This document shows positions 1 to 64,000 of a stretch of 64,000 bases of DNA, piece by piece; the first letter of the stretch is position 1, and every line of letters begins with the position of its first letter. The stretch is from positions 62,001 to 126,000 of the forward strand of contig JANSWU010000002.1 in the NCBI GenBank assembly GCA_024743315.1, given 5' to 3'. The notes beneath the pieces were generated by a model. The model was not told where the DNA came from and did not search any database. It saw nothing but the letters and a program-made list of their open reading frames with translations. This stretch comes from Hyphomonadaceae bacterium (lineage in GTDB: Bacteria; Pseudomonadota; Alphaproteobacteria; Caulobacterales; Hyphomonadaceae). Both the position numbers and the translations under genes were made by a program.

Positions 1-1061
<1,061 letters not shown>

Positions 1062-1085
1062 CGACCAGCCTGGCTTGCCATTGGA

Positions 1086-2552
1086 TTAGCGGGCAATTGC
1101 CAGCTCAGCCAGGTCACGCCCGATCGAGTCGAAGGCGGCCTGCAGATCTTCGGCATTGCTTGCATCATAGAAATAGCTGTCATCCGTGGCACAGTCTTTC
1201 AGCATGTCCTTGGTGTCATCATCATCGAGGTCAAATGCGACTGTGTAGACTTCGATGCCGAGGCTTTTGGCTTCGTCGCAGATGTCGGTTGTATAGCCAT
1301 TGGCTTGATTGACATTGCTCTTATTGTGCCACCCGGAATTGTTTGGCGAAACCGTGTTGGCGCCATCTGACATCAGCATGATCGCCTTGCGACCACCATC
1401 GCTGGCGAACTTGGTATAGTCCTCACCGCCGGTGAACGGAGCCGCCGGGGAGAGCGATCGCAGGCCCCAGATCAAGCCGGTTGGAATATAGGTCGAGTCA
1501 TTGGCCTTGAGCGCATTAATGACCTTGTCGACCGCATCGTGATCATTGGTCAATTCGATGGTCTGGGTCGTGCTGCAAGCATTCTTCGACACGATGCCGC
1601 GAATTTTCTGACTGGTATAGCTGTCATCCTGGACATTGTACGGGTTTTTGCGCGAGCGCACGCAGCCATGCCACTTGCGGAACTCAGATCGGGTTGTGCA
1701 GGTCTTGTCGGGATCCGCACCCTTGGGGCATTTCCAACGCTTGCATGTGCCTTTGTAAGATTCGCGATTGCCTTGCTCGGCCGAGCCGCGCCATTTGGTG
1801 CAGGAATAAGATTCCTGCCAGCAGCCAGCCTCACGGCGTGCCTTGTTGGTGGTCTTACAAGATTCCCAGGTGCGCGTGTAAGAATCGGTGTCGCGAATCC
1901 AGCTCGCATTCTTGTATTTGGTGTCGATTTTGACGTACCGGTTGAACGGAATGACCGACATTTTGGCCGCATCATTGCGCGCCGGGTCGCTGCTCGGCAA
2001 GAGAATGTCGACCAGCGATTCCGATGCGTCTTTTAGTGCCGTCAGCTTCGAGCCTTTCATCGATCCTGACGTATCGAGGACGAGTGCGAGTTCGACCGGT
2101 TGCTGAATATTGTAGACCACAGCCGTGGTTGCGTTGAGCGGCATGTCATTCTGTCCGATGATCGCCATCAAGGACGTGTCGAGCGTCCCTGTTGCCGTCA
2201 GCACGACTTCATCATCCACCACTTGCGCCTTGATTGGCTGCAGCTTCATGGCGACGTTTTTCTCGATCTGCGCATCGAAATAGCTCTGCGCGATCGGGTC
2301 GAGCTTGGATGGGTCCAGTTTCTCTTCTGCCAGACGCAGCGCGGTCGCAAGAGCCGCGGCGTCGAGCGAGGCCTGAACTTGTTTCTTGGCCGTCACGTGA
2401 CGATTGTGATCGATCGCAAATCCAGCGACCGAGAAGATCGGAATCAATGCGAGCGCAAAGATCATCGCCGTGTTACCGCGACGATCTTTTCTCAATCGAT
2501 TGCCCAGCCCGGCTAAGCCGCGACGGCAAGATTTCATCCACGTAAGAGCCAC
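1086..2552 (-). CDS. TadG-like pilus/secretion protein with VWA domain and Cys-rich insert
   Basis: The N-terminus has the Tad_N/TadE signature, RRGNTAMIFALALIPIFSVA, a single membrane anchor after a basic stretch. It is followed by a von Willebrand A domain with a MIDAS motif DTSGS (about residue 160) and a late LMSDG strand. Between the two halves of the VWA fold sits an insert (about residues 225-325) with eight cysteines and many charged and aromatic residues, probably disulfide-linked outside the cytoplasm. TadG proteins work with Flp pilus machinery, but no other tad gene is present here. The GTG start is favoured because a GGGGA Shine-Dalgarno lies 5 nt upstream; an ATG five codons later is the alternative. 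Confidence 0.8.
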   Translation of the reverse strand: MALTWMKSCRRGLAGLGNRLRKDRRGNTAMIFALALIPIFSVAGFAIDHNRHVTAKKQVQASLDAAALATALRLAEEKLDPSKLDPIAQSYFDAQIEKNVAMKLQPIKAQVVDDEVVLTATGTLDTSLMAIIGQNDMPLNATTAVVYNIQQPVELALVLDTSGSMKGSKLTALKDASESLVDILLPSSDPARNDAAKMSVIPFNRYVKIDTKYKNASWIRDTDSYTRTWESCKTTNKARREAGCWQESYSCTKWRGSAEQGNRESYKGTCKRWKCPKGADPDKTCTTRSEFRKWHGCVRSRKNPYNVQDDSYTSQKIRGIVSKNACSTTQTIELTNDHDAVDKVINALKANDSTYIPTGLIWGLRSLSPAAPFTGGEDYTKFASDGGRKAIMLMSDGANTVSPNNSGWHNKSNVNQANGYTTDICDEAKSLGIEVYTVAFDLDDDDTKDMLKDCATDDSYFYDASNAEDLQAAFDSIGRDLAELAIAR

Positions 2553-2761
2553 AATCGTCCCCAGATTTTTAACGCTGATGGAGGACTAGCGGCAGAATTG
2601 TAATACGCGGTTGATGGAGGCTCTGAGATTTTGATGAAATTTACAAGTTCGGAGGGCGCGAAGGAAAGAGTGCAGCGCGGCCAGTAACTTAAATGGTTAA
2701 CAGCCCGAATGGTTTTTTCGCACTTGTTTTACCGTAAGCCGACAGCGCCGCGAAAAATCGC

Positions 2762-4705
2762 CTAAGTCCGAGGACGCCAGCCGGCCGGCATGCGATAACT
2801 CGGCTTCTTTTTAACCATGGGTGTGCCCGGGGTCGGCGCCGTGCCATCCGAATACGGCCCCGCCGGTTTGGCGCCCGCAGCGATGTCTTTCAGCTTCAGC
2901 GCCGCATACTGACCTGGCGCCTCACCCAGCCGATGATCCTTGGGCGTCACCGCTTTCACCTTGGCGCCGGACAGCGGTTTCAGCCACTCCCACCAGCTCG
3001 GCCACCAGGAACCCGGCAGTTCTTCAGCATCCGACAGCCAGCGCCCCGGATTCTCGGGCAGCTCGGGATTGACCCAATGCTGGTATTTCTGCGCATCCGG
3101 GTGATTGATCACGCCGGCAATATGGCCCGACCCGGCCATGGTGAAGCGAACCGGCCCGCCAAAGTTCTGTGCGCCCTTATAGATCGAATGCCATGGACAA
3201 ATATGGTCTGACCGACTGGCCTGGATGAAGACGGGGATCTCAATATCCGACATCTCCACAGGGTCCCCAAACACTTCGAATTTGCCCTGGCTGAATGCGT
3301 TCTGATTATAGAAACGGGTCAGATAGGTTTTGTGCGTTGGCCCTGGAATATTGGTCTGATCGGCATTCCAGTAGAGCAGGTCGAACGGGCGCGGTTGTTT
3401 GCCCATCATGTAATTGTCGACAACATAGCGCCAGACCAGGTCCGCCGGGCGTAACCAGTTGAAGGTCTCGCCCATCATCTCGCCCGGCATGATGCCATTA
3501 TTCTCTTCAATGACATTGTCGACTTGCTGCAGGCCGGCCTCTCCGGTGAAGATTTTCAGCTCGCCAGCAAGCTCGAAATCAGATTGCGAGGCAAAGTAAG
3601 TGGCCGACGCGATCCGCGTGTCGCCCGTCTTGCCCATATGGGCGAGCGCCGTCGATAGCAGCGTGCCGCCAATGCAATAGCCAATCGAATTGACCGTTTC
3701 GACATCGGCTTCCTTGGTCACGGCATCGAGCGCGGCGAGGATGCCGTGCTCGATATAATCGTCCCAGGTATAATCCTTGGTTTCATCATCCGCCGAGCGC
3801 CAGGACACGACGAACGTGTTGACGCGCTTCGACAAGAGCCAGCGGATCATCGAGTTTTCCGGCTGCAGATCGAGAATGTAGAATTTATTGATCCAGGGCG
3901 GGAAAATGAGCATCGGGATCTCGCGCATCTTCTTCCGCGTCGGATTGTAGTGAATAATCTCGATCAGCTTGTTGCGGAAAATTACCTTGCCTTTCGCCGT
4001 GGCGACATTCTTGCCGATCTCATAAGCGTCTTCATCGGTCTGCGTGATCGCCAAGCGACCGCCCCCGCGCTGAAAATCCTGGCGCGCATTACGCAAGCCT
4101 TCGAGCACGCTTTCGCCTTTGGTCTCGACCATAGCGCGCAGTGCCGCCGGATTGGTCGCCATCAGATTGGTCGGCGACATCGCATCGACGAACTGGCTCA
4201 TATAATAGCGAGCCTTCAGTTCGGTCGCTTCGTCGAGATCATCAGAGACAGTATCGATCAGGCCTTGCAGCCATTCGGCATTCAGCATCCAAGCCCGGCG
4301 CATGAAACTGAATGCTGGATTGGCTTCCCATTCTGGGTCAGCGAACCGTCGATCGCGCGGCATTGGCGTATTCGAAGCCATGGCTTGGAACAGGTTCATC
4401 CAGCCTTGGAACAGGGTCATCATCGCATGACCCGATTTTTCCGGATTGCGGGCGAGCGCGGCGCCAAGCTTCATTTGCGCGTCGAGACCGCCAAACGGGT
4501 CGGCTTGGCCGGGGGCGGGCGGGCGTAGATCAACCCCGTTCAAGGAGTCGAGCAACATGCCTTGGGCCTCCTGAACGGCCTGCATCAAATTGCTGGCCAT
4601 GGCCTGCAGAGATTCCGCATTGGCCTCCGAAAAAACGTTCGGAAGCGTGCTTGCCCCAAAATTATCAAAGTTTCTGTCTTTGGTCATGTGACCGACTCTC
4701 GCCAT
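2762..4705 (-). CDS. phaC: class I poly(R)-hydroxyalkanoic acid synthase
   Basis: Polymerises (R)-3-hydroxyacyl-CoA into storage polyester granules. The lipase-like box GYCIGGT carries the catalytic Cys (about residue 341). The catalytic Asp and His sit in RSDHICPWHS (about 497) and GSGHIAGV (about 525). The N-terminal PhaC_N region with GRRFAD-like and FPPWINKFYILDL motifs is complete, and 647 aa is a normal class I length with no need for a PhaE or PhaR subunit. A second ATG at 4687 (MTKDRN) has GAGAG upstream and may be the real start. No phaA, phaB or phasin gene is adjacent, so the rest of the pathway must be elsewhere. Confidence 0.95.
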   Translation of the reverse strand: MARVGHMTKDRNFDNFGASTLPNVFSEANAESLQAMASNLMQAVQEAQGMLLDSLNGVDLRPPAPGQADPFGGLDAQMKLGAALARNPEKSGHAMMTLFQGWMNLFQAMASNTPMPRDRRFADPEWEANPAFSFMRRAWMLNAEWLQGLIDTVSDDLDEATELKARYYMSQFVDAMSPTNLMATNPAALRAMVETKGESVLEGLRNARQDFQRGGGRLAITQTDEDAYEIGKNVATAKGKVIFRNKLIEIIHYNPTRKKMREIPMLIFPPWINKFYILDLQPENSMIRWLLSKRVNTFVVSWRSADDETKDYTWDDYIEHGILAALDAVTKEADVETVNSIGYCIGGTLLSTALAHMGKTGDTRIASATYFASQSDFELAGELKIFTGEAGLQQVDNVIEENNGIMPGEMMGETFNWLRPADLVWRYVVDNYMMGKQPRPFDLLYWNADQTNIPGPTHKTYLTRFYNQNAFSQGKFEVFGDPVEMSDIEIPVFIQASRSDHICPWHSIYKGAQNFGGPVRFTMAGSGHIAGVINHPDAQKYQHWVNPELPENPGRWLSDAEELPGSWWPSWWEWLKPLSGAKVKAVTPKDHRLGEAPGQYAALKLKDIAAGAKPAGPYSDGTAPTPGTPMVKKKPSYRMPAGWRPRT

Positions 4706-4770
4706 TCTGTGCGAACCCTTATAAGACTAAACAGCTTTGGGAATTATGAGTCCAGCGAGGGAATTTGTTT

Positions 4771-5175
4771 ATGCGCACTGGTGTTTTCGTAACGTTTGTC
4801 CTTTTGGCGGGCTGTACCAGCTCGATTGAAAGAGTGCAGGCGATGCGCGCAGACGCACCAGAATGGTATGAAGCGCGTAAGGTGGAGTTTCGCGGCGTCG
4901 GCTACCCCGACCTGAATTCAGTGCCTGAACTCAGCGATCGAGGCCGAACCTTGAACAAACTTGAAATCTCCGAAGCGGAGACTTTAGCGGCGCTGAAATG
5001 GTTCAATTCCGACCCCCGTGCAGAAGGGGCGATTGAGACGCCGGAAGAGATTCGCGCCTGGGCAACGGAGGTCCGGCGAGCGGTGGAGCGGCAGTTGCCT
5101 GCCGCCGATTTTCTCACTGACGCTGAGGTCGAAGCGCTCAAGGCCCGTTTCAATGTGCCGCGCGCCCGCCTCTAA
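4771..5175 (+). CDS. small lipoprotein of unknown function
   Basis: A 134-residue protein beginning MRTGVFVTFVLLAGCTSS, a signal peptide with lipobox LAGC, so a lipid-anchored envelope protein. The mature part is hydrophilic, rich in Glu and Arg, without a domain I recognise. The ATG at 4771 is chosen over a TTG two codons upstream because AGCGAGGGA lies at the right distance. It is transcribed toward alaC, 33 bp away, and diverges from phaC. It may share a promoter region with phaC, but nothing in the sequence ties it to either neighbour. Confidence 0.7.
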   Translation: MRTGVFVTFVLLAGCTSSIERVQAMRADAPEWYEARKVEFRGVGYPDLNSVPELSDRGRTLNKLEISEAETLAALKWFNSDPRAEGAIETPEEIRAWATEVRRAVERQLPAADFLTDAEVEALKARFNVPRARL

Positions 5176-5208
5176 ATTCAAAAAGTTTTTTATACGGAGA
5201 TCCGCACC

Positions 5209-6426
5209 ATGAGCGGAGAGTTTCACAAAATCCGGCGCCTGCCGCCTTACGTGTTCGAACAGGTCAATCGCCGCAAGGCTGAACTGCGCGCGCAAGGCGC
5301 AGATATTATCGATCTCGGCATGGGCAATCCCGATATGCCAGCCCCGCCGCATGTCATTGCCAAGCTCGCTGAAACGGCAGCTAAGCCAAACGTCCATGGC
5401 TATTCCGCCTCGCGCGGCATTCCAGGCCTGCGCCGCGCTCTGGTTGAGTATTATGATCGCCGTTTCGGCGTCATGTTGGATAAGAACCGGGAAGTGGTGG
5501 TCACGCTCGGGTCGAAAGAAGGTTTCGCCAATCTTGCCCAAGCGATCACCGCGCCGGGTGACGTCATTCTCGCGCCGGACCCGTCTTACCCATTGCACCA
5601 TTTCGGCTTCATCATGGCCGGGGCCTCAATCCGCGCTATCCCGGCGCCGACGCCCGAGGCTTATCTGTCAGGGATCGCCAAAGCGATCCGCTATTCGGTG
5701 CCACCACCAACCGCAATGGTGCTGTGCTATCCGTCCAACCCAACCGCCGATGTTTGCGACCTTGAATTCTATAAGGATGCGGTCGCGCTGGCGAAGAAGC
5801 ATGACATGTATATCCTGTCAGACCTCGCCTATAATGAGATCTATTTCGAAGAGCCGACCCCGTCGATCCTTCAGGTCGATGGTGCCAAGGACATTGCGGT
5901 TGAAACCACGACCATGTCGAAGACCTATTCCATGGCCGGCTGGCGGATCGGCTTCGCGGCCGGAAATGAGCGTCTGATCGGCGCGCTGGCCCGGGTCAAA
6001 TCCTATCTCGACTATGGCGCGTTCACTCCCATCCAGGTGGCCGCTTGTGCAGCCCTCGACGGCCCGCAGGATTGCGTCGATGAGTTTCGCGCCACTTATA
6101 AATCACGCCGCGATGTTCTGATCGAAAGTTTTGGCCGCGCCGGTTGGGAAATTCCGAGTCCGGCCGCATCCATGTTCGCCTGGGCCGAGATCCCGCCGCA
6201 ATGCGGAGACATGCGCAGCCTGGAATTTGCTCTCAAGCTGATGAATGAAGCTGAAGTCGCCGTCGCACCGGGGGCTGGGTTTGGCGAACATGGTGACCGA
6301 CATGTGCGCATTGCGCTGGTAGAAAACGAGCAGCGCATCCGCCAAGCGGCCCGAAACATCAAACGGTTCCTTGCCAAACTCGAAGAGGAGGGGCAAACGA
6401 CGCCCCTGCAAAGGACAGGATCTTGA
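5209..6426 (+). CDS. alaC: AlaC-type class I/II aminotransferase (glutamate-pyruvate)
   Basis: PLP-dependent fold type I aminotransferase, very close in motif order to E. coli AlaC: RLPPYVF near the N-terminus, IIDLGMGNPD, HGYSASRGIPGLR, VTLGSKEG, SNPTA, and the Schiff-base Lys (about 238) in SKTYSMAGWRIGF. The expected reaction is alanine synthesis from pyruvate and glutamate. Homologues beside hom are often labelled LL-diaminopimelate aminotransferase, but the motifs fit AlaC better. Its stop overlaps the start of hom by 4 nt, so the two are translationally coupled, linking it to amino acid metabolism. Confidence 0.85.
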   Translation: MSGEFHKIRRLPPYVFEQVNRRKAELRAQGADIIDLGMGNPDMPAPPHVIAKLAETAAKPNVHGYSASRGIPGLRRALVEYYDRRFGVMLDKNREVVVTLGSKEGFANLAQAITAPGDVILAPDPSYPLHHFGFIMAGASIRAIPAPTPEAYLSGIAKAIRYSVPPPTAMVLCYPSNPTADVCDLEFYKDAVALAKKHDMYILSDLAYNEIYFEEPTPSILQVDGAKDIAVETTTMSKTYSMAGWRIGFAAGNERLIGALARVKSYLDYGAFTPIQVAACAALDGPQDCVDEFRATYKSRRDVLIESFGRAGWEIPSPAASMFAWAEIPPQCGDMRSLEFALKLMNEAEVAVAPGAGFGEHGDRHVRIALVENEQRIRQAARNIKRFLAKLEEEGQTTPLQRTGS

Positions 6427-7706
6427 AAACAGTCAAATTGGGAATTGCCGGCCTTGGCCATGTTGGCTGCGGCCTGATCGAACTTGTTGAACGCCAGGCG
6501 GAATTGCGCTTGCCGGGCAAACTTGAAATTGTCGGTGTGTCGGCACGCAGCAAAAGCCGCAATCGACCCGTCGATATTTCTGGCTATCGCTGGTTCGATG
6601 ATGCCGCGACCTTGGCTGAAGACCCTGAGGTGGATGTCTTTGTCGAATTGGTCGGCGGCTCCGATGGTCCGGCCAAGTTTGCGGTCGAGGAAGCGATCAA
6701 GGCGGGCAAGCATGTTGTCACCGCCAACAAAGCTTTGATCGCCATGCATGGTCAGGCGCTTGAGAAACTGGCGCAGGAAAAAGATGTCGATCTGATGTTT
6801 GAAGCCGCCGTCGCTGGCGGCGTGCCGGTTGTTCGGGTGCTGCGAGACTCTCTGACCGGGGTCACCATCAATCGGGTCTCTGGCATCCTCAATGGCACGT
6901 GTAATTACCTGACTACGGAAATGCTCGACACCGGCCGGTCTTATGACGAGGTGCTCGAAGAGGCGCAGAAGCTTGGTTATGCCGAAGCGGATCCCACCCT
7001 TGATGTCTCCGGCATGGACGCGGCGCATAAAGCCGCGATCCTAGCTTCGATTGCGTTCACCGCTGATCTCGATTTCAGCAAAGTCTCGGTCAAAGGCGTC
7101 GATACGGTTGAGTTGATCGATCTGGTTCTGGCGGATCGCCTTGGCTTGCGTATTAAACTGATCGCTGAAGGACTGCTGACGGATGCCGGTGTGGTGTGCC
7201 GCGTCGCACCGCTCGCCATGCCGGTTGAGCATCCGCTGGCTCGAGTCAATGGCGCGCTAAACACAGTGCGTGTTGAAGGCGATCCGGTTGGCGCCGTAAC
7301 CTTGACCGGACCAGGTGCTGGCGCCGGGCCGACCGCCAGCGCGGTCATGGGCGACATTTCAAAGCTATTCACACCGACGGCCCGCAGTCCCTTCGGCCGC
7401 GCCAAACATCATGAAAGTCGCCAATTTGTCGACGCCGAACCGGCTGAGCGGTCGGCTTTTTTCTTTCGGGTCAAATTGGCCGATCGACCGGGCGCGCTGG
7501 CCAGTCTGACCGAGGCACTCGCTGCCCACGACGTGTCGGTCAATAAACTGCTACAAGAGTCGGCTGATGACAGCGATGTCTCGCCTGTTGCCATTGTCAC
7601 GCATGTGTGTTCTCGCGGGGATATAGATGCTGCCAGTGCTCGCGTGTCTGCGTTAGAGGCCAGTGTTGGGGCACCGCAGGTCATTCCGATTGATGCGGGA
7701 AACTGA
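6423..7706 (+). CDS. hom: homoserine dehydrogenase
   Basis: Reduces aspartate semialdehyde to homoserine for threonine and methionine synthesis. The NAD(P)-binding motif GIAGLGHVG begins at residue 7; the dehydrogenase core follows, with NGTCNY and the Lys/Asp-rich GMDAAHKAAIL segment. A C-terminal ACT domain (from about residue 350, FRVKLADRPGALASL) suggests allosteric control by threonine. The start is a TTG overlapping the alaC stop, with AGGACAGG upstream. No earlier start is needed because the Rossmann motif begins at once. Monofunctional form, not fused to aspartokinase. Confidence 0.95.
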   Translation: MKTVKLGIAGLGHVGCGLIELVERQAELRLPGKLEIVGVSARSKSRNRPVDISGYRWFDDAATLAEDPEVDVFVELVGGSDGPAKFAVEEAIKAGKHVVTANKALIAMHGQALEKLAQEKDVDLMFEAAVAGGVPVVRVLRDSLTGVTINRVSGILNGTCNYLTTEMLDTGRSYDEVLEEAQKLGYAEADPTLDVSGMDAAHKAAILASIAFTADLDFSKVSVKGVDTVELIDLVLADRLGLRIKLIAEGLLTDAGVVCRVAPLAMPVEHPLARVNGALNTVRVEGDPVGAVTLTGPGAGAGPTASAVMGDISKLFTPTARSPFGRAKHHESRQFVDAEPAERSAFFFRVKLADRPGALASLTEALAAHDVSVNKLLQESADDSDVSPVAIVTHVCSRGDIDAASARVSALEASVGAPQVIPIDAGN

Positions 7707-7746
7707 GAATTGAAGCTGAGCCAGCACCGGCTCGGGGGAGTAAAAA

Positions 7747-8700
7747 ATGAGTGAGAGCATTCTGATCCCGCACCTTGCGGACGCGATGGTGCGTGTGACC
7801 GAAAAAGCCGCCATCGCGGCCGAGGCGCTGGCCGGGCGGGGTGACGAGAAAGCGGCCGACGCGGCTGCTGTCGATGCCATGCGCACGGCGTTCAACGCCG
7901 TCGACTTTCAAGGCCGTGTGGTGATCGGCGAAGGCGAACGTGACGAAGCGCCCATGCTCTATATTGGCGAAGAGGTCGGAACCGGAAAGGGCCCCGCGAT
8001 TGATATTGCGCTCGACCCGCTGGAGGGGACCACTCTGACGGCAAAGGCGATGGCGAACGCGCTTGCCGTGCTTGCGATTGCGCCACGTGGTGGTCTCTTG
8101 TTTGCGCCGGACACATATATGGACAAGATCGCGATAGGACCTGGTTATCCTGAAGGCGTGATCGATCTCGATGCCAGCCCGGCGGAAAACATTGCCGAAA
8201 TGGCCAAGGCGAAAGGCCTCGAAGTATCTGCGATGACCGCCTGCGTGCTCGATCGTCCACGTCACGCCGAGATTATTGAAAGTCTGCGCAGCGCAGGGGC
8301 CCGTGTACACCTGATTTCAGATGGCGATGTTGCGGGCGTCATCAATACGACCAATCCGAGGACCGGGATTGATCTTTATGTCGGCTCTGGCGGCGCCCCC
8401 GAAGGCGTGCTGGCAGCGGCGGCCCTGAAATGCGTTGGCGGCCAAATGCAGGGCCGCTTGGTGTTTCGCAATGATGATGAACGCCGCCGCGCCGATCGCA
8501 CCGGCATCACTGACTATGACAAGAAGTATGATCTGCATGAACTGGCATCAGGCGAAACTGTCTTCTGTGCGACCGGCGTCACCAAAGGCGGCCTGGTTGA
8601 CGGGGTCGTGCGCCATAATGGTCATATTACCACCGATACGCTGGTCATGAGCAGCGCCGACGGCATGGTCCGCAAGATTAAAAGCTGGCACCGGGCCTAG
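7747..8700 (+). CDS. glpX: class II fructose-1,6-bisphosphatase
   Basis: Gluconeogenic phosphatase converting fructose-1,6-bisphosphate to fructose-6-phosphate (in some bacteria also sedoheptulose bisphosphatase). Family motifs seen: DFQGRVVIGEGERDEAPML, IDIALDPLEGTTLTAKAMANALAVLA, and TTNPRTGIDLYVGSGGAPEGVLAAAALKC. At 317 aa it is a full-length GlpX. The gene lies 40 bp after hom, on the same strand, with GGGGGAGTAAAAA before the ATG. It is not beside the glp genes of this window, so the gene name reflects family only. Confidence 0.93.
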   Translation: MSESILIPHLADAMVRVTEKAAIAAEALAGRGDEKAADAAAVDAMRTAFNAVDFQGRVVIGEGERDEAPMLYIGEEVGTGKGPAIDIALDPLEGTTLTAKAMANALAVLAIAPRGGLLFAPDTYMDKIAIGPGYPEGVIDLDASPAENIAEMAKAKGLEVSAMTACVLDRPRHAEIIESLRSAGARVHLISDGDVAGVINTTNPRTGIDLYVGSGGAPEGVLAAAALKCVGGQMQGRLVFRNDDERRRADRTGITDYDKKYDLHELASGETVFCATGVTKGGLVDGVVRHNGHITTDTLVMSSADGMVRKIKSWHRA

Positions 8701-9677
8701 GCTTTCGCGTCGGAAAGCTCTTTTGGGATCAGGCGATATAAGGCCCCAGGCGCGCTGCCATACAGGCGATTGATCGTGCGGTTAAAGTCCATGGCGCTGG
8801 CAAAGCCCCATTTCTTGCTGACAAACTGGATTTGCCCGCGCTCGCCTGATCCATTCGCGAGATCAAACACCGCGCACAGTGCGCGACGCTCTGTGATGTA
8901 ATTTCGAACCCCGCCATAAGGCTGGAACATACGGTAGAGCGAGGCGCGCGACACACCAAAATGGTCGAGCAGGACCGAGGTAGAAAGGGTGCGCGATTCC
9001 AGGGTGGCTTCAATGAAATCGCAGATGGAACGATGGATCGCAGCTTTTAAATGAGTGCGAACATCGCCGCGGCGCGGCGGGGCGCCTATGGCGACTTTCA
9101 TGCAGGCGAAAACTTCTTCGAGGATTGGCGCCAGCTCTTCTTCCTCACAGCCACGATAGGTTTCGAACAGATCGTCGAAGTGGGATTCCAGGCAGCGCCC
9201 GAGTGTGGTCTCAGGGGCGATTTCCAGAAAGCCAGCGTGCGTCCCGGTTTCGTAGCCAATCGCGGTCTTTGGAATATAGATCGTCTCCAGTCGCCCAGGT
9301 TCGCGAATACCCTCCCAGGCGAGATCGAGATCGATCAAATAGATATGACCCGCCTGACGGATCACGGGCTGGTCGTCAAAATACCCGACCGAATTGCCGC
9401 CACTGTAGCGGTGAAGTGCGAAGAACTCTCCGGCGACCCCGGAAGAATTTCGCGCACGTCGATTGGCAATCGCGGCATGGATGGTGCTGTCCCCGAACGA
9501 GCAACCATGCGCGGTCCAGACATCCAGCTTAATCTCTCCCGCTTTGACATCGCGCGTGAAGGGTTTGATCTCCAAAATTGGGACTTTGAGCTTGGCAAAC
9601 TCGGCGATCGAGTAGCGCGTCTGCTTGCGCATCCGCCGGTGAAAGACTTTGAGTTCCTGTTCGTTGAAGCCGCTCAT
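8697..9677 (-). CDS. AraC family transcriptional regulator
   Basis: The C-terminal third is an AraC-type double helix-turn-helix (LLDHFGVSRASLYRMFQPYGG ... KKWGFASAMDFNRTINRLYGSAPGALYR). The N-terminal 200 residues resemble the AraC_binding_2/cupin-like sensor of regulators with unknown ligands. It converges on glpX with a 4-nt stop overlap, and diverges from recJ. The ATG at 9677 (MSGFNEQ) is my preferred start; a GTG at 9728 with AGAGGA upstream would add 17 residues that look unrelated to the family. Target genes cannot be told from the sequence. Confidence 0.85.
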   Translation of the reverse strand: MSGFNEQELKVFHRRMRKQTRYSIAEFAKLKVPILEIKPFTRDVKAGEIKLDVWTAHGCSFGDSTIHAAIANRRARNSSGVAGEFFALHRYSGGNSVGYFDDQPVIRQAGHIYLIDLDLAWEGIREPGRLETIYIPKTAIGYETGTHAGFLEIAPETTLGRCLESHFDDLFETYRGCEEEELAPILEEVFACMKVAIGAPPRRGDVRTHLKAAIHRSICDFIEATLESRTLSTSVLLDHFGVSRASLYRMFQPYGGVRNYITERRALCAVFDLANGSGERGQIQFVSKKWGFASAMDFNRTINRLYGSAPGALYRLIPKELSDAKA

Positions 9678-9887
9678 TTTTCTGTTTTCCGGCAGTGGAG
9701 ACCAGGGCTTAACCCTGAGACTGAACACCTCATCCTCTGGAGAATACCGTCACGGCATCCTAATGTCTTTGTCCCCACGTCTCAAAACGCTATGGCTTGC
9801 CTCAAACGCTGTCAAACCTCGGCCAGGTCGCCTGAGCTCTGTTTTCAGGCGTTTGGCGAATGCCCGACTCCGGCTTAATTGCAGGCC

Positions 9888-11672
9888 ATGACGCAATCGA
9901 ACCCATTCGTACCAGCCTCATTTGGAGGACGGTTCTGGACGCTTTCAGAGGCGGATGAAGGTGTCGTTCGGGAGCTTGCGCCGCACCTCGGCGGAGATGA
10001 TTTGCTTTCGCGCTTGCTCGCCCCGCGCGGTATCGGGGCGGCCGAGGTCGAGACTTTCCTCAATCCAACCCTGCGTGCGCTGTTTCCGGACCCGGCCAGC
10101 TTTCAGGATATGATCAAGGCCGCCGAGCTGACCCTGGACGCGATTGTCGACGGCAAGCAGGTGACGGTGTTTGCCGATTATGATGTCGATGGCGGGACGA
10201 GCTCGGCCATTCTAACTCGGTATTTTCGCGCCTGGGACCGTGAGATCGGACTGTACGTGCCGGATCGCCTGACTGAAGGCTATGGTCCCAGCGCGGAAGC
10301 TTTCCGGCATCTCAAGGAGACCGGCGCGGACCTCGTTATCACGGTCGATTGCGGCGCCGCCGCCACTGCTGCGCTTGCTGAAGCGGTCAATATTGAACTG
10401 CCTGTGATCGTCATAGACCATCATTTGATGGGCAAAGAACCGCCCGAGTGCGCCGCTTTGGTCAATCCGAACCGGGCTGATGATACGAGCGGGCAGGGAC
10501 ATTTAGCGGCGGCGGGCGTTGTCTATGTGTTCGTCGCGGCGCTGAACAAAGTGGCGCGAGAACGCGGCATTGCGCCTGATGGCGGACTGCCCGACATTTT
10601 GCATTGGCTCGATCTCTGCGCCCTTGGGACCTTGTGTGACATGTCGCCTTTGCGCGGGGCCAATCGGGCGTTCGTGAAACAGGGGCTCAAAATCCTCGAA
10701 CGCGGTCAGAATCTGGGACTGCGTGCGCTCGCGGATATTGCTGGGATTGGTAAGATTGAAAGCGTCTATCATGCGACTTTCGTGCTCGGGCCGCGGCTCA
10801 ATGCCGGCGGCCGGGTGGGCGATCCCTGGCTGGCGGCAAAACTCCTCGCGACCGAAGATCGACGCGAAGCCATTGCTCTGGCCGAGCGCCTGCATGCGCA
10901 CAATGATGAACGCAAGGCGGTCGAAGCGGCGATCCTGGAGCAGGCGAGCGTAGAGGCGCAAAAACAACTCGATGCAAACCCAGAGACTGGCGTGTTGATC
11001 GCGGGTGGTGAGGGGTGGCACCCCGGCGTCATTGGTATCGTCGCCGGGCGATTGAAGGATCGCTTTCATTTGCCGGCCATCGTGATCGGCTGGGGCCAGG
11101 GCCTCGGGCCGGTGGCCAAAGGCTCTGCGCGCTCGGTCCATGGTGTGAATATTGGCGATGCGATCTCAGCCGCAGCAAAAGATGGGGTGATCCTGTCGGG
11201 GGGCGGTCATGCAATGGCAGGTGGGTTAAGCCTCGAGCCGGATCAGCTACAAGGGCTCAAAGACTGGATGCAAGCGCATATGGCGGACTTCAAAGAGGAA
11301 CGCGCCGCCGCCAAGGAATTGAAGCTGGATGCCTTGCTTGCGCCGGCTCAAGTCACCACGGAGACATATGACAAGATCCAGACGCTCGGCCCCTTTGGCC
11401 AGGGCGCGCCGGAGCCGGTCTTTGGTCTGCGCAATGTCGAGATCACACATACACGCCCGATCGGCGAGAACCATCTCAAGCTGACCGTGGAGGACACGAG
11501 CGCTCGGATTGAGGCACTGGTCTGGCGCTGTCTCGGCACGCCGCTCGGCGATGCCTTGCTGCAACGTGGTCGCGTCCACTTGGCGGGACGCTTGAAAGAC
11601 AATGAGTGGAATGGCCGGCGTACAGCGCAGTTTGAGGTGATCGATGCCGCCGCCGCTGACACGGGCGGGTGA
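9888..11672 (+). CDS. recJ: single-stranded-DNA-specific exonuclease RecJ
   Basis: 5'-3' ssDNA exonuclease of recombination and mismatch repair. DHH-superfamily metal motifs are intact: FADYDVDG, ITVDCGA, VIDHH (about residue 176), then the DHHA1 motif SGGGHAMAGG (about 438) and a C-terminal OB-like RecJ domain ending FEVID. The length, 594 aa from ATG 9888, is normal. An upstream in-frame TTG at 9879 was not chosen. The Shine-Dalgarno is weak (GCAGG almost touching the ATG). Confidence 0.95.
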   Translation: MTQSNPFVPASFGGRFWTLSEADEGVVRELAPHLGGDDLLSRLLAPRGIGAAEVETFLNPTLRALFPDPASFQDMIKAAELTLDAIVDGKQVTVFADYDVDGGTSSAILTRYFRAWDREIGLYVPDRLTEGYGPSAEAFRHLKETGADLVITVDCGAAATAALAEAVNIELPVIVIDHHLMGKEPPECAALVNPNRADDTSGQGHLAAAGVVYVFVAALNKVARERGIAPDGGLPDILHWLDLCALGTLCDMSPLRGANRAFVKQGLKILERGQNLGLRALADIAGIGKIESVYHATFVLGPRLNAGGRVGDPWLAAKLLATEDRREAIALAERLHAHNDERKAVEAAILEQASVEAQKQLDANPETGVLIAGGEGWHPGVIGIVAGRLKDRFHLPAIVIGWGQGLGPVAKGSARSVHGVNIGDAISAAAKDGVILSGGGHAMAGGLSLEPDQLQGLKDWMQAHMADFKEERAAAKELKLDALLAPAQVTTETYDKIQTLGPFGQGAPEPVFGLRNVEITHTRPIGENHLKLTVEDTSARIEALVWRCLGTPLGDALLQRGRVHLAGRLKDNEWNGRRTAQFEVIDAAAADTGG

Positions 11673-11673
11673 G

Positions 11674-11850
11674 ATGGATTGGGACGGGCTTGATTATCTT
11701 GCCGCAGGGGTGCTGGTCGGGCTTCTGACCGTGGGGATCATCCTGGTGCGCCGTGAGCTCAAACGGCCGATCTTGCGCTGGGCGGGAACTTTGCTTGTGG
11801 TTTTGCTGGTCGCGCTGATCTGGGCGCAACTCGCAGTCGGCCTGATCTAG
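11674..11850 (+). CDS. small two-helix membrane protein, unknown function
   Basis: A 58-residue protein starting one base after the recJ stop, with GGCGGGTGAG upstream. It has two hydrophobic helices (about residues 8-24 and 34-55) joined by a basic loop RRELKRP, giving a hairpin in the inner membrane. Transcription is almost certainly coupled to recJ. It ends one base before the galK stop on the other strand. I do not recognise a family; the helix pair, the SD and the tight packing are the only support for it being real. Confidence 0.55.
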   Translation: MDWDGLDYLAAGVLVGLLTVGIILVRRELKRPILRWAGTLLVVLLVALIWAQLAVGLI

Positions 11851-11851
11851 G

Positions 11852-12916
11852 TCAGACGCGCCAGGCGTTTTCGTGGCGGTCAAGCAATTCGGCAACAAAG
11901 GCGTCGAGCCGGTCGCGTTCGATCAAGGTCACAATACAACCGCCGAACCCGCCACCGGTCAGCCGTGCGGCTTTCGCGCCAATGCTCAACGCGTCATTGA
12001 CCAGATCATCGATGACCGGAGTTGAGGCTTCGAAATCCTGCGAATAAGAACGATGACTTTCATTCATCAAAGCGGCAAAGGCGTCGAGATCGCCAACCTT
12101 CATGGCGTCAATTGCAGCAAGGGTGCGCTTGTGTTCGGTCATCACGTGACGGGTGCGCTTGCACAAATTCTCGGGCAAACGTGCCAGGGCTTCAATCTGG
12201 GTTTGATCGAGCCGGCACAGTTCATTCGTTTTCAGGATTTCTGAGGCTTGCTGGCATTCTTCAAACCGGGCCTTATATCGGCCATCGGCGAGCTCGCGGC
12301 GGACTCCGGAATGGATCACGGCAAAGCCCCAGTCCGATGGAATTTCAATCACTTTATAACTGAGGTCGCTCGTGTCGAGGGCGAGGGCTTTGCCATAATC
12401 GGCGAGGCCGACCGCCATTTGATCCATGATCCCGCACGGCATGCCGATATAATCATTCTCGACCGCGCGCGCATATTGCGCAATCGCGACCGGCGTTGTG
12501 GTAACCTCGCCAATCCTCGCCGCGGCGCGCAGGATGGCCGTGATCAGGGCGGCCGAGGATGAGACACCGGCCCCATCCGGCACGTCGCTTTCGATGAAGA
12601 GATTCACACCGCCAGCGAGCCATCCTAGCGCTGCAGCTTTGTCGAGGGCTCCGACTGCGTAATCTGTCCAATCTCCGCGTTTCGGGTCGCCGACCGGGCG
12701 CTCGACGGTGTCATTGAAACGGCTCGACTTGATTACGATCTGGTTGGTGTCATTACGCGACAGCGCGACCTGGACCCGTCGCTGCAAAGCAGCTGGCAGG
12801 ACCGCGCCACCATTATAGTCTGTGTGTTCGCCTATCAGATTGACGCGTCCGGGGGCCGAGGCAGCTATCAAAGGCGAGGTGCCAAACGTCTCCTTGAATC
12901 CTTCAACTGGGTTCAT
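11852..12916 (-). CDS. galK: galactokinase
   Basis: GHMP-family kinase that phosphorylates galactose at C1, first step of the Leloir pathway. Signature motifs are present: APGRVNLIGEHTDYNGG at about residues 21-37 (galactose-binding), the ATP-binding PDGAGVSSSAALITA, and the late RLTGGGFGGCIVTL. The length of 354 aa is normal but slightly short. Its ATG overlaps the galT stop by 4 nt (ATGA), so galT-galK form one translationally coupled operon read leftwards. It supplies half of the galactose branch of the galactoside/glycerol locus. Confidence 0.96.
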   Translation of the reverse strand: MNPVEGFKETFGTSPLIAASAPGRVNLIGEHTDYNGGAVLPAALQRRVQVALSRNDTNQIVIKSSRFNDTVERPVGDPKRGDWTDYAVGALDKAAALGWLAGGVNLFIESDVPDGAGVSSSAALITAILRAAARIGEVTTTPVAIAQYARAVENDYIGMPCGIMDQMAVGLADYGKALALDTSDLSYKVIEIPSDWGFAVIHSGVRRELADGRYKARFEECQQASEILKTNELCRLDQTQIEALARLPENLCKRTRHVMTEHKRTLAAIDAMKVGDLDAFAALMNESHRSYSQDFEASTPVIDDLVNDALSIGAKAARLTGGGFGGCIVTLIERDRLDAFVAELLDRHENAWRV

Positions 12917-14004
12917 AGCGCGCCTCTCAGCGCCTCAGCGGCCTGGTGAGGCAAGACATCGACTGTAAATACGCCGGTCGCTTGCTCAACAGAAGCGAGA
13001 AACTTGACCCGGTTAGGCGCTCGCAGAAGCGGATAGAATTGTGCCGTAAACTGGAACTTGCCGTCCCGGCCATGAGGCGCGGCATGGAGGCTCAACATGC
13101 ACGGGGTTTCGCGCCCGAAGAACGCATCATAGCGGCGCACCGTGTCACCAAGCAATTGCGCAAAGCCCTCAGCCTGTTCCTCCGAAAAGGCCCAAGGACC
13201 AGATACCGGGTCTTGAGCAGAGATCCAGACTTCATATGGGAAGCGGGCAAAGCGCGGTGCATAGGACACCAGGCCACCGGCTTCAGAAATCAAGTAGGGC
13301 GCACCCCAGCTTTCAACGTCGGCGGCGAGATCATAACCCTGCTCGAACGCATCTGCAGCGAACTGTTGGGGTTGTGGCACAATCGGAAAGCCATAAATCT
13401 GACCGTGCGGGTGATGCAGGGTAACCCCCACTTCGTCGCCGCGATTTTCAAACGGCAGGACAAAGGCACATCCGGCCTCAAACAGAGCTTGATACCGATC
13501 GATCCAGGCTTCTACCAAAAGCCGTCGGCGCGCTTGGCTCAACGTTGCCAGCGAGCCTTGTGCGTCCGGCGAATACACAATCACTTCGCAAGCGCCTTTC
13601 GCCGCCTGCAGTTTCAGCGAGGACGCGGCAGGGTCCGGCGCTTCGGGATACAGGCTGGGAAAGCGATTGCTGAAGACCGCAAGTTCAAAGTCTTCAAACG
13701 GGATTTCGGTCAGCGGCGCACCCGGTTTGCTGGGGGCGAGCGGGTTCGCCGCGGCGCTTGGCTTATAGGTGCGATTCTGGCGCGCAGCGGCATATATCGC
13801 CCAGTCTCCGCGCAGGGGATGGAACCGCAACTCAGACCCCGTCACGGTCTGCAGGTCGTCGCCCGTCACGCGCGGCAATGTGTGAGGTTCATAACCATAG
13901 AAGAACAGATTCCGACCATCCGATTTGATGTGGTGCCGACGATGAATGTCGTGCCCCCCGGCTTGCCGGGTCAACACCTTCATTTTGTCAGGCTTGAGCT
14001 TCAT
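12913..14004 (-). CDS. galT: galactose-1-phosphate uridylyltransferase
   Basis: Exchanges galactose-1-phosphate with UDP-glucose. The active-site HPHGQ is in LHHPHGQIYGFP (about residue 210), preceded by FENRGDEVGVT. The N-terminal part carries RFHPLRGDW and NRFPSL, as in the family, and the C-terminal half is complete (363 aa). The first ATG is at 14004; an ATG at residue 8 is possible. The promoter region is shared with the divergent alpha-galactosidase and carries a GlpR-type operator 45 bp upstream. No galE or galM is present in the window, so UDP-galactose recycling must be encoded elsewhere. Confidence 0.95.
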   Translation of the reverse strand: MKLKPDKMKVLTRQAGGHDIHRRHHIKSDGRNLFFYGYEPHTLPRVTGDDLQTVTGSELRFHPLRGDWAIYAAARQNRTYKPSAAANPLAPSKPGAPLTEIPFEDFELAVFSNRFPSLYPEAPDPAASSLKLQAAKGACEVIVYSPDAQGSLATLSQARRRLLVEAWIDRYQALFEAGCAFVLPFENRGDEVGVTLHHPHGQIYGFPIVPQPQQFAADAFEQGYDLAADVESWGAPYLISEAGGLVSYAPRFARFPYEVWISAQDPVSGPWAFSEEQAEGFAQLLGDTVRRYDAFFGRETPCMLSLHAAPHGRDGKFQFTAQFYPLLRAPNRVKFLASVEQATGVFTVDVLPHQAAEALRGAL

Positions 14005-14048
14005 GCGCGGTCCATCTTTGATAGGATTTGGAATAGTATCGCTAGATT

Positions 14049-14064
14049 TGTTCGTATTCGATCA
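14049..14064. promoter_or_regulatory. predicted GlpR-type operator, galT side
   Basis: TGTTCG-TATT-CGATCA, a 6-4-6 inverted repeat with one mismatch, 45 bp upstream of galT. It has the same TGTTCG-N4-CGA core as the sites between glpD and glpK. E. coli GlpR operators have a TTCG-N4-CGAA core, and a GlpR orthologue is encoded 2.5 kb away. Binding is inferred. Confidence 0.6.
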
Positions 14065-14217
14065 TTTGTAAAAAGGCTATGCCTGAATCTGTCAAACGGA
14101 TGAATTTTTACGCTCATGTGGCCGTAAAAGTTGAGGAATGCGTGTAACTTGATGGGGTTAGCGTGCGGCGGTCAAAGGTCCAGATGTTCGAATGAATCGC
14201 GTTTTAGCGCGGAGAAA

Positions 14218-14233
14218 TTTTCGATTTCGACAA
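14218..14233. promoter_or_regulatory. predicted GlpR-type operator, alpha-galactosidase side
   Basis: TTTTCG-ATTT-CGACAA, an inverted repeat with one mismatched pair, 80 bp upstream of the alpha-galactosidase ATG. A further TGTTCG half-site lies at 14185-14190. Together with 14049-14064 it places a candidate site on each side of the galT/alpha-galactosidase divergent promoter region. Confidence 0.5.
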
Positions 14234-14313
14234 AAATTTACTCTATTTCCAACATTTGTCTTTTCTGCCAAATGGAATGAGACGTGAAAGACGCGCTCGC
14301 CGGAGGACCCCAT

Positions 14314-16455
14314 ATGCCAGACACGCAAGGTTTTGTGACCCTCACAGCCGGAAATACCAGCCTGGTTTTGGATTGTGCCATCGGGCAACGTCCAAGCATT
14401 CTATATTGGGGATCGAGGCTGGGCCAATCGGATCCTGAGCTATTGAAGCTGATGACGACCCGCCAGCATGCCCCGGGCGGCGCCGATGCTGAAGTTGGCA
14501 GCTCCTTGCTGAATGAAACTGGCTCCGGCATCGCTGGTCTTTCCGGATTTTCCGCGCACCGCAACGGTACGGCCTGGGCCAGCCTGTTTCGCGTCACAGA
14601 GGTTCGCCGGCCCAAGCCACATCGCGTCGAAGTCATTTGTATGGACGACACGACGAAAGTGCGGGCAACGCATTTCATTGGCTTTAACCCAGACAGCAAT
14701 TTGCTGACCTGTCAGACCCAGATCGAAAACCTTGGCGAGACCGATCTCGCGATTGACTGGTGTGCTTCAGCGAGCTTGCCGCTCGATCCGCGTGCGAGTC
14801 GATTGTTCGGGTTTACCGGGCGCTGGTCCGGTGAGTTTCACCTGGAAGAGGTGGCGCCGTTTCTTGGCAGTTACGTTCGAGAGAACAAGAATGGTCGCAC
14901 CAGTCATGATAATTTCCCGGGATTGGTCGTCGGTACGGAGGAAACGCATGAGCAGGCTGGGCCTTGCTTTGCCTTTCATTTGGGGTGGAGCGGCAATAAT
15001 CGGGTCCGTGTCGATCGGTTAAGTGATGGTCGGGCTTTCGTGCAAATGGGCGAGTATTTCTTTCCTGGCGAAATGTCGCTGGCGCCTGGTGGCACCTATC
15101 GCACGCCAAGACTCTATGCCGGCTTCACCAGTCGCGGTTTCAGCGCCTTGTCGCGCAAGTTCCACCACCATCTCAAGCATACGGTGATGGATGGCCGGAT
15201 CAAAAACAAGCCGCGACCGATCCACTATAATACTTGGGAAGCGGTGTATTTCGATCATGATCATGACACGCTGTTCAAGCTCGCCGAGAAAGCTGCGGAA
15301 GTTGGTGCCGAACGGTACATCCTGGACGATGGTTGGTTCGGCTCACGCCGCAATGACAAGGCGGGCCTCGGCGATTGGTGGCCCTCAGAAGACGTCTATC
15401 CGGAGGGCCTTGGCCCATTGGTCGATCATGTCACCGGGCTCGGCATGGAGTTCGGGCTGTGGTTCGAACCGGAAATGGTCAATCCGGACAGCGAGCTTTA
15501 TCGCAATCATCCCGATTGGGTCCTGCGCGCCGAAGGGGTCGAACAAGTACCGTTCCGCAGCCAATTTGTGCTCGACCTAACCCGGCCGGAAGTCAGCGAC
15601 TATTTATTCGATCACATGCATAAGCTGCTGAGCGCGCATGATATTGGCTATGTGAAATGGGACATGAATCGCGATGTGCATCACCCTGGCAGTCGCGGCC
15701 GGCCGGCGATCAATCAACAGACCCGGGCGCTCTACGCCCTGATCGAGCGTATCCGTACTGCGCATCCAAAGCTCGAAATTGAAAGCTGCTCCTCGGGGGG
15801 CGGGCGCGCCGATTATGGAATCCTGCGGCGGACCGACCGGATCTGGACCTCGGACAGCAATGATGCGCTTGATCGCCAACGCATTCAGCGCGGAGCTTCG
15901 CATTTCTTCCCGCTCGAGATTATGGGGGCGCATGTCGGGCCTGAGACCTGTCACATTACCGGGCGCCGCCTGACCATGGAGATGCGGGTGGCGACGGCGC
16001 TATTCGGGCATATGGGCATGGAACTCAATCTGCTCGAAGAGCCAGACGAAAACCTCGAAATCTTGAAAGCCGGACTGGCCTTGCACAAACAACACAGGGC
16101 TCTGATACATGATGGCGAGTTTCATCGCCTCGACACGCCAGAACATGTTAATGCGATCGGCGTGGTCGCGCCCGATCAGTCAGAAGCGCTATTTTCCTGG
16201 TGCAATTTGACCGGGCACCGCCAGACCATTCCGGGGCGTCTTTATGTGCCTGGGCTGGATCTCAGTAAGGCTTACCGGACTCGTATTGTCTGGCCGAACC
16301 CGGTGCGGTCGATCTCTCGCCCGTCGATTTTGGAAGCGTTAGATCTTGGCGGTGACGGTGCCGTATTGCCCGGAGAAGCCTTGGCGCATGTCGGCTTGCA
16401 GGTTCCCCTGCTGCATCCAGAAACCTGCCTGATTTACCATTTTGACGCGGTTTGA
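14314..16455 (+). CDS. cytoplasmic GH36 alpha-galactosidase
   Basis: Hydrolyses terminal alpha-galactosyl bonds. GH36 landmarks: RYILDDGWFGSR, GLWFEPEMV, the nucleophile Asp450 in VKWDMNRD, the ESCSSGGGR loop, and the acid/base Asp514 in WTSDSND. Overall it resembles bacterial group I GH36 enzymes of the RafA/AgaA type (about 720 aa). It has no signal peptide, so it acts on a galactoside imported intact. The ATG at 14314 is preferred because GGAGGA lies 6 nt before it; a GTG at 14284 is in frame. It is followed by glpR, 73 bp on, and diverges from galT. Released galactose would feed GalK/GalT. The aglycone is not told by the sequence; context points to glycerol. Confidence 0.93.
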   Translation: MPDTQGFVTLTAGNTSLVLDCAIGQRPSILYWGSRLGQSDPELLKLMTTRQHAPGGADAEVGSSLLNETGSGIAGLSGFSAHRNGTAWASLFRVTEVRRPKPHRVEVICMDDTTKVRATHFIGFNPDSNLLTCQTQIENLGETDLAIDWCASASLPLDPRASRLFGFTGRWSGEFHLEEVAPFLGSYVRENKNGRTSHDNFPGLVVGTEETHEQAGPCFAFHLGWSGNNRVRVDRLSDGRAFVQMGEYFFPGEMSLAPGGTYRTPRLYAGFTSRGFSALSRKFHHHLKHTVMDGRIKNKPRPIHYNTWEAVYFDHDHDTLFKLAEKAAEVGAERYILDDGWFGSRRNDKAGLGDWWPSEDVYPEGLGPLVDHVTGLGMEFGLWFEPEMVNPDSELYRNHPDWVLRAEGVEQVPFRSQFVLDLTRPEVSDYLFDHMHKLLSAHDIGYVKWDMNRDVHHPGSRGRPAINQQTRALYALIERIRTAHPKLEIESCSSGGGRADYGILRRTDRIWTSDSNDALDRQRIQRGASHFFPLEIMGAHVGPETCHITGRRLTMEMRVATALFGHMGMELNLLEEPDENLEILKAGLALHKQHRALIHDGEFHRLDTPEHVNAIGVVAPDQSEALFSWCNLTGHRQTIPGRLYVPGLDLSKAYRTRIVWPNPVRSISRPSILEALDLGGDGAVLPGEALAHVGLQVPLLHPETCLIYHFDAV

Positions 16456-16528
16456 GACGCAGCGCGAGGTTTGACATGAGACTTGCAGGGCTCTCATCTA
16501 AGTCAGGGATGCAATGAGGTAGGCTGAA

Positions 16529-17314
16529 ATGAGTGAAGCGGACGTTTCCAATCTTCCGACGCGGCAAATCCAGATTCTCGAGCTAATTCGCTCGCAGGGC
16601 TATGTCGCGACCGAGCAGCTTGTCCGTCATTTCGGAGTGACGCCGCAAACCATTCGGCGGGATATCAATACGCTTTGCGAGCTGGATCTAATCGAACGCT
16701 TCCATGGCGGCGCAGGACGGATCGGGAATGCCTATAATCAGCCCTATCAGGACCGGCTGCATGAGGGCATGGAGGCCAAGCGCAAGATTGCTCGCATGGT
16801 TGCCAAACGCATTCCAGAGGGCGCCTCACTCTTCCTGAATATCGGGACGACAACAGAGGCACTGGCGACCGAGCTGGTCGGCCGCAATGACCTGCGCATT
16901 GTCACCAACAATATCAATATCGCCAATATGATGCGCGAAACCGATGGCTCGGATGTCATGATTGCCGGCGGCTTCGTGCGTCAGTCTGATGGCGGTATTG
17001 TTGGTGAAGCGACGACTGAATTCCTCAAACAATTCCGTCTCGACATTGGTGTGATCGGGATTAGCGGGATTGATGAGGATGGCTCGCTATTGGATTTCGA
17101 TTATCAGGAGATCCGCTCCGCGCAGGCGATCATCCAGAATTCACGGACCGTGTTTTTGGTCGCTGACCATGCCAAGTTTGGTCGCCGCGCGATGATCCGG
17201 CTCGGCCAGTATGATGACATCGATCACCTATTTACCGACCGCACCCCGCCCGAAGCCTTCATGGACGCCATCCGGACGAGCGACATGGAGCTCCACGTCG
17301 CGGGCGATTCCTAA
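16529..17314 (+). CDS. glpR: GlpR-like DeoR family repressor
   Basis: 261 residues that track E. coli GlpR through almost its whole length: the helix-turn-helix GYVATEQLVRHFGVTPQTIRRDI, then LRIVTNNINIANMM, GGIVGEATTEFLKQFRLDIGVIGISGIDEDGSLLDFDY, and the late VADHAKFGRRAM. E. coli GlpR is released from DNA by glycerol-3-phosphate; the same effector is likely here. It sits not with glpD/glpK but directly after the alpha-galactosidase, inside the galactoside cluster. Operators matching its expected core lie in both divergent promoter regions of the locus (14.05-14.23 kb and 23.54-23.65 kb). Its stop overlaps that of the SSS transporter by 4 nt. Confidence 0.88.
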   Translation: MSEADVSNLPTRQIQILELIRSQGYVATEQLVRHFGVTPQTIRRDINTLCELDLIERFHGGAGRIGNAYNQPYQDRLHEGMEAKRKIARMVAKRIPEGASLFLNIGTTTEALATELVGRNDLRIVTNNINIANMMRETDGSDVMIAGGFVRQSDGGIVGEATTEFLKQFRLDIGVIGISGIDEDGSLLDFDYQEIRSAQAIIQNSRTVFLVADHAKFGRRAMIRLGQYDDIDHLFTDRTPPEAFMDAIRTSDMELHVAGDS

Positions 17315-18870
17315 GCCGCGGGCGCCGGCGCCGACCGGCCAAGGGTCAGCTCAGCCTTGCGACCAAACACGATCAGATTTGAGATGAGGGCGGTGCCAAT
17401 GCTCACCACCAGGGTCACGAACATGTAGTGGATATAATGCACGCTCGCGAGCGTCGCACCGAGTCCTTGCTCGGGCGAGATGCCAACATGCTGGTACAGT
17501 CTGAAGCTGAAAACCGCATAGACCAGCACGCCGGTGACAACCCCGATAATGGCGGCCCAGGCACTGACATTGCGGAAGGCGAGGCCGACGATAAAGGCCG
17601 ACAGGATCGGCATGGAGAGCAGGCCGTAAAGCTGCTGCACGGTGTTGATGATGCTTTCTTGCGAGGCAAAAATTGGCACCAGAGCGATGGCCAGCACGGT
17701 CATCGCAATCGAGACATACATGCTGAGCTTCGGAACATCGCGGGCTTCCTCAATATAGGATTCATGGAAGTCGCAAACATAAAGCGCGGCTGACGCGTTG
17801 AGGATCGAATTGAACGTGGTCAGCACGGCCGCTGCAATCGCGGCCGCAAAGGCACCAGACAAGATGGGCGGCAGGATGTCGCCGACAATCATGCCATAGG
17901 CCGCATCGCCAACATCGCCGTATAGCTTGTAGGCGACCACGCCCGGGACCACGGCGATGATGGGGACGATGAGCAAACGAATGCCTGCAGCGGCGAGGAT
18001 GCCCTTGCGAGCCTCTTCGACCGTTGGCGAGGCCATGGCGCGCTGGGTGATCGTCTGATTGGTGCTCCAATAGAAGATCTGGATAAAAATCATGCCGGTC
18101 AAAAGCGTGTGCCAGGGGATTGGCGTTTCGCTACCATCTTCAAGCTCGCTGCCAATGAACATGTTGAGGCGCTCCGCCGGGACGTCTGAGAAATCCCAGT
18201 TGATGGCGTTGAGGGCGAGGACCACGACCAACACGGCGAGCGACAGGATCAGCACGCCGCTATAGGTGTCCGACACCGCGACCGCGCGCAGACCGCCGAG
18301 AATGGCGTAAAGGGCGCCGACAATCGCGAAGGTTACGGCCATGACAAAAATCGTCGAGTCGACTTCAACCGCCGTGCCCACAAAGAGCCGTTCGCCGAGC
18401 ACGCTGGAAAAATCCGCGCCTGTGGTCGATTTCAGGAATAGCGATCCGCCATAAAGAATGGCTGGCAGGAAGATGAACAAGTTACCGAGCAGAAACAGGA
18501 CCGAAATCACCGCGCGAATATGCTTATTGTCATATTTGCGCTGGAGCAGCTCTGTCGTGGTGGTGCACTTGTTGCGGTAATAAATCGGGATGAAGACATA
18601 AGCGAGGATAAGCAGGCCGACCACAGCGGCCAGTTCCCACCAGGCGAGCAGCAACATCTGATTGCCATTCATGCCGACGAGTTGATCCGTCGACAGATTG
18701 GTCAGGGTAATCGATCCCGCCACGAAATACCAACTCAACCCGCCATTCGCGAGGAAATAGTCATGATCAGAGCCGCGATCGCCCGACGGCGCGTTGCGGC
18801 AGCTGAGATAGGTCAAGAACCCGATCACGGCTGTGATGAAAAAGAAAATCCCGACCTGCAGCGTATTCAT
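17311..18870 (-). CDS. sodium:solute symporter (SSS family), probable sugar/glycoside importer
   Basis: 519-residue inner-membrane transporter with about 14 hydrophobic helices. SSS features include the early DYFLANGGLSWYFVAGSITLTNLSTDQLVGMNG and YAILGGLRAVAVSDTYSG. The segments WSTNQTITQRAMAS and EARKGILAAAGIRLL resemble the galactose symporter vSGLT (NQYIIQR and AQKGI), so a sugar or glycoside is the likely substrate. It lies downstream of a TonB receptor and glpD on the same strand and would carry the galactoside across the inner membrane. Start ATG 18870 has GAGGAAACGCAGG upstream. The exact substrate is inferred from neighbours. Confidence 0.85.
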   Translation of the reverse strand: MNTLQVGIFFFITAVIGFLTYLSCRNAPSGDRGSDHDYFLANGGLSWYFVAGSITLTNLSTDQLVGMNGNQMLLLAWWELAAVVGLLILAYVFIPIYYRNKCTTTTELLQRKYDNKHIRAVISVLFLLGNLFIFLPAILYGGSLFLKSTTGADFSSVLGERLFVGTAVEVDSTIFVMAVTFAIVGALYAILGGLRAVAVSDTYSGVLILSLAVLVVVLALNAINWDFSDVPAERLNMFIGSELEDGSETPIPWHTLLTGMIFIQIFYWSTNQTITQRAMASPTVEEARKGILAAAGIRLLIVPIIAVVPGVVAYKLYGDVGDAAYGMIVGDILPPILSGAFAAAIAAAVLTTFNSILNASAALYVCDFHESYIEEARDVPKLSMYVSIAMTVLAIALVPIFASQESIINTVQQLYGLLSMPILSAFIVGLAFRNVSAWAAIIGVVTGVLVYAVFSFRLYQHVGISPEQGLGATLASVHYIHYMFVTLVVSIGTALISNLIVFGRKAELTLGRSAPAPAA

Positions 18871-18916
18871 GCCTGCGTTTCCTCAAATCTATTTTGTATC
18901 TTGTTAGATGGTATGG

Positions 18917-19017
18917 CAGCGCGGAGTCACCCCCGCGCTGTCACAGTTTGCACCTCCGGGAGGATCGGGAGGTGCAAGGGGTGCGGACAAGCGCCTCAAC
19001 CTAGCGGGTCGAGGCGC
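18917..19017. other. three consecutive hairpins between TonB receptor and SSS transporter genes
   Basis: The 158-bp gap holds three clear inverted repeats: CAGCGCGG/CCGCGCTG (18917-18940), TTGCACCTCC/GGAGGTGCAA (18948-18977, perfect 10-bp stem) and GCGCCTC/GAGGCGC (18991-19017). None is followed by a strong U-run on the minus strand, so they are weak as classic terminators. They more likely set relative mRNA levels of receptor and transporter by pausing, processing or 3'-end protection. Confidence 0.6.
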
Positions 19018-19028
19018 TCGTATTGGTT

Positions 19029-21941
19029 CTAGTAAGTCGCGCGAACGCCGAGTTGGTAGCGCGCACCTGTGTCTGAATATGTCAGGAACCGGTTCTCGAA
19101 GCGTGAGAAGTCACGCGTATCTTCGTCCGTGATATTGATGCCTTCGAAGAAGATCTGGAACCGCTCGCCAACATCATATGAGGCCGAGAAGTCGAGCTGA
19201 CCAAAGGCTTCACGCGTGCGTGGTTCTGAGAAATTCGAGAAGCACTGGAATAGGAACTCGTCGCGATAATTATAAGCAAGACGGGCTGAGATTCCGTCTT
19301 TTTCATAGAAACCACTCAGGTTGAACGAGTGCGGCGACAGACCGTTATAGTCACAGTCAGATGCCCCCGATCCTTCAGCCCGATCGATATTGCTGGTCAC
19401 ATAAGTGTAGTTCGCAGCCGCCCCGAGGCCGTCCCATGGCTCAGGCAATTGATCGAAGGTCCGCTGATACGCGACTTCAAGACCTGTAATCGAGCCGGTT
19501 TCACCGTTCCGAGTGCGGGTGTCCTGGAAGTCGACATTGACCAGGATCGGGTCAGGACCGGTTGGGTTTTGCGGGTTTCCGACAGGGATCTGAACCTGTC
19601 CTGCAACCGGCAAGGTCTGGGCTTCGAGGAAGTTCTCAAAATCCTTGTAAAAGGCTGCAACCGAGAAATAGCTCACATCATCGAAATACCATTCGAAGGA
19701 GGCGTCCCAGTTCGAAGACTCAAAGGCTTCGAGAGTCGGGTTGCCACCGCCAGAAACCGGGGCATTAGAGCGACCGCCAAAAGTGTTGTTCACCCCCAGC
19801 GCTGTCAGCGTCGGACGGGTCACAGTCTCGGAGAAGCTGAACCGAACGATCGTGTCTTCTGTTGGCTCCAGCTTGATGTTCGCAGAAGGCAGGAAGTTGA
19901 TGTAATCGTTCGAGACAGACACTGCCGTGGTTGGTCCGAAATCGACGAGCAGCTGGGTATCTCCCGGCGTCTCGCGGAATTGCAGCACCGGCTGGTCAAA
20001 GCCGCTGGAAACCACATCGGTCTGTGCCAGGCGGAACCCGAAATTGGCCGACCAAGGCAGCTCACCGCCAAAATCGCCTTCCCATTCCGTATTCGCGTAA
20101 AAGGCCGTGATCTGTTCTTCAACGCCGAAGCTGCCACCCGGGTTGAAGGCGGGTGTGTAGAAGCCAAAGACCGAATTGCCTGCCGCATCGCGGCGCGCGA
20201 TCAGGTCGGCATCATTGGCGGCCCGAGCCGCACCGGTCAGCCCGTTGCGGTTTGGATCGGTGATGTTGGCAGTGTCGTTCAATTCGGCAAAGGCGTCGGC
20301 GATCGAAAAGCCCAGGATTTGACTTGGAACCGAACCGGACCCGCTGGCATCGCTCAGGAAACCGTCAAAGGAGAACGGGCTTAGAATGCCTGGATTCTGC
20401 AGCGCGACATTGTAGCCGCAATAAGCACAGAAAATGTCGCCGCCCTGTGAGGGTGAGAAATTGGTGAAATTGTCCCGTGTCTTTTCGCGATCCGTATAGC
20501 TTGCGCCAAAGGCGATCGCAGATAATGGCCCGCGATTGATCGACCAGCGACCATCGGCGGCGAATTCCATCACATCATCTTCGACCATGTTGCGTTCAAC
20601 ATTGACGAAGTGCAGGCGCTGGATCGACGTATCGGTCAGGCCAGACAGGTTTGTGATGGTCGAAATGCCATCATTGTTGGGCAGCTGGATGAGCGGCGAT
20701 GTCGGGGCCAGGGCGCCAATCACGATGAATGGATTGGTGCCATCGCGCTGAGCGTTGGACGCCGAGACATCAAACTCAAGAGACAGGCTGTCAGAGACAT
20801 CCCATTCCAGGTTGCCGCCAATCATATAGGTTTCAGCCAGGCGATTGTTCGAGGTGACGACATTGTCGTTTTGAGACAGGCCGACGGTTGCCGCGATGGC
20901 GGGGTTGCGCGCGGCAAAGTCTTCGCCTGGCCGGCTGAACGACACGACTGTCCCATTTGCATCGATCACGGGATCAATGAAAGGCGGGCTGAAGAAGCCC
21001 GAGAACTGTGTCGCGAAGGATTGCACGTCAAACTCTGTGTACAGCCCATCGAGCGTGAAGGTCATGCGATCATTCGGGCGGAATTGAGCGGCGCCATTCA
21101 CCGTCAGTCGCTCGCGATCCTGAATGTCGCGGCTGTGAACCACTTGTTGTTGCACACGAGCGCCATCCGGGAGTGCGCCGATTGTGGTCAAGCCGGTCGA
21201 GCCTTCAGGTGCCAGGACGGCCGGATCGCCGCTGCGCAGTGCATAACCATTGGTAAACGAGCTGTCTTCCTGAACAGCGCGGTCCGAATAAGACGCCCCG
21301 AGCAGAAAGCCGAACGAATTGTCGGCATTGGTCCAGGAGCCGACGGCGGTTAGATCCGGGCTCACGTCTTCGCGCAGCGTGTCATACGTGCCGGCGGCAG
21401 AAACCGTGAAGCTTGTGCCGGGGCGATCGAATGGACGCGCGGTGACGACATTCACGGTCGAGCCGATGCCGCCAGACTGAAGGTTAGGCGTTGCGGTTTT
21501 GAAGACTTCGGCGCGTTGGATAATGTCGGATGACAGAACATCAAACGAGAATTCACGGCCGTCATTATCCGTCGCAATCGTGCGGCCATTTAGCAGCACC
21601 GTATTAAACTCTGGGCCGAGGCCACGCACGGTGATGAACTGACCTTCGCCACCAGAGCGGTCGATGGCGACGCCGGTAATGCGCTGTAGGGATTCCGCGA
21701 CATTTGCGTCGGGAAACTTGCCGACATCTTCGGCCGAAACGGCATCTACAATCTGGTTCGAGTCGCGCTTCACATCGAGCGAGGCTTTCAGGCTGCCACG
21801 AATGCCTTTGACCGTGACCGTCTGTAGGGTGCGTTCCTCGGCCGCTTCCTCCGTGCTCGCGCCGTCTTGGGCGAGTGCGTTCGTCCCGCACATGAGGGCG
21901 GCCACGCTGGCCCCGACAATGATCTTTGTTTTGTGTCCCAT
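19029..21941 (-). CDS. TonB-dependent receptor, Caulobacter/Xanthomonas carbohydrate type
   Basis: Outer-membrane active transporter of 970 aa. It has a cleavable signal (ends GTNALAQ), a TonB-box-like LQTVTVKG, then the plug domain (SAEDVGKFPDANVAESLQRITGVAIDR ... ITVRGLGPEFNTVLLNGR) and a long beta-barrel ending in an aromatic residue (GVRATY). The plug matches the TonB-Xanth-Caul group, whose characterised members mostly move carbohydrates. The SD GGAGGAAATA is excellent. It follows glpD by 61 bp and precedes the SSS transporter, so glpD, receptor and symporter look co-transcribed. That position makes it the likely outer-membrane route for the galactoside. Confidence 0.92.
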   Translation of the reverse strand: MGHKTKIIVGASVAALMCGTNALAQDGASTEEAAEERTLQTVTVKGIRGSLKASLDVKRDSNQIVDAVSAEDVGKFPDANVAESLQRITGVAIDRSGGEGQFITVRGLGPEFNTVLLNGRTIATDNDGREFSFDVLSSDIIQRAEVFKTATPNLQSGGIGSTVNVVTARPFDRPGTSFTVSAAGTYDTLREDVSPDLTAVGSWTNADNSFGFLLGASYSDRAVQEDSSFTNGYALRSGDPAVLAPEGSTGLTTIGALPDGARVQQQVVHSRDIQDRERLTVNGAAQFRPNDRMTFTLDGLYTEFDVQSFATQFSGFFSPPFIDPVIDANGTVVSFSRPGEDFAARNPAIAATVGLSQNDNVVTSNNRLAETYMIGGNLEWDVSDSLSLEFDVSASNAQRDGTNPFIVIGALAPTSPLIQLPNNDGISTITNLSGLTDTSIQRLHFVNVERNMVEDDVMEFAADGRWSINRGPLSAIAFGASYTDREKTRDNFTNFSPSQGGDIFCAYCGYNVALQNPGILSPFSFDGFLSDASGSGSVPSQILGFSIADAFAELNDTANITDPNRNGLTGAARAANDADLIARRDAAGNSVFGFYTPAFNPGGSFGVEEQITAFYANTEWEGDFGGELPWSANFGFRLAQTDVVSSGFDQPVLQFRETPGDTQLLVDFGPTTAVSVSNDYINFLPSANIKLEPTEDTIVRFSFSETVTRPTLTALGVNNTFGGRSNAPVSGGGNPTLEAFESSNWDASFEWYFDDVSYFSVAAFYKDFENFLEAQTLPVAGQVQIPVGNPQNPTGPDPILVNVDFQDTRTRNGETGSITGLEVAYQRTFDQLPEPWDGLGAAANYTYVTSNIDRAEGSGASDCDYNGLSPHSFNLSGFYEKDGISARLAYNYRDEFLFQCFSNFSEPRTREAFGQLDFSASYDVGERFQIFFEGINITDEDTRDFSRFENRFLTYSDTGARYQLGVRATY

Positions 21942-22002
21942 TATTTCCTCCTATGAATCTTTTTTAGTTTGGTCTTGGAGATGCCAGGACGGGCATCGAT
22001 AG

Positions 22003-23493
22003 TTACGCCACGAGCCGGTTTTCAAACTGGTCTCGCAGCGCTGAAATCTGGTCTGTGGACAGGTGCAGGCCGAGCTTTGTGCGACGTTGCAAAATGTCCT
22101 CTGGTGTGCGCGCGAATTCGCGCTCAATCAGATAATCAACCTCCTTCTGATAAAGCCCGGCGCCATAATGGTGGCCGAGATCTGATAAGTTTTGCGCCGA
22201 ACCGAGCACCTGATCGATGCGCGTCCCATGGGTGCGGGCCAGCCGGTGCAACGTGTTCGGATCGAGCCAAGGAAAAGCCGTTTGGCAGGCCTGCTCAAAG
22301 CGCTCGAAATCAGCGTCCGGAATATCGCCCCCCGGCAGCGCGACCTTTGCAGTCCACGGCGACTGCGCGTTTGGCAGAACGTATTTGAGCTGTTTCAGGG
22401 CGTCTTCGGCGAGCTTGCGATAGGTGGTGATTTTGCCGCCAATGACGGACAGCATTGGTGCCGCGCCGTGGTGCTGTAGCTTGAGCACATAGTCGCGCGT
22501 GACCGAGGATGCGTCTTCGGCCTGATCTTCGAAAAGCGGGCGAACACCGGAATAGGTCGAAATGACATCGCTCGGCGTAATCTGTTGCTTGAAATAGTCA
22601 TTGCTGACCGCGCAGAGATATTGGATCTCTTCGGCTGAGGCCTCGACCTGATTGAGGTCGTCTTCGAAGGGCAAGTCGGTTGTGCCGATCAAAGTGAAGC
22701 GACCTTCCTCATACGGAATCGCAAAAATGATCCGTCCATCACCCGCCTGGAAGATGAAACAACGCTCATCATCAAACAGACTTGGCACGATGATGTGGCT
22801 GCCTTTAACCAGCCGAACTTGCGGGGCGTTGCTGCGCGTGCCGGCCTGGCCCGCGACACGATCGACCCAGGGTCCGGCCGCATTGATGACAACCTTTGCG
22901 TCGACTGTCATATCGGCGCGGCCATCGATACGAAGCTTGGCGCGCCAAGTGCCTCCATTCGGGTCGAGCGCCACGCACTCTGTGCGGGTCATGATCGTCG
23001 CGCCGCGTTCGCTCGCGTCCATCGCGTTGAGGACGACCAGGCGGGCATCCTCGACCCAGCAATCAGAATATTCAAAGCCTTTTTGAAACCGGTCCTGGAG
23101 GGGGGCAAAGACCCGGCTCGTCTTGCGACTCAAGCTCTTGGTTGCGGGCAGTAATTTGCGACCGCCAAGATGGTCATAGAAAAACAGGCCAAGACGCAGG
23201 AGCCAGGATGGCCGCAAGTCTTGATGATGCGGCAGGACGAATCGCAATGGCCAGATAATGTGCGGCGCTGCTTTGAGCAGTGTCTCACGTTCGATCAGCG
23301 CTTTGCGCACCAGTGCGAAGTCATAATGCTCAAGATAGCGCAGACCGCCATGAATGAGTTTGGTGCTGGCGGAAGATGTATGTGAAGCGAGATCGTCTTT
23401 CTCGCACAGCAAGACCTTGAGACCACGCCCCGCCGCGTCGCGGGCAATACCTGCGCCATTAATGCCGCCACCAATGATCAGGATGTCGTACAA
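22003..23493 (-). CDS. glpD: aerobic FAD-dependent glycerol-3-phosphate dehydrogenase
   Basis: Oxidises glycerol-3-phosphate to dihydroxyacetone phosphate at the membrane, passing electrons to quinone. The FAD-binding motif DILIIGGGINGAGIARDAAG starts at residue 3, followed by SSASTKLIHGGLRYLE as in E. coli GlpD; the C-terminal domain is complete (496 aa). The start is a TTG (GGCAGGGACG upstream); the frame is closed by a stop above it, leaving no ATG. It diverges from glpK across 221 bp that hold GlpR-type operators, the nearest 46 bp from this start. It heads a leftward operon with the TonB receptor and symporter. Confidence 0.95.
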   Translation of the reverse strand: MYDILIIGGGINGAGIARDAAGRGLKVLLCEKDDLASHTSSASTKLIHGGLRYLEHYDFALVRKALIERETLLKAAPHIIWPLRFVLPHHQDLRPSWLLRLGLFFYDHLGGRKLLPATKSLSRKTSRVFAPLQDRFQKGFEYSDCWVEDARLVVLNAMDASERGATIMTRTECVALDPNGGTWRAKLRIDGRADMTVDAKVVINAAGPWVDRVAGQAGTRSNAPQVRLVKGSHIIVPSLFDDERCFIFQAGDGRIIFAIPYEEGRFTLIGTTDLPFEDDLNQVEASAEEIQYLCAVSNDYFKQQITPSDVISTYSGVRPLFEDQAEDASSVTRDYVLKLQHHGAAPMLSVIGGKITTYRKLAEDALKQLKYVLPNAQSPWTAKVALPGGDIPDADFERFEQACQTAFPWLDPNTLHRLARTHGTRIDQVLGSAQNLSDLGHHYGAGLYQKEVDYLIEREFARTPEDILQRRTKLGLHLSTDQISALRDQFENRLVA

Positions 23494-23538
23494 CGTCCCT
23501 GCCTTCTTTGCTCGCCATCTTCATAATCAGACTTTTAA

Positions 23539-23554
23539 TGTTCGTAAACGATAA
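23539..23554. promoter_or_regulatory. predicted GlpR operator, glpD side
   Basis: TGTTCG-TAAA-CGATAA, an imperfect 6-4-6 repeat 46 bp upstream of glpD. A related half-site, TAAACGAATA, lies at 23566-23575. Both share the core of the perfect site at 23631-23646. Confidence 0.6.
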
Positions 23555-23630
23555 AAATTAGCGCGTAAACGAATATTTGAATACGTTGCGACGATGTCAT
23601 ATTCGATGCTGCACTGCGCAATAGGGTTTG

Positions 23631-23646
23631 TGTTCGAAAACGAACA
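23631..23646. promoter_or_regulatory. predicted GlpR operator, glpK side
   Basis: TGTTCG-AAAA-CGAACA is a perfect 6-4-6 inverted repeat, 68 bp upstream of the glpK GTG. The TTCG-N4-CGAA core is that of E. coli GlpR operators. It is the best operator in the window and anchors the reading of the weaker sites. Confidence 0.75.
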
Positions 23647-23714
23647 TTTCTTGTGAATGGGTCTTGTGCCTGCCCGCAAAAACCGGCTAGCGTCTCCAAA
23701 ACTGGGAGGAAATC

Positions 23715-25205
23715 GTGTCGGCTGCTGATCTCATTCTTGTTATTGACGAGGGAACTACCTCGACCCGGGCGATTGTTTTTGATCAGTCCTTTGCGCCTGT
23801 TTCGCAAGCGCAGGAAGAGGTGTCTCTGACATATCCCGCAGACGGATGGGTTGAGCAGGATGGTGAAGACATCTGGCAAAAGACGCTGGCCGTGTGTCGC
23901 ACCGCAATCGAGGCAGCGGGGGGCGTCGATCGGATTGCCGGCATTGGCATTACCAATCAGCGCGAAACCACATTGGTCTGGGATCGCGAAACCGGCATTC
24001 CAATCGCCCCGGCAATCGTCTGGCAGGACCGTCGCACCGCGAATGTCTGTGCCCTGTTGAGAGAGCAAGGGCACGAAGCGGCCGTTCAGGCCGAGACGGG
24101 CTTGCTCATAGATCCCTATTTCTCCGGCACCAAAGTCTCCTGGTTGCTGAACCAGGTCGAAGGCGCACGGGCAGATGCTTTGGCGGGGAAATTGGCCTTT
24201 GGTACTGTCGACGCATTTTTGATCTGGCGGCTGACGGGCGGCCGAGTGCATACCACCGACGTCACCAATGCCTCGCGCACTCTGCTATATCCGTTGAGTG
24301 TCGAGCCAGGAACGCGCTGGTCGCAAAACATGCTCGATCTGTTGGATGTTCCGGCCTCGCTTTTGCCGGAGGTGAAATCTTCCGGGGCAAAGTTCGGTGA
24401 AACCGATCCGGATCTGTTCGGCCGGGCCATTCCCATCTTGTCAGCCATAGGCGACCAGCAGGCGGCTTTGGTTGGGCAAGCCTGCCTATCACCGGGGACG
24501 GCTAAAATCACCTACGGCACAGGCGCGTTCCTGGTTGCCAATACCGGTTATGAGCGTCCCGCCTCCGCCAATCGATTGCTCGGGACGATCGGTTATTCGA
24601 TCGAGGGCGGCGGGGAGGCCTATGCGATTGAGGGGGCGATCTTCAATGCCGGGACCGTGGTGCAATGGCTGCGCGACGATCTCGGCCTGATTTCAAATGC
24701 CGCCGAAAGCGAGGCGCGCGCGGCCGAGCTTTCAGACAATGGCGGGGTCTATCTGGTGCCAGCCTTTACCGGGCTCGGCGCGCCGCATTGGGATGCCGAT
24801 GCGCGCGGGACAATTACCGGCCTGACGCGCGGGGCGGGTGCTGATCACATTGTTCGCGCGGGCCTGGAAGCGGCGGCGTATCAGACCCATGATCTGCTCG
24901 AAGCCTTTGCTGCCGATGGCGCAGAGGTCGGGTTATTGCGGGTCGATGGCGGCATGGCGGCGAATGATTGGCTGATGCAATTCATCGCCGATATTTGCGG
25001 GCGTCCGGTTGAGCGTCCCGACTTTATGGAGATGACAGCGCTCGGGGCGGCGGCCCTGGCCGGTATGCAGCTCGGATGTCTGAGCCAAGAAGACTGGGCG
25101 GCGCGACGGGCCCCGGGGCGCCGCTTCGAGCCCCGCATGGATTCAGAGACCCGGGGCGATTTGTTGGCGGGGTGGCGCAGGGCGCTGCACCAGACGCTCG
25201 CTTAA
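23715..25205 (+). CDS. glpK: glycerol kinase
   Basis: FGGY-family kinase making glycerol-3-phosphate. The N-terminus LVIDEGTTSTRAIVFD, the substrate loop GITNQRETTLVWDRETG, WQDRRT and the late VDGGMAANDWLMQFIADI are all typical; 496 aa is full length. The start is GTG with GGGAGGAAATC upstream. It is the rightward partner of glpD in a divergent pair under GlpR-type operators. No glpF facilitator is nearby, which fits glycerol being released inside the cell. Its stop shares bases with the putA stop on the other strand. Confidence 0.96.
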   Translation: MSAADLILVIDEGTTSTRAIVFDQSFAPVSQAQEEVSLTYPADGWVEQDGEDIWQKTLAVCRTAIEAAGGVDRIAGIGITNQRETTLVWDRETGIPIAPAIVWQDRRTANVCALLREQGHEAAVQAETGLLIDPYFSGTKVSWLLNQVEGARADALAGKLAFGTVDAFLIWRLTGGRVHTTDVTNASRTLLYPLSVEPGTRWSQNMLDLLDVPASLLPEVKSSGAKFGETDPDLFGRAIPILSAIGDQQAALVGQACLSPGTAKITYGTGAFLVANTGYERPASANRLLGTIGYSIEGGGEAYAIEGAIFNAGTVVQWLRDDLGLISNAAESEARAAELSDNGGVYLVPAFTGLGAPHWDADARGTITGLTRGAGADHIVRAGLEAAAYQTHDLLEAFAADGAEVGLLRVDGGMAANDWLMQFIADICGRPVERPDFMEMTALGAAALAGMQLGCLSQEDWAARRAPGRRFEPRMDSETRGDLLAGWRRALHQTLA

Positions 25206-28200
25206 ATCGACGCGAGCAAGCTGGCATTGCCGCCGGCCGCGGTCGTGTCAATTGTGATCACGCGTTCGAGCTGGAAGCGATACAGGTCATCGCTGGCTGA
25301 CAGCAGCGGCAGGATCGGGCCCTTGCGCCGCGCCAGCAAGGCGGCAATCTCGTCCCGTCGCTTTCCGTCTATTAAGACGCCGGCGAGCGCTGGGTTGTGC
25401 AGCGCCTTCGCCGCCTTTTCAGGGGTGGCTACGATCGGCTTGTTGCCAGTGGCTTTGACAATTGCAATTTGCGCCGCTAGGTCGCCTTGCGCATCGCCGC
25501 CAAGGCAAAGCAATTTGCCTCTCGGAAAGTGGCGTAATGTGTTCGTCTCCCCGGTCGGGCCGGGCAGACTGTGCTCCATTGTCAGTTCATCTCGGTTGGA
25601 TTCCGGGCCCCGAGATAGGCGCAACAAATAATTCGGGCCACCAGCTTTTGGGCCGGTGCCGGAGAGACCTTCGCCGCCAAAGGGTTGTTCGCCGACAATC
25701 GCACCAATCTGGTCGCGATTGATGTAGAGATTGCCGACTTTCGCCTGACGTGCGACGCGCTTCACGCGCGCATCGATCCGGGTATGAAGGCCCATGGTCA
25801 GGCCGAAGCCGAGCGCATTGATGTCCTTCAGCAGGCGATCAAGTTTCGAGCCTTTGAAGCGAACGAGATGCAAGACAGGGCCAAAGGTCTCATCCTTCAG
25901 ATCGGAGACCGAATTCACTTCAAAAGCAATTGGCGCCAGATAAGGCCCGTTAAGATCTGGGCAGGCAGGGGTGGTGCCAATCACCTGGAAGCGGGACTTC
26001 ATCTCTTCGATATAGACGGACAGCCGTTGATGTGCGGTCTCGTCAATGATCGGTCCGAGATCGCTCGAGATCTGATCGGACGGGCCGACTTTGAGCTGCT
26101 TCATGGCGCCCGATAGCATCTCGATAAAGGCGTCGGCGACATCGGCCTGGACGCAAACCAGGCGACTAGCCGAGCAGCGCTGTCCGGCACTTTGGAAAGC
26201 CGAGCGCACAACATCTTTGACGGACTGTTCCAGCAAAGCTGTCGAGTCGACAATCATCGCATTGATGCCGCCCGTCTCTGCGATCAGCGGGCAGTCGCCG
26301 CGCCCAGTGTCGGTCAGTGATTTTGCGATCTGCTTGGCGGTTTGAGTGGAGCCGGTAAAGCATACGCCTTTAATATGGGCCTGTTCGACCAGAGCGGCGC
26401 CGAGGCGTCCATCCCCAATGACCAGATGCAGCGCGTCATGCGGCAGTCCCGCTTCATACAGGCGGTCAACCGCTGCGATGGCAATTAGCGGCGTTTGTTC
26501 AGCGGGTTTGGCGATGACCGTGTTGCCGACGCTGAGGGCGGCGCCAACCTGGCCCATAAAAATCGCTAATGGGAAATTCCATGGACTAATGCAGGCAATC
26601 AGGCCGAGAGGGTCGCGTTCGATGACCCCGGATCGTTCTGCCTGATCGGCGTAATAATTCAGGAAATCCACGGCTTCGCGCAATTCAGCTTCCGCGTCGG
26701 GCCAAGTCTTGCCCGCCTCATGCACGCAGATTTGCATCAAATGCATGCGATCGCGTTCCAGTAGTTCGGCGGCGCGTCGCAATACGGTTCCGCGTTCGTT
26801 TGCGGCAAGGTCGGGCCAAGAACTCTGCGCGGCGCGGGTCGCCGCCGTCTCAATATCCTCGACCGTGCTCAAGCGCACGGTTCCAAGTCGAATGGCCCGA
26901 TCATTCGGGCTGCGCACTTCCTTCTGTTCGGCTTCCGCTGTCTGATCCGGCGATGATAATTCGGGCGGCGACAGGGCTTGCAAGCCATCCATCGTCGCAG
27001 CTTGCGTCAGATCAACGCCGCGCGCGACCCGCCGCGTTTCGTCACCGCGTCGGCGCGGATCCTGCAAGCGCGGATGGGGCGAGAAGCCGTGTTTCTGGGC
27101 CGTCGTGACCGGGTCTTCGGCCAAAGCGCGGATCGCCGTCTCATTATCCATAATCTGGTTCACGAACGAGGAATTGGCGCCGTTCTCGAGCAGGCGCCGC
27201 ACAAGATAGGGCAGCAGGTCCTTATGCTGTCCGACGGGCGCGTATGTGCGCGTTGCAAAACCATCTTCCAAGGCGAGGCGACGATGCAGGCCATCGCTCA
27301 TGCCGTGCAGGCGTTGGAACTCGAGGCTGCGACGGTCTCCGGCCAGGTGGGATATTGCCGCCGCCGTTTGCGCATTATGGGTGGCAAATTGCGGGTAGAT
27401 ATGATCGCCAAAGCCAAGCAATTCGCTGGCGCAGGCAAGGTAGGAAATGTCGGTATGCTCTTTGCGCGTAAACACCGGATATGTGTCCAGACCAAGCGTT
27501 TGTGCGCGTTTGATCTCGCTGTCCCAATAAGCCCCTTTTACGAGCCGGACCGTGATCTGACGGCGGTGCGTTTGGACGGCACTTGAAATCCATTGCAGGG
27601 CAGGGAGGGCGCGTTTCTGGTAGGCTTGAACGGCAAGCCCAAGACCGCCCCAGTCTGATCCACGATCTGCGGCCAAGAGGTGTTCGAAGACCTGCAGAGA
27701 GACTTCCAGTCGATCCGCTTCTTCGGCATCAACGGTCAGGCCGATATTGGCCGCTTTGGCGATGTCGCACAGCTCAAGCAGGCGGTCGGTCAGGGCAGGC
27801 ACACAGCGATCGCGCTGGGCGAGTTCATAGCGTGGGTGCAGGGCCGAGAGTTTGACCGACAGGGCGGGCGACTGGTGCAAGCTTTCGGCGCCTTTCGCCG
27901 TCGCGGCCAGGTGCGTGAGCGCGCGTTGATAGGCTTTGAAATAGCGCGTCGCGTCGTCAGCGGTCAGGGCGGCCTCGCCAAGCATGTCATAAGAATAGGT
28001 GGCGCCGTAATCGGACAGCGTCTCGGCGCGTTTGGTGGCGGCGTCGATTGAGGTGCCGAGGACGAAATGACGACCGAGCAGACCGATCGCACTACGCACG
28101 GCGGCAAGCGTCACGCGGTCGCCGAGGCGAGACAGCAGGTTTTGTCCAGTGGCGCCGCCCGTCGCTCTGATCCAGGTCTTGCAAAAGCTCAGTCCGATGG

Positions 28201-28576
28201 ATCCGAGCTTTACAAGCGCCTGGTCGGCACGAGCATGCGGCAGCCAGGTCCCGGCCAGGAGTTTGTCCCGAAGCAGCTGCGCGGCCGAGCCATTGTCCGG
28301 CGTGCGGATCAAGGACTCGGCCAGCCGCATTAGCAGGATGCCCTCCTGAGATGAGAGCGCATATTCTTTCAAAAAGGCGTCGACCGTGGCCGGCGATTCT
28401 GCGTCCTTGAGTAAGCCCAAGGTGAGGTCGCGCGCCCGTCTCTCGATCGCCGGATGATCAGAGACCTGCCGCGTAAACCGCGTTGCCAGCGACATGGTCA
28501 ATTCTGTCTCGTCCGCCAGGTAAGTGTGGCTGAGCGTGGCAAATTGGTCATCTGTGGCGTGCGAACTAAACGGCAT
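25202..28576 (-). CDS. putA: bifunctional proline dehydrogenase / P5C dehydrogenase
   Basis: Oxidises proline to glutamate in two channelled steps. The proline dehydrogenase barrel (about residues 100-460) carries TVRLVKGAYWDSEIKRAQ, IYPQFATHNAQT and RRLLENGANSSF. The aldehyde dehydrogenase half (about 560-1000) carries ISPWNFPLAIFMGQ, CFTGSTQTA, ETGGINAMI and the catalytic Cys in SAGQRCSASR. The N-terminus lacks the ribbon-helix-helix DNA-binding domain of trifunctional PutA, so it should not repress its own gene; the divergent Lrp gene probably does the regulating. The last 110 residues form the usual C-terminal extension. Length 1124 aa. Confidence 0.95.
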   Translation of the reverse strand: MPFSSHATDDQFATLSHTYLADETELTMSLATRFTRQVSDHPAIERRARDLTLGLLKDAESPATVDAFLKEYALSSQEGILLMRLAESLIRTPDNGSAAQLLRDKLLAGTWLPHARADQALVKLGSIGLSFCKTWIRATGGATGQNLLSRLGDRVTLAAVRSAIGLLGRHFVLGTSIDAATKRAETLSDYGATYSYDMLGEAALTADDATRYFKAYQRALTHLAATAKGAESLHQSPALSVKLSALHPRYELAQRDRCVPALTDRLLELCDIAKAANIGLTVDAEEADRLEVSLQVFEHLLAADRGSDWGGLGLAVQAYQKRALPALQWISSAVQTHRRQITVRLVKGAYWDSEIKRAQTLGLDTYPVFTRKEHTDISYLACASELLGFGDHIYPQFATHNAQTAAAISHLAGDRRSLEFQRLHGMSDGLHRRLALEDGFATRTYAPVGQHKDLLPYLVRRLLENGANSSFVNQIMDNETAIRALAEDPVTTAQKHGFSPHPRLQDPRRRGDETRRVARGVDLTQAATMDGLQALSPPELSSPDQTAEAEQKEVRSPNDRAIRLGTVRLSTVEDIETAATRAAQSSWPDLAANERGTVLRRAAELLERDRMHLMQICVHEAGKTWPDAEAELREAVDFLNYYADQAERSGVIERDPLGLIACISPWNFPLAIFMGQVGAALSVGNTVIAKPAEQTPLIAIAAVDRLYEAGLPHDALHLVIGDGRLGAALVEQAHIKGVCFTGSTQTAKQIAKSLTDTGRGDCPLIAETGGINAMIVDSTALLEQSVKDVVRSAFQSAGQRCSASRLVCVQADVADAFIEMLSGAMKQLKVGPSDQISSDLGPIIDETAHQRLSVYIEEMKSRFQVIGTTPACPDLNGPYLAPIAFEVNSVSDLKDETFGPVLHLVRFKGSKLDRLLKDINALGFGLTMGLHTRIDARVKRVARQAKVGNLYINRDQIGAIVGEQPFGGEGLSGTGPKAGGPNYLLRLSRGPESNRDELTMEHSLPGPTGETNTLRHFPRGKLLCLGGDAQGDLAAQIAIVKATGNKPIVATPEKAAKALHNPALAGVLIDGKRRDEIAALLARRKGPILPLLSASDDLYRFQLERVITIDTTAAGGNASLLASI

Positions 28577-28706
28577 AAGGTCTCCAGTCTGTTTGACCTA
28601 ATGTACCATGAGTTAAAGGTGATTTCGAGTTGAGATAATGGAATATTATAGATTGATATTACTTTTTAAGATATAAAAACAGATCAAACGGTCTAAGGGA
28701 GTGTTT
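28577..28706. promoter_or_regulatory. AT-rich divergent promoter region of putA and lrp-type gene
   Basis: A 130-bp gap between divergent genes with a strongly A/T-rich centre (about 28625-28685) unlike its surroundings. Lrp-type regulators favour such bendable DNA, and self- and target-regulation from the shared region is the common pattern. I cannot assign single boxes with confidence. Confidence 0.4.
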
Positions 28707-29183
28707 GTGTTAGAAGATCTCGATATGTTTGACCGCAAGATCCTGCGCGCGATGCAGGCCGATGGGCGGTTGTCGATCAGCGAATTGTCGGAGCAGGTCG
28801 GGCTCAGCAAAACGCCTTGTTTGACGCGGTTGCGACGGCTGGAATCGCAAGGTTATGTGCAGCGCTACAAGGGCGTTTTGGATGCCAGCAAGATTCGCCA
28901 GGACTATGTGACCTTTGTCCAGGTCAAACTGGAATCAACGCATCGGCGCCACCTCAAGGCGTTCAGTGACGCGGTCCAGCACGTGCCACAAATCCAGTCC
29001 TGTCACATGATGTCGGGCGGTTATGATTTCCTGTTGAAAATTCGCACCCGCAATATGCGGGCCTATCGCGAATTACTCGGTGATGTTGTGTCCGAACTGC
29101 CAGGGATTGCGCAGACCTCGACCTTTCCGGTGATGGAAACCGTCAAAGAGGTGGATGATTTGCTGGTGATCGATCCGGATTAG
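28707..29183 (+). CDS. Lrp/AsnC family regulator, probable proline-responsive activator of putA
   Basis: Full Lrp architecture: a helix-turn-helix at the N-terminus (DRKILRAMQADGRLSISELSEQVGLSKTP) and a C-terminal RAM ligand-binding domain with MSGGYDFLLKI. It diverges from putA, as PutR does in other alphaproteobacteria, where it activates putA with proline; that role is inferred. Three in-frame starts are close together. The GTG at 28707 is chosen since AAGGGAG sits 6 nt before it but almost touches the GTG at 28701. Its end overlaps that of pxpC by 4 nt. Confidence 0.88.
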   Translation: MLEDLDMFDRKILRAMQADGRLSISELSEQVGLSKTPCLTRLRRLESQGYVQRYKGVLDASKIRQDYVTFVQVKLESTHRRHLKAFSDAVQHVPQIQSCHMMSGGYDFLLKIRTRNMRAYRELLGDVVSELPGIAQTSTFPVMETVKEVDDLLVIDPD

Positions 29184-30118
29184 GGCAGGGCTGACCCTAA
29201 CCACTTTTTGAGCAGGGTCTGTTTTTCTAGTCCCTCGCGCACCGCTTCGTCAGGCGTTCTTCGCAAGAGCAGGACAGAATTACCCGGGCGAATTTGTCCA
29301 AGCTGATGACGATCGCATCGAGCGATACTGGCGATGCGCGGATAACCGCCAGTGGTCTGGGCATCGCAGGACAAGGCGATGGGGATGCCGGATTGTGGGC
29401 ATTGAATCGTGCCGGGAAAGACTGGCGCGCTCTTCATCAGACCGTCGCCGGAGATCTCGAGGGGCGGGCCGGTCAGTTCAATCCCCATGCGCGTGGCCTG
29501 GCGTCCAGCGACAAAATTTGTGTTGAACAATTGGTCTCGCGACCGAGGCGCGAGCAGGTGGGTCTCTGCACTCTCGCACGTGCGCAGTGCGAACGCGTCC
29601 GAGAAGACCGGGATCAGGTCTTCAGGTGTGCTCAAGGTCGCGGTGGCTTGCCCGGTTGAGAGAGCTGTCAGCCTGTCACCGGTGCGAAGCGCGCGGCCTT
29701 CATGCCCGCCCAGCTGTGCCGGAAGATAGGTCGAGGTTGAGCCGAAATGGCTTTGTGCCTGGAAACCGGATGCGATCGCCAGATAGGCCCGCGCGCCAAA
29801 CTGCGGCGGACTGAGGGTCAGCTTGTCGCCGGCGCGTCCGTGCAGGGTTTGATGTGCGTGAACAGGAGTGCCATTCAGGAGAATCTCGCCTACTGCCCCG
29901 GTTATGGCCAGCGTACAGGTGGCCTCGAGTTCGGCCTCGAACCCACCATAGGTGATTTCAAGACAGGTCGCGGTTGGGGCGTTGCCAACTAGGCGATTGG
30001 CCAGCGCCATAGAGACCTCGTCTGCGGGGCCGGCATAGGGAATACCAAAGGCGCGATAGCCGGTGCGCGGGGTGCCTTGCAAACTTGTTTGCAGGCCAGG
30101 CGTGAGGATATGCAGCAT
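29180..30118 (-). CDS. pxpC: 5-oxoprolinase subunit C (biotin-dependent carboxylase-like, KipA family)
   Basis: With PxpA and PxpB forms the ATP-dependent 5-oxoprolinase that opens 5-oxoproline to glutamate. KipA/AHS2 motifs are present: TSLQGTPRTGYRAFGIPYAGPADEVS near the start, LEITYGGFEAE, and the C-terminal GGYPRIASIARCDRHQLGQIRPGN. Length 312 aa is normal. It follows pxpB by 2 bp in the order pxpA-pxpB-pxpC. Confidence 0.93.
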   Translation of the reverse strand: MLHILTPGLQTSLQGTPRTGYRAFGIPYAGPADEVSMALANRLVGNAPTATCLEITYGGFEAELEATCTLAITGAVGEILLNGTPVHAHQTLHGRAGDKLTLSPPQFGARAYLAIASGFQAQSHFGSTSTYLPAQLGGHEGRALRTGDRLTALSTGQATATLSTPEDLIPVFSDAFALRTCESAETHLLAPRSRDQLFNTNFVAGRQATRMGIELTGPPLEISGDGLMKSAPVFPGTIQCPQSGIPIALSCDAQTTGGYPRIASIARCDRHQLGQIRPGNSVLLLRRTPDEAVREGLEKQTLLKKWLGSALP

Positions 30119-30120
30119 AT

Positions 30121-30741
30121 TCAGCGCTCGTGAAACCGGAGGGTCGCTCCGGGCGTGAGCAGGAAAGCTGGGTCACGCGCCGCGTCGAACAGTTTGGCAT
30201 CCGTGCGCCCGATTAGCGGCCAGCCTCCTGGCCCGGCGAGCGCATAGATGCCCGTATAGGCCGCACTTAAGCCGATCGAGCCGGCTGGCACGCGCGTCCG
30301 AGGTTGGTCGAGACGGGGGATCTCGATGTCGTCTGGGAGACCCGAAATATAAGCAAAGCCGGGCGTAAACCCGATCATCTCCACCCGATGCACGAGGCTT
30401 GTGTGCAATTCGATCAGCTCAGCCCGGGTGAGCGATAAGGCAGCGCAGACAGCTTCGAAATCGGGTCCCGTGTCGCCGCCATATTTGACATGGATTTCGA
30501 TTGGATCAGCCGCGTCTTCATGCGTGACTTCGGGCGCTGCGACTTGATTTAGCCAACGGCTGACTTCGGTCTCATCCTTCGCCGCAAATTGCACCGCCAC
30601 CCGGTCGAGACCGGCCACGACTTCCAGCGCCAGCGGATGGTCGCCCAGTGCCTTTGCCAGGGCCCGGGCTTCGGGTGGATCTTTGACACTGAATTCGTAC
30701 AGATCGTCGGCAATCCGAACGGGCATCAATGTGGCGCGCAT
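30121..30741 (-). CDS. pxpB: 5-oxoprolinase subunit B (KipI family)
   Basis: AHS1/KipI domain protein with the conserved run IGFTPGFAYISGLPD and PRTRVPAGSIGLSA near the C-terminus, and GPGGWPLIGRT after it. Subunit of 5-oxoprolinase together with PxpA and PxpC. Two starts are possible: the ATG at 30741, overlapping pxpA by 16 nt, or the ATG at 30726, which forms a TGATG stop/start junction with pxpA. Neither has a clear Shine-Dalgarno, so coupling with pxpA translation is likely. Confidence 0.92.
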   Translation of the reverse strand: MRATLMPVRIADDLYEFSVKDPPEARALAKALGDHPLALEVVAGLDRVAVQFAAKDETEVSRWLNQVAAPEVTHEDAADPIEIHVKYGGDTGPDFEAVCAALSLTRAELIELHTSLVHRVEMIGFTPGFAYISGLPDDIEIPRLDQPRTRVPAGSIGLSAAYTGIYALAGPGGWPLIGRTDAKLFDAARDPAFLLTPGATLRFHER

Positions 30742-31466
30742 ACGGTCAATCCATGCGATAAAAAGCTTGCCCGGATTGCCTTTGCGGCGTCAAACGCAGC
30801 GGGCGTGTCGCCATGCACGCAAATGGTCTGCACCGGCAAAGCCAATGTCTTGCCCTGATAGGTGGTGACGCTCCGCTCAATGGCGATTTGCAAGGCCTGC
30901 TTCGATTGCTGTTCAGGATCATGGATAACGGCGCCAGGCTCGCCCCGGGCGCGCAGGGCACCATCATTCTCGTAGGCGCGATCAGCAAAACCTTCGGCGG
31001 CGAAGCCGAGCCCTTGCTCTTTTGCGGCGCGTTCCAGCGCTGATCCGGGCGGGCCGACCAGAGTCGCCTGTGGCAGCGTCATTTTCATGACTTTCGCCAC
31101 ACTATCTGCCAGGCCTTTATCCTTGGCCGCCATATTGTAGAGCGCGCCATGCGGCTTGAGGTGGGCCAAACGGACCCCTTCTTCGCCGGCAATGCGCTGC
31201 AAGTCCGACACCTGGCCTTTCAGGACTGCGATGAGCGCCGACCCGGACAGGTCTGAGGCGGTGCGCCCGAAATTCTCACGGTCCGGGAAAGAGGGATGCG
31301 CCCCCGCAGAAACGCCGTGGGTCTTGGCGAGCCTCACGGCGACCCGCATGGAATCTGCATCCCCGGCATGGCCTCCGCACGCAATGTTGCAGCTGGTCAC
31401 AACAGACATCAGCTCAGCATCCAGCGGGCCGCCCTCGCCGAGGTCGGCATTCAAATCGATCTGCAT
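30726..31466 (-). CDS. pxpA: 5-oxoprolinase subunit A (LamB/YcsF family)
   Basis: LamB/YcsF protein starting MQIDLNADLGEGG, with SCNIACGGHAGD and GAHPSFPDRENFGR, and HLKPHGALYN in the middle; about 246 aa, as usual. It carries the substrate-binding site of 5-oxoprolinase. The open frame runs 117 codons further upstream, but that stretch is antisense to the deiminase gene and has no family similarity. ATG 31466 with GGAG upstream is the start. First gene of pxpABC. With putA nearby it makes a small region devoted to turning cyclic amino acids into glutamate. Confidence 0.93.
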   Translation of the reverse strand: MQIDLNADLGEGGPLDAELMSVVTSCNIACGGHAGDADSMRVAVRLAKTHGVSAGAHPSFPDRENFGRTASDLSGSALIAVLKGQVSDLQRIAGEEGVRLAHLKPHGALYNMAAKDKGLADSVAKVMKMTLPQATLVGPPGSALERAAKEQGLGFAAEGFADRAYENDGALRARGEPGAVIHDPEQQSKQALQIAIERSVTTYQGKTLALPVQTICVHGDTPAAFDAAKAIRASFLSHGLTVCAPH

Positions 31467-31602
31467 AGCGGCGCGCTCCGACATGCCGATAACATCTATC
31501 CTCTTCAGCGCAATTTCAAGCGGTGTCGCGATTGATCCAAAGGCGAAGAGTTGACGTGTTGAAGTCCAACTTTCTATGCATAGGAATGTGTTGGAGGGTG
31601 GG

Positions 31603-33408
31603 ATGATAAATTCGGTAGTAAGATGGCGGCTGGCCATCGCGGCGAGTGCGGTGGCGCTGTCGGCGGCGTGCGTCGCGGCCTCAGATGTAAGCCCAACCGA
31701 AAGTCTCGTTGCGGAAATCCTAGCCGATACGAATCGCGATGGCGTGATTTCGAGTGCCGACCGGGTCAGCTCACCAGAGGCGGCGATCATCCTGCCCAAC
31801 ATTGGCGATGTCGACAAACGGTGTCCGGGCGCAGCTGACGAAAGCCAGTCTGATGCAGCGCTCGAAGCCTGCCACGACGCGCAGGATGACGTCGCCCGCG
31901 CGCCGGAGTATTTTGCCCCGTTGCGATTGTCCGCTTTGCCAACGGTTAGCGCGGCCGCGATCGGGACGGTTCGCGTGAATGGGGCGGGTGCAGATCAAAT
32001 CCGCATTTTTTTGAAGCAAGGCGAAGGGTGGCAATTCCTCGACGCGGCAACAGTTTTATCCTCCGATACGCTGCGCGCCGGGGCCGAGCTTGGCGTTGAT
32101 GCGCGGGATATCATCCGGGATCGAACTGTCTGGGATGGCCGCGCTGACATTGCATTTGAGGTCATAGACGATGATCGAACGGCGACGAGTTCTGTCCCTG
32201 TGCAAGTTGCGCCGGTGATCCTGCACAATCATCTTGAGACGGCGACGACAATATTTGCACCGCAAAGCGACACCCAAGTCCATGAAGCCTTTATGCAATC
32301 TCTCGACGCGGCCCTCGACATGGCCGCACCGAACTTGCCCTTGAAGAGGTTGAACACGACCGACAATTGGGCCCAGGACTTCGTTGAATTTGGGTATCTC
32401 AGCATGCCAGCACCTGACGGCGCGAAGACCATCCGGGTCGCGATCCGCTCGCCACAACCCACTCGCTCAGCGGGGCGGGCTCTGTTTGATCTGAAAGGGC
32501 CGGGATTTGGTGTCGTGCAAACCGGCGGCGACGATTATCATCAGGCAGACTCTTTCGGGAATCTGGAAACCATCCCGCCATATGAACATGACGGTAAAGC
32601 GTATCCAGCCGGGCGGGTGATCTATGGCGATGCTGGCGATGGCATCGCGCCGCATACAGATTTCACCTCTTTCTTTGATGCCCAAGCCGTGCAGGACCCG
32701 ATCCTGCTCGATACGTCCTGGCTGATCATCGCACATGTTGATGAATTCCTGCAATTTCTACCGGCGGATACCGCGCGCGGGTGGACGATCGCGATCAAGG
32801 ATGTTCCGACCGCGCTCGCACTGCTGCACGACGCCCAAGCCAATGGGCATGGCGAGACATCGGCGTTCTCGATTGAAGGCGGGCCAAGTATGAGCATTAA
32901 TGAGCTGCTCGCGGACGCGGCTTTCCTTGAAGACAATGAGCGTGCGCGGCGTCGGGTTGAGATGAACCTTGAGCGCCTGTTGGCGGAAACCGGCCTGACC
33001 GAAGCCGAAGTGATCCGCATCCCGGGTCTGTTTGAACGGGCAGAATGGGATGATGTCGCGCCGCGAGCGTCTGTGCGGGAGAAAGATCAATCCCCACCGC
33101 CCTGGCTCGATGAGGAGGGGCCGGGCAGTGAGGTCATCGTCTATGGGCCTGGCAACCTGCTGGCCTTCTACCCTGCGCCGGTGAATGGCATCTTATTGGA
33201 CGCCGACACCTATATCCTGCCAAAGCAATGGGGGCCGGTGATTGGTGGCGTTGATATTCTTGAGGCGGAAATCATCAAGATCTATGCCGAGGCCGGGATC
33301 ACGGCCTGGCCTGTGGATGCCTGGTATTCGCACCATGTGTCGGCCGGTGAGATTCATTGCGGTACCAATGTCACGCGCACCATTGAGAGCGAATGGTGGG
33401 CACAATAG
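31603..33408 (+). CDS. exported protein-arginine deiminase (PAD) family protein
   Basis: 601 residues whose C-terminal two thirds follow vertebrate and cyanobacterial PADs motif by motif: NWAQDFVEFGY, FGNLETIPPYEHDGKAYPAG, WLIIAHVDEFLQFLPAD, GHGE, WGPVIGG and GEIHCGTNV near the end. The four catalytic residues map to Asp259, His378, Asp380 and Cys586. PADs convert peptidyl-arginine to citrulline and need calcium. The N-terminus has a signal sequence ending near SAACVAAS (secreted or lipid-anchored), then a textbook EF-hand loop DTNRDGVISSAD (residues 42-53), and a central PAD_M-like beta domain; the vertebrate PAD_N domain is absent. The start ATG 31603 has GGAGG 5 nt before it. It diverges from pxpA. 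Substrate unknown. Confidence 0.9.
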   Translation: MINSVVRWRLAIAASAVALSAACVAASDVSPTESLVAEILADTNRDGVISSADRVSSPEAAIILPNIGDVDKRCPGAADESQSDAALEACHDAQDDVARAPEYFAPLRLSALPTVSAAAIGTVRVNGAGADQIRIFLKQGEGWQFLDAATVLSSDTLRAGAELGVDARDIIRDRTVWDGRADIAFEVIDDDRTATSSVPVQVAPVILHNHLETATTIFAPQSDTQVHEAFMQSLDAALDMAAPNLPLKRLNTTDNWAQDFVEFGYLSMPAPDGAKTIRVAIRSPQPTRSAGRALFDLKGPGFGVVQTGGDDYHQADSFGNLETIPPYEHDGKAYPAGRVIYGDAGDGIAPHTDFTSFFDAQAVQDPILLDTSWLIIAHVDEFLQFLPADTARGWTIAIKDVPTALALLHDAQANGHGETSAFSIEGGPSMSINELLADAAFLEDNERARRRVEMNLERLLAETGLTEAEVIRIPGLFERAEWDDVAPRASVREKDQSPPPWLDEEGPGSEVIVYGPGNLLAFYPAPVNGILLDADTYILPKQWGPVIGGVDILEAEIIKIYAEAGITAWPVDAWYSHHVSAGEIHCGTNVTRTIESEWWAQ

Positions 33409-33420
33409 GCGCAGTGCGAC

Positions 33421-33807
33421 ATGCTTGAATTTCTGATCGAAGACCCGCGGGCCAGGTTTTTGGCAGGGTTTGCGCTCGTATTGATCATTATCGGCACACT
33501 CTATCGAGTGTTTCTTGTGCCGCGCCCGATCTCAATGCGGCGTGCAATCGTTCTGCAAGGGCTCGTCTTCAAGGAAGTCGGGCCCGAAAGCCCGGAGCAA
33601 TATGATGTCTATTTCGGCGATCATATGGTCGGCTATGTGCGTTATCGTTTCGGCCAGCTATCGGCTGAATATCCGGATGTCGGGATGGAGACGGTTTTCA
33701 ACCGTACGCTGAAACATGAAACCGGGCAGATGACAGATGAAGAGCGCGGACGCTGGTTGCCGGTGATTGCCAAACGATTGCGCAAACGCCTCGCTAGCGA
33801 AGCGTGA
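33421..33807 (+). CDS. membrane-anchored protein of unknown function
   Basis: 128 residues: one N-terminal transmembrane helix (about residues 12-31, FLAGFALVLIIIGTLYRVFL), then about 95 soluble residues ending in a strongly basic helix (KRLRKRLASEA). No family recognised. It begins 12 bp after the deiminase stop on the same strand and is probably co-transcribed with it, but a functional link is not shown. The Shine-Dalgarno is weak. Confidence 0.65.
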   Translation: MLEFLIEDPRARFLAGFALVLIIIGTLYRVFLVPRPISMRRAIVLQGLVFKEVGPESPEQYDVYFGDHMVGYVRYRFGQLSAEYPDVGMETVFNRTLKHETGQMTDEERGRWLPVIAKRLRKRLASEA

Positions 33808-33839
33808 CCATGGTCTGTTTTTCGGAAGGGATTTTTCGC

Positions 33840-33915
33840 TGGCTCCGCGAGTAGGACTCGAACCTACGACCGGGCGATTAACAGTCGCCTGCTCTACCAA
33901 CTGAGCTATCGCGGA
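33840..33915 (-). tRNA. tRNA-Asn (GTT)
   Basis: Complete cloverleaf on the minus strand. Acceptor TCCGCGA pairs with TCGCGGA, the anticodon loop is CTGTTAA with anticodon GTT, the T-loop reads GGTTCGAGTCC, and CCA is encoded. Confidence 0.97.
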
Positions 33916-33981
33916 ACAGCGAGCCGCCTCCTTAGCAAAACCGCTTTGACTGTCAAACCGGGAAAATCACTCAGCTGATAA

Positions 33982-34011
33982 AAAATTGGCGGAACTTAAA
34001 AAAGTTCCGCC
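33982..34011 (-). terminator. intrinsic terminator downstream of tRNA-Cys
   Basis: Perfect 10-bp stem GGCGGAACTT/AAGTTCCGCC with a 4-nt loop at 33988-34011, followed on the minus strand by a run of six T (33981-33986 region). It lies between tRNA-Cys and tRNA-Asn and would end the tRNA-Cys transcript, so tRNA-Asn needs its own promoter. Confidence 0.75.
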
Positions 34012-34082
34012 GAGGCATTGGGTGATGGTGGGTGTCTCCAATAGAAGACATTAACCTTCTCCTATAGAATGGTTAACAAGGC

Positions 34083-34122
34083 TTAAACGGAATCGAAAAG
34101 ATTTAAGCGAAATCGAAAATAT
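34083..34122. repeat. tandem pair of 20-bp A/T-rich direct repeats
   Basis: TTAAACGGAATCGAAAAGAT is followed at once by TTAAGCGAAATCGAAAATAT, 17 of 20 identical. It lies in the 247-bp gap between the two tRNAs, downstream of tRNA-Cys. TTAACC and GGTTAAC elements lie just upstream (about 34050-34077). Function unknown; it could be a protein-binding site or part of the tRNA-Asn promoter. Confidence 0.55.
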
Positions 34123-34162
34123 CTTCAGCAAATGCCGGTTTCTGGTGTGATTTCGGTAAGAT

Positions 34163-34236
34163 TGGAGGCTCCGGCCGGAATCGAACCGGCGTACACGGAT
34201 TTGCAATCCGCTGCGTCACCACTCCGCCACAGAGCC
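34163..34236 (-). tRNA. tRNA-Cys (GCA)
   Basis: Complete cloverleaf on the minus strand. Acceptor GGCTCTG pairs with CGGAGCC (one G-U pair), anticodon GCA sits in loop TTGCAAA, the T-arm is GCCGGTTCGATTCCGGC, and CCA is encoded. Confidence 0.97.
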
Positions 34237-34380
34237 TCGCGGGTGAGTTGGGGTCCATAGCAGCGTGATTATCAGCTTGCAATCGGGTAAAGTGTGTAGA
34301 GGCGTATTGGCCGTATTGCGACGCCCGTAACCTGTGCTATGGCGCGGGTGAAATCAGATTCTTTTGATAAGGGCCAGAGG

Positions 34381-35034
34381 ATGGACTTTGCAAAACTTCG
34401 CCGCGTCATGGTCGACTCGCAAGTGCGGGTGAATGATGTCACCTCTCCAGAAGTGGTCAGCGCCTTTTCAACCATTCCGCGCGAAGTCTTCGTTCCGAAA
34501 GGCATGCGCGCCAGCGCTTATGCCGAGCTGGAGATCAAGACAGCTGACGATCGCGCCATGTGGTTACCGCGGGATCTCGGCAAAATGCTGATCGGTCTCG
34601 AAGCACAGCCGAGCGATGTCAGCCTGGTGATTGCCGCAGGCGACGGCTACAGCGCGGCTTTGTTGGGGCATATGACAGATGCCGTGATCGCCCTGGAAGA
34701 GGACGAGGCCCTGGTGGATGCAATGGCCGAGCGCTTTGCCGAGATCGGCATGGACGAAGCCGTCGCTGTGCAGGGCGAGATCACCAAGGGCCTGCCGGAT
34801 CAAGGCCCGTTCGATATCATCCTGATTGCCGGCATGGTCGAAACCGTGCCGCAGGCCTGGCTCGATCAATTGGCCGAAGGTGGCCGCATGGGCGTTGTCG
34901 TGTCGACCGGCCGCGGTGTCGGTGCGGCGAGAATTTATAAGCGAGCTGGCAACACGTTCGCCTATCGCGAGGCCTTCGAATGCTGCCCGCCCATTTTGCC
35001 GGGGTTCGAGAAAAAAACCGAATTCGTCTTTTAG
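34381..35034 (+). CDS. Pcm-like methyltransferase family protein
   Basis: Resembles protein-L-isoaspartate O-methyltransferases: RRVMVDSQVRVNDVTSPEVVSAFSTIPREVFVP at the start, ALEEDEAL for motif II and PFDIILIAGMVETVP later. The SAM-binding glycine motif, normally GTGSGY, reads AAGDGYSAALL, and the region before it lacks the canonical GxTISQP substrate loop. Repair activity on isoaspartate is therefore doubtful. The start at ATG 34381 (MDFAKLRR) is supported by AAGGG 8 nt upstream; an ATG at 34339 is earlier. It ends 7 bp from the plsC stop. Confidence 0.75.
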   Translation: MDFAKLRRVMVDSQVRVNDVTSPEVVSAFSTIPREVFVPKGMRASAYAELEIKTADDRAMWLPRDLGKMLIGLEAQPSDVSLVIAAGDGYSAALLGHMTDAVIALEEDEALVDAMAERFAEIGMDEAVAVQGEITKGLPDQGPFDIILIAGMVETVPQAWLDQLAEGGRMGVVVSTGRGVGAARIYKRAGNTFAYREAFECCPPILPGFEKKTEFVF

Positions 35035-35041
35035 CGGGCAG

Positions 35042-35842
35042 CTAGGTCGCCTTCGCGGTTTCGGCGTCTGGCTGGCCGATCGTGCCTTTTTGGGGGTCCG
35101 GAAGAAGCTTTGTGGGCTGCACCGGTGTGCCCATGGCTTCGGCAATCAATTCAGCTGATCGCGTTTCGACCGCGTGCGTGAGCCGTGACATGGTTTCTTC
35201 CTTGGACAGGCCTGCCGGAATTGGCTCGAGGAATTCAATCACCGCGGTGCCCGGCTTTTTCAGGATCTCTTCCTGGTTCCAAAAGCAATTCAGATTGGTC
35301 GCGACCGGGACGATCGGAACCTCCATGGCCTTTTGCATGTGCCAGACACCGGGCTTATAGCGGAAATGATAACCGACCGGGGCGAGGTGGCCTTCCGGAT
35401 AGATCAGCACATGACGCCCATCTTCGCGGGCACGGCTCATGCCTTCACTCAGGGAGGCCGCCTTGCGTTCGCCGCCACCACACGTGTCGATAACGATTGC
35501 ACCGAGCTTGCGCAGGATGCCGCCAACCAGCGGGAACCGTTCGAGATGATCCCCGGTGACGAAAGAGAGGTTCTTCACTTCCGGATAGATCATGAAGCCA
35601 TCGCCCCAGCTGGCATGTTTGGGGGCAAGGATGAACGCACCTTCGGGCAGGTGCTCACGGCCGCGTACCTCTTTCTTGATGCCGCCAATCCAGTGCAGGG
35701 CAATATTGATGGCGCGTGTATAAGAGCGAATGATCGCTGTCACCGGGCCGCGCCCGGGCAGGGCTAGGAAAGGCAGCGACACCAGGACGTAGACGAAGGA
35801 CAGGACGTAATAAACGCCCGTGAAAAGCAAACCACGTATCAT
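35042..35842 (-). CDS. plsC: 1-acyl-sn-glycerol-3-phosphate acyltransferase
   Basis: Makes phosphatidic acid from lysophosphatidic acid at the inner membrane. It has the HX4D catalytic motif in KHASWGD, the YPEGHLAP motif that binds the glycerol phosphate, and IPVVPVA near block IV. An N-terminal hydrophobic helix (LLFTGVYYVLSFVYVLVSLPFLAL) is the membrane anchor. Length 266 aa. The C-terminal 30 residues are polar and variable. It precedes nothing obviously related on its strand. Confidence 0.92.
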   Translation of the reverse strand: MIRGLLFTGVYYVLSFVYVLVSLPFLALPGRGPVTAIIRSYTRAINIALHWIGGIKKEVRGREHLPEGAFILAPKHASWGDGFMIYPEVKNLSFVTGDHLERFPLVGGILRKLGAIVIDTCGGGERKAASLSEGMSRAREDGRHVLIYPEGHLAPVGYHFRYKPGVWHMQKAMEVPIVPVATNLNCFWNQEEILKKPGTAVIEFLEPIPAGLSKEETMSRLTHAVETRSAELIAEAMGTPVQPTKLLPDPQKGTIGQPDAETAKAT

Positions 35843-35875
35843 GACCAGGACCTCCTCGGTCTCACATTGAAGGGC

Positions 35876-36466
35876 TTATTTCTGAAACAGGATGGCGAGG
35901 ATCGTTTGGGTGAAGATCCCAACATGCTGACTGAACGGGCCAGGCAGGCGATTATAGATCTTGTTCAAGCCTGATTGCATGACCACGCCGAGGCTCATCG
36001 CGGCGAGGATGGCTGGATCACCCTTTGGGATCTCGCCAGCGTCCATTAATTGCTGGATCAGCGTCTCTACCACCGAGACCGGATCATCGGCCCGCTTGGT
36101 GTCGTGCGGCAGATAGCGGTTCAGGGAAACCAGGTGATAGCTGAAAGAGAGCCAGTCTTCATCGGCAAAGGCACAATAGGCGGTTACCGCGCCGCGGACC
36201 TTTTCTTCGAGGTTGCCGGATTGCAAAAAGGCATCCGCCATCATTTCTCCGAGGCGGTTATGGGTGTCCATGAACAGGGCCAGAGCGAGCTCGTCCTTGC
36301 CTTTATAATGCCGATAGAGCGCGCCTTCCGAAACGCCGGCCACATCAGCGATTTCGCGCGTGGTGGCGGCGTCGACGCCTTCACGAATAAACAGTTCCAG
36401 CGCTGCTTTTTCGATCTTCGGTCGTGCATTGCGCGCCCGTGGCCGTTTGGAATCAGCAACATTCAT
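35876..36466 (-). CDS. TetR family transcriptional regulator
   Basis: The N-terminal TetR helix-turn-helix is clear: AALELFIREGVDAATTREIADVAGVSEGALYRHYKGKDEL. The C-terminal half is an all-helical ligand-binding domain without a recognisable subfamily. The ATG at 36466 (MNVADSK) is preferred over 36529, because the extra residues would cover two palindromes that look like its own operators. It lies 33 bp upstream of plsC on the same strand and might control lipid synthesis, which is inference only. It diverges from the HD-domain gene. Confidence 0.87.
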   Translation of the reverse strand: MNVADSKRPRARNARPKIEKAALELFIREGVDAATTREIADVAGVSEGALYRHYKGKDELALALFMDTHNRLGEMMADAFLQSGNLEEKVRGAVTAYCAFADEDWLSFSYHLVSLNRYLPHDTKRADDPVSVVETLIQQLMDAGEIPKGDPAILAAMSLGVVMQSGLNKIYNRLPGPFSQHVGIFTQTILAILFQK

Positions 36467-36483
36467 AGGGTAGAGCTCCAATT

Positions 36484-36538
36484 TGTGAGCGCTTGCTAAC
36501 ATATCGATTCCAAAAAAGCAAGTGAACAATTGCTCACT
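36484..36538. promoter_or_regulatory. two related palindromes, probable TetR operators
   Basis: TGTGAGCGCTTGCTAACA (36484-36501) and AGTGAACAATTGCTCACT (36521-36538) are 18-bp palindromes, each with one mismatched pair, sharing GTGA-type outer arms and GC at the same inner position. They are centred 37 bp apart, between the TetR start and the divergent HD-domain gene, as expected for autoregulation. Confidence 0.6.
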
Positions 36539-36605
36539 AATTTTGTTTGACCCGCCTTCGCGTCAATGGGCATTTTAGGGTCAGGCACAGACATGGGAGT
36601 GGAAC

Positions 36606-37202
36606 ATGGCAGACGGACACGCACCAGTTCAGGCGAAATTCAAGGAAATGCTCGAAGGCACCAAAGAAGATTGGGACATCATCGCGGAGCATTCGAAACA
36701 CTTCAATCAGGGCCTCGCCAAACGCGTGCTCGATCATTTGCGTTTGCTCGATGGCGACTTTGGCGGGTTTCCGGTCGATCGGCTGACCCATTCCCTGCAG
36801 ACCGCGACACGCGCGCACCGGGATGGCCGCGACGAGGAATATGTCGTTTGCGCGCTCCTGCACGATATTGGCGACACGCTCGGCAGCTTTAATCATCCGG
36901 ACGTGGCGGCGGCGATCCTGAAGCCCTTCGTGTCAGAGAAGAACCATTGGATGGTTGCCAATCATGGCATGTTCCAGGGCTATTATTTCTTCCATCATCT
37001 CGGCCTCGACCGAAATATGCGCGACCAGTTCAAGGATCATCCTTATTACGAGTACACGGCGCAATTCTGCCATCTCTATGATCAATCCGCGTTTGATCCG
37101 GACTATGAGAGCGAGCCGCTGGAATTCTTTGAACCGATGGTGGAACGGCTCTTCGCAAAGCCGAAAAACTCCATGTATTTAAAGGCGCTCGAAGCCGAAT
37201 AG
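36606..37202 (+). CDS. HD-domain protein, possible PhnZ-type diiron oxygenase or phosphohydrolase
   Basis: 198 residues with an HD core: LTHSLQTATRAHRDGRDEEYVVCALLHDIGD, then SFNHPDVAA and MVANHGMFQGYYF. The spacing of THSLQTA, the HD pair and the two later His residues is like the PhnZ/TmpB group of mixed-valence diiron oxygenases, which open organophosphonates, more than like ordinary nucleotide phosphohydrolases. No phosphonate genes are nearby, so the substrate is open. It has its own SD (TGGGAGTGGAAC) and diverges from the TetR gene, whose operators overlap its promoter region. Confidence 0.65.
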   Translation: MADGHAPVQAKFKEMLEGTKEDWDIIAEHSKHFNQGLAKRVLDHLRLLDGDFGGFPVDRLTHSLQTATRAHRDGRDEEYVVCALLHDIGDTLGSFNHPDVAAAILKPFVSEKNHWMVANHGMFQGYYFFHHLGLDRNMRDQFKDHPYYEYTAQFCHLYDQSAFDPDYESEPLEFFEPMVERLFAKPKNSMYLKALEAE

Positions 37203-37352
37203 GCCTTTTCCAGACAAGTTTGCCAAAACCGCGCTCTTGAAAGCAGCACGGTTAGAGGTGATGTGTTGTCGCAAGGAACGCACTCGACCAATTGCTAAAG
37301 GGCGGGGGCGCCGATATACGAGCGCAATTGTTTTGATGAAGGTAGCTCTTCC

Positions 37353-37715
37353 ATGCGGAAATTTGTTCCACTGACACTTGGCGCCCTGATCCTGGCTCCC
37401 GCCGCAATGGCGCAAGAAGCCGGCGGCGGAGGCAGCATTGTCTCCAGCCTGATCATGTTCGTGCCTCTGATTCTGATCTTCTACTTCCTGCTGATCCGGC
37501 CGCAGCAGCAGCGCCAAAAAAAGCATCGCGAAATGATTGAAGCGATCAAGAAAGGCGACACAGTCGTCACCGCGGGCGGCCTGATCGGAAAAGTTACGCG
37601 CGTTGCCGATACAGAAGTTACGGTTGAACTGGCCGATGGCGTGCGCGTGCGGTCGCTCAAAGGGATGATCGCGGACGTCAAAGACAAGAACACCCCGGTC
37701 GCTGCAAACGACTAA
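37353..37715 (+). CDS. yajC: preprotein translocase accessory subunit YajC
   Basis: 120-residue single-span membrane protein. After a short N-terminal region comes the helix IVSSLIMFVPLILIFYFLLI, then the conserved RPQQQRQKKHREMIEAIKKGDTVVTAGGLIGKV. Associates with SecD and SecF at the Sec translocon. First gene of yajC-secD-secF, 18 bp before secD. Confidence 0.95.
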   Translation: MRKFVPLTLGALILAPAAMAQEAGGGGSIVSSLIMFVPLILIFYFLLIRPQQQRQKKHREMIEAIKKGDTVVTAGGLIGKVTRVADTEVTVELADGVRVRSLKGMIADVKDKNTPVAAND

Positions 37716-37733
37716 GACAAAGGTGGCTGAGCC

Positions 37734-39407
37734 ATGCTGAATTTTCCGATCTGGAAAGTTGGATTGATTCTGATTGTCCTGTGTTGGGGCGCCATCCTGG
37801 CAGTGCCGAATCTGTTTTCGGACGGCTTTCTCGGGATCGAACCGAAAGAGGTCTCGGACCCGACCAATGAAGCGGCGGTGGCGGCCTATGAGCGTCAGCT
37901 CGCCGAGGCCGAGGATTCCTGGTGGTTTCTGCCCAATGGCAAGCTCAATCTCGGGCTCGACCTGCAAGGCGGGGTCTATTTGCTGATGGAAATCGACCCG
38001 GCGGAGATCGCCGCCAATCGGCTTGAAACCGTCCAGTCTGACATTCGCACCGCGCTAAACCGCAACCCGCTGGTCGAACGCAACCCGCCAGTTCAGAATG
38101 AAGATCGACTGACGATTGAGATCCTCAATCCGGAAGAGGATATGGACGAAGCCATTCGTCGCCTCAATCGGATCAATCCGACCATTGGCACAACCCAGAC
38201 GGAATTGTTCCGGGTCGATCAGACCGGGGACCGCTTCATCCAGCTGACGGTGCCAGCTGGCGCCCGCACCGCGCTTGCCGCCGATGCGCAAGCCAAGATG
38301 ATGGAAATTATTCGCCGCCGGATCGACCCGGATGGGGTGGCTGAGATCTCGATCACGCCGCAGGGCGACAACCGGATCATTCTCGAAGCGCCGGGTGAAG
38401 CCGACCCGACGCGGATCAAGGACATTCTCGGACAGGCTGGGCGTCTGACCTTCAACATGGCCAATCTCGACGCCACAGCGATCCGGGCCGCGGTCGAATC
38501 CGGGCGCACTTCGCCGCGTGAATTGCTAGTCGATTCCACAGAACGTGGACCGATCCTGATCAACCGCATCCCCGAACTGACCGGCGCAGATATCGCGACC
38601 GCCAATCGCTGTTTTGACGAAGCCAACTTCCCGGCCGTCTGTTTCCGCTTGAACAGTTCTGCCGCGACCAAATTTTATAATCTGACGCGGAACAATGTCG
38701 GCCGGAACTTTGCCATTGTGCTGGATGGCACCTCCATGTCGTCGCCGACCATTCGGGTTCCTATTCCGGGCGGGAATGTCATCATCGAGGGACGCTTCAC
38801 GATTGAAGAAGCCGAAGACCTGGCCGCGATCATTGAAGCAGGCGAATTGCCGGCAAAGCTCAACTTTCTCGACGAACGCACCGTCGGACCGACGCTTGGC
38901 GCTGAATCGATCGCCGCTGGTTCGCGGGCCAGTCTGATCGGCCTGGCTCTGGTCGGTGTGTTCATGGTGCTGGCCTATGGCCTGATCGGTGGTTTTGCCG
39001 TCGGATCCCTGTTGTCCAATATTGTCCTGATCATCGGGGCCTTGTCGGGCTTTGGCGCGACGCTGACCTTGCCAGGCATTGCCGGGATCATCCTGACCAT
39101 AGGTATGGCGGTGGATGCGAACGTGATCGTGTTTGAGCGGATTCGGGAGGAGCAATCCTCCGGACGATCCCCAGCGACCGCGATCCAGGCGGGCTATGAA
39201 CGTGCGCTCTCGGCCATCCTGGACGCCAATATCACGACCTTTATCGCCGCTTCGATTCTCTATCTGGTCGGCTCGGGCCCGGTCAAAGGTTTCGCCGTGA
39301 CCCTTGCGATCGGGATTGTGACATCGGTGTTCACCGCCTTTGTCGTGACCCGCTGGTTCACTGTGCTCTATGTTCGTACGATGCGCCCCAAGCGCTTGGC
39401 CATGTAA
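37734..39407 (+). CDS. secD: protein translocase subunit SecD
   Basis: Uses the proton gradient to drive late steps of protein export. The N-terminal LNLGLDLQGGVYLLMEID is diagnostic; the large periplasmic P1 domain follows; the C-terminal block of five helices includes AYGLIGGFAVGSLLSNIV, the GMAVDANVIVFERIREE motif and the VKGFAVTLAIGIVTSVFTA end. Length 557 aa is normal. Followed by secF after 14 bp. Confidence 0.97.
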   Translation: MLNFPIWKVGLILIVLCWGAILAVPNLFSDGFLGIEPKEVSDPTNEAAVAAYERQLAEAEDSWWFLPNGKLNLGLDLQGGVYLLMEIDPAEIAANRLETVQSDIRTALNRNPLVERNPPVQNEDRLTIEILNPEEDMDEAIRRLNRINPTIGTTQTELFRVDQTGDRFIQLTVPAGARTALAADAQAKMMEIIRRRIDPDGVAEISITPQGDNRIILEAPGEADPTRIKDILGQAGRLTFNMANLDATAIRAAVESGRTSPRELLVDSTERGPILINRIPELTGADIATANRCFDEANFPAVCFRLNSSAATKFYNLTRNNVGRNFAIVLDGTSMSSPTIRVPIPGGNVIIEGRFTIEEAEDLAAIIEAGELPAKLNFLDERTVGPTLGAESIAAGSRASLIGLALVGVFMVLAYGLIGGFAVGSLLSNIVLIIGALSGFGATLTLPGIAGIILTIGMAVDANVIVFERIREEQSSGRSPATAIQAGYERALSAILDANITTFIAASILYLVGSGPVKGFAVTLAIGIVTSVFTAFVVTRWFTVLYVRTMRPKRLAM

Positions 39408-39421
39408 GGAAAGACAGACCC

Positions 39422-40399
39422 ATGCTTCTTCGACTGTGGCCTGAAAAAACCAAAGTTTCCTTCATGAGCCTGCGCTTCGTGGCGCTGATCATCTCTGTTG
39501 TTGCATTGCTGGCCTCTGCGGCCATGCTGACCACAAGGGGGCTCAATCTCGGCATCGACTTTGCTGGCGGCGCGGTGATTGAAGTGGACAAGCCGGAAGA
39601 TATCTCGGCGGACATGATCCGCAGCACGGTGACCGGACTCGTCACCGGCGATGTGCAAGTCAACTCGGCCCGCGGCACGGGGCCAAACGCGCCCGAAATT
39701 GCGGTGGTCCGGTTTGAGCCGCAGCCACCGGTCGGCGATGAAACCCCGGACGAGGCTCAGAATCGGGCTGGAGACGAAGTCGGCGCAGCTCTGCGTGATC
39801 TGATCGGGGCTGACCGATATAATGAGCGCTCGCGCGCCTCAGTGGGTCCAAAAGTGTCGGGCGAATTGTTCCGCTCAGGGATCATCGCGCTGACCGTCGC
39901 GCTCGGCTTGATGATGGTCTACATTTCCTTCCGTTTTCAGTGGCAATATGCGCTCGGCGCGGTGGCCGCATTGTTCCACGATGTGATCCTGACCATGGGC
40001 ATGTTCGCGCTGACCGGGTTTGAGTTTAATCTCGCAACGATTGCAGCGCTTCTGACGATTGTCGGTTATTCGATGAACGACACGGTGATTGTGTTTGACC
40101 GGGTTCGTGAGGAAGCCCGAAAGTACAAAAAGCTGGAACTGTCAAAAGTCGTCGACCTCGCGATCAACGCGACCATGTCGCGGACGCTCCTGACGTCTGG
40201 AACGACGCTCTTGGCGCTGCTCTCAATCTTCCTGTTCGGTGGTCCGGTTCTGCGCGGCATGAGCTTCGCGCTGATCTTCGGTGTGATTGTCGGGACATAT
40301 TCGTCAATCTTCGTCGCTTCAGCGGTCGTGCTGCTGCTCGGGATTGATCGCGGCGATAAGCCGAAGCGCGAAGTGGAAGGCTTTCAGGGCGTCGGTTAG
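39422..40399 (+). CDS. secF: protein translocase subunit SecF
   Basis: Partner of SecD. N-terminal helix, then LGIDFAGGAVIEVDKPE (the SecF D4 motif), a short periplasmic domain, and a C-terminal helical block with LMMVYISFRFQWQYALGAVAALFHDVILT and GYSMNDTVIVFDRVREE. Length 325 aa. The end lies 14 bp from the stop of the convergent Hpt-like gene. Confidence 0.97.
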   Translation: MLLRLWPEKTKVSFMSLRFVALIISVVALLASAAMLTTRGLNLGIDFAGGAVIEVDKPEDISADMIRSTVTGLVTGDVQVNSARGTGPNAPEIAVVRFEPQPPVGDETPDEAQNRAGDEVGAALRDLIGADRYNERSRASVGPKVSGELFRSGIIALTVALGLMMVYISFRFQWQYALGAVAALFHDVILTMGMFALTGFEFNLATIAALLTIVGYSMNDTVIVFDRVREEARKYKKLELSKVVDLAINATMSRTLLTSGTTLLALLSIFLFGGPVLRGMSFALIFGVIVGTYSSIFVASAVVLLLGIDRGDKPKREVEGFQGVG

Positions 40400-40413
40400 G
40401 CGCCGATCTGGCC

Positions 40414-40914
40414 TTATGATTCTTCGACGCGAATGCGTTCGTTGACCTGTTTTTCGAGCGCTTCGCAGACTGCATCAGCGACGTCTTCAGCCGCATCTCC
40501 GCTCGTCATCGCTGTCGCCCGACAAGCCTGAACATGCAGGTTGATCAAAGCGGCGTCATCTTGCAAGTCCTCAACCCCCGAGACGAGGATGTGCAAGGAG
40601 CCTGACAGACGCGTCAAAGCGCCGCCGCCATAAGCGCCGGATGCCCCGTGCAGATTGTGCAAGGCATTGCGAAACTCAGAGGCTGAGACTTCGCACTCAG
40701 GATTGTCGCAGCAGGCTTGCCAAGTCGATTGCAAGAGATCGAGATCGTTTTGCTTCCAAGCCTCAATATCGGCCAGTTGCACCTCTCCCTCTGGTTCAGA
40801 AGGATCGCTGGCCTCAGCGTCATCAACGGCCACCACACGGGAGACGTCGAGTTCGGTGAGCAACTCTTTGCCGGATTTCGGCTTTTTCAGGAACTTGAAG
40901 AACGATTTAACCAT
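40414..40914 (-). CDS. orphan histidine-phosphotransfer (Hpt)-like protein
   Basis: 166 residues. The second half has the helix FRNALHNLHGASGAYGGGAL followed by TRLSGSLHIL, which fits the Hpt pattern (phospho-acceptor His, then small residues and Gly, then Leu-rich helix). The His of ALHNLHG is the candidate phosphorylation site. The first 50 residues are acidic and probably unstructured, after a basic start MVKSFFKFLKKPKSGK. No kinase or response regulator lies nearby. It could relay phosphate in a phosphorelay; this is inferred from one motif. Confidence 0.55.
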   Translation of the reverse strand: MVKSFFKFLKKPKSGKELLTELDVSRVVAVDDAEASDPSEPEGEVQLADIEAWKQNDLDLLQSTWQACCDNPECEVSASEFRNALHNLHGASGAYGGGALTRLSGSLHILVSGVEDLQDDAALINLHVQACRATAMTSGDAAEDVADAVCEALEKQVNERIRVEES

Positions 40915-40976
40915 AGTCCTGGTGTATCAGGCCGGGTTTAACAAACGCCTCAATGAATCTCGAAAACTGGTTAAGA

Positions 40977-41747
40977 TCAGAAGGCGAATTGTTCACGCAA
41001 TATCCGCTCATCCAGCGCATGTCCGGGATCAAACAACATGGTCAGGTGCTGACTGCGATCCGTGTGGATGGAGACGCGCGTGACGTCCCGGACTTCCTGA
41101 TTGTCCGCCGCCGCGGCGACGGGGCGACGTTCTGGGTCAATCACTTCAATGTCGACGCGCGCATCATGGCGCAGCAGGGCCCCGCGCCAACGCCGCGGGC
41201 GAAACGCACTCACAGGTGTCAGTGCGAGCAGATTGGCGCCGATTGGCAGTATCGGACCATGGGCGGACAGATTGTAGGCCGTCGATCCGGCCGGCGTTGC
41301 GACCATGACACCGTCGCAAGACAGCTCCGCCATCCGCTCCTTGCCGTCGACAATGATCCGGAGCTTCGCCGTCTGCGCGGTTTGGCGCAGAATCGAGACT
41401 TCATTGATCGCCAGACGATCATGGGTCTGATCGTGGATGTCGATGACCTGCATGCGAAGCGGGGTGACCGAGGCGCGCTCGGCTCTATCGATCCGTTCAA
41501 TCAGATCGTCTTCATTATATTCATTCATCAGAAAGCCGACCGTGCCCCGGTTCATGCCATAGACCGGCTTATGGTCGCTAAAGCGCCGACGCATGGCATC
41601 CAGCATGGCGCCATCGCCGCCGAGGGCGACAATCACGTCGGCTTTGTCTTCGTCATATTGACCATATTTCTTGGTCAGTCGCTGCAGCGCGTCCTGGGCT
41701 TCAGGACGCTTCGAGGCGGTGAAGGCAATACATGTGCTCATGGCCAA
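40977..41747 (-). CDS. nadK: NAD kinase
   Basis: Phosphorylates NAD to NADP. The family motif VIVALGGDGAMLDAMRR appears at about residue 40 with the catalytic Asp in GGDG, followed by YGMNRGTVGFLMNEY, LAINEVSIL, and the glycine-rich DGVMVATPAGSTAYNLSAHGPILP. Length 256 aa matches compact alphaproteobacterial NadK. It diverges from the class II aldolase gene. Confidence 0.95.
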   Translation of the reverse strand: MAMSTCIAFTASKRPEAQDALQRLTKKYGQYDEDKADVIVALGGDGAMLDAMRRRFSDHKPVYGMNRGTVGFLMNEYNEDDLIERIDRAERASVTPLRMQVIDIHDQTHDRLAINEVSILRQTAQTAKLRIIVDGKERMAELSCDGVMVATPAGSTAYNLSAHGPILPIGANLLALTPVSAFRPRRWRGALLRHDARVDIEVIDPERRPVAAAADNQEVRDVTRVSIHTDRSQHLTMLFDPGHALDERILREQFAF

Positions 41748-41851
41748 CCTATCTCGTGAGGCTTCGACGCTGGGTCAAGCACCTGTCTGAATTGCCCAAA
41801 CGGAAGCTTCCGGTTACTGTGGCTGAAACGACAAGCCGGGAGTGGATAAAC

Positions 41852-42628
41852 ATGGCCGATGGAATGCAAGTCACGAGCCTAAAAGGGCAGGTGAGCGAAG
41901 AAGAGTGGAAAACGCGCGTTGATCTTGCCGCAATGTATCGCCTGACAGCGCTCTATGGCTGGACCGATATGATCTTCACGCATATCTCGCATCGCGTGCC
42001 GGGCCCGGATCATCACTTCTTGATCAACCCATATGGCATGTTTTTCGAAGAGATCACGGCGTCGTCTCTGGTTAAAGTCGATCTCGAGGGCAATGTCGTG
42101 CAAGAGACGCCTTACTTCATCAATCCGGCGGGCTTCACCATTCACTCGGCGATCCATGCAGCGCGCGATGATGCCCATGTCGTGATGCACCTGCACACCG
42201 ATGATGGCGTCGCCGTCTCTTGTAATAAGGAAGGCCTGCTGCCATTGAGCCAGACCGGCATGTTGGTCCGGCATGATCTCGCTTATCATGTCTATGAGGG
42301 GGTTGCTCTCGATCATGGCGAGCGCGAACGCCTCGTCGCAGATATGGGCGACAAGAACAATATGTTGCTCTACAATCACGGCACACTGACCGTGGGGGGC
42401 ACGGCCGCAGAGTGTTTCCTGCGTATGTTCTTCCTGGAGCGCGCCTGCTCCATGCAAGTTCGGGCCCTGACGGCAGGCCGCGAAAACATGGTCATTCCAA
42501 GCCAGGAGGTTCAGGACGTGGTCAAAGGACAGTCCAACCCTGAAGGCACAAAAACGCTGGCAAATATGCTCGCCTGGCCAGGCCTATTGCGCAAATTGGA
42601 CCGGGAATCGCCGGGCTATGACGCTTAG
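41852..42628 (+). CDS. class II aldolase/adducin family protein
   Basis: 258 residues with the class II aldolase fold: GWTDMIFTHISHRVPG, FLINPYGMFFEEITASSLVKVD, zinc ligands in HLHTDDG and a later His in LYNHGTL. Members cleave sugar phosphates such as fuculose- or ribulose-phosphate, but many alphaproteobacterial paralogues of this type have no assigned substrate. The ATG at 41852 (MADGMQ) has GGGAG upstream; the open frame extends 40 codons earlier without family similarity. It stands alone, followed by hemA after 119 bp. Confidence 0.85.
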   Translation: MADGMQVTSLKGQVSEEEWKTRVDLAAMYRLTALYGWTDMIFTHISHRVPGPDHHFLINPYGMFFEEITASSLVKVDLEGNVVQETPYFINPAGFTIHSAIHAARDDAHVVMHLHTDDGVAVSCNKEGLLPLSQTGMLVRHDLAYHVYEGVALDHGERERLVADMGDKNNMLLYNHGTLTVGGTAAECFLRMFFLERACSMQVRALTAGRENMVIPSQEVQDVVKGQSNPEGTKTLANMLAWPGLLRKLDRESPGYDA

Positions 42629-42638
42629 AGAATTCTCT

Positions 42639-42712
42639 TATACGGGTTATTCCGTATAGGTTTTTGCACTAGTGCGTCCATTCATACCGTTTCATTTTAA
42701 GGGGATTCCCCT
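42639..42712. promoter_or_regulatory. three palindromes upstream of hemA
   Basis: TATACGG-GTTATT-CCGTATA (42639-42658, perfect 7-bp stem) is followed after two bases by TTTTT (42661-42665) and could terminate the aldolase transcript. It is followed by GCACTAGTGC (42666-42675) and AGGGGATTCCCCT (42700-42712), both perfect palindromes, the last 35 bp before the hemA ATG. None matches the FnrL or iron-response boxes known for alphaproteobacterial hemA. Confidence 0.5.
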
Positions 42713-42747
42713 AGATGACCGTTTGAACGTTATGGAATGATGTTGCC

Positions 42748-43968
42748 ATGAAGCATTTGAAGGCCTTTGAGAGCGCGCTGGATACGATCCATGAAGAGGG
42801 GCGATATCGCGTCTTCGTCGATCTGCACCGGCATAAGGGCGAGTTTCCGAAAGCCACAGCGCGGTTCGAGCATGGCGAGCGAGAAATCATCGTCTGGTGC
42901 TCGAATGACTATCTCGGCATGGGCCAGGATGACGACGTCATCGACGCCATGCATGAAGCGATTGATAGCTTTGGAGCCGGCTCTGGCGGCACGCGCAATA
43001 TTTCTGGCACGACACGTTATCATGTTGATCTCGAAAAAGAGCTGGCCGACCTGCACGGCAAAGGCGGCGCGCTTTTGTTCACCTCCGGCTATGTCTCGAA
43101 TGATGCGACGCTGTCTACGCTAGGCAAAATCCTGCCCAATCTGATCATCTACTCCGACGCGCTGAACCATGCCTCGATGATTGAAGGCATACGCCGCTCC
43201 AAGGCGGACTATCGGGTGTTCCGTCACAATGATGTCGAGCATTTGCGCGCGCTGATGGAAAATGATGATCCCGAGCGTCCAAAAGTCATCGCGTTTGAAA
43301 GCGTCTATTCTATGGATGGCGATGTCGGGCCGATTGAAGCGATTTGCGATCTCGCCGACGAGTTTGATGCCATCACTTATCTTGATGAAGTGCACGCAGT
43401 TGGCATGTATGGCCATGAAGGCGCCGGGGTTGCGCAGCGCGACAATGTCATGCACCGCGTCGACATTATCGAAGGCACGCTCGGCAAGGCTTATGGCGTT
43501 ATGGGCGGCTATATTGCCGCGCACGAGACGATTATCGACGCCATCCGCTCAACGGCCTCTGGCTTCATCTTCACCACGTCGACCTGCCCGGTTATGGCGG
43601 CAGGGGCGCTGGCAAGCATTCGCAAGCTGCGCTCGGATGAAGGCCGGAAACTGCGTCTGGCGCATCAGACTCAAGCGGAGCTTTTGAAACAGAAGTTCCG
43701 CGATGCCGGTCTGCCGCTGCTTGAAAGCGAGACGCATATCGTACCGTTGTTGGTTGGCGATCCGGAAAAATGCAAAGCGCTGTCTGACACGCTGCTGTTC
43801 GATTTCGGCATCTATGTGCAGCCGATTAATTATCCGACCGTGCCGAAAGGCACAGAACGCCTGCGGTTCACGCCAGGCCCGGTTCACACTGAAGACATGA
43901 TGGATGATTTGCTCGCCGCCATCCTCGCCGTTTGGAAACAACTCGGCCTTGACGAGCGCGCCGCTTAG
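42748..43968 (+). CDS. hemA: 5-aminolevulinate synthase
   Basis: Condenses glycine and succinyl-CoA to 5-aminolevulinate, first step of heme synthesis in alphaproteobacteria. PLP enzyme with [30 protein letters not shown], the dyad SYMG-type [10 protein letters not shown], and the PLP-binding Lys (about 243) in [14 protein letters not shown]. Length 406 aa is standard. The upstream gap carries several palindromes that suggest dedicated regulation. It ends at a strong bidirectional terminator. Confidence 0.97.
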
Positions 43969-43990
43969 ATCGGCACCTGGTTTATCATTG

Positions 43991-44019
43991 AAAAAGCGCG
44001 CCCCTCAGGCGCGCTTTTT
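43991..44019. terminator. bidirectional intrinsic terminator, hemA / mucR
   Basis: AAAAAGCGCGCC, a 5-nt loop CCTCA, then GGCGCGCTTTTT: a 12-bp perfect stem flanked by A- and T-runs. It lies between the convergent hemA and mucR-type genes and serves both strands. Confidence 0.9.
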
Positions 44020-44022
44020 TGT

Positions 44023-44427
44023 TTAGCTTGCACGCTTGCGCCCAAGGCCGATTTCCTTGGCGAATGCAGAGCGCTTTTTCGCGTAATTCGGCGCCACCAT
44101 GGGATAGTCGCTCGGCAATCCCCAACGCGACCGATATTCATCCGGGGTCATGTCATAGCGCGACCGAAGATAGCGTTTCAGCATTTTCAGCTTTCGGCCG
44201 TCTTCCAGGCAGATAATGTGGTCTGGCGTAATTGACTTGGAAATGGGCACGGCCGGGTCAGGACGCGGTGGCTCAATCGGTTTGTCTGCGGCCAGGTCCA
44301 GCACCGTATTGTGGACAGTTTTCAGCAGTTCCGGCAGTCCCGCTGCAGGAACGGGATTATTTGCCACAAATGACGAGACAATATCTGTCGTCATTTCCAG
44401 CAACTCGGCTTTCGAGTGTGTGGTCAT
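44023..44427 (-). CDS. MucR/Ros family transcriptional regulator lacking most zinc ligands
   Basis: 134 residues. The family core is clear: DHIICLEDGRKLKMLKRYLRSRYDMTPDEYRSRWGLP followed by SDYPMVAPNYAKKRSAFAKEIGLG. In zinc-binding Ros the finger is C-x2-C...H...H; here the positions read Cys, Asp, Tyr and Arg/Tyr, so only the first ligand remains. Family members without zinc that still bind A/T-rich DNA are known, so function is plausible. Such regulators control exopolysaccharide, motility and cell-cycle genes. Its upstream region (44428-44500) is A/T-rich. Confidence 0.9.
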   Translation of the reverse strand: MTTHSKAELLEMTTDIVSSFVANNPVPAAGLPELLKTVHNTVLDLAADKPIEPPRPDPAVPISKSITPDHIICLEDGRKLKMLKRYLRSRYDMTPDEYRSRWGLPSDYPMVAPNYAKKRSAFAKEIGLGRKRAS

Positions 44428-44636
44428 ATGTCAGCTCTTAATAATATTTCTTATGCCCGCTCTAATTGGCAGGCTTGCGTCAAGTTAAAGCATGGAATCG
44501 GGCAAGAATTCAAGTTCTGCGAGCAATAAATGCGCGGAGCATCCGTAGAAGTTGTGCGGTTATCTGCGCCGTAAATGACGCCTTGCGAGCTTGGCGCGAG
44601 AGACGTACATGGACGGGCAGACTCAGGAATCACGCC

Positions 44637-45944
44637 ATGCCAGACACAAGCCACCCAGCACGATTTGATACGGCCACGTTTTTCTCGCAGCCGCTTGAGC
44701 AACGCGACCGCGAAGTTTTCGCCGCGATCGCCAAGGAACAAACGCGACAGCAACATCAGATTGAGTTGATCGCCTCGGAGAATATCGCCTCGCAGGCCGT
44801 ACTCGACGCGCAAGGCACGGTGCTGACGAACAAATATGCCGAAGGGTATCCTGGACGCCGCTATTATGGCGGTTGTGAATATGTCGACATTGTCGAAGAT
44901 TTGGCCCGGGATAGAGCCAAGGCGTTGTTTGAGTGTGGCTTCGCCAATGTCCAACCGAATTCCGGGTCACAGGCCAATCAAGCGGTATTCCAGGCGCTGT
45001 TGCAGCCGGGCGATACGATTCTCGGCATGAGCCTTGATGCGGGTGGACACCTGACCCATGGCGCACGCCCGAACCAGTCTGGCAAATGGTTCAATGCGAT
45101 CCAGTATGGCGTTCGCAAGGACGATCATCTGATTGATTTCGATCAGGTCGAAGCGCTCGCCAAAGAGCATAAACCGAAACTGATCATTGCCGGTGGGTCA
45201 GCGTATCCACGCCAAATTGATTTCGCCAAGTTCCGCGCGATTGCAGACGAAGTCGGTGCATTTTTCCTTGTCGACATGGCGCACTTTGCGGGCTTGGTCG
45301 CCGGAAAGGCGCATCCGAATCCGCTCGATCATTGTCATGTCGCGACCACGACGACGCACAAAACACTGCGCGGCCCCCGCGGCGGCATGGTGCTGACCAA
45401 TGATGCCGACATTGCCAAGAAAGTGAACTCGGCTGTGTTCCCAGGCATCCAAGGTGGCCCTCTGATGCATGTCATCGCCGGCAAGGCAGTCGCCTTCGGC
45501 GAAGCGCTGACACCCGAATTCAAGCAATATGCGGCCGACGTGGTCGAGAATGCCAAGGCCATGGCCGCAGCGGCGAAAGCCAGCGGCTTGGACCTGGTCT
45601 CCGGCGGCACGGACACGCATGTTGCGCTGATCGATCTTCGTCCGAAAGGCGTCACCGGTCGCGATGCCGAAGAGGCGCTCGAGCGGGCCTATATCACTTG
45701 CAATAAGAACGGCGTGCCGTTCGATCCTGAAAAGCCGATGGTGACCAGCGGCATTCGCGTCGGCTCTCCCGCCGGGACAACTCGCGGATTTGGCGTTGAG
45801 GAATTCACACAAGTCGGAAAATGGATCGGTGAAGTCGTTGATGCGGTGGCCACGGGCGACAGCGCGACGGTTGAAACCAAGGTTCGTGCAGAAGTTAAGG
45901 ATCTTACGGCTAAGTTCCCGATTTATAACGGTTTAGGGGCCTAG
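44637..45944 (+). CDS. glyA: serine hydroxymethyltransferase
   Basis: Interconverts serine and glycine with tetrahydrofolate. Motifs: [57 protein letters not shown], and the PLP Lys in [15 protein letters not shown]. Length from ATG 44637 is 435 aa, near the family norm; the frame stays open 57 codons upstream without similarity. AGGA lies 9 nt before the ATG. No glycine riboswitch fold was recognised in the 209 bp upstream. First gene of a long rightward run through thiL. Confidence 0.96.
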
Positions 45945-45948
45945 GCGA

Positions 45949-46407
45949 TTGCGGTGTCCCTTCTGCGGATCTGAAAATACGGCGGTCAAGGACAGCCGTC
46001 CAGCAGAAGACAATACGGCTGTGCGCCGGCGCCGGGGATGCGACAGCTGCGGCGCCCGATTCACCACATTTGAGCGGGTCCAGTTGCGCGAAATTACGGT
46101 GATAAAGCGGGACGGAAAGCGCGTGCCATTTCAACGCGAAAAACTCGCCCGCGTCATTGCCATTGCTCTGCGCAAGCGCCCGGTTTCAGCCGAGCAGATT
46201 GACCAGATTGTCTCCGGGATCGCCCGTAAGCTTGAAAGCAGCGGTGAAATTGAAATCGCCTCACAGGACATAGGGGAGCTCGCCATGGAGAGCCTGCGCG
46301 CCGTCGACCCGGTCGGTTATGTCCGCTATGCCAGTGTCTATCGTGATTTTGATGCCCCGTCTGATTTTGCGGAATTCATCAAGCAGTCTGAGTTCGATGA
46401 GGACTGA
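45949..46407 (+). CDS. nrdR: transcriptional repressor NrdR
   Basis: Represses ribonucleotide reductase genes in response to ATP/dATP. A zinc ribbon at the N-terminus (RCPFCGS ... [13 protein letters not shown]) is followed by an ATP-cone ([16 protein letters not shown]). Length 152 aa is normal. The start is a TTG with AGGCGA upstream, 4 bp after glyA; starting later would destroy the zinc ribbon. The glyA-nrdR-rib gene order is common in alphaproteobacteria. Confidence 0.96.
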
Positions 46408-46410
46408 ACC

Positions 46411-47070
46411 GTGACGCGGCCACACGTGACCCTGAAAATCGCGACCAGCATGGATGGCCGGATCGCCCTCGCCAATGGGGTCAGCCAATGGATCACGGGG
46501 AGCGAAAGCCGCGCCCGGGTGCATCAGATGCGCGCTGACCATGATGCGGTCCTGGTCGGGGTCGGGACGGTCCTTGCAGACGATCCCCTGCTCACCGCTC
46601 GCACGGTTCCACCGCCGCCCAAGCAACCCGTCCGCATTGTTGCCGACAGCAAGCTGCGGACGTCGTCTCAATCGCGCCTGCTGAACTCGCAAGGTCTCGG
46701 AAAAGTCGTGCTTGCCAGCACGCGTCCTGCCAAAGGCTATAGCGACGAGGCGATGCAAGGCGGCCCGGAGATCTGGACCGTGCCCGGGCCCGATGGAAAA
46801 GTATCGCCAAAAGCGCTACTCGATCGTTGCGCGGTTGAAGGCTTGAACAAGATCTTCCTCGAAGGTGGTGGCAAACTCGCAGCAAGCTTCATTCAGGCCG
46901 GGCTGGTCGACTCGATTGAGTGGTTCCGGGCACCCATCCTGATTGGCGGTGATGGTTTGCCTGCCGTCGCGGCTCTGGGGCTTTCAGAGATGACAGATGC
47001 GCCGCGTTGGCGCACTGCCGCCACGGCACGGATTGGGGATGACACTTTGGAGACTTATGTTAGGGCCTAA
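46411..47070 (+). CDS. ribD: stand-alone RibD reductase-domain protein
   Basis: 219 residues beginning RPHVTLKIATSMDGRIALANGVSQWITG, the start of the 5-amino-6-(5-phosphoribosylamino)uracil reductase domain, with DAVLVGVGTVLADDPLLTAR and FLEGGGKLAASFI further on. The N-terminal deaminase domain of ordinary bifunctional RibD (HAE and PCxxxxC zinc motifs) is missing, and the DNA directly upstream is nrdR, so this is a native single-domain gene. The deaminase step must come from another gene. Start is GTG, 3 bp after nrdR. Confidence 0.88.
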   Translation: MTRPHVTLKIATSMDGRIALANGVSQWITGSESRARVHQMRADHDAVLVGVGTVLADDPLLTARTVPPPPKQPVRIVADSKLRTSSQSRLLNSQGLGKVVLASTRPAKGYSDEAMQGGPEIWTVPGPDGKVSPKALLDRCAVEGLNKIFLEGGGKLAASFIQAGLVDSIEWFRAPILIGGDGLPAVAALGLSEMTDAPRWRTAATARIGDDTLETYVRA

Positions 47071-47088
47071 GCTCGACAGGAGGGCTCC

Positions 47089-47733
47089 ATGTTTACAGGT
47101 CTCGTGACCGATGTCGGCACGATCCGCAAAGCCGAAGATCGCAATGGACTGCGCCGGTTTGAGGTCGAATGCGCTTACCCGGCAGACAGTATCGAAATGG
47201 GGGCTTCCATCATGCATGCGGGCGTTTGCCTCACCGTGGTTGATTTCGGCGAGGCCGGAAACGGCAGCTGGTTCGCAGTCGAGGCCGTTCCTGAAACCCT
47301 GTCTTTGACAGTGCTCGGCGAGTGGCAAGAGGGCAGCCAGGTCAATCTTGAGCAAAGTTTGAAGCTTGGCCAGGAACTGGGTGGGCATTTTGTCTTCGGT
47401 CATGTCGATGGCGTTGGCGAAGTGATCTCTGTTGAACCGGAAGGCCAAAGCTTTCGGATCACCATCCGCCCGCCGGCAGAAATTGCGAAATATTTCGCCA
47501 AGAAAGGCTCTGCGGCGATCAATGGCGTGTCACTCACTGTGGCCGATGCATTGGCGAACGGAGACTTCCAGGTCGCGATCATCCCGCACACTTGGGAAGT
47601 CACAACACTGCGCGAATTACAGCCCGGATCCCGCGTTAATCTTGAGATTGATATGCTGGCGCGCTACGTGGCGCGGATGATTGGCGTCGATGCGCCGACC
47701 CCGCACGACCCACAAGGAGCCAAAGATGGCTGA
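47089..47733 (+). CDS. ribE: riboflavin synthase alpha chain
   Basis: Dismutates two lumazines to riboflavin. The protein starts MFTGLVTDVGTI, has two lumazine-binding repeats (about residues 1-95 and 96-190), with GVCLTVVDF in the first and GHFVFGHVDGVGEV and NGVSLTV in the second. Length 214 aa is normal. AGGAGGG precedes the ATG. Its 3' end overlaps the ribBX start by 8 nt. Confidence 0.96.
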   Translation: MFTGLVTDVGTIRKAEDRNGLRRFEVECAYPADSIEMGASIMHAGVCLTVVDFGEAGNGSWFAVEAVPETLSLTVLGEWQEGSQVNLEQSLKLGQELGGHFVFGHVDGVGEVISVEPEGQSFRITIRPPAEIAKYFAKKGSAAINGVSLTVADALANGDFQVAIIPHTWEVTTLRELQPGSRVNLEIDMLARYVARMIGVDAPTPHDPQGAKDG

Positions 47734-48850
47734 GGACTTTTCGGCTGCCATTTCCAGCATTGATGAAATCATCGAGGATGCCCGCAATGGCAAGATGTAT
47801 ATCCTTGTCGATGCCGAGGACCGGGAAAATGAAGGCGACCTGATCATTCCGGCGAGCTTTGCCACGCCTGAAGCGGTGAACTTCATGGCCAAATATGGCC
47901 GTGGCCTGATCTGTCTCGCCATGACTGGCGAACGCGGCCGAGCGCTTAATCTGGATATGATGGCGCGGGAAAACCGGGAAAGCATGGGCACCGCCTTCAC
48001 CGTCTCAATCGAAGCCAAAGAGGGGGTCACGACCGGCATCTCGGCGCATGATCGCAGCCACACGGTCCAGGTCGCGATCGACCCCATGTGTGATGCTGAT
48101 GATATCGTGTCACCGGGGCACGTGTTTCCGCTGATCGCCAAGGATGGTGGCACCCTGGTCCGTGCCGGCCATACTGAAGCGGCGGTTGATATCTCCCGCA
48201 TGGCGGGCCTCTATCCGGCCGGCGTCATCTGCGAGATCATGAATGATGATGGCACCATGGCGCGCCTGCCAGAGCTGGTCTCTTTCGCGCAGCTGCATGG
48301 GCTCAAGATCGGCACAATTGCTGATCTGATCGAGTATCGTCGCAAGCATGATCGCTACCTCGAGCGCCGGGTCGAGGCGCCCTTGGAGAGCCAATATGGC
48401 GCCGGCTTCAAGACTGTGATCTTCCGCAATGCGATCGACAATAGTGAGCACATCGCCATCGTTCATGGCGTCGTTGAGCCGGAGAGTACCACCATTGTGC
48501 GCGTCCATCGTACCGATGTCCTGGCCGACATTCTCGGCGAAAAAGGCCCCAGAGAAGGCCTGGTTGAACGCGCCATGAAGATTATTGCGGATGCTGACGA
48601 GCCTGGCGTGGTGGTGTTCGTAAACACGATGCGCCCGAATGCGCTGGCCGAGCGGCTCGGCATGAAGACATCCGAGCCGAAGGACACGCACGCGCCGCTT
48701 CGTGAATATGGCGTCGGCGCGCAAATCCTGCGCGAGCTCGGGGTACGCAAGATGATTTATCTCTCAGACACTGAACCGACCCGCGTCGCTGGACTCGATG
48801 GCTATGGCCTGTCGATCGAAGGCTGGCGACCGCTTTCTGACAAGGACTGA
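47726..48850 (+). CDS. ribB: RibBX-type 3,4-dihydroxy-2-butanone-4-phosphate synthase
   Basis: The N-terminal half (about 1-215) is an intact DHBP synthase: [56 protein letters not shown]. The C-terminal half (about 216-374) resembles GTP cyclohydrolase II but lacks the three zinc-binding Cys: where they should follow VRVH it reads [18 protein letters not shown]. It also lacks the usual catalytic region. This matches the RibBX variant described in Proteobacteria, where the second domain has no cyclohydrolase activity, so a separate RibA is required elsewhere. The ATG at 47726 has AAGGAG. Confidence 0.9.
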
Positions 48851-48855
48851 TTTTC

Positions 48856-49293
48856 ATGGCCCAGCACCGCATCCTGATCGTCAACTCGCCGTATTACGCG
48901 CACATCTCCGAGGAGCTTGAAAAAGGGGCCCGCGAGGCGCTTGAGGCGTCCGAAGACGATTGCGACATTGAAACCATCATGGTGCCCGGGGCCTTTGAGG
49001 TTCCCGGGGCGATCGCGATGGCGGCCGATAGTGCCAAATATGATGGCTATATCGCGCTTGGCTGTGTCATCCGTGGTGAGACCACCCATTATGACTATGT
49101 TTGCGGCGAGAGCGCCCGTGGCTTGATGTATCTGTCGACAGACCGCCGCCTGGCGATTGGCTATGGCATTCTCACCGTCGAGAACGAAGCCCAAGCGCTG
49201 GCGCGAGCTGAGCGGAGACAGAAAAATAAGGGCAAAGACGCTGCGATTGCTTGCCTGGAAATGCTTAAACTGCGCAAGAAGTTCGTGCGCTAG
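48856..49293 (+). CDS. ribH: 6,7-dimethyl-8-ribityllumazine synthase
   Basis: Makes lumazine from the RibB and RibD products. Motifs: [37 protein letters not shown], and the late [17 protein letters not shown]. Length 145 aa is normal. Begins 5 bp after ribBX and is the last rib gene of the set; nusB follows after 65 bp. Confidence 0.96.
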
Positions 49294-49358
49294 GCAATCG
49301 CAGTCCTAGCGCGCAAAAGGGAATAGCCTTTTCGGCCCGCAAGTGGCATGGACGCGCG

Positions 49359-49835
49359 ATGAGCGAACAGAAACTCCCATTTGAAGTGATCCGTGCCCGC
49401 CGCGCTGGCGCGCGCCTTGCCGCGGTGCAGGCTTTATATCAAATGGAGCAGACTGGGCAGAGTGGTAAAGCCGCGATCCGCGATCTGATGGATGACCGCC
49501 TTGGTCTTGGCCCGGACGAAGACCCGGTTGAAGAAGCCGACCCTGATCTGTTCAAAGCCATCGTCAATGCCACGATCGAGCACCAGAAGACCGTCGATAC
49601 TGCGATCCTGGCGCGCCTGTCCAAGGGCTGGAAACTCTCGCGCCTGGACTCCACAACCCGTTCGATCTTGCGCGCTGCCACTGCAGAGCTCGTCGCACAT
49701 CAGGAGCTGTCGCGGCGCATCCTGCTCGACGAATATGTCTCGCTGGCGCATGATTTCTTCGACAAGACCGAAGCCAATTTCGTCAATGCGGTGCTCGATA
49801 ATGTCTCAAAAGACTTGCGGCCTGAAGAGGCATAA
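49359..49835 (+). CDS. nusB: transcription antitermination protein NusB
   Basis: Component of the rRNA antitermination complex. All-helical protein with ARLAAVQALYQMEQTG at the N-terminus, WKLSRLDSTTRSILRAATAEL and ILLDEYVSLAHDFFDKTEANFVNAVLDNVSKD near the C-terminus. Length 158 aa. The ribH-nusB-thiL order is widely conserved. Confidence 0.95.
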   Translation: MSEQKLPFEVIRARRAGARLAAVQALYQMEQTGQSGKAAIRDLMDDRLGLGPDEDPVEEADPDLFKAIVNATIEHQKTVDTAILARLSKGWKLSRLDSTTRSILRAATAELVAHQELSRRILLDEYVSLAHDFFDKTEANFVNAVLDNVSKDLRPEEA

Positions 49836-49860
49836 GGTCTAGCTTCCTTAAGGAGGCTGA

Positions 49861-50757
49861 ATGCGCGAAACGGACTGGATTCAACGCTTTATCGTGCCCC
49901 TGGTCAAAGCCCGAGGGGCCGACCGATTGCGGGATGATGTGGCCCTCCTGAGTGCCGACGGCCCCATCATTGTAACCATGGATACGCTGGTTGAAGGCGT
50001 GCATTTTCTTGCAAGCGATCCGCTCAACACGGTTGGCCAGAAGCTGGTGCGGGTGAATCTCTCTGACATTCTCGCCAAAGGTGCGGAACCGGTTGAGGCT
50101 TTGCTGTCAATTTCCTGGCCGCGTGGCAGATCTGAAACTGAGTTCGGGGCGCTGATGGCTGGTCTGGAGCGCGATCTGGATGATTTTGGCATCGCGCTGA
50201 TCGGTGGTGACCTCGTATCTATCGATGGCCCGCTGACTTTGACGCTGACCCTGACCGGGCGATGCTTGATGGCCGGACCGGTGCGTCGTTCTGGGGGCAG
50301 GGCGGGGCAGGCTTTGCTGATCAATGGAAAGATCGGTTGGGGGCAGATCGGCCTTCAGGCGGCAAAATCAGATCCGGCCAGCGAAGCGGCGATGCGTTAT
50401 CGCGTCCCCAAGATCAGCTCCATATTTGCCGCGCAGGTGGTGGCCGACTTTGCGCGTGCCAGTATGGATGTGTCTGACGGGCTCCTAATCGACGCTGCAC
50501 GCCTCGCAGAAGCGAGTAAGTGCGGCGTCACGATCGCACTTGAACAGGTGCCGCTTGCTGCCGAGACAGACGATCTCGCTGAGATCCTCGTTCAGTGCAC
50601 CGCCGGTGATGATTATCGTATTCTGATCAGCGCAGAGCCTGACCAAAACGTGCCAGGCTTCACCAAAATCGGCCAATTGACCGAATCACAAGGGCTGCAA
50701 CTCGCCTATAACGGGAACTCTGTTAACCCGCCCTCAACCCTTGGGTTTGAGCATTAG
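49861..50757 (+). CDS. thiL: thiamine-monophosphate kinase
   Basis: Phosphorylates thiamine monophosphate to the active diphosphate. AIR-synthase fold with DDVALLS, MDTLVEGVHFL, VRVNLSDILAKGAEPVEALLSI, GIALIGGDLV, and the later MDVSDGLLIDA. Length 298 aa. SD AAGGAGG is 5 nt before the ATG. Last gene of the run starting at glyA. Confidence 0.95.
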   Translation: MRETDWIQRFIVPLVKARGADRLRDDVALLSADGPIIVTMDTLVEGVHFLASDPLNTVGQKLVRVNLSDILAKGAEPVEALLSISWPRGRSETEFGALMAGLERDLDDFGIALIGGDLVSIDGPLTLTLTLTGRCLMAGPVRRSGGRAGQALLINGKIGWGQIGLQAAKSDPASEAAMRYRVPKISSIFAAQVVADFARASMDVSDGLLIDAARLAEASKCGVTIALEQVPLAAETDDLAEILVQCTAGDDYRILISAEPDQNVPGFTKIGQLTESQGLQLAYNGNSVNPPSTLGFEH

Positions 50758-50896
50758 CAGGAGTTTTGGGGATGTGACTCGCGTTGAGCGCGATAATCCT
50801 TGCGAAGGAGCAGCGACTGTTGCAGTCATACGCCCACAAACAAAAAACCACGGGGCTGGGAGTGTCCCGTACAATTTATAGGGAGGTAGGGCTCAC

Positions 50897-53068
50897 ATGA
50901 CCCTTTGGTTTTGGATTGCCTTAGTCGCGGCTGTGCTCGCGATCGGCTTTGGCTGGCTGCAAAGTCAGTCGATCATGAAAGCAGATGCGGGCAATGACCG
51001 CATGAAAGAGATCGCTGCGGCGATTCAGGAAGGCGCAAATGCCTATTTGAGCCGTCAGTATCGGACGATTGCGATGGTTGGCGTGGTTGTCACGATCGTT
51101 GTCTTCGCTTTGCTGGGTTGGCAAGCGGCGCTGGGGTTCGTCATCGGCGCGGTCCTGTCCGGTGCGGCTGGCTTTATCGGCATGAAAGTGTCCGTTCAGG
51201 CCAACGTTCGCACCACACAGGCGGCCAGCACATCCTTGCAGGACGGCCTGTCCATGGCGTTTAAGTCCGGTGCTGTGACCGGCTTGCTCGTGGTCGGCCT
51301 GGCCCTGCTCGGTGTGGTCGCTTATTACGGCCTGCTGGTAGGCGGCCTTGGCTATGATGAAGGCAGCCGAAAAGTGGTTGACGGTCTCGTAGCCCTCGGT
51401 TTTGGCGCATCTCTGATCTCAATCTTTGCTCGTCTCGGCGGAGGTATCTTCACCAAAGGCGCCGACGTTGGCGGCGATATGGTGGGTAAGGTTGAAGCTG
51501 GCATCCCGGAAGACGATCCGCGCAACGCAGCGACTATTGCGGACAATGTCGGCGATAATGTCGGAGACTGTGCTGGTATGGCGGCCGACCTGTTCGAAAC
51601 CTATGCGGTGACGATTGTGGCGACTATGGTCCTCTCGGCTATCTATTTCGCGGGCATGGATTATCTGGGCAGCATCCTGCTATTCCCGCTGGCGATTTGT
51701 GCGGTCTGTATCATCGCTTCGGTGATCGGCACCTTCTTCGTCAAGCTCGGCAAAGGGTCGACCAATATTATGGGCGCGCTCTATAAGGGCCTGATTGCGA
51801 CTGGCGTTTTGACCCTGGCGGGGCTTGCGGTCGCCGTTCAATACGCCTTGCCGAATGGCTTTGGTGAACTTGAAGGGGCTGGTGCAGCGCTCGGACTATT
51901 AAGTGCAGATGGCACCGGCGCCGCGATTGTCACGGGTATGGACCTGTTCCTATGTGGTGTGGCTGGCCTGGTTGTGACTGCTTTGATCGTGGTCATCACC
52001 GAGTATTATACCGGGGTCGACTATCGTCCGGTGAAGTCTGTGGCCGAAGCGTCTGCCTCCGGGCATGGCACGAACGTGATCCAGGGTCTTGCCGTTTCGC
52101 TGGAATCCACGGCGCTGCCAGCGATCACGATTATCGCAGGCATCATCCTGACCTTTAACCTGGCCGGTCTGTTCGGTATCGCGATTGCGACAACCACCAT
52201 GTTGGCCCTGGCCGGTATGATCGTCGCGCTCGACGCGTTTGGCCCGGTCACCGACAATGCTGGCGGCATCGCTGAAATGGCAGAACTGCCAAGCAGCGTA
52301 CGTGACACGACAGACGCCCTTGATGCGGTTGGCAACACGACCAAGGCTGTGACCAAAGGCTATGCGATTGGCTCAGCCGGCCTTGGTGCCCTTGTGCTGT
52401 TTGCGGCGTACAATGAAGACCTGAAATATTTCGCAGCGAATGCAGCGGAAGGCAGCTTCTTTGATGGGATCGGCGTCGTGAACTTCTCGATCGCCAATCC
52501 ATATGTCGTAGTAGGTCTGCTGTTTGGTGGTCTATTGCCCTTCCTGTTCGGCGGCATGTCGATGATGGCCGTTGGCCGCGCTGCGCAAGCGGTTGTGGAA
52601 GAAGTGCGCAGCCAGTTCAAGAATGATCCGGGTATTATGGCCGGCACGTCGAAGCCAAATTATGGCAAGGCGGTCGACATTCTGACCTCGGCGGCGATTA
52701 AGGAAATGATTGTTCCATCCTTGCTGCCAGTCCTGTCTCCGATCGTACTATTCCTGCTGATCTGGTGGATCGCAGGCGCGTCAGCGGCGCTGGCTGCCGT
52801 GGGCGCCATGTTGCTCGGCGTCATTGTGACCGGCCTGTTTGTGGCCATCTCAATGACCTCCGGTGGCGGCGCCTGGGACAATGCCAAGAAGTATATCGAA
52901 GACGGCAATCATGGCGGCAAGGGCTCTGAGGCCCACAAAGCCGCGGTGACCGGCGACACGGTTGGCGACCCTTATAAGGACACTGCTGGCCCGGCGGTGA
53001 ACCCGATGATCAAGATCACCAATATTGTTGCGCTCTTGATGCTCGCGGTGCTGGCCGGAGGTCATTAA
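50897..53068 (+). CDS. hppA: membrane-bound proton-translocating pyrophosphatase, K+-independent type
   Basis: Couples pyrophosphate hydrolysis to proton export across the inner membrane. 723 residues with about 16 hydrophobic helices. The substrate loop reads [20 protein letters not shown], followed by [20 protein letters not shown], and [20 protein letters not shown] later. In GNTTKA the last variable residue is Lys483; Lys here marks the K+-independent class (Ala in the K+-dependent one). Monocistronic: 139 bp of promoter region upstream with GGGAGG as SD, and a strong terminator downstream. Confidence 0.96.
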
Positions 53069-53092
53069 GACCGCTGTCTCAACTCTAAAACC

Positions 53093-53126
53093 AAAAACCC
53101 GCGTCCTCAGTGACGCGGGTTTTTTT
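53093..53126 (+). terminator. intrinsic terminator of hppA
   Basis: ACCCGCGTC (53097-53105), loop CTCAGT, GACGCGGGT (53112-53120) and a run of T to 53126. Perfect 9-bp stem. Confidence 0.92.
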
Positions 53127-53196
53127 ACATCAGCCCGGGTCTGAATGGTCCAATTGTTGCGTGAGATAGATCGACACACGAGATCAGGATCACGAC

Positions 53197-54174
53197 ATGA
53201 CTTGGACGCAAGCGTCCCATTTTTTCGACAGTGAGCAGTCTGTCACGGCGAAGACGTCGGGATTTGTGTTTGCCTGCCTGATCGTCATGGCGCTGTATTT
53301 TGGACCCTATCGAGCGCTTCAAGCCGAACCGGAGATCGATTCGACGGTCCTAAGGGGTGCCGAGGCGTCCGCGCCGGATCAGTCGCTCCCAATCGTTGGA
53401 AAAGCGACAAAGCCACCAGTCGAAGATGTTGCGGTGACCCCGACTCTGGTTTCCCCAAATGCAGTCTATGCGGATTTAAGAAACCCCATCGACCCCAACG
53501 TCTTTTTCGCCGCCAATCACGCAAATGATGGAGCGATGACGCAGTATGCCGGACCATTCTTGCCAGAAAACCATGTCCAGACCGATGCGTACCTGGCTTT
53601 GATGGTGAAGGCCCGTTCGCGGCCTCAGCGGCCGACCATGGCTGAGATGAAAAGTCACGCGCGCTATGGGTATGGACGTTATGAGACGATCATGCGCCCC
53701 TCCGGTGAGCCGGGCGTGGTGTCGGCCTTCTTCACTTATACAGGGCCATGGTTCGGCACACCGCATGATGAGGTCGACATCGAATTCACCGGCAACCGAC
53801 CGAGTGATATCGAGTTCAATTATTTCAAAAGCGGCGTCCGTGGCGCGTATGCCCGCAAAGATCTCGGCTTTGACGCCTCAGCGCAAATGCACCTGTATGC
53901 CTTTGACTGGCTCGAAGATAAGATCATCTGGTATGTCGACGGCCAGGAGATTTATCGCACGCCCGTCGATCGCAAAGATATCCCGACGCATGAGAGCAAA
54001 ATTTTTATCAGCGCATGGGCAGGCGCAGACCGCGTGCGTGCCTGGACGGGGCCGCTGCAATTTGGCGCCGAAGCGCAAGCCGAGTTCGAATGTATCTCGT
54101 TCACCCCGGTGGGCGATGCGTCTCGGTCCTGTTCGGATCAATGGGCCGAGCGTACCCATGCGGTCACCCATTAG
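53197..54174 (+). CDS. GH16 family glycoside hydrolase, membrane-anchored or exported
   Basis: 325 residues. One hydrophobic helix (about 22-37, GFVFACLIVMALYFG) anchors or exports the protein. The catalytic domain has the GH16 signature DEVDIEF with nucleophile Glu192, Asp194 and acid/base Glu196, and the jelly-roll ending HLYAFDWLEDKIIWYVDGQEIYR. The closest type is the ExoK/lichenase-like subgroup that cuts beta-1,3-1,4-glucans or bacterial exopolysaccharide, but GH16 also includes algal galactan hydrolases, so the substrate is open. Its end overlaps the convergent GNAT gene by 11 bp. Own promoter after the hppA terminator, AGGA before the ATG. Confidence 0.85.
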   Translation: MTWTQASHFFDSEQSVTAKTSGFVFACLIVMALYFGPYRALQAEPEIDSTVLRGAEASAPDQSLPIVGKATKPPVEDVAVTPTLVSPNAVYADLRNPIDPNVFFAANHANDGAMTQYAGPFLPENHVQTDAYLALMVKARSRPQRPTMAEMKSHARYGYGRYETIMRPSGEPGVVSAFFTYTGPWFGTPHDEVDIEFTGNRPSDIEFNYFKSGVRGAYARKDLGFDASAQMHLYAFDWLEDKIIWYVDGQEIYRTPVDRKDIPTHESKIFISAWAGADRVRAWTGPLQFGAEAQAEFECISFTPVGDASRSCSDQWAERTHAVTH

Positions 54175-54622
54175 GCGACCACGCAAAACGCAGATCGAAG
54201 CGCTGATAATCATCGCGCCAAACGCGTGACTCGCGGGTCAGGCCATTGCGTTTGTAAAATCGAACTGCGCCGTCATTGGCTTCGGCGACCGTCAGCCAGA
54301 AGCCATCCGGAAATTCGCGTCTGACAAACTGTAAACAAGATTGACCCAATCCGTTCCCTTGCCATTGCGGCGTCAGAAAGAGCTGGGAGAGACAAGTTTC
54401 AGCAGGTTTCAGGAGGATCAAACCCGCCAGCTCGCCTGCTTGTTCGACGGCAATCAGGCGCGCTCCCTGATCCACAAGCGTTACGAGGCGGGCCTTAAGG
54501 TCAGCATCGCTGAGCTGTTCAGGGCTTTCGACACCGGTCGACTTCCATGACTCGTTCCAGATAGCTGCAATTGCCGCATAGTCTGATGGAAGCGCCGCGC
54601 GAAAGCGGGGCTCCGGGCGCAT
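54164..54622 (-). CDS. GNAT family N-acetyltransferase
   Basis: 152 residues with the acetyl-CoA-binding motif QWQGNGLGQSCLQFVRREFP (motif A, Q-x2-G-x-G) and the later WLTVAEANDGAVRFYKRNGL. The acceptor substrate cannot be inferred. It lies 6 bp downstream of bamE on the same strand and converges on the GH16 gene. Confidence 0.85.
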   Translation of the reverse strand: MRPEPRFRAALPSDYAAIAAIWNESWKSTGVESPEQLSDADLKARLVTLVDQGARLIAVEQAGELAGLILLKPAETCLSQLFLTPQWQGNGLGQSCLQFVRREFPDGFWLTVAEANDGAVRFYKRNGLTRESRVWRDDYQRFDLRFAWSPNG

Positions 54623-54628
54623 GATGGC

Positions 54629-55108
54629 TTAGTTCCGACGTCCAGTCGGGTTTCCTGGTGTGCGCTCATCCGTCTGCGGCAGCGCAACCGCGCCGACCGT
54701 GCCGAAGATCTGTTCGAGCAGGCCAAGTTCACGGCCGCGCGTTGGGGTCTCGCGCGACGCGTAGCGAATGATCTGGCCATCGGTCTCATCATAGGTGAGC
54801 AGCTCTTCGACAACATCATCTTCGCCAAATTTGATCGCGGTGATCGCGCGCTGTGTGGTGCGCGGCGTCAGGAAGGCAATCCGCTCGCGGCGGGTGGTGA
54901 TATAGAACCAGGTGTTCTCGTCAAACACGCTTTCCGTCGAGGCCGAGCCAAGCTGCGCGAGCACGCTGGCGCGCGTATCTTCGCCGACCTTGATTTCTTC
55001 CGGCAGCACTTCGTCGGCAGTGTAGCCATGATAGTCATCAATTGGCGTGATGCAGGCTGTGGTCAGCGCTGACAAAGCGATGGAAGCAAGAATGACACGT
55101 CGCGCCAT
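54629..55108 (-). CDS. bamE: BamE/SmpA-type outer-membrane lipoprotein
   Basis: Small subunit of the Bam outer-membrane assembly complex. It begins with a signal peptide and lipobox LTTAC, then the SmpA/OmlA domain (IKVGEDTRASVLAQLGSASTESVFDENTWFYIT). Length 159 aa from ATG 55108; the open frame continues 23 codons upstream without similarity. It diverges from the cytochrome-chaperone gene, the usual arrangement in alphaproteobacteria. Confidence 0.88.
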   Translation of the reverse strand: MARRVILASIALSALTTACITPIDDYHGYTADEVLPEEIKVGEDTRASVLAQLGSASTESVFDENTWFYITTRRERIAFLTPRTTQRAITAIKFGEDDVVEELLTYDETDGQIIRYASRETPTRGRELGLLEQIFGTVGAVALPQTDERTPGNPTGRRN

Positions 55109-55204
55109 GGAAGGACTCCTGATACTTGCGCTGGAGATAATGCGGAAATCCGCTAATTGGCAACCACTAGGAAACACCCACGAGACGTCTAAATTAGGGC
55201 AATC

Positions 55205-55717
55205 ATGTTTGGTTTGTTTAAACGAGAGGCGGTCGACAAAGAGGCCGCACGGCGGTGGCGAGACGCTGTGACAAGCGAGGCCCGCCTGCCGGAACCGTAC
55301 CTGAAAGGTTGGGTCACGGACACCATTTATGGTCGCTTCAACATGGTGGCTTTGGTCGCGACCCTTGCCATGCGTCGTCTACGGGCGGAAGGGCGCGAGG
55401 GTCAGGCGCTCTCAAAAGCGTTCGCGGAGTTATTATTTTCGGACTTTGATCATGCCTTGCGTGAGAATGGCGTTGGCGATTCGTCCATCGCTCGCCGGAT
55501 CCGTAAAATGGGCGAAGAGTTTTACGGCCTGGCCAGCGCGATCGACGCGGCGCTCGAGCTTGGTGGACCGCAGCAGGAAGTTGCCAAAGTCATTCAGCGC
55601 AACGTCCAGCGTGACGAGGCCAAGGCGCTTGAGCTCGCAGACCATTTGCTGGCGCTCAGCGAACGGGTCGAGCGTTTGCCGCGGGAGGCGGTGATGAATG
55701 GCCCGGAGGCGATCTAG
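55205..55717 (+). CDS. ubiquinol-cytochrome c chaperone (CBP3/UQCC) family protein
   Basis: 170 residues with the family core RLPEPYLKGWVTDTIYGRFNMVALVATLAMRRL and later LFSDFDHALRENGVGDSSIARRIRKMGEEFYG. The mitochondrial relatives help assemble cytochrome b of the bc1 complex; the same role is presumed here. It is followed by plsX after 106 bp. In many relatives a DUF177 (YceD) gene sits in between; here there is none. Confidence 0.88.
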   Translation: MFGLFKREAVDKEAARRWRDAVTSEARLPEPYLKGWVTDTIYGRFNMVALVATLAMRRLRAEGREGQALSKAFAELLFSDFDHALRENGVGDSSIARRIRKMGEEFYGLASAIDAALELGGPQQEVAKVIQRNVQRDEAKALELADHLLALSERVERLPREAVMNGPEAI

Positions 55718-55823
55718 GCGCCAATCATCAGATCGCATCTGCAGTCACACACATCCGTTGCCTTTCCATGCGGTCGCGCATAGGTTGCGCCGTCTTTAGA
55801 AGGCACCGTGGAGTTCCGGTCCG

Positions 55824-56861
55824 ATGGCCAAACTGATCCTGTCAATCGATGCAATGGGCGGCGACGCAGCGCCAACCGTTGTGCTCGATGGTCTCAAATT
55901 ATTTGCCGCCCGTCGCAGCAATGTGACGTTTGAAATTCACGGTCGCGCCGAAGACATCACGCCAGGCATTGAGAGCCGTGGCTTGATGGAGCGTTGCACG
56001 ATCATGCATCATGATGATGTCGTGACGATGAGTGAAAAACCCTCTGCGGCGCTTCGCCGGGCCAAGACGACGAGCATGTGGGGCGCGGTTCAGGCGGTCA
56101 AAGCTGGGCGCGCTGGGGCCGCCGTTTCGGCGGGTAATACCGGCGCCTTGATGGCCTTTGCGATGATGGCATTGCGTAAGATGGAAGGCGTGCATCGCCC
56201 GGCCATGACGGCGATCTGGCCGACTGTGGAAGGGCGCTCAATCGTCCTTGATGTCGGCGCCAATCTCGACGCCGACTCTGACCAACTCGTAACTTTCGCG
56301 ATCATGGGAGAGGCCTATGCTCGCGCGGTGACCGGAAAAGCCAAGCCGACCATCGGCCTGCTCAATATCGGGTCGGAAGAGGATAAGGGGCGCGACACGT
56401 TGAAACTTGCGGCTGAACGCCTGCGCGAGCCGGAACTCGGGCTTGATTTTCGCGGCTATGTCGAAGGCAATGATATTGCCATGGGGGCGGTTGATGTCGT
56501 CGTCACGGATGGCTTTACTGGCAATGTTGCGTTGAAAACCGCTGAAGGCACGGCGCGCCTGGTCGCCTCCTATGTGCGTGAGGCGCTCACCTCCGGCGTG
56601 ATCTCGAAAATGGGGGCCGCTTTGGCCAGCTCAGGCCTGAAGCGCCTGCGTGAGAAAATGGATCCGTCAAACGTCAATGGCGGAGTCTTGCTCGGCCTCA
56701 ATGGCGTTGTCGTCAAAAGCCATGGCGGGACCGATGCCGAAGGCTATGCGACCGCTGTGCAGCTCGCGGCGGACCTCGCGGCGAGTCAGTATATGGAAGA
56801 GGTTGCGGCGGGCCTGCGCCGGGACCGTGTTGAAGTCAGTTTGAGTGAGGCCTCAGAATGA
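55824..56861 (+). CDS. plsX: phosphate acyltransferase PlsX
   Basis: Makes acyl-phosphate from acyl-ACP for phospholipid synthesis. Starts [21 protein letters not shown], then [30 protein letters not shown] and [15 protein letters not shown]. Length 345 aa. Overlaps fabH by 4 nt, so the two are translationally coupled. Confidence 0.96.
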
Positions 56862-57832
56862 GCGGCATTCGAAGCGTAATTCGCGGCACCGGCGGATATC
56901 TTCCCGAACGGATCCTGACCAATGCCGAAATGTACGAGATTGTCGATTCCTCGGATCAGTGGATTCAGGAACGTACCGGTATTCGTCAGCGTCACATTGC
57001 AGCGGATGGCGAACTGACTTCAGATCTTGCGACCGCAGCGGCTCGCAGCATTCTCAAGGATGCTGGCATCGCGGCTGAGCAAGTTGACCTGATCGTGCTG
57101 GCGACGACGACGCCTGACAAGACGTTTCCAGCCACAGCCACGGCGGTTCAGGCCAATCTCGGCACAGGGCCGGGGGCCGCGTTTGATGTCCAGGCCGTTT
57201 GCTCTGGCTTTCTGTTCGCGCTGGCGACCGCGGACTCCATGCTCAAGACCGGCCTGTTCAAGACCGCTCTGGTGATCGGCGCCGAGACCTTTACGCGGAT
57301 CCTCGACTGGTCAGACCGAGGCACGTGCGTGCTGTTCGGGGACGGCGCCGGCGGCGTTGTCATGACAGCGGAAAACCAGGCAGATGCTGGCGATCGCGGC
57401 GTCCTCACCCATCATATCCGTACCGATGGCACAAAGAGCGAGCTCCTCCACGTCGATGGCGGCGTCTCGTCGACTGGCACGATCGGTCATGTCCGGATGC
57501 TCGGCAATCAGGTCTTCCGACACGCGGTGACGAATATTTCAAGCGCCATTCATGCCGTCTATGAAGAGACCGGACTGACCTCGGATGATGTTGACTGGTT
57601 CGTGCCGCACCAAGCCAATCAGCGCATCCTCAACGGCGTTGCCAAAAAGATGAGCTTGGATGAAAGCAAAGTGATTTCAACGGTTGGCGACCATGGAAAC
57701 ACGTCCGCCGCGTCGATTCCGCTTGCTTTACACACAGCGGTCAGCGATGGTCGGATCCAACCAGGACATTTGGTCTTGAGCGAAGCAATGGGTGGTGGTT
57801 TTTCTTGGGGTGCGAGCCTCTTCCGCCTCTAA
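56858..57832 (+). CDS. fabH: 3-oxoacyl-ACP synthase III
   Basis: Starts fatty acid synthesis by condensing acetyl-CoA with malonyl-ACP. Catalytic Cys in [12 protein letters not shown], His in [11 protein letters not shown], and Asn in [11 protein letters not shown]; also the early [14 protein letters not shown]. Length 324 aa is standard. Confidence 0.97.
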
Positions 57833-57889
57833 GTTTTGAGACTTCGTTAATAAATGTCGCCTTATTGTTAACCATGAGGAGCTGATACC

Positions 57890-58180
57890 GTGACGACAAC
57901 CACTCTGACCCGAGTAGAACTGACGGACGCGATTGTGCGCGAAGTCGGGCTGACACGGCAGGAATCCTCTTACTTGCTCGACCGTATGCTGGAAATGATC
58001 AGCGAGAGCTTGGAAGGCGAGGGGGCGGTGAAACTGTCCCGTTTCGGAAATTTCAATGTCCGCCGGAAGGCTGCCCGTGAAGGCCGTAACCCGAAGACTG
58101 GAATCCAAGCAACAATATCGGCGCGCAAGGTTGTGACCTTCAAACCTTCTCCGATGCTCAAAGATCGCGTCGGAGGCTAA
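57890..58180 (+). CDS. ihfA: integration host factor subunit alpha
   Basis: DNA-bending HU-family protein of 96 aa: LTDAIVREVGLTRQESSYLLDRML, then VKLSRFGNFNVRRKAAREGRNPKTG with the Pro-containing DNA-binding arm. The GTG start has AGGAG 8 nt upstream. Between fabH and this gene, GTTAACC (57868-57874) recalls a CtrA half-site, but that is not strong enough to call. Confidence 0.96.
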   Translation: MTTTTLTRVELTDAIVREVGLTRQESSYLLDRMLEMISESLEGEGAVKLSRFGNFNVRRKAAREGRNPKTGIQATISARKVVTFKPSPMLKDRVGG

Positions 58181-58196
58181 ACGCGAGACCTGACCT

Positions 58197-58700
58197 ATGC
58201 CGAGCCATGCTGCTGCCCGTAAGATTGAAAAATCCGTTGACGCCTATCGGTCTATTGGGGAAGCTGCAGAAGAGCTTGGCTTGCAGCCGCACGTGCTGCG
58301 CTATTGGGAAACCAAATTCACAAAATTCGTAAAGCCGCTGAAGCGGCGAGATGGCCGGCGCATGTTCCGGCCTGAGGACATGTCTGCCTTGCGGGCCATC
58401 CAGACCCTGGTTCACGATCAGGGCATGACTTTGAAAGGCGCTAGCAAGCTGTTGAGTGAGCAAGGCGTCGACTGCGTGCTTGGCGGCGAGGCAAGGATTG
58501 TCGCGCCGGCAGACTCAGGGGATGTAACACCAACGCCAAGCCCCGCGAGAGACATGCAAGAAACCGTACGCAAAGCTTTTGAAGCGACCCCGACCAGTGA
58601 ACCTGCCACCGGCACGACTGAACGGCTTGAGTCGATCCTGTCCGACCTGACAGACATCAAGGCCCGCCTCGACCAGGTTCGCTTACGCAAAGCGGCTTAG
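58197..58700 (+). CDS. MerR family transcriptional regulator
   Basis: Winged helix-turn-helix of MerR type at the N-terminus: YRSIGEAAEELGLQPHVLRYWETKF, then GRRMFRPEDMSALRAIQTL. The C-terminal half is Pro/Thr-rich and ends with a short predicted coiled coil (LESILSDLTDIKARLDQVRLRK). It has no cysteine pattern for metals. It follows ihfA by 16 bp, as in most alphaproteobacteria, where its targets are not well known. Confidence 0.9.
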   Translation: MPSHAAARKIEKSVDAYRSIGEAAEELGLQPHVLRYWETKFTKFVKPLKRRDGRRMFRPEDMSALRAIQTLVHDQGMTLKGASKLLSEQGVDCVLGGEARIVAPADSGDVTPTPSPARDMQETVRKAFEATPTSEPATGTTERLESILSDLTDIKARLDQVRLRKAA

Positions 58701-58799
58701 GACTTCGCATCACGACATGACCCCGTGAGTTGCCGAAGGCTAGACTTGTGCGTGCTGGACTTTTAGCGTCGACGAAGAGTTACGCACGGACAAAAAACC

Positions 58800-59819
58800 A
58801 TGAAATGTTTGGTCGTGGGTGGAACCGGCTTCTTGGGAGGCGCGATCGTCGAGACACTGCTTCGCGATGGCGATGAGGTCACGGTTTTGTCGAGAGGCAA
58901 AACAAACAGGAAACTTCCCGACGCGGTCAAAATAATTTCGACAGACCGGTTTGGTGACTTGTCGCAATTGCAGGGACGTCACTTCGACTGGGTGTTCGAC
59001 ACGTGCGCCTTCGAACCAGTCGCGGTCTCAAGACTTCTCGAAAGGGTGGGCAAGTCCTGTCAGCGATATGTCCTGATTTCTTCTATCTCGGCATATGGCA
59101 CGTTTTCCAAGCCGGATTTGAACGAACACGATCCAGTCCCTGACGCGACACCAGAAGACCTCGCTTTGGCGGATGGTCTGACCGAAGATGAACGCGGATC
59201 CGCGATTTCATACGGTGAATCCTATGGGCGTTTGAAACGTGCCTGCGAACAAACCGCCGAGCAAATTCTCGGAGATCGAGCGACGATTTTGCGGGTCGGC
59301 CTCTTGATCGGAGCGGGCGATTATACCGATCGCCTGACTTGGTGGGTGCGCCGGCTCGATCAGGCAAAGGGGGATCGCAAACGCGTTCCGGCACCGGCGC
59401 CGCCGGGCCGAAAGGTGCAGATGATAGACGTGTACGACGTCGCAGATTTCGCGCTCAAATGCGCTCAAGCCAAAAGCCCGGGTATCTGGAATGTGACAGG
59501 CACGCCGCAACCATTAAGCGCCGTGCTCGACACCATCATCCAGGCAAGTGGGTCTGAGGCCGAGCTGGTCTGGGTCTCCCAAAAGTCGATCCTGGAGGCC
59601 CGCATCAGCCCTTGGACCGATATCCCACTCATGGCGCCCGCGATCCCGGCATTCCGCTACTTTTTGGAAGTCAGTACGCAGAAAGCTGAGCAGAACGGGC
59701 TCGTTTGCCGACCATTGAGCGAAACGCTAAACCGATTGATCGGCTGGGATCGCGCACATCGCGATCGCGCCTTGACCGCAGGGATGACCGCGCAGCAGGA
59801 AGCTTTGTTGCTTGGGTGA
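58800..59819 (+). CDS. NAD-dependent epimerase/dehydratase family protein (extended SDR)
   Basis: Rossmann fold starting MKCLVVGGTGFLGGAIVETLL (GxxGxxG motif). The catalytic YxxxK motif reads YGESYGRLKRACE, with the Tyr-x3-Lys not perfectly clear, and LISSISAYG supplies the Ser. Residues VQMIDVYDVADF and GIWNVTG are typical of atypical SDRs acting on sugars or isoprenoids. 339 aa. A UDP-galactose epimerase role for the distant gal genes is unlikely, since GalE hallmarks are missing. Monocistronic. Confidence 0.75.
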   Translation: MKCLVVGGTGFLGGAIVETLLRDGDEVTVLSRGKTNRKLPDAVKIISTDRFGDLSQLQGRHFDWVFDTCAFEPVAVSRLLERVGKSCQRYVLISSISAYGTFSKPDLNEHDPVPDATPEDLALADGLTEDERGSAISYGESYGRLKRACEQTAEQILGDRATILRVGLLIGAGDYTDRLTWWVRRLDQAKGDRKRVPAPAPPGRKVQMIDVYDVADFALKCAQAKSPGIWNVTGTPQPLSAVLDTIIQASGSEAELVWVSQKSILEARISPWTDIPLMAPAIPAFRYFLEVSTQKAEQNGLVCRPLSETLNRLIGWDRAHRDRALTAGMTAQQEALLLG

Positions 59820-59946
59820 AACTTGATCCTGAGAATCCGACCAATGAGCGTTCACGGATCGCCCGGTTCGCACCCAGCACAATCACACACCACCGCCATT
59901 CCCCATTGCCAAAATTTGCAAGGCGCCTATACCTCCGGCCCTGGTT

Positions 59947-60023
<77 letters not shown>

Positions 60024-60029
60024 GAATTT

Positions 60030-60137
60030 CTAGAGAATGAGTGCGACAACGCCGCCGGCCACAATCAGAATTGGCCCGTAGCACACCAGGGTTACGAGAA
60101 GTGCATTATACCGTTTCTTTTGCAGCGGTCGTGGCAT
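60030..60137 (-). CDS. 35-residue membrane microprotein, unknown function
   Basis: A short frame between tRNA-Pro and tRNA-Leu. ATG at 60137 is preceded by AGGATTTGAG, a good Shine-Dalgarno 8 nt away. The product starts MPRPLQKKRYNALL, four basic residues in the first ten, followed by a hydrophobic stretch of about 25 residues to the end (ILIVAGGVVALIL): a single-span or re-entrant membrane peptide with its N-terminus inside. Support is the SD, the positive-inside pattern and lack of any other gene here; no family is recognised. Confidence 0.45.
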   Translation of the reverse strand: MPRPLQKKRYNALLVTLVCYGPILIVAGGVVALIL

Positions 60138-60243
60138 CTCAAATCCTATGCATAGCGAATGCCAATTAGGATTGTGTTAACCGTGCCGGGCCGCGAAAAC
60201 CGGCTTGTCTCACGCGCCGAGCCTCGTTAGTCACAACCCGCGT

Positions 60244-60332
60244 GCCCTTGTGGTGAAATTGGTAAACACAGCGGACTTAAAATCCGCCGCCCGTTATTGG
60301 GCTTGCCGGTTCAAGTCCGGCCGAGGGCACCA
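60244..60332 (+). tRNA. tRNA-Leu (TAA)
   Basis: Class II tRNA of 89 nt with a long variable arm (GCCCGTTATTGGGC). Acceptor GCCCTTG/CGAGGGC, anticodon TAA in loop ACTTAAAAT, T-arm GCCGGTTCAAGTCCGGC, CCA encoded. Confidence 0.97.
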
Positions 60333-60493
60333 TTCCTTTTTCTCTGATGCACCCTGGCAGATTTTTTCTGGACTTTGCGTCTGCGGGAAATCGATCAGAT
60401 TTGATCGAACTTATTCTCATCACCCTAAGACGGACATGCGATGACCCGGTCGCTGCGCCAAACTGAGGCGCCTTGACCGGGAAGGGACACGCT

Positions 60494-60739
60494 ATGTTGC
60501 TTGGGGGACTCGTAACCGCCTTTGATCCATTATTGATCGGCATGACCTGTGCTGGCTATTGGGTTTTGCGAAAAACGGAGCATCGCTGGTGGATGGTCAT
60601 CATCGCAGTGACGGTCATGTTTCCAGCCGCGAAAGTGTGGATGTTTGAGGAGAGCGACTTTCCGTTAAAAATGGCGGTGATCGGCGCGGTGATGAACACG
60701 TCCGCAGCAGCCGCCATAAATGCCAGCATGTCTCGTTGA
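60494..60739 (+). CDS. small membrane protein of unknown function
   Basis: 81 residues starting at ATG 60494, which has GAAGGG 8 nt upstream (a TTG seven codons earlier is less likely). Two or three hydrophobic segments: LLGGLVTAFDPLLIGMTCAGYWVL, WWMVIIAVTVMFPAAKVWMF, and MAVIGAVMNTSAAAAINA. It stands alone between tRNA-Leu and tRNA-Arg. No family recognised. Confidence 0.55.
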   Translation: MLLGGLVTAFDPLLIGMTCAGYWVLRKTEHRWWMVIIAVTVMFPAAKVWMFEESDFPLKMAVIGAVMNTSAAAAINASMSR

Positions 60740-60785
60740 TACTGAGCAATGCGGCACAGACCATCGAAATGAGATTTGGTAAAAC

Positions 60786-60862
60786 TGGCGCACCTAAGAG
60801 GATTCGAACCTCTGACCTCTGCCTTCGGAGGGCAGCGCTCTATCCAGCTGAGCTATAGGTGC
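60786..60862 (-). tRNA. tRNA-Arg (CCG)
   Basis: Complete cloverleaf on the minus strand. Acceptor GCACCTA/TAGGTGC, anticodon stem CTGCC/GGCAG with loop CTCCGAA giving anticodon CCG, T-arm AGAGGTTCGAATCCTCT, CCA encoded. Confidence 0.97.
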
Positions 60863-60970
60863 TTCCACGCGCCTCATACGCGAAGCTGTTTACGGATGCA
60901 ATTACCTCAATGCGTGTAATGAACTTGAAAGCTGCGCGACTATAGGCACAGTGACCGTGTTAATCAGGGA

Positions 60971-62002
60971 ATGAACATGACCAAACTTCAAATGAGTGCC
61001 AGTGCGGGAATCCTGGCTCTGGCAATGGCGCTGACTGCGTGTGGGAACTCGACCTCCGATCCGGAAGCGACGACCGACACCGAGGTGAGTACTGAGGCGA
61101 CGACGAGCGCGGATGAACGTCCGACCAAAGAGGCCCTATTGGCGCGGTTTGATGACGCCCTGGCTGGCGCTCAGGCCACCAATGGACCAGGATCTCCGGC
61201 CATGTGGACGCTTGCCGATGAGGACACCACGATCCATATTTTCGGCACGGTGCACTTGTTGCGCCCGGATCTGGAATGGCGTTCTGAGGCCTTCGACACC
61301 GCGTTCGCCAACGCCGACACGGTTGTTTTCGAAGTCGACATGAAAAGCGAAGAAGCCCAGCGCGCCATCGCCACCGACTTTCTCGCCCGCGGCATGTACC
61401 AGGATGGGCGCACCCTCAAGGGCGTGCTGAATGACGAGGATGAAGCGGTCATCAGTGCGGCCTTTGATTCGCTTGGCGTGCCGATTGATGCGATGAACAC
61501 GTTCGAGCCGTGGATGGCCTCGGTCAATCTCGGTGTGATGCAGCTGGTCAATGATGGCTATGATCCCAATTCCGGCGTCGAGACCGTGCTGGAGTCCGAA
61601 GCCGTCGCAGCTGGTAAGTCATTTGGCTATCTGGAATCCATTTCGCAACAGGCTGATGCGTTCGACCTGCTGCCAGAAGACGAGCAGATTTCCATCCTAT
61701 ACGAGACAGCCTTATTGCTCGAGGAATCGCCGCGCATGCTCGACCTGCTGGTCGATGAATGGGCCGATGGCGACGTGAACGGGATTGCCACCCTGGTCGC
61801 CAATCCGGACGGGTATGGCTTTACCGATGCCGCTTATCAGTCGCTGCTCGTGGTCCGCAATGAGGCTTGGGTGCCGCAGATTGAAGCCATGCTGGAGGAA
61901 CCAGGCTCGGTCTTCATCGCCGTTGGCGCTGGTCACCTGGCCGGGCCGGACAGCGTCATCACCATGCTACGGGACAAGGGTTACACGATTGAGGGACCCT
62001 AG
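60971..62002 (+). CDS. TraB/GumN family lipoprotein
   Basis: 343 residues. Signal peptide with lipobox LTAC, then a Thr/Glu-rich linker (about 25-50), then the TraB/GumN domain: WTLADEDTTIHIFGTVHLL, FEVDMKSEEAQ, and the end FIAVGAGHLAGPDSVITMLRDKGYTI. The two GxxH motifs (GTVH and GAGH) are the family's putative metal sites, and related proteins have been proposed to be peptidases. The physiological role is not known. Its stop overlaps the YcgN gene on the other strand. Confidence 0.85.
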   Translation: MNMTKLQMSASAGILALAMALTACGNSTSDPEATTDTEVSTEATTSADERPTKEALLARFDDALAGAQATNGPGSPAMWTLADEDTTIHIFGTVHLLRPDLEWRSEAFDTAFANADTVVFEVDMKSEEAQRAIATDFLARGMYQDGRTLKGVLNDEDEAVISAAFDSLGVPIDAMNTFEPWMASVNLGVMQLVNDGYDPNSGVETVLESEAVAAGKSFGYLESISQQADAFDLLPEDEQISILYETALLLEESPRMLDLLVDEWADGDVNGIATLVANPDGYGFTDAAYQSLLVVRNEAWVPQIEAMLEEPGSVFIAVGAGHLAGPDSVITMLRDKGYTIEGP

Positions 62003-62481
62003 GGCTCATTGCCCTCCCAATCGACAATCCAGGCTTCGATCTGGTCGACATCGTCCGGATCGAACAGGGTATCTTCGCTCAAGGTGCGCCCGATAATGGA
62101 TGCCCCGCGCTTGTGGATGAGATCGGGGTCGCCGCTGATCAGATGGTGCCAGTCTGGCAGCGGCTTGCCTTCATGGATCAGCCGGTAAGAACACGACGCT
62201 GGCATCCAGCGCAGTTCGGATACGTCTTTCGGGGTCAGAATCACACAATCCGGCACGTGTTGCTTGCGGTTGGGATAGTCGCTGCAGCGACACGTCTCTG
62301 CGTCTAGCAGCTTACAGTGCAGGCGGGTCATCGCGATCTCGCCTGTGTCTTCATCTTCCAGCTTGATCAGGCAGCATTTGGCGCAGCCATCACATAATGA
62401 CTCCCATTCATCGGGCGTCATCTCTTCGAGCCGTTTGGACTCCCAAAAAGGTGGCTTGCGCTCAGTCACCCTTGGGGCCAT
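61999..62481 (-). CDS. YcgN (UPF0260) family cysteine-cluster protein
   Basis: 160 residues with the family start PPFWESKRLEEMTPDEWESLCDGCAKCCL and further Cys in RLHCKLLDAETCRCSDYPNR, ending in SYRLI and LPDWHHLISGD. Eight to nine cysteines suggest a metal or Fe-S cluster. Function unknown across the family. Its start overlaps the end of the YciI-like gene by 20 nt. Confidence 0.9.
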   Translation of the reverse strand: MAPRVTERKPPFWESKRLEEMTPDEWESLCDGCAKCCLIKLEDEDTGEIAMTRLHCKLLDAETCRCSDYPNRKQHVPDCVILTPKDVSELRWMPASCSYRLIHEGKPLPDWHHLISGDPDLIHKRGASIIGRTLSEDTLFDPDDVDQIEAWIVDWEGNEP

Positions 62482-62761
62482 CGCCGATCAGCCATTTGAA
62501 CGGAATGATTTCCGTTGTCTCAAACAGGCCTGCTTTGGCATATGGGTCTTCTTTTGCCCAAGCCTCAGCGTCTGCGAGACTGTCAAAGGCGATGACAAAA
62601 GTGGAGCCTTTCATGGTCTGACCATCTTCTGACAGAACCGGTCCGGCCATCGCGATCTGGTCCCCGAATTGGCCGGCCCATTTCAAATGGGCGTCCCGAT
62701 TGGCCAGACGCAGCTCTGTGCTATTGGCCTTGTCGCGAGCATTGATCAGGAACAGGGGCAT
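62462..62761 (-). CDS. YciI family protein
   Basis: 99 residues with the YciI ferredoxin-like fold: PLFLINARDKANS at the start, R-x3-RxAHLKW, then GPVLSEDG and DSLADAEAWAKEDPYAKAGLFE. The family has a conserved His/Asp pair and largely unknown reactions. It starts 1 bp after gpsA ends and overlaps ycgN, forming a gpsA-yciI-ycgN operon, a common alphaproteobacterial arrangement. Confidence 0.9.
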   Translation of the reverse strand: MPLFLINARDKANSTELRLANRDAHLKWAGQFGDQIAMAGPVLSEDGQTMKGSTFVIAFDSLADAEAWAKEDPYAKAGLFETTEIIPFKWLIGDGPKGD

Positions 62762-62762
62762 C

Positions 62763-63770
62763 TCATTCTCCTTTATAGGGGCGGGCGAGCAGGGCCGTAA
62801 TGGCGTCTGAAACGGTCATAGTCTCGCTCAAGATCGCATTCACCGCCTCGCAAATGGGCATTTCGACGGCGTGCTTATGCGCCAGGGCCACCAGGGCCGG
62901 GGCGGTTGCCACGCCTTCGGTGACGGCGTTCCGCGCCGCCAGGATCTCTTGCGCGCTCTGGCCCTGGCCGAGGGCGAGCCCGAAGCTCATATTGCGCGAT
63001 TGCGGCGACGAACAGGTCAACACGAGGTCGCCGAGCCCGCATAGGCCAGCCAAAGTCTCGGCGCGCCCGCCCATCGCCACGCCGAGGCGCGTCATCTCGG
63101 CAAAGCCTCGGGCAATCAAAGCCGCATGAGCAGACTTTCCGAGGTCCAGCCCTTCAACAATGCCGCAGGCAATGGCGAGTACGTTTTTCACCGCTCCCCC
63201 GACTTCAGCGCCGATCAAATCATTTGTCCAATAGGGGCGGAACCCGGGTTGTCCGATGGCATCCATCAGGGCTTGGCCGAGCGCCTTGTCTTCGCAGGCG
63301 AGGGTGACGGCGGTCGGCAGGCCCTTCGAGACATCGGCGGCGAAGCTCGGTCCTGAGAGCACCGACGGGATGGCGTTCGGCAGGGTCTCGCGCAAGACAT
63401 CCGTCATCAGGCTGAGACTGTCGCGTTCAATGCCCTTGGCGCAGAGTAGGATAGGGGTGCCGTCGGTCACGTGCGGTTTGAGCTGCGTGAATACCGAGCG
63501 GGCGAACTGAGCTGGAACGACCGCGAGCAAAGCGTCGCATCCTGCGAGATCTGCCAGATCCGTGCTCGCGCGCATTTTCGGCAAAGGGACATTTTTGAGA
63601 TAAATCGGATTGCCATGGCCTTGGCTGAGCGCGCTTGCGACGTCTGGCTCGAGCGCCCAAATCGGAATATCCGGGGCGCTGGTCTCGGCTTTGGCATAAA
63701 GCGATGCGGCCAGGGCCGTGCCCCAGGCACCGGCGCCGAGTACGCCAATTCGCGTGTATCCTGTCACACT
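62763..63770 (-). CDS. gpsA: NAD(P)-dependent glycerol-3-phosphate dehydrogenase
   Basis: Makes glycerol-3-phosphate from dihydroxyacetone phosphate for phospholipids. NAD-binding motif [14 protein letters not shown] near the N-terminus, [30 protein letters not shown] with the catalytic Lys, and [11 protein letters not shown]. The GTG at 63770 places the Rossmann motif at the usual distance and leaves 70 bp for the divergent promoters; an ATG at 63818 would add 16 odd residues over a likely promoter. Biosynthetic counterpart of GlpD, not part of the catabolic locus. Confidence 0.94.
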
Positions 63771-63840
63771 CTTAACTCTCTGCTGCATGTGAAATTGAAC
63801 AATTTGTTGATCATTCACACTTTTCCACTATTCTATCCGC

Positions 63841-64000
63841 ATGACCGAAAAACTCGATACCCGTGAGCAGATCCTCCATGCCGCTATGGAGCGTATCATG
63901 CACTATGGCTACGCCAAGACGACAATGGCGGAGATTGCCCGCGATTGCGGAATGTCCGCTGGCAACATCTATCGATTCTTCGCCTCGAAGATAGACATTG
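63841..64000 (+). CDS. TetR family regulator, 3' end missing
   Basis: The window ends inside the gene. The visible 53 residues are a TetR helix-turn-helix: REQILHAAMERIMHYGYAKTTMAEIARDCGMSAGNIYRFFASK. No Shine-Dalgarno is seen, and a TTGATC / TATTCT pair (about 63808 and 63830) just upstream could be a promoter, so the mRNA may be nearly leaderless. It diverges from gpsA. Confidence 0.85.
   Translation, partial: MTEKLDTREQILHAAMERIMHYGYAKTTMAEIARDCGMSAGNIYRFFASKIDI

Follow-up and report, generated by a model that had tools for sequence, protein, structure and literature searches.

Linked galactose and glycerol genes in Henriciella form a probable locus for the use of a galactosylglycerol

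A block of eight genes that joins galactose and glycerol arms was located between recJ and putA on a 64,000-nucleotide stretch of a Henriciella genome (the window). The block is real: its order is galK-galT | GH36-glpR, then SSS-TBDT-glpD | glpK, and each member of the originally claimed set (galK, galT, a GH36 alpha-galactosidase, a GlpR-like regulator, an SSS symporter, a TonB receptor, glpD and glpK) was recovered by profile search. As a prediction, its reading as a galactosylglycerol locus with two arms has good support, because linkage of the arms is restricted to one clade, the block has its own glpK type within the genus, and GlpR-type operators are conserved in both gaps among Henriciella relatives. 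We lean, if only slightly, towards a locus controlled by GlpR with digalactosylglycerol as its likeliest substrate. Direct observation covers which genes are present, the conserved linkage, the operator-like sites in common, and the co-occurrence of beta-galactosidase.

The galactose arm comprises galactokinase (galK, 11852..12916, minus strand; TIGR00131, 260.9 bits, cut-off 226.65) and galactose-1-phosphate uridylyltransferase (galT, 12913..14004, minus strand), which overlap by 4 bases; galK was found in 43 of 150 relatives at E <= 1e-30. GalT scored above the cut-off of PF01087 (81.7 bits; E 1.2e-22) and below that of the equivalog TIGR00209 (89.6 bits, cut-off 102.1). The GH36 gene (14314..16455, plus strand; PF02065, E 2e-121) encodes a probably cytoplasmic protein of 713 residues, with no signal peptide on inspection by eye. 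The ATG at 14314, with GGAGGA upstream, is a better start than the GTG at 14284. Aspartates D450 (KWD) and D514 (SD) in A1 numbering, which we take to be catalytic, are invariant in 12 of 12 sequences and align with those of AgaA; with this pair kept in a Melibiase domain, alpha-galactosidase activity is predicted. The glycerol arm comprises glycerol-3-phosphate dehydrogenase (glpD, 22003..23493, minus strand; NF009906, 743.6 bits) and glycerol kinase (glpK, 23715..25205, plus strand; TIGR01311, 623.9 bits, cut-off 590.35).

Between the arms lie the transport genes. The SSS symporter (17311..18870, minus strand; PF00474) is of the SGLT/YidK kind, its nearest solved structures being vSGLT (E 2.3e-35) and SGLT1/2. 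At the vSGLT positions compared, presumably site residues, N64, Q69, E88, Y263, W264, and Q428 are retained, and Y87, S91, N260, and position 294 (A in the 2xq2 entry) are replaced by W, A, Q, and R. The TonB-dependent receptor (19029..21941, minus strand; TIGR01782, 666.6 bits) completes in the window the glpD-receptor-symporter unit originally described; however, it is no conserved part of that unit, since tblastn placed no receptor between SSS and glpD in any of the seven Henriciella relatives with both genes in view, and a SapC gene occupies this position in locus L032. Likewise, glpF is absent from the locus as first stated, but the genome has one MIP-family gene (G000:C4:565353, partial profile match) on another contig. 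Since, in addition, MIP genes of any kind occur in just 5 of 29 genus genomes, the missing glpF says little.

GlpR-type operator-like sites precede both arms in the window and in its Henriciella relatives and are mostly absent from other near-clade loci. The regulator (16529..17314, plus strand) is a glpR-like member of the DeoR family; its best NCBIfam match was NF008154 (PRK10906), at 313.6 bits just below the cut-off of 331. Sites were scored against WATKYTCGWWAWCGMAMAW, taken as the GlpR operator consensus. Two putative operators fall in the galT|GH36 gap (operator 1, 14047..14066, 3 and 2 mismatches by strand; operator 2, nearer GH36, 14216..14235, 2 mismatches) and two in the glpD|glpK gap (operator 3, 23537..23556, 1 and 3 mismatches by strand; operator 4, 23629..23648, 1 and 2). 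Apart from these four positions, one weaker position was found across the 64 kb; counted on both strands there were 9 matches, a number reached by none of 100 shuffles. Aligned across relatives, operator 1 reads GTTCGTATTCGATCA in 8 of 10 rows, including the window (in the remaining two the gap is shorter and the site missing), the TTCG core of operator 2 is invariant (10/10), as is GTTCGTAAACG of operator 3 (9/9), and operator 4 is recognisable in most, not all, of 9 rows. Of the regions upstream of GH36, sites with at most 2 mismatches were found in 5 of the 11 of Henriciella type (mean over shuffles 0.02), in 7 of the 57 with GH36 of at least 45% identity (0.15), and in 0 of the 51 below 45% (0.10); outside Henriciella and its sister genus they were rare (2/46 other near regions).

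Linkage was assessed on a GH36 tree of 110 rows, a locus counting as linked if glpK or glpD lay no more than 10 kb from GH36, with rows divided into a near set (at least 45% identity, 58 rows) and a far set (below 45%, 52 rows). In the refutation test set in advance, which asked whether the halves are apart in most relatives, the gal and glp halves were found together in most relatives of the near set (36 linked, 14 unlinked, 8 not assessable); no far locus was linked (39 unlinked, 13 not assessable), and gal genes without glp were often present there. All 36 linked loci fall in a single clade of 62 rows (support 100). Because they share one clade and none of the 39 assessable far loci is linked, the linkage is more than chance.

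At least eight gene orders, with differing galactose routes, were observed across Alpha- and Gammaproteobacteria, among them SSS-GH42-AraC-GH36-glpD-glpK-dgoD-dgoK-aldolase-lactonase-TBDT in Hirschia maritima, glpK-SSS|GH36 in Phycosocius and Sphingopyxis, and GH42|GH36-TBDT-glpR|glpD-glpK in Caulobacter OR37; two Alteromonas loci (L100 and L107) contain glpR, glpK, TBDT, SSS, GH36, an esterase, galK, and galT. Several distinct orders in two classes are hard to reconcile with a galactose cluster that once landed beside an ordinary glp cluster and was then simply inherited. A nearly universal glpK (147 of 150 relatives) must sit somewhere, and the carriers within Henriciella could form a single clade; the linkage and co-occurrence counts are raw, shared ancestry included. 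Yet such an accident would also have to accommodate the unlinked far loci, operator-like sites that are common to both gaps and conserved in Henriciella, and a glpK type peculiar to the block, and we consider it very improbable.

The glpK of the block, the single copy found in the window genome (E <= 1e-60), is of a type (75-100% identity) present in 10 of 10 block carriers in the genus and 0 of 18 others. Those 18 have another type (51-57% identity), and in one further member no glpK was found. One close genus member (G005; RecJ 84%) has galK-galT-GH36 and SSS but the other glpK type; the two contig pieces where these were seen contain no glp gene. RecJ identity to the window is 81-87% in the nine other Henriciella carriers and 67-75% in most non-carriers; the Henriciella carriers may therefore reflect one or few events.

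A locus for melibiose, raffinose, or galactan oligomers that merely adjoins glycerol genes, with a regulator in common, would be in keeping with the gal genes at far loci. Alpha-PsGal is described as cleaving both melibiose and raffinose (PMC6213131); its D451/C494 numbering fits the near-clade GH36 of P. distincta, a match by residue numbering alone that perhaps puts it in the same clade. Strain 16-SW-7 of P. distincta produces acid from raffinose and assimilates melibiose, whereas KMM 638T = ATCC 700518T, the strain of locus L090, does neither (PMC8865838), a weak counterpoint because galactose, too, gives no acid in that strain and melibiose is assimilated by two other strains of the species. 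Galactose oligomers have been suggested as a carbon source for Phycosocius, galactose being major in its host's matrix (PMC10008586). However, such a locus leaves unexplained both why glp genes, differently arranged, occur beside near GH36 genes and never beside far ones (36 vs 0) and the GlpR-type sites before galT and GH36, and a Pfam scan of ten window proteins revealed no sucrose- or fructose-handling gene among those of the block. We regard this explanation as unlikely.

Of 150 relatives, the 42 with GH36 all have a GH42 or LacZ beta-galactosidase as well, as compared with 6 of 108 non-carriers. It was likewise present in 18 of 18 near-clade genomes (two also among the 150), as GH42 in 11 and LacZ in the other 7; within the genus, LacZ occurred in 10 of 10 Henriciella block carriers and 0 of 19 other members. 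Even so, this co-occurrence is by itself no sign of joint action. Among the 150 relatives, those whose GH36 falls below 45% identity all had a beta-galactosidase, their fetched loci being without glp linkage, and GH42 was no commoner within 10 kb of near GH36 genes (14/58) than of far ones (17/52); the pairing may therefore be a general trait of galactoside users. GH42 does lie within eight glp-linked loci (L072, L073, L085, L087, L095, L099, L101, L104). In 8 of 58 near rows, and in 0 of 52 far rows, an esterase-like alpha/beta-hydrolase was found within 10 kb (one of the eight truncated by the contig end); that of L107 matches PETase-like and PAF-acetylhydrolase models. Some sister loci contain both GH42 and an esterase.

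The original prediction named floridoside or isofloridoside from red algae as the substrate, from which GH36 alone would release galactose and glycerol, LacZ being unrelated. Its core, one alpha-galactosidase feeding both arms, stands, and the presence of that enzyme with both arms in one block accords with it. The window block also has no beta-galactosidase and its genome no GH42 match; the LacZ gene is unlinked, about 111 kb past the window end beside a GH3 gene, and the LacZ promoter has no GlpR-type site in Henriciella and a LacI-like palindrome in the window genome. The names of several sister carriers point to agar or algae (Catenovulum agarivorans, Pseudocolwellia agarivorans, Shewanella algicola, Thalassotalea algicola). 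PMC8509150 describes floridoside as a major red-algal solute and a GH36 enzyme that couples galactose and glycerol into isofloridoside, so glycerol can sit in the acceptor site in this family. Floridoside specifically fares less well and is not, to our knowledge, expected in freshwater blooms. It needs no beta-galactosidase, yet 42 of 42 GH36 carriers have one (independence would be expected, though not strictly required), GH42 lies in the eight glp-linked loci, and one carrier, Ca. Phycosocius bacilliformis, lives as an ectosymbiont on a green alga (PMC5946039) and belongs to a lineage tied to freshwater blooms (PMC10008586). Floridoside as the substrate is possible but rather doubtful.

Digalactosylglycerol from galactolipids fits at least as well as floridoside, given the beta-galactosidase in every GH36 carrier, the sister loci with GH42 and esterase, and the green-alga carrier. 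Also in its favour, Alpha-PsGal makes alpha-1,6-digalactosides and took none of glucose, fructose, xylose, or fucose as acceptor (PMC6213131). Against the galactolipid reading, beta-galactosidase and esterase are both absent from the window block (no lipase or esterase among its genes in the Pfam scan), the promoter of the unlinked LacZ has no GlpR-type site, the GlpR-like score falls below the equivalog cut-off, and 14 of 50 assessable near loci have no glp genes. Transport, substrate, operator function, and induction are what we infer in the following scheme. A small galactosylglycerol would enter through the TonB receptor and then the SSS symporter; cytoplasmic GH36 would cut off the alpha-linked galactose for GalK and GalT, while GlpK would phosphorylate the leftover glycerol and GlpD oxidise the product. 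GlpR would leave the operators before both arms in response to glycerol 3-phosphate, so that one arm's product would induce the whole set. The likeliest substrate would be digalactosylglycerol, the head group that remains of the plastid galactolipid DGDG once its acyl chains are removed. Its second, beta-linked galactose would be cut by the unlinked LacZ in Henriciella, and in sister lineages by GH42 inside or outside the locus, or by LacZ.

Most of the lipid in plastid membranes is galactolipid. The raf and mel operons encode an alpha-galactosidase and sugar uptake, with sucrose or glucose as co-product; the Henriciella block shares the first two, but its co-product genes are for glycerol and its operator-like sites of GlpR type. 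The lac operon has a beta-galactosidase and LacI, with no glycerol arm and no alpha-galactosidase, whereas the Henriciella block has both of the latter. Egel (1979, cited in PMC8333865) read lac as a galactosylglycerol system, and our reading likewise makes galactolipid-derived galactosylglycerols a natural substrate of a galactosidase operon. In Alteromonas macleodii ATCC 27126, the receptor MASE_00935, up under carbon limitation (log2 1.35), adjoins an alpha-galactosidase and is assigned 'Galactolipids' in Table 1 of PMC7190382 (2020), a similar setting and prediction; it differs in being a gammaproteobacterial arrangement and one table entry drawn from gene neighbourhood. Clusters for sulfoquinovosylglycerol, the head group of sulfolipid, are alike in that a dedicated glycosidase cleaves what is again a head group of a plastid lipid, and its sugar is catabolised; the glycosidases and the sugar differ. 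No tested bacterial operon for galactolipid-derived galactosylglycerol or floridoside turned up in searches of the open-licence literature.

More broadly, and tentatively, use of plastid galactolipid head groups could be a widespread, repeatedly assembled pathway of Alpha- and Gammaproteobacteria, some of which bear names that link them to algae. GlpR, a sensor of glycerol 3-phosphate, would in Henriciella and its kin have been recruited as a galactoside switch that senses the glycerol end of the substrate and not the sugar. Parts would be interchangeable: a Leloir or a De Ley-Doudoroff route as the galactose arm, and GH42 or LacZ as the beta-galactosidase. If true, the control logic would be unusual, a glycerol regulator commanding a sugar hydrolase and galactose genes, and Egel's old galactosylglycerol question would become directly testable in bacteria beyond E. 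coli. As a genetic marker, the locus would then make it possible to follow a flow of carbon from algae to bacteria that is large and little traced.

The original prediction assigned eight genes to this block, and all eight are present in the window, which spans G000:C8:62001-126000. Flanked by recJ and putA, they are: galK (11852-12916) and galT (12913-14004) on the reverse strand; the GH36 alpha-galactosidase gene (14314-16455) and a glpR-like gene (16529-17314) on the forward strand; genes for an SSS-family symporter (SSS; 17311-18870) and a TonB receptor (19029-21941), with glpD (22003-23493), on the reverse strand; and glpK (23715-25205) on the forward strand. The ATG at 14314, preceded by the ribosome-binding-like motif GGAGGA, appears the better start for GH36; no signal peptide was seen by eye at the N-terminus beginning there, so the enzyme should be cytoplasmic. 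The two-arm logic of the prediction, galactose on one side and glycerol on the other, was right; its argument from the absence of glpF was dropped. Matches to sigma-70 and terminator patterns were not in excess of those in shuffled sequence.

GH36 (tblastn match, E ≤ 1e-80) was carried by 42 of the 150 relatives searched. Close GH36 genes (72-91% identity) occurred in nine other Henriciella genomes; galK, galT, GH36, glpR, SSS, glpD and glpK lie together in seven of them (glpK being cut by a contig end in one), one of the remaining two is without SSS, and the contig of the other stops after SSS. The TonB receptor was found between SSS and glpD in none of the seven Henriciella relatives showing both genes, and a SapC gene occupies its place in one locus (L032), as would follow from gain or loss of a cassette linked to the receptor. 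GC-rich inverted repeats were observed in the gap behind the window's receptor gene (18871-19028). A tenth other Henriciella with GH36 (genome G005) has galK-galT-GH36 and SSS; no glp gene was found in the two contig pieces examined (L050, L066). Across the 150 relatives glpK is present in 147, as a single copy in all of these but one. One distinct glpK type is shared by the ten block carriers of the genus (75-100% identity to that of the window, versus 51-57% in 18 others; none was found in one genome), so this gene belongs to the block and is no mere neighbour.

For a wider comparison, species genomes were scanned with a GH36 alignment, and the best 80 of 589 confirmed loci were joined to those of the relatives; with six duplicates of the same stretch removed (L033, L040, L043, L045, L052, L054), the genes out to 10 kb on either side were examined for each of 112 GH36 sequences. 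A FastTree tree was built from 110 of these, two short pieces (L066 and L067) being left out. A locus was called linked if glpK or glpD at ≥42% identity lay within 10 kb of GH36, and unscored (21 of 110) if it had neither 5 kb on both sides nor a glp gene. As to whether the gal and glp halves are separated in most relatives, the prediction held: among sequences with ≥45% identity (hereafter near), 36 were linked, 14 unlinked and 8 unscored, whereas below 45% (far) the figures were 0, 39 and 13, the 80 added loci being best matches rather than a random sample and related sequences being non-independent. A single clade of 62 sequences (support 100) holds all 36 linked ones, and the linkage label changes 11 times on the tree versus a shuffled mean of 28, and 500 shuffles never gave so few. 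Flavoproteins distantly resembling GlpD (27-30% identity) adjoin the symporter in the Paraglaciecola/Aliiglaciecola loci L092, L093 and L102; they were not scored as glpD, and scoring them would raise linkage. That of L093 has a DAO and an alpha-glycerophosphate oxidase C-terminal domain, and the three possibly represent a second kind of glycerol-3-phosphate oxidation.

Gene order varies between lineages: SSS-GH42-AraC-GH36-glpD-glpK-galactonate dehydratase-KDGal kinase-aldolase-lactonase-TonB receptor in Hirschia maritima, glpK-SSS/GH36-galT-galK-glpR-glpD-GH42 in Parvularcula, GH36-glpD-galT-galK in Erythrobacter, glpK-SSS/GH36 in Phycosocius and Sphingopyxis, and further differing orders in Henriciella, Caulobacter OR37, Aliiglaciecola and Alteromonas. 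On these varied orders and the contrast in the GH36 tree, chance adjacency of gal and glp was rejected. The Hirschia maritima cluster (L072, 5404-22082), in which GH42, GH36, glycerol catabolism and a De Ley-Doudoroff galactose route are co-directional, may be the best-defined locus to take to the bench. The compact glpK-SSS/GH36 cassette is common to Phycosocius-type genomes and Sphingomonadaceae (L048, L049, L053, L086, L088; L079, L080, L081, L083, L108), with 75-81% (glpK) and 69-84% (SSS) identity to L048, which suggests horizontal transfer; its glpK is the only one found in the seven Phycosocius-type genomes. The 600-aa genes beside the Phycosocius-type GH36 were considered as galactonate dehydratases and rejected, being LepA instead. 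In one Phycosocius-type genome (G104:C3:52943-54028) the GH42 frame has three internal stops, from gene decay or assembly error, while the GH36 and glpK frames are open.

Operators were sought with the E. coli GlpR consensus. The 64-kb window holds nine two-strand matches at ≤3 mismatches, representing five positions, four of them in the galT/GH36 and glpD/glpK gaps; shuffled windows averaged 1.89 matches and none of 100 reached nine. Of the regions preceding GH36, those of Henriciella and its sister genus had a site at ≤2 mismatches in 5 of 11 cases, against a shuffle mean of 0.02; the ≥45% identity group had one in 7 of 57 (shuffle mean 0.15) and the group below it in 0 of 51 (0.10). In aligned gaps the sites form conserved islands amid diverged sequence. 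Outside the Henriciella-type set such sites were found in 2 of 46 near regions, those of Parvularcula (L073) and Pseudocolwellia agarivorans (L089); the latter has a one-mismatch site in its GH42/GH36 gap, and the 22 kb fetched there contain no glp gene. Lone three-mismatch matches scattered in other loci look like chance. For Henriciella, then, these results support a putative control of the galactose arm by GlpR; for the clade in general they do not.

A beta-galactosidase (GH42 or LacZ, E ≤ 1e-60) accompanies GH36 in 42 of 42 carriers (the GH42 of G104 being read with stops, and G139, G029 and G044 showing partial genes at contig ends) versus 6 of 108 non-carriers. Seven non-carrier genomes (G033, G035, G110, G123, G127, G141, G142) have GH42 matches that were left uncounted as weak, with E values from 1e-10 to 1e-3; including them would give 11 of 108. 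The corresponding figures are 38 of 42 versus 5 of 108 for galK and 31 of 42 versus 2 of 108 for SSS. GH42 has no match in the window genome, which encodes one LacZ-type GH2 (1041 aa) with all LacZ domains present; every one of the ten Henriciella block carriers has LacZ, compared with 0 of the 19 other genus members. Eighteen genomes with near-clade loci (two within the 150) have GH42 (11) or LacZ (7). Some findings caution against reading too much into this pairing: genomes whose GH36 falls below 45% identity also combine it with a beta-galactosidase, yet have no glp linkage, and GH42 within 10 kb of GH36 is no commoner near (14 of 58) than far (17 of 52). Control of the window LacZ by GlpR is unsupported, sites being absent from the surrounding 20 kb (≤3 mismatches) and from the promoter (≤5); since its promoter is without a GlpR-type site, the Henriciella LacZ may act on sugars of another kind. 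Between lacZ and a GH3 gene (L150, 11115-11385; G000:C8, ~237.1-237.4 kb) lies the perfect, LacI/GalR-like palindrome TGTTAGCGCTAACA; none of the nine other fetched Henriciella stretches showed this pattern next to lacZ. An esterase-like alpha/beta-hydrolase lies within 10 kb in 8 of 58 near loci (one cut by a contig end) and 0 of 52 far; that of L107 matches PETase-like and PAF-acetylhydrolase models, with an N-terminus resembling, by eye, that of a secreted protein.

In digalactosylglycerol the glycerol bears two galactoses, one alpha- and one beta-linked, and the compound therefore explains alpha-galactosidase, beta-galactosidase, and galactose and glycerol genes at once; we favour this galactolipid head group, by somewhat better than an even chance, as the substrate. 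Floridoside, with isofloridoside the specific proposal of the original prediction, accounts for the alpha-galactosidase and for the galactose and glycerol genes but leaves the beta-galactosidase unexplained, and is now a rather unlikely candidate, although galactosylglycerol as such is retained. A plain alpha-galactoside role for the locus seems more doubtful still. The marine GH36 alpha-PsGal is described as cleaving melibiose and raffinose and as forming alpha-1,6-digalactosides with minor alpha-1,4 and alpha-1,3 ones, glucose, fructose, xylose and fucose being given as non-acceptors (PMC6213131); residues D451 and C494 of alpha-PsGal agree in number with those of the near-clade GH36 from P. 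distincta, so that it may belong to this clade. The P. distincta type strain is recorded as not assimilating melibiose and forming no acid from raffinose or galactose, and strain 16-SW-7 as doing all three (PMC8865838). Isofloridoside has been reported as made from galactose and glycerol by a GH36 (PMC8509150), galactose oligomers have been suggested for Phycosocius (PMC10008586), whose host is described as a green alga (PMC5946039), and PMC8333865 cites Egel, who connected the lac operon with galactosylglycerol. The galactolipid idea is itself already published as a one-word prediction, given as the substrate of an Alteromonas receptor that responds to carbon and is encoded next to an alpha-galactosidase (PMC7190382). 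The substrate class of these loci should be widened to galactosylglycerols.
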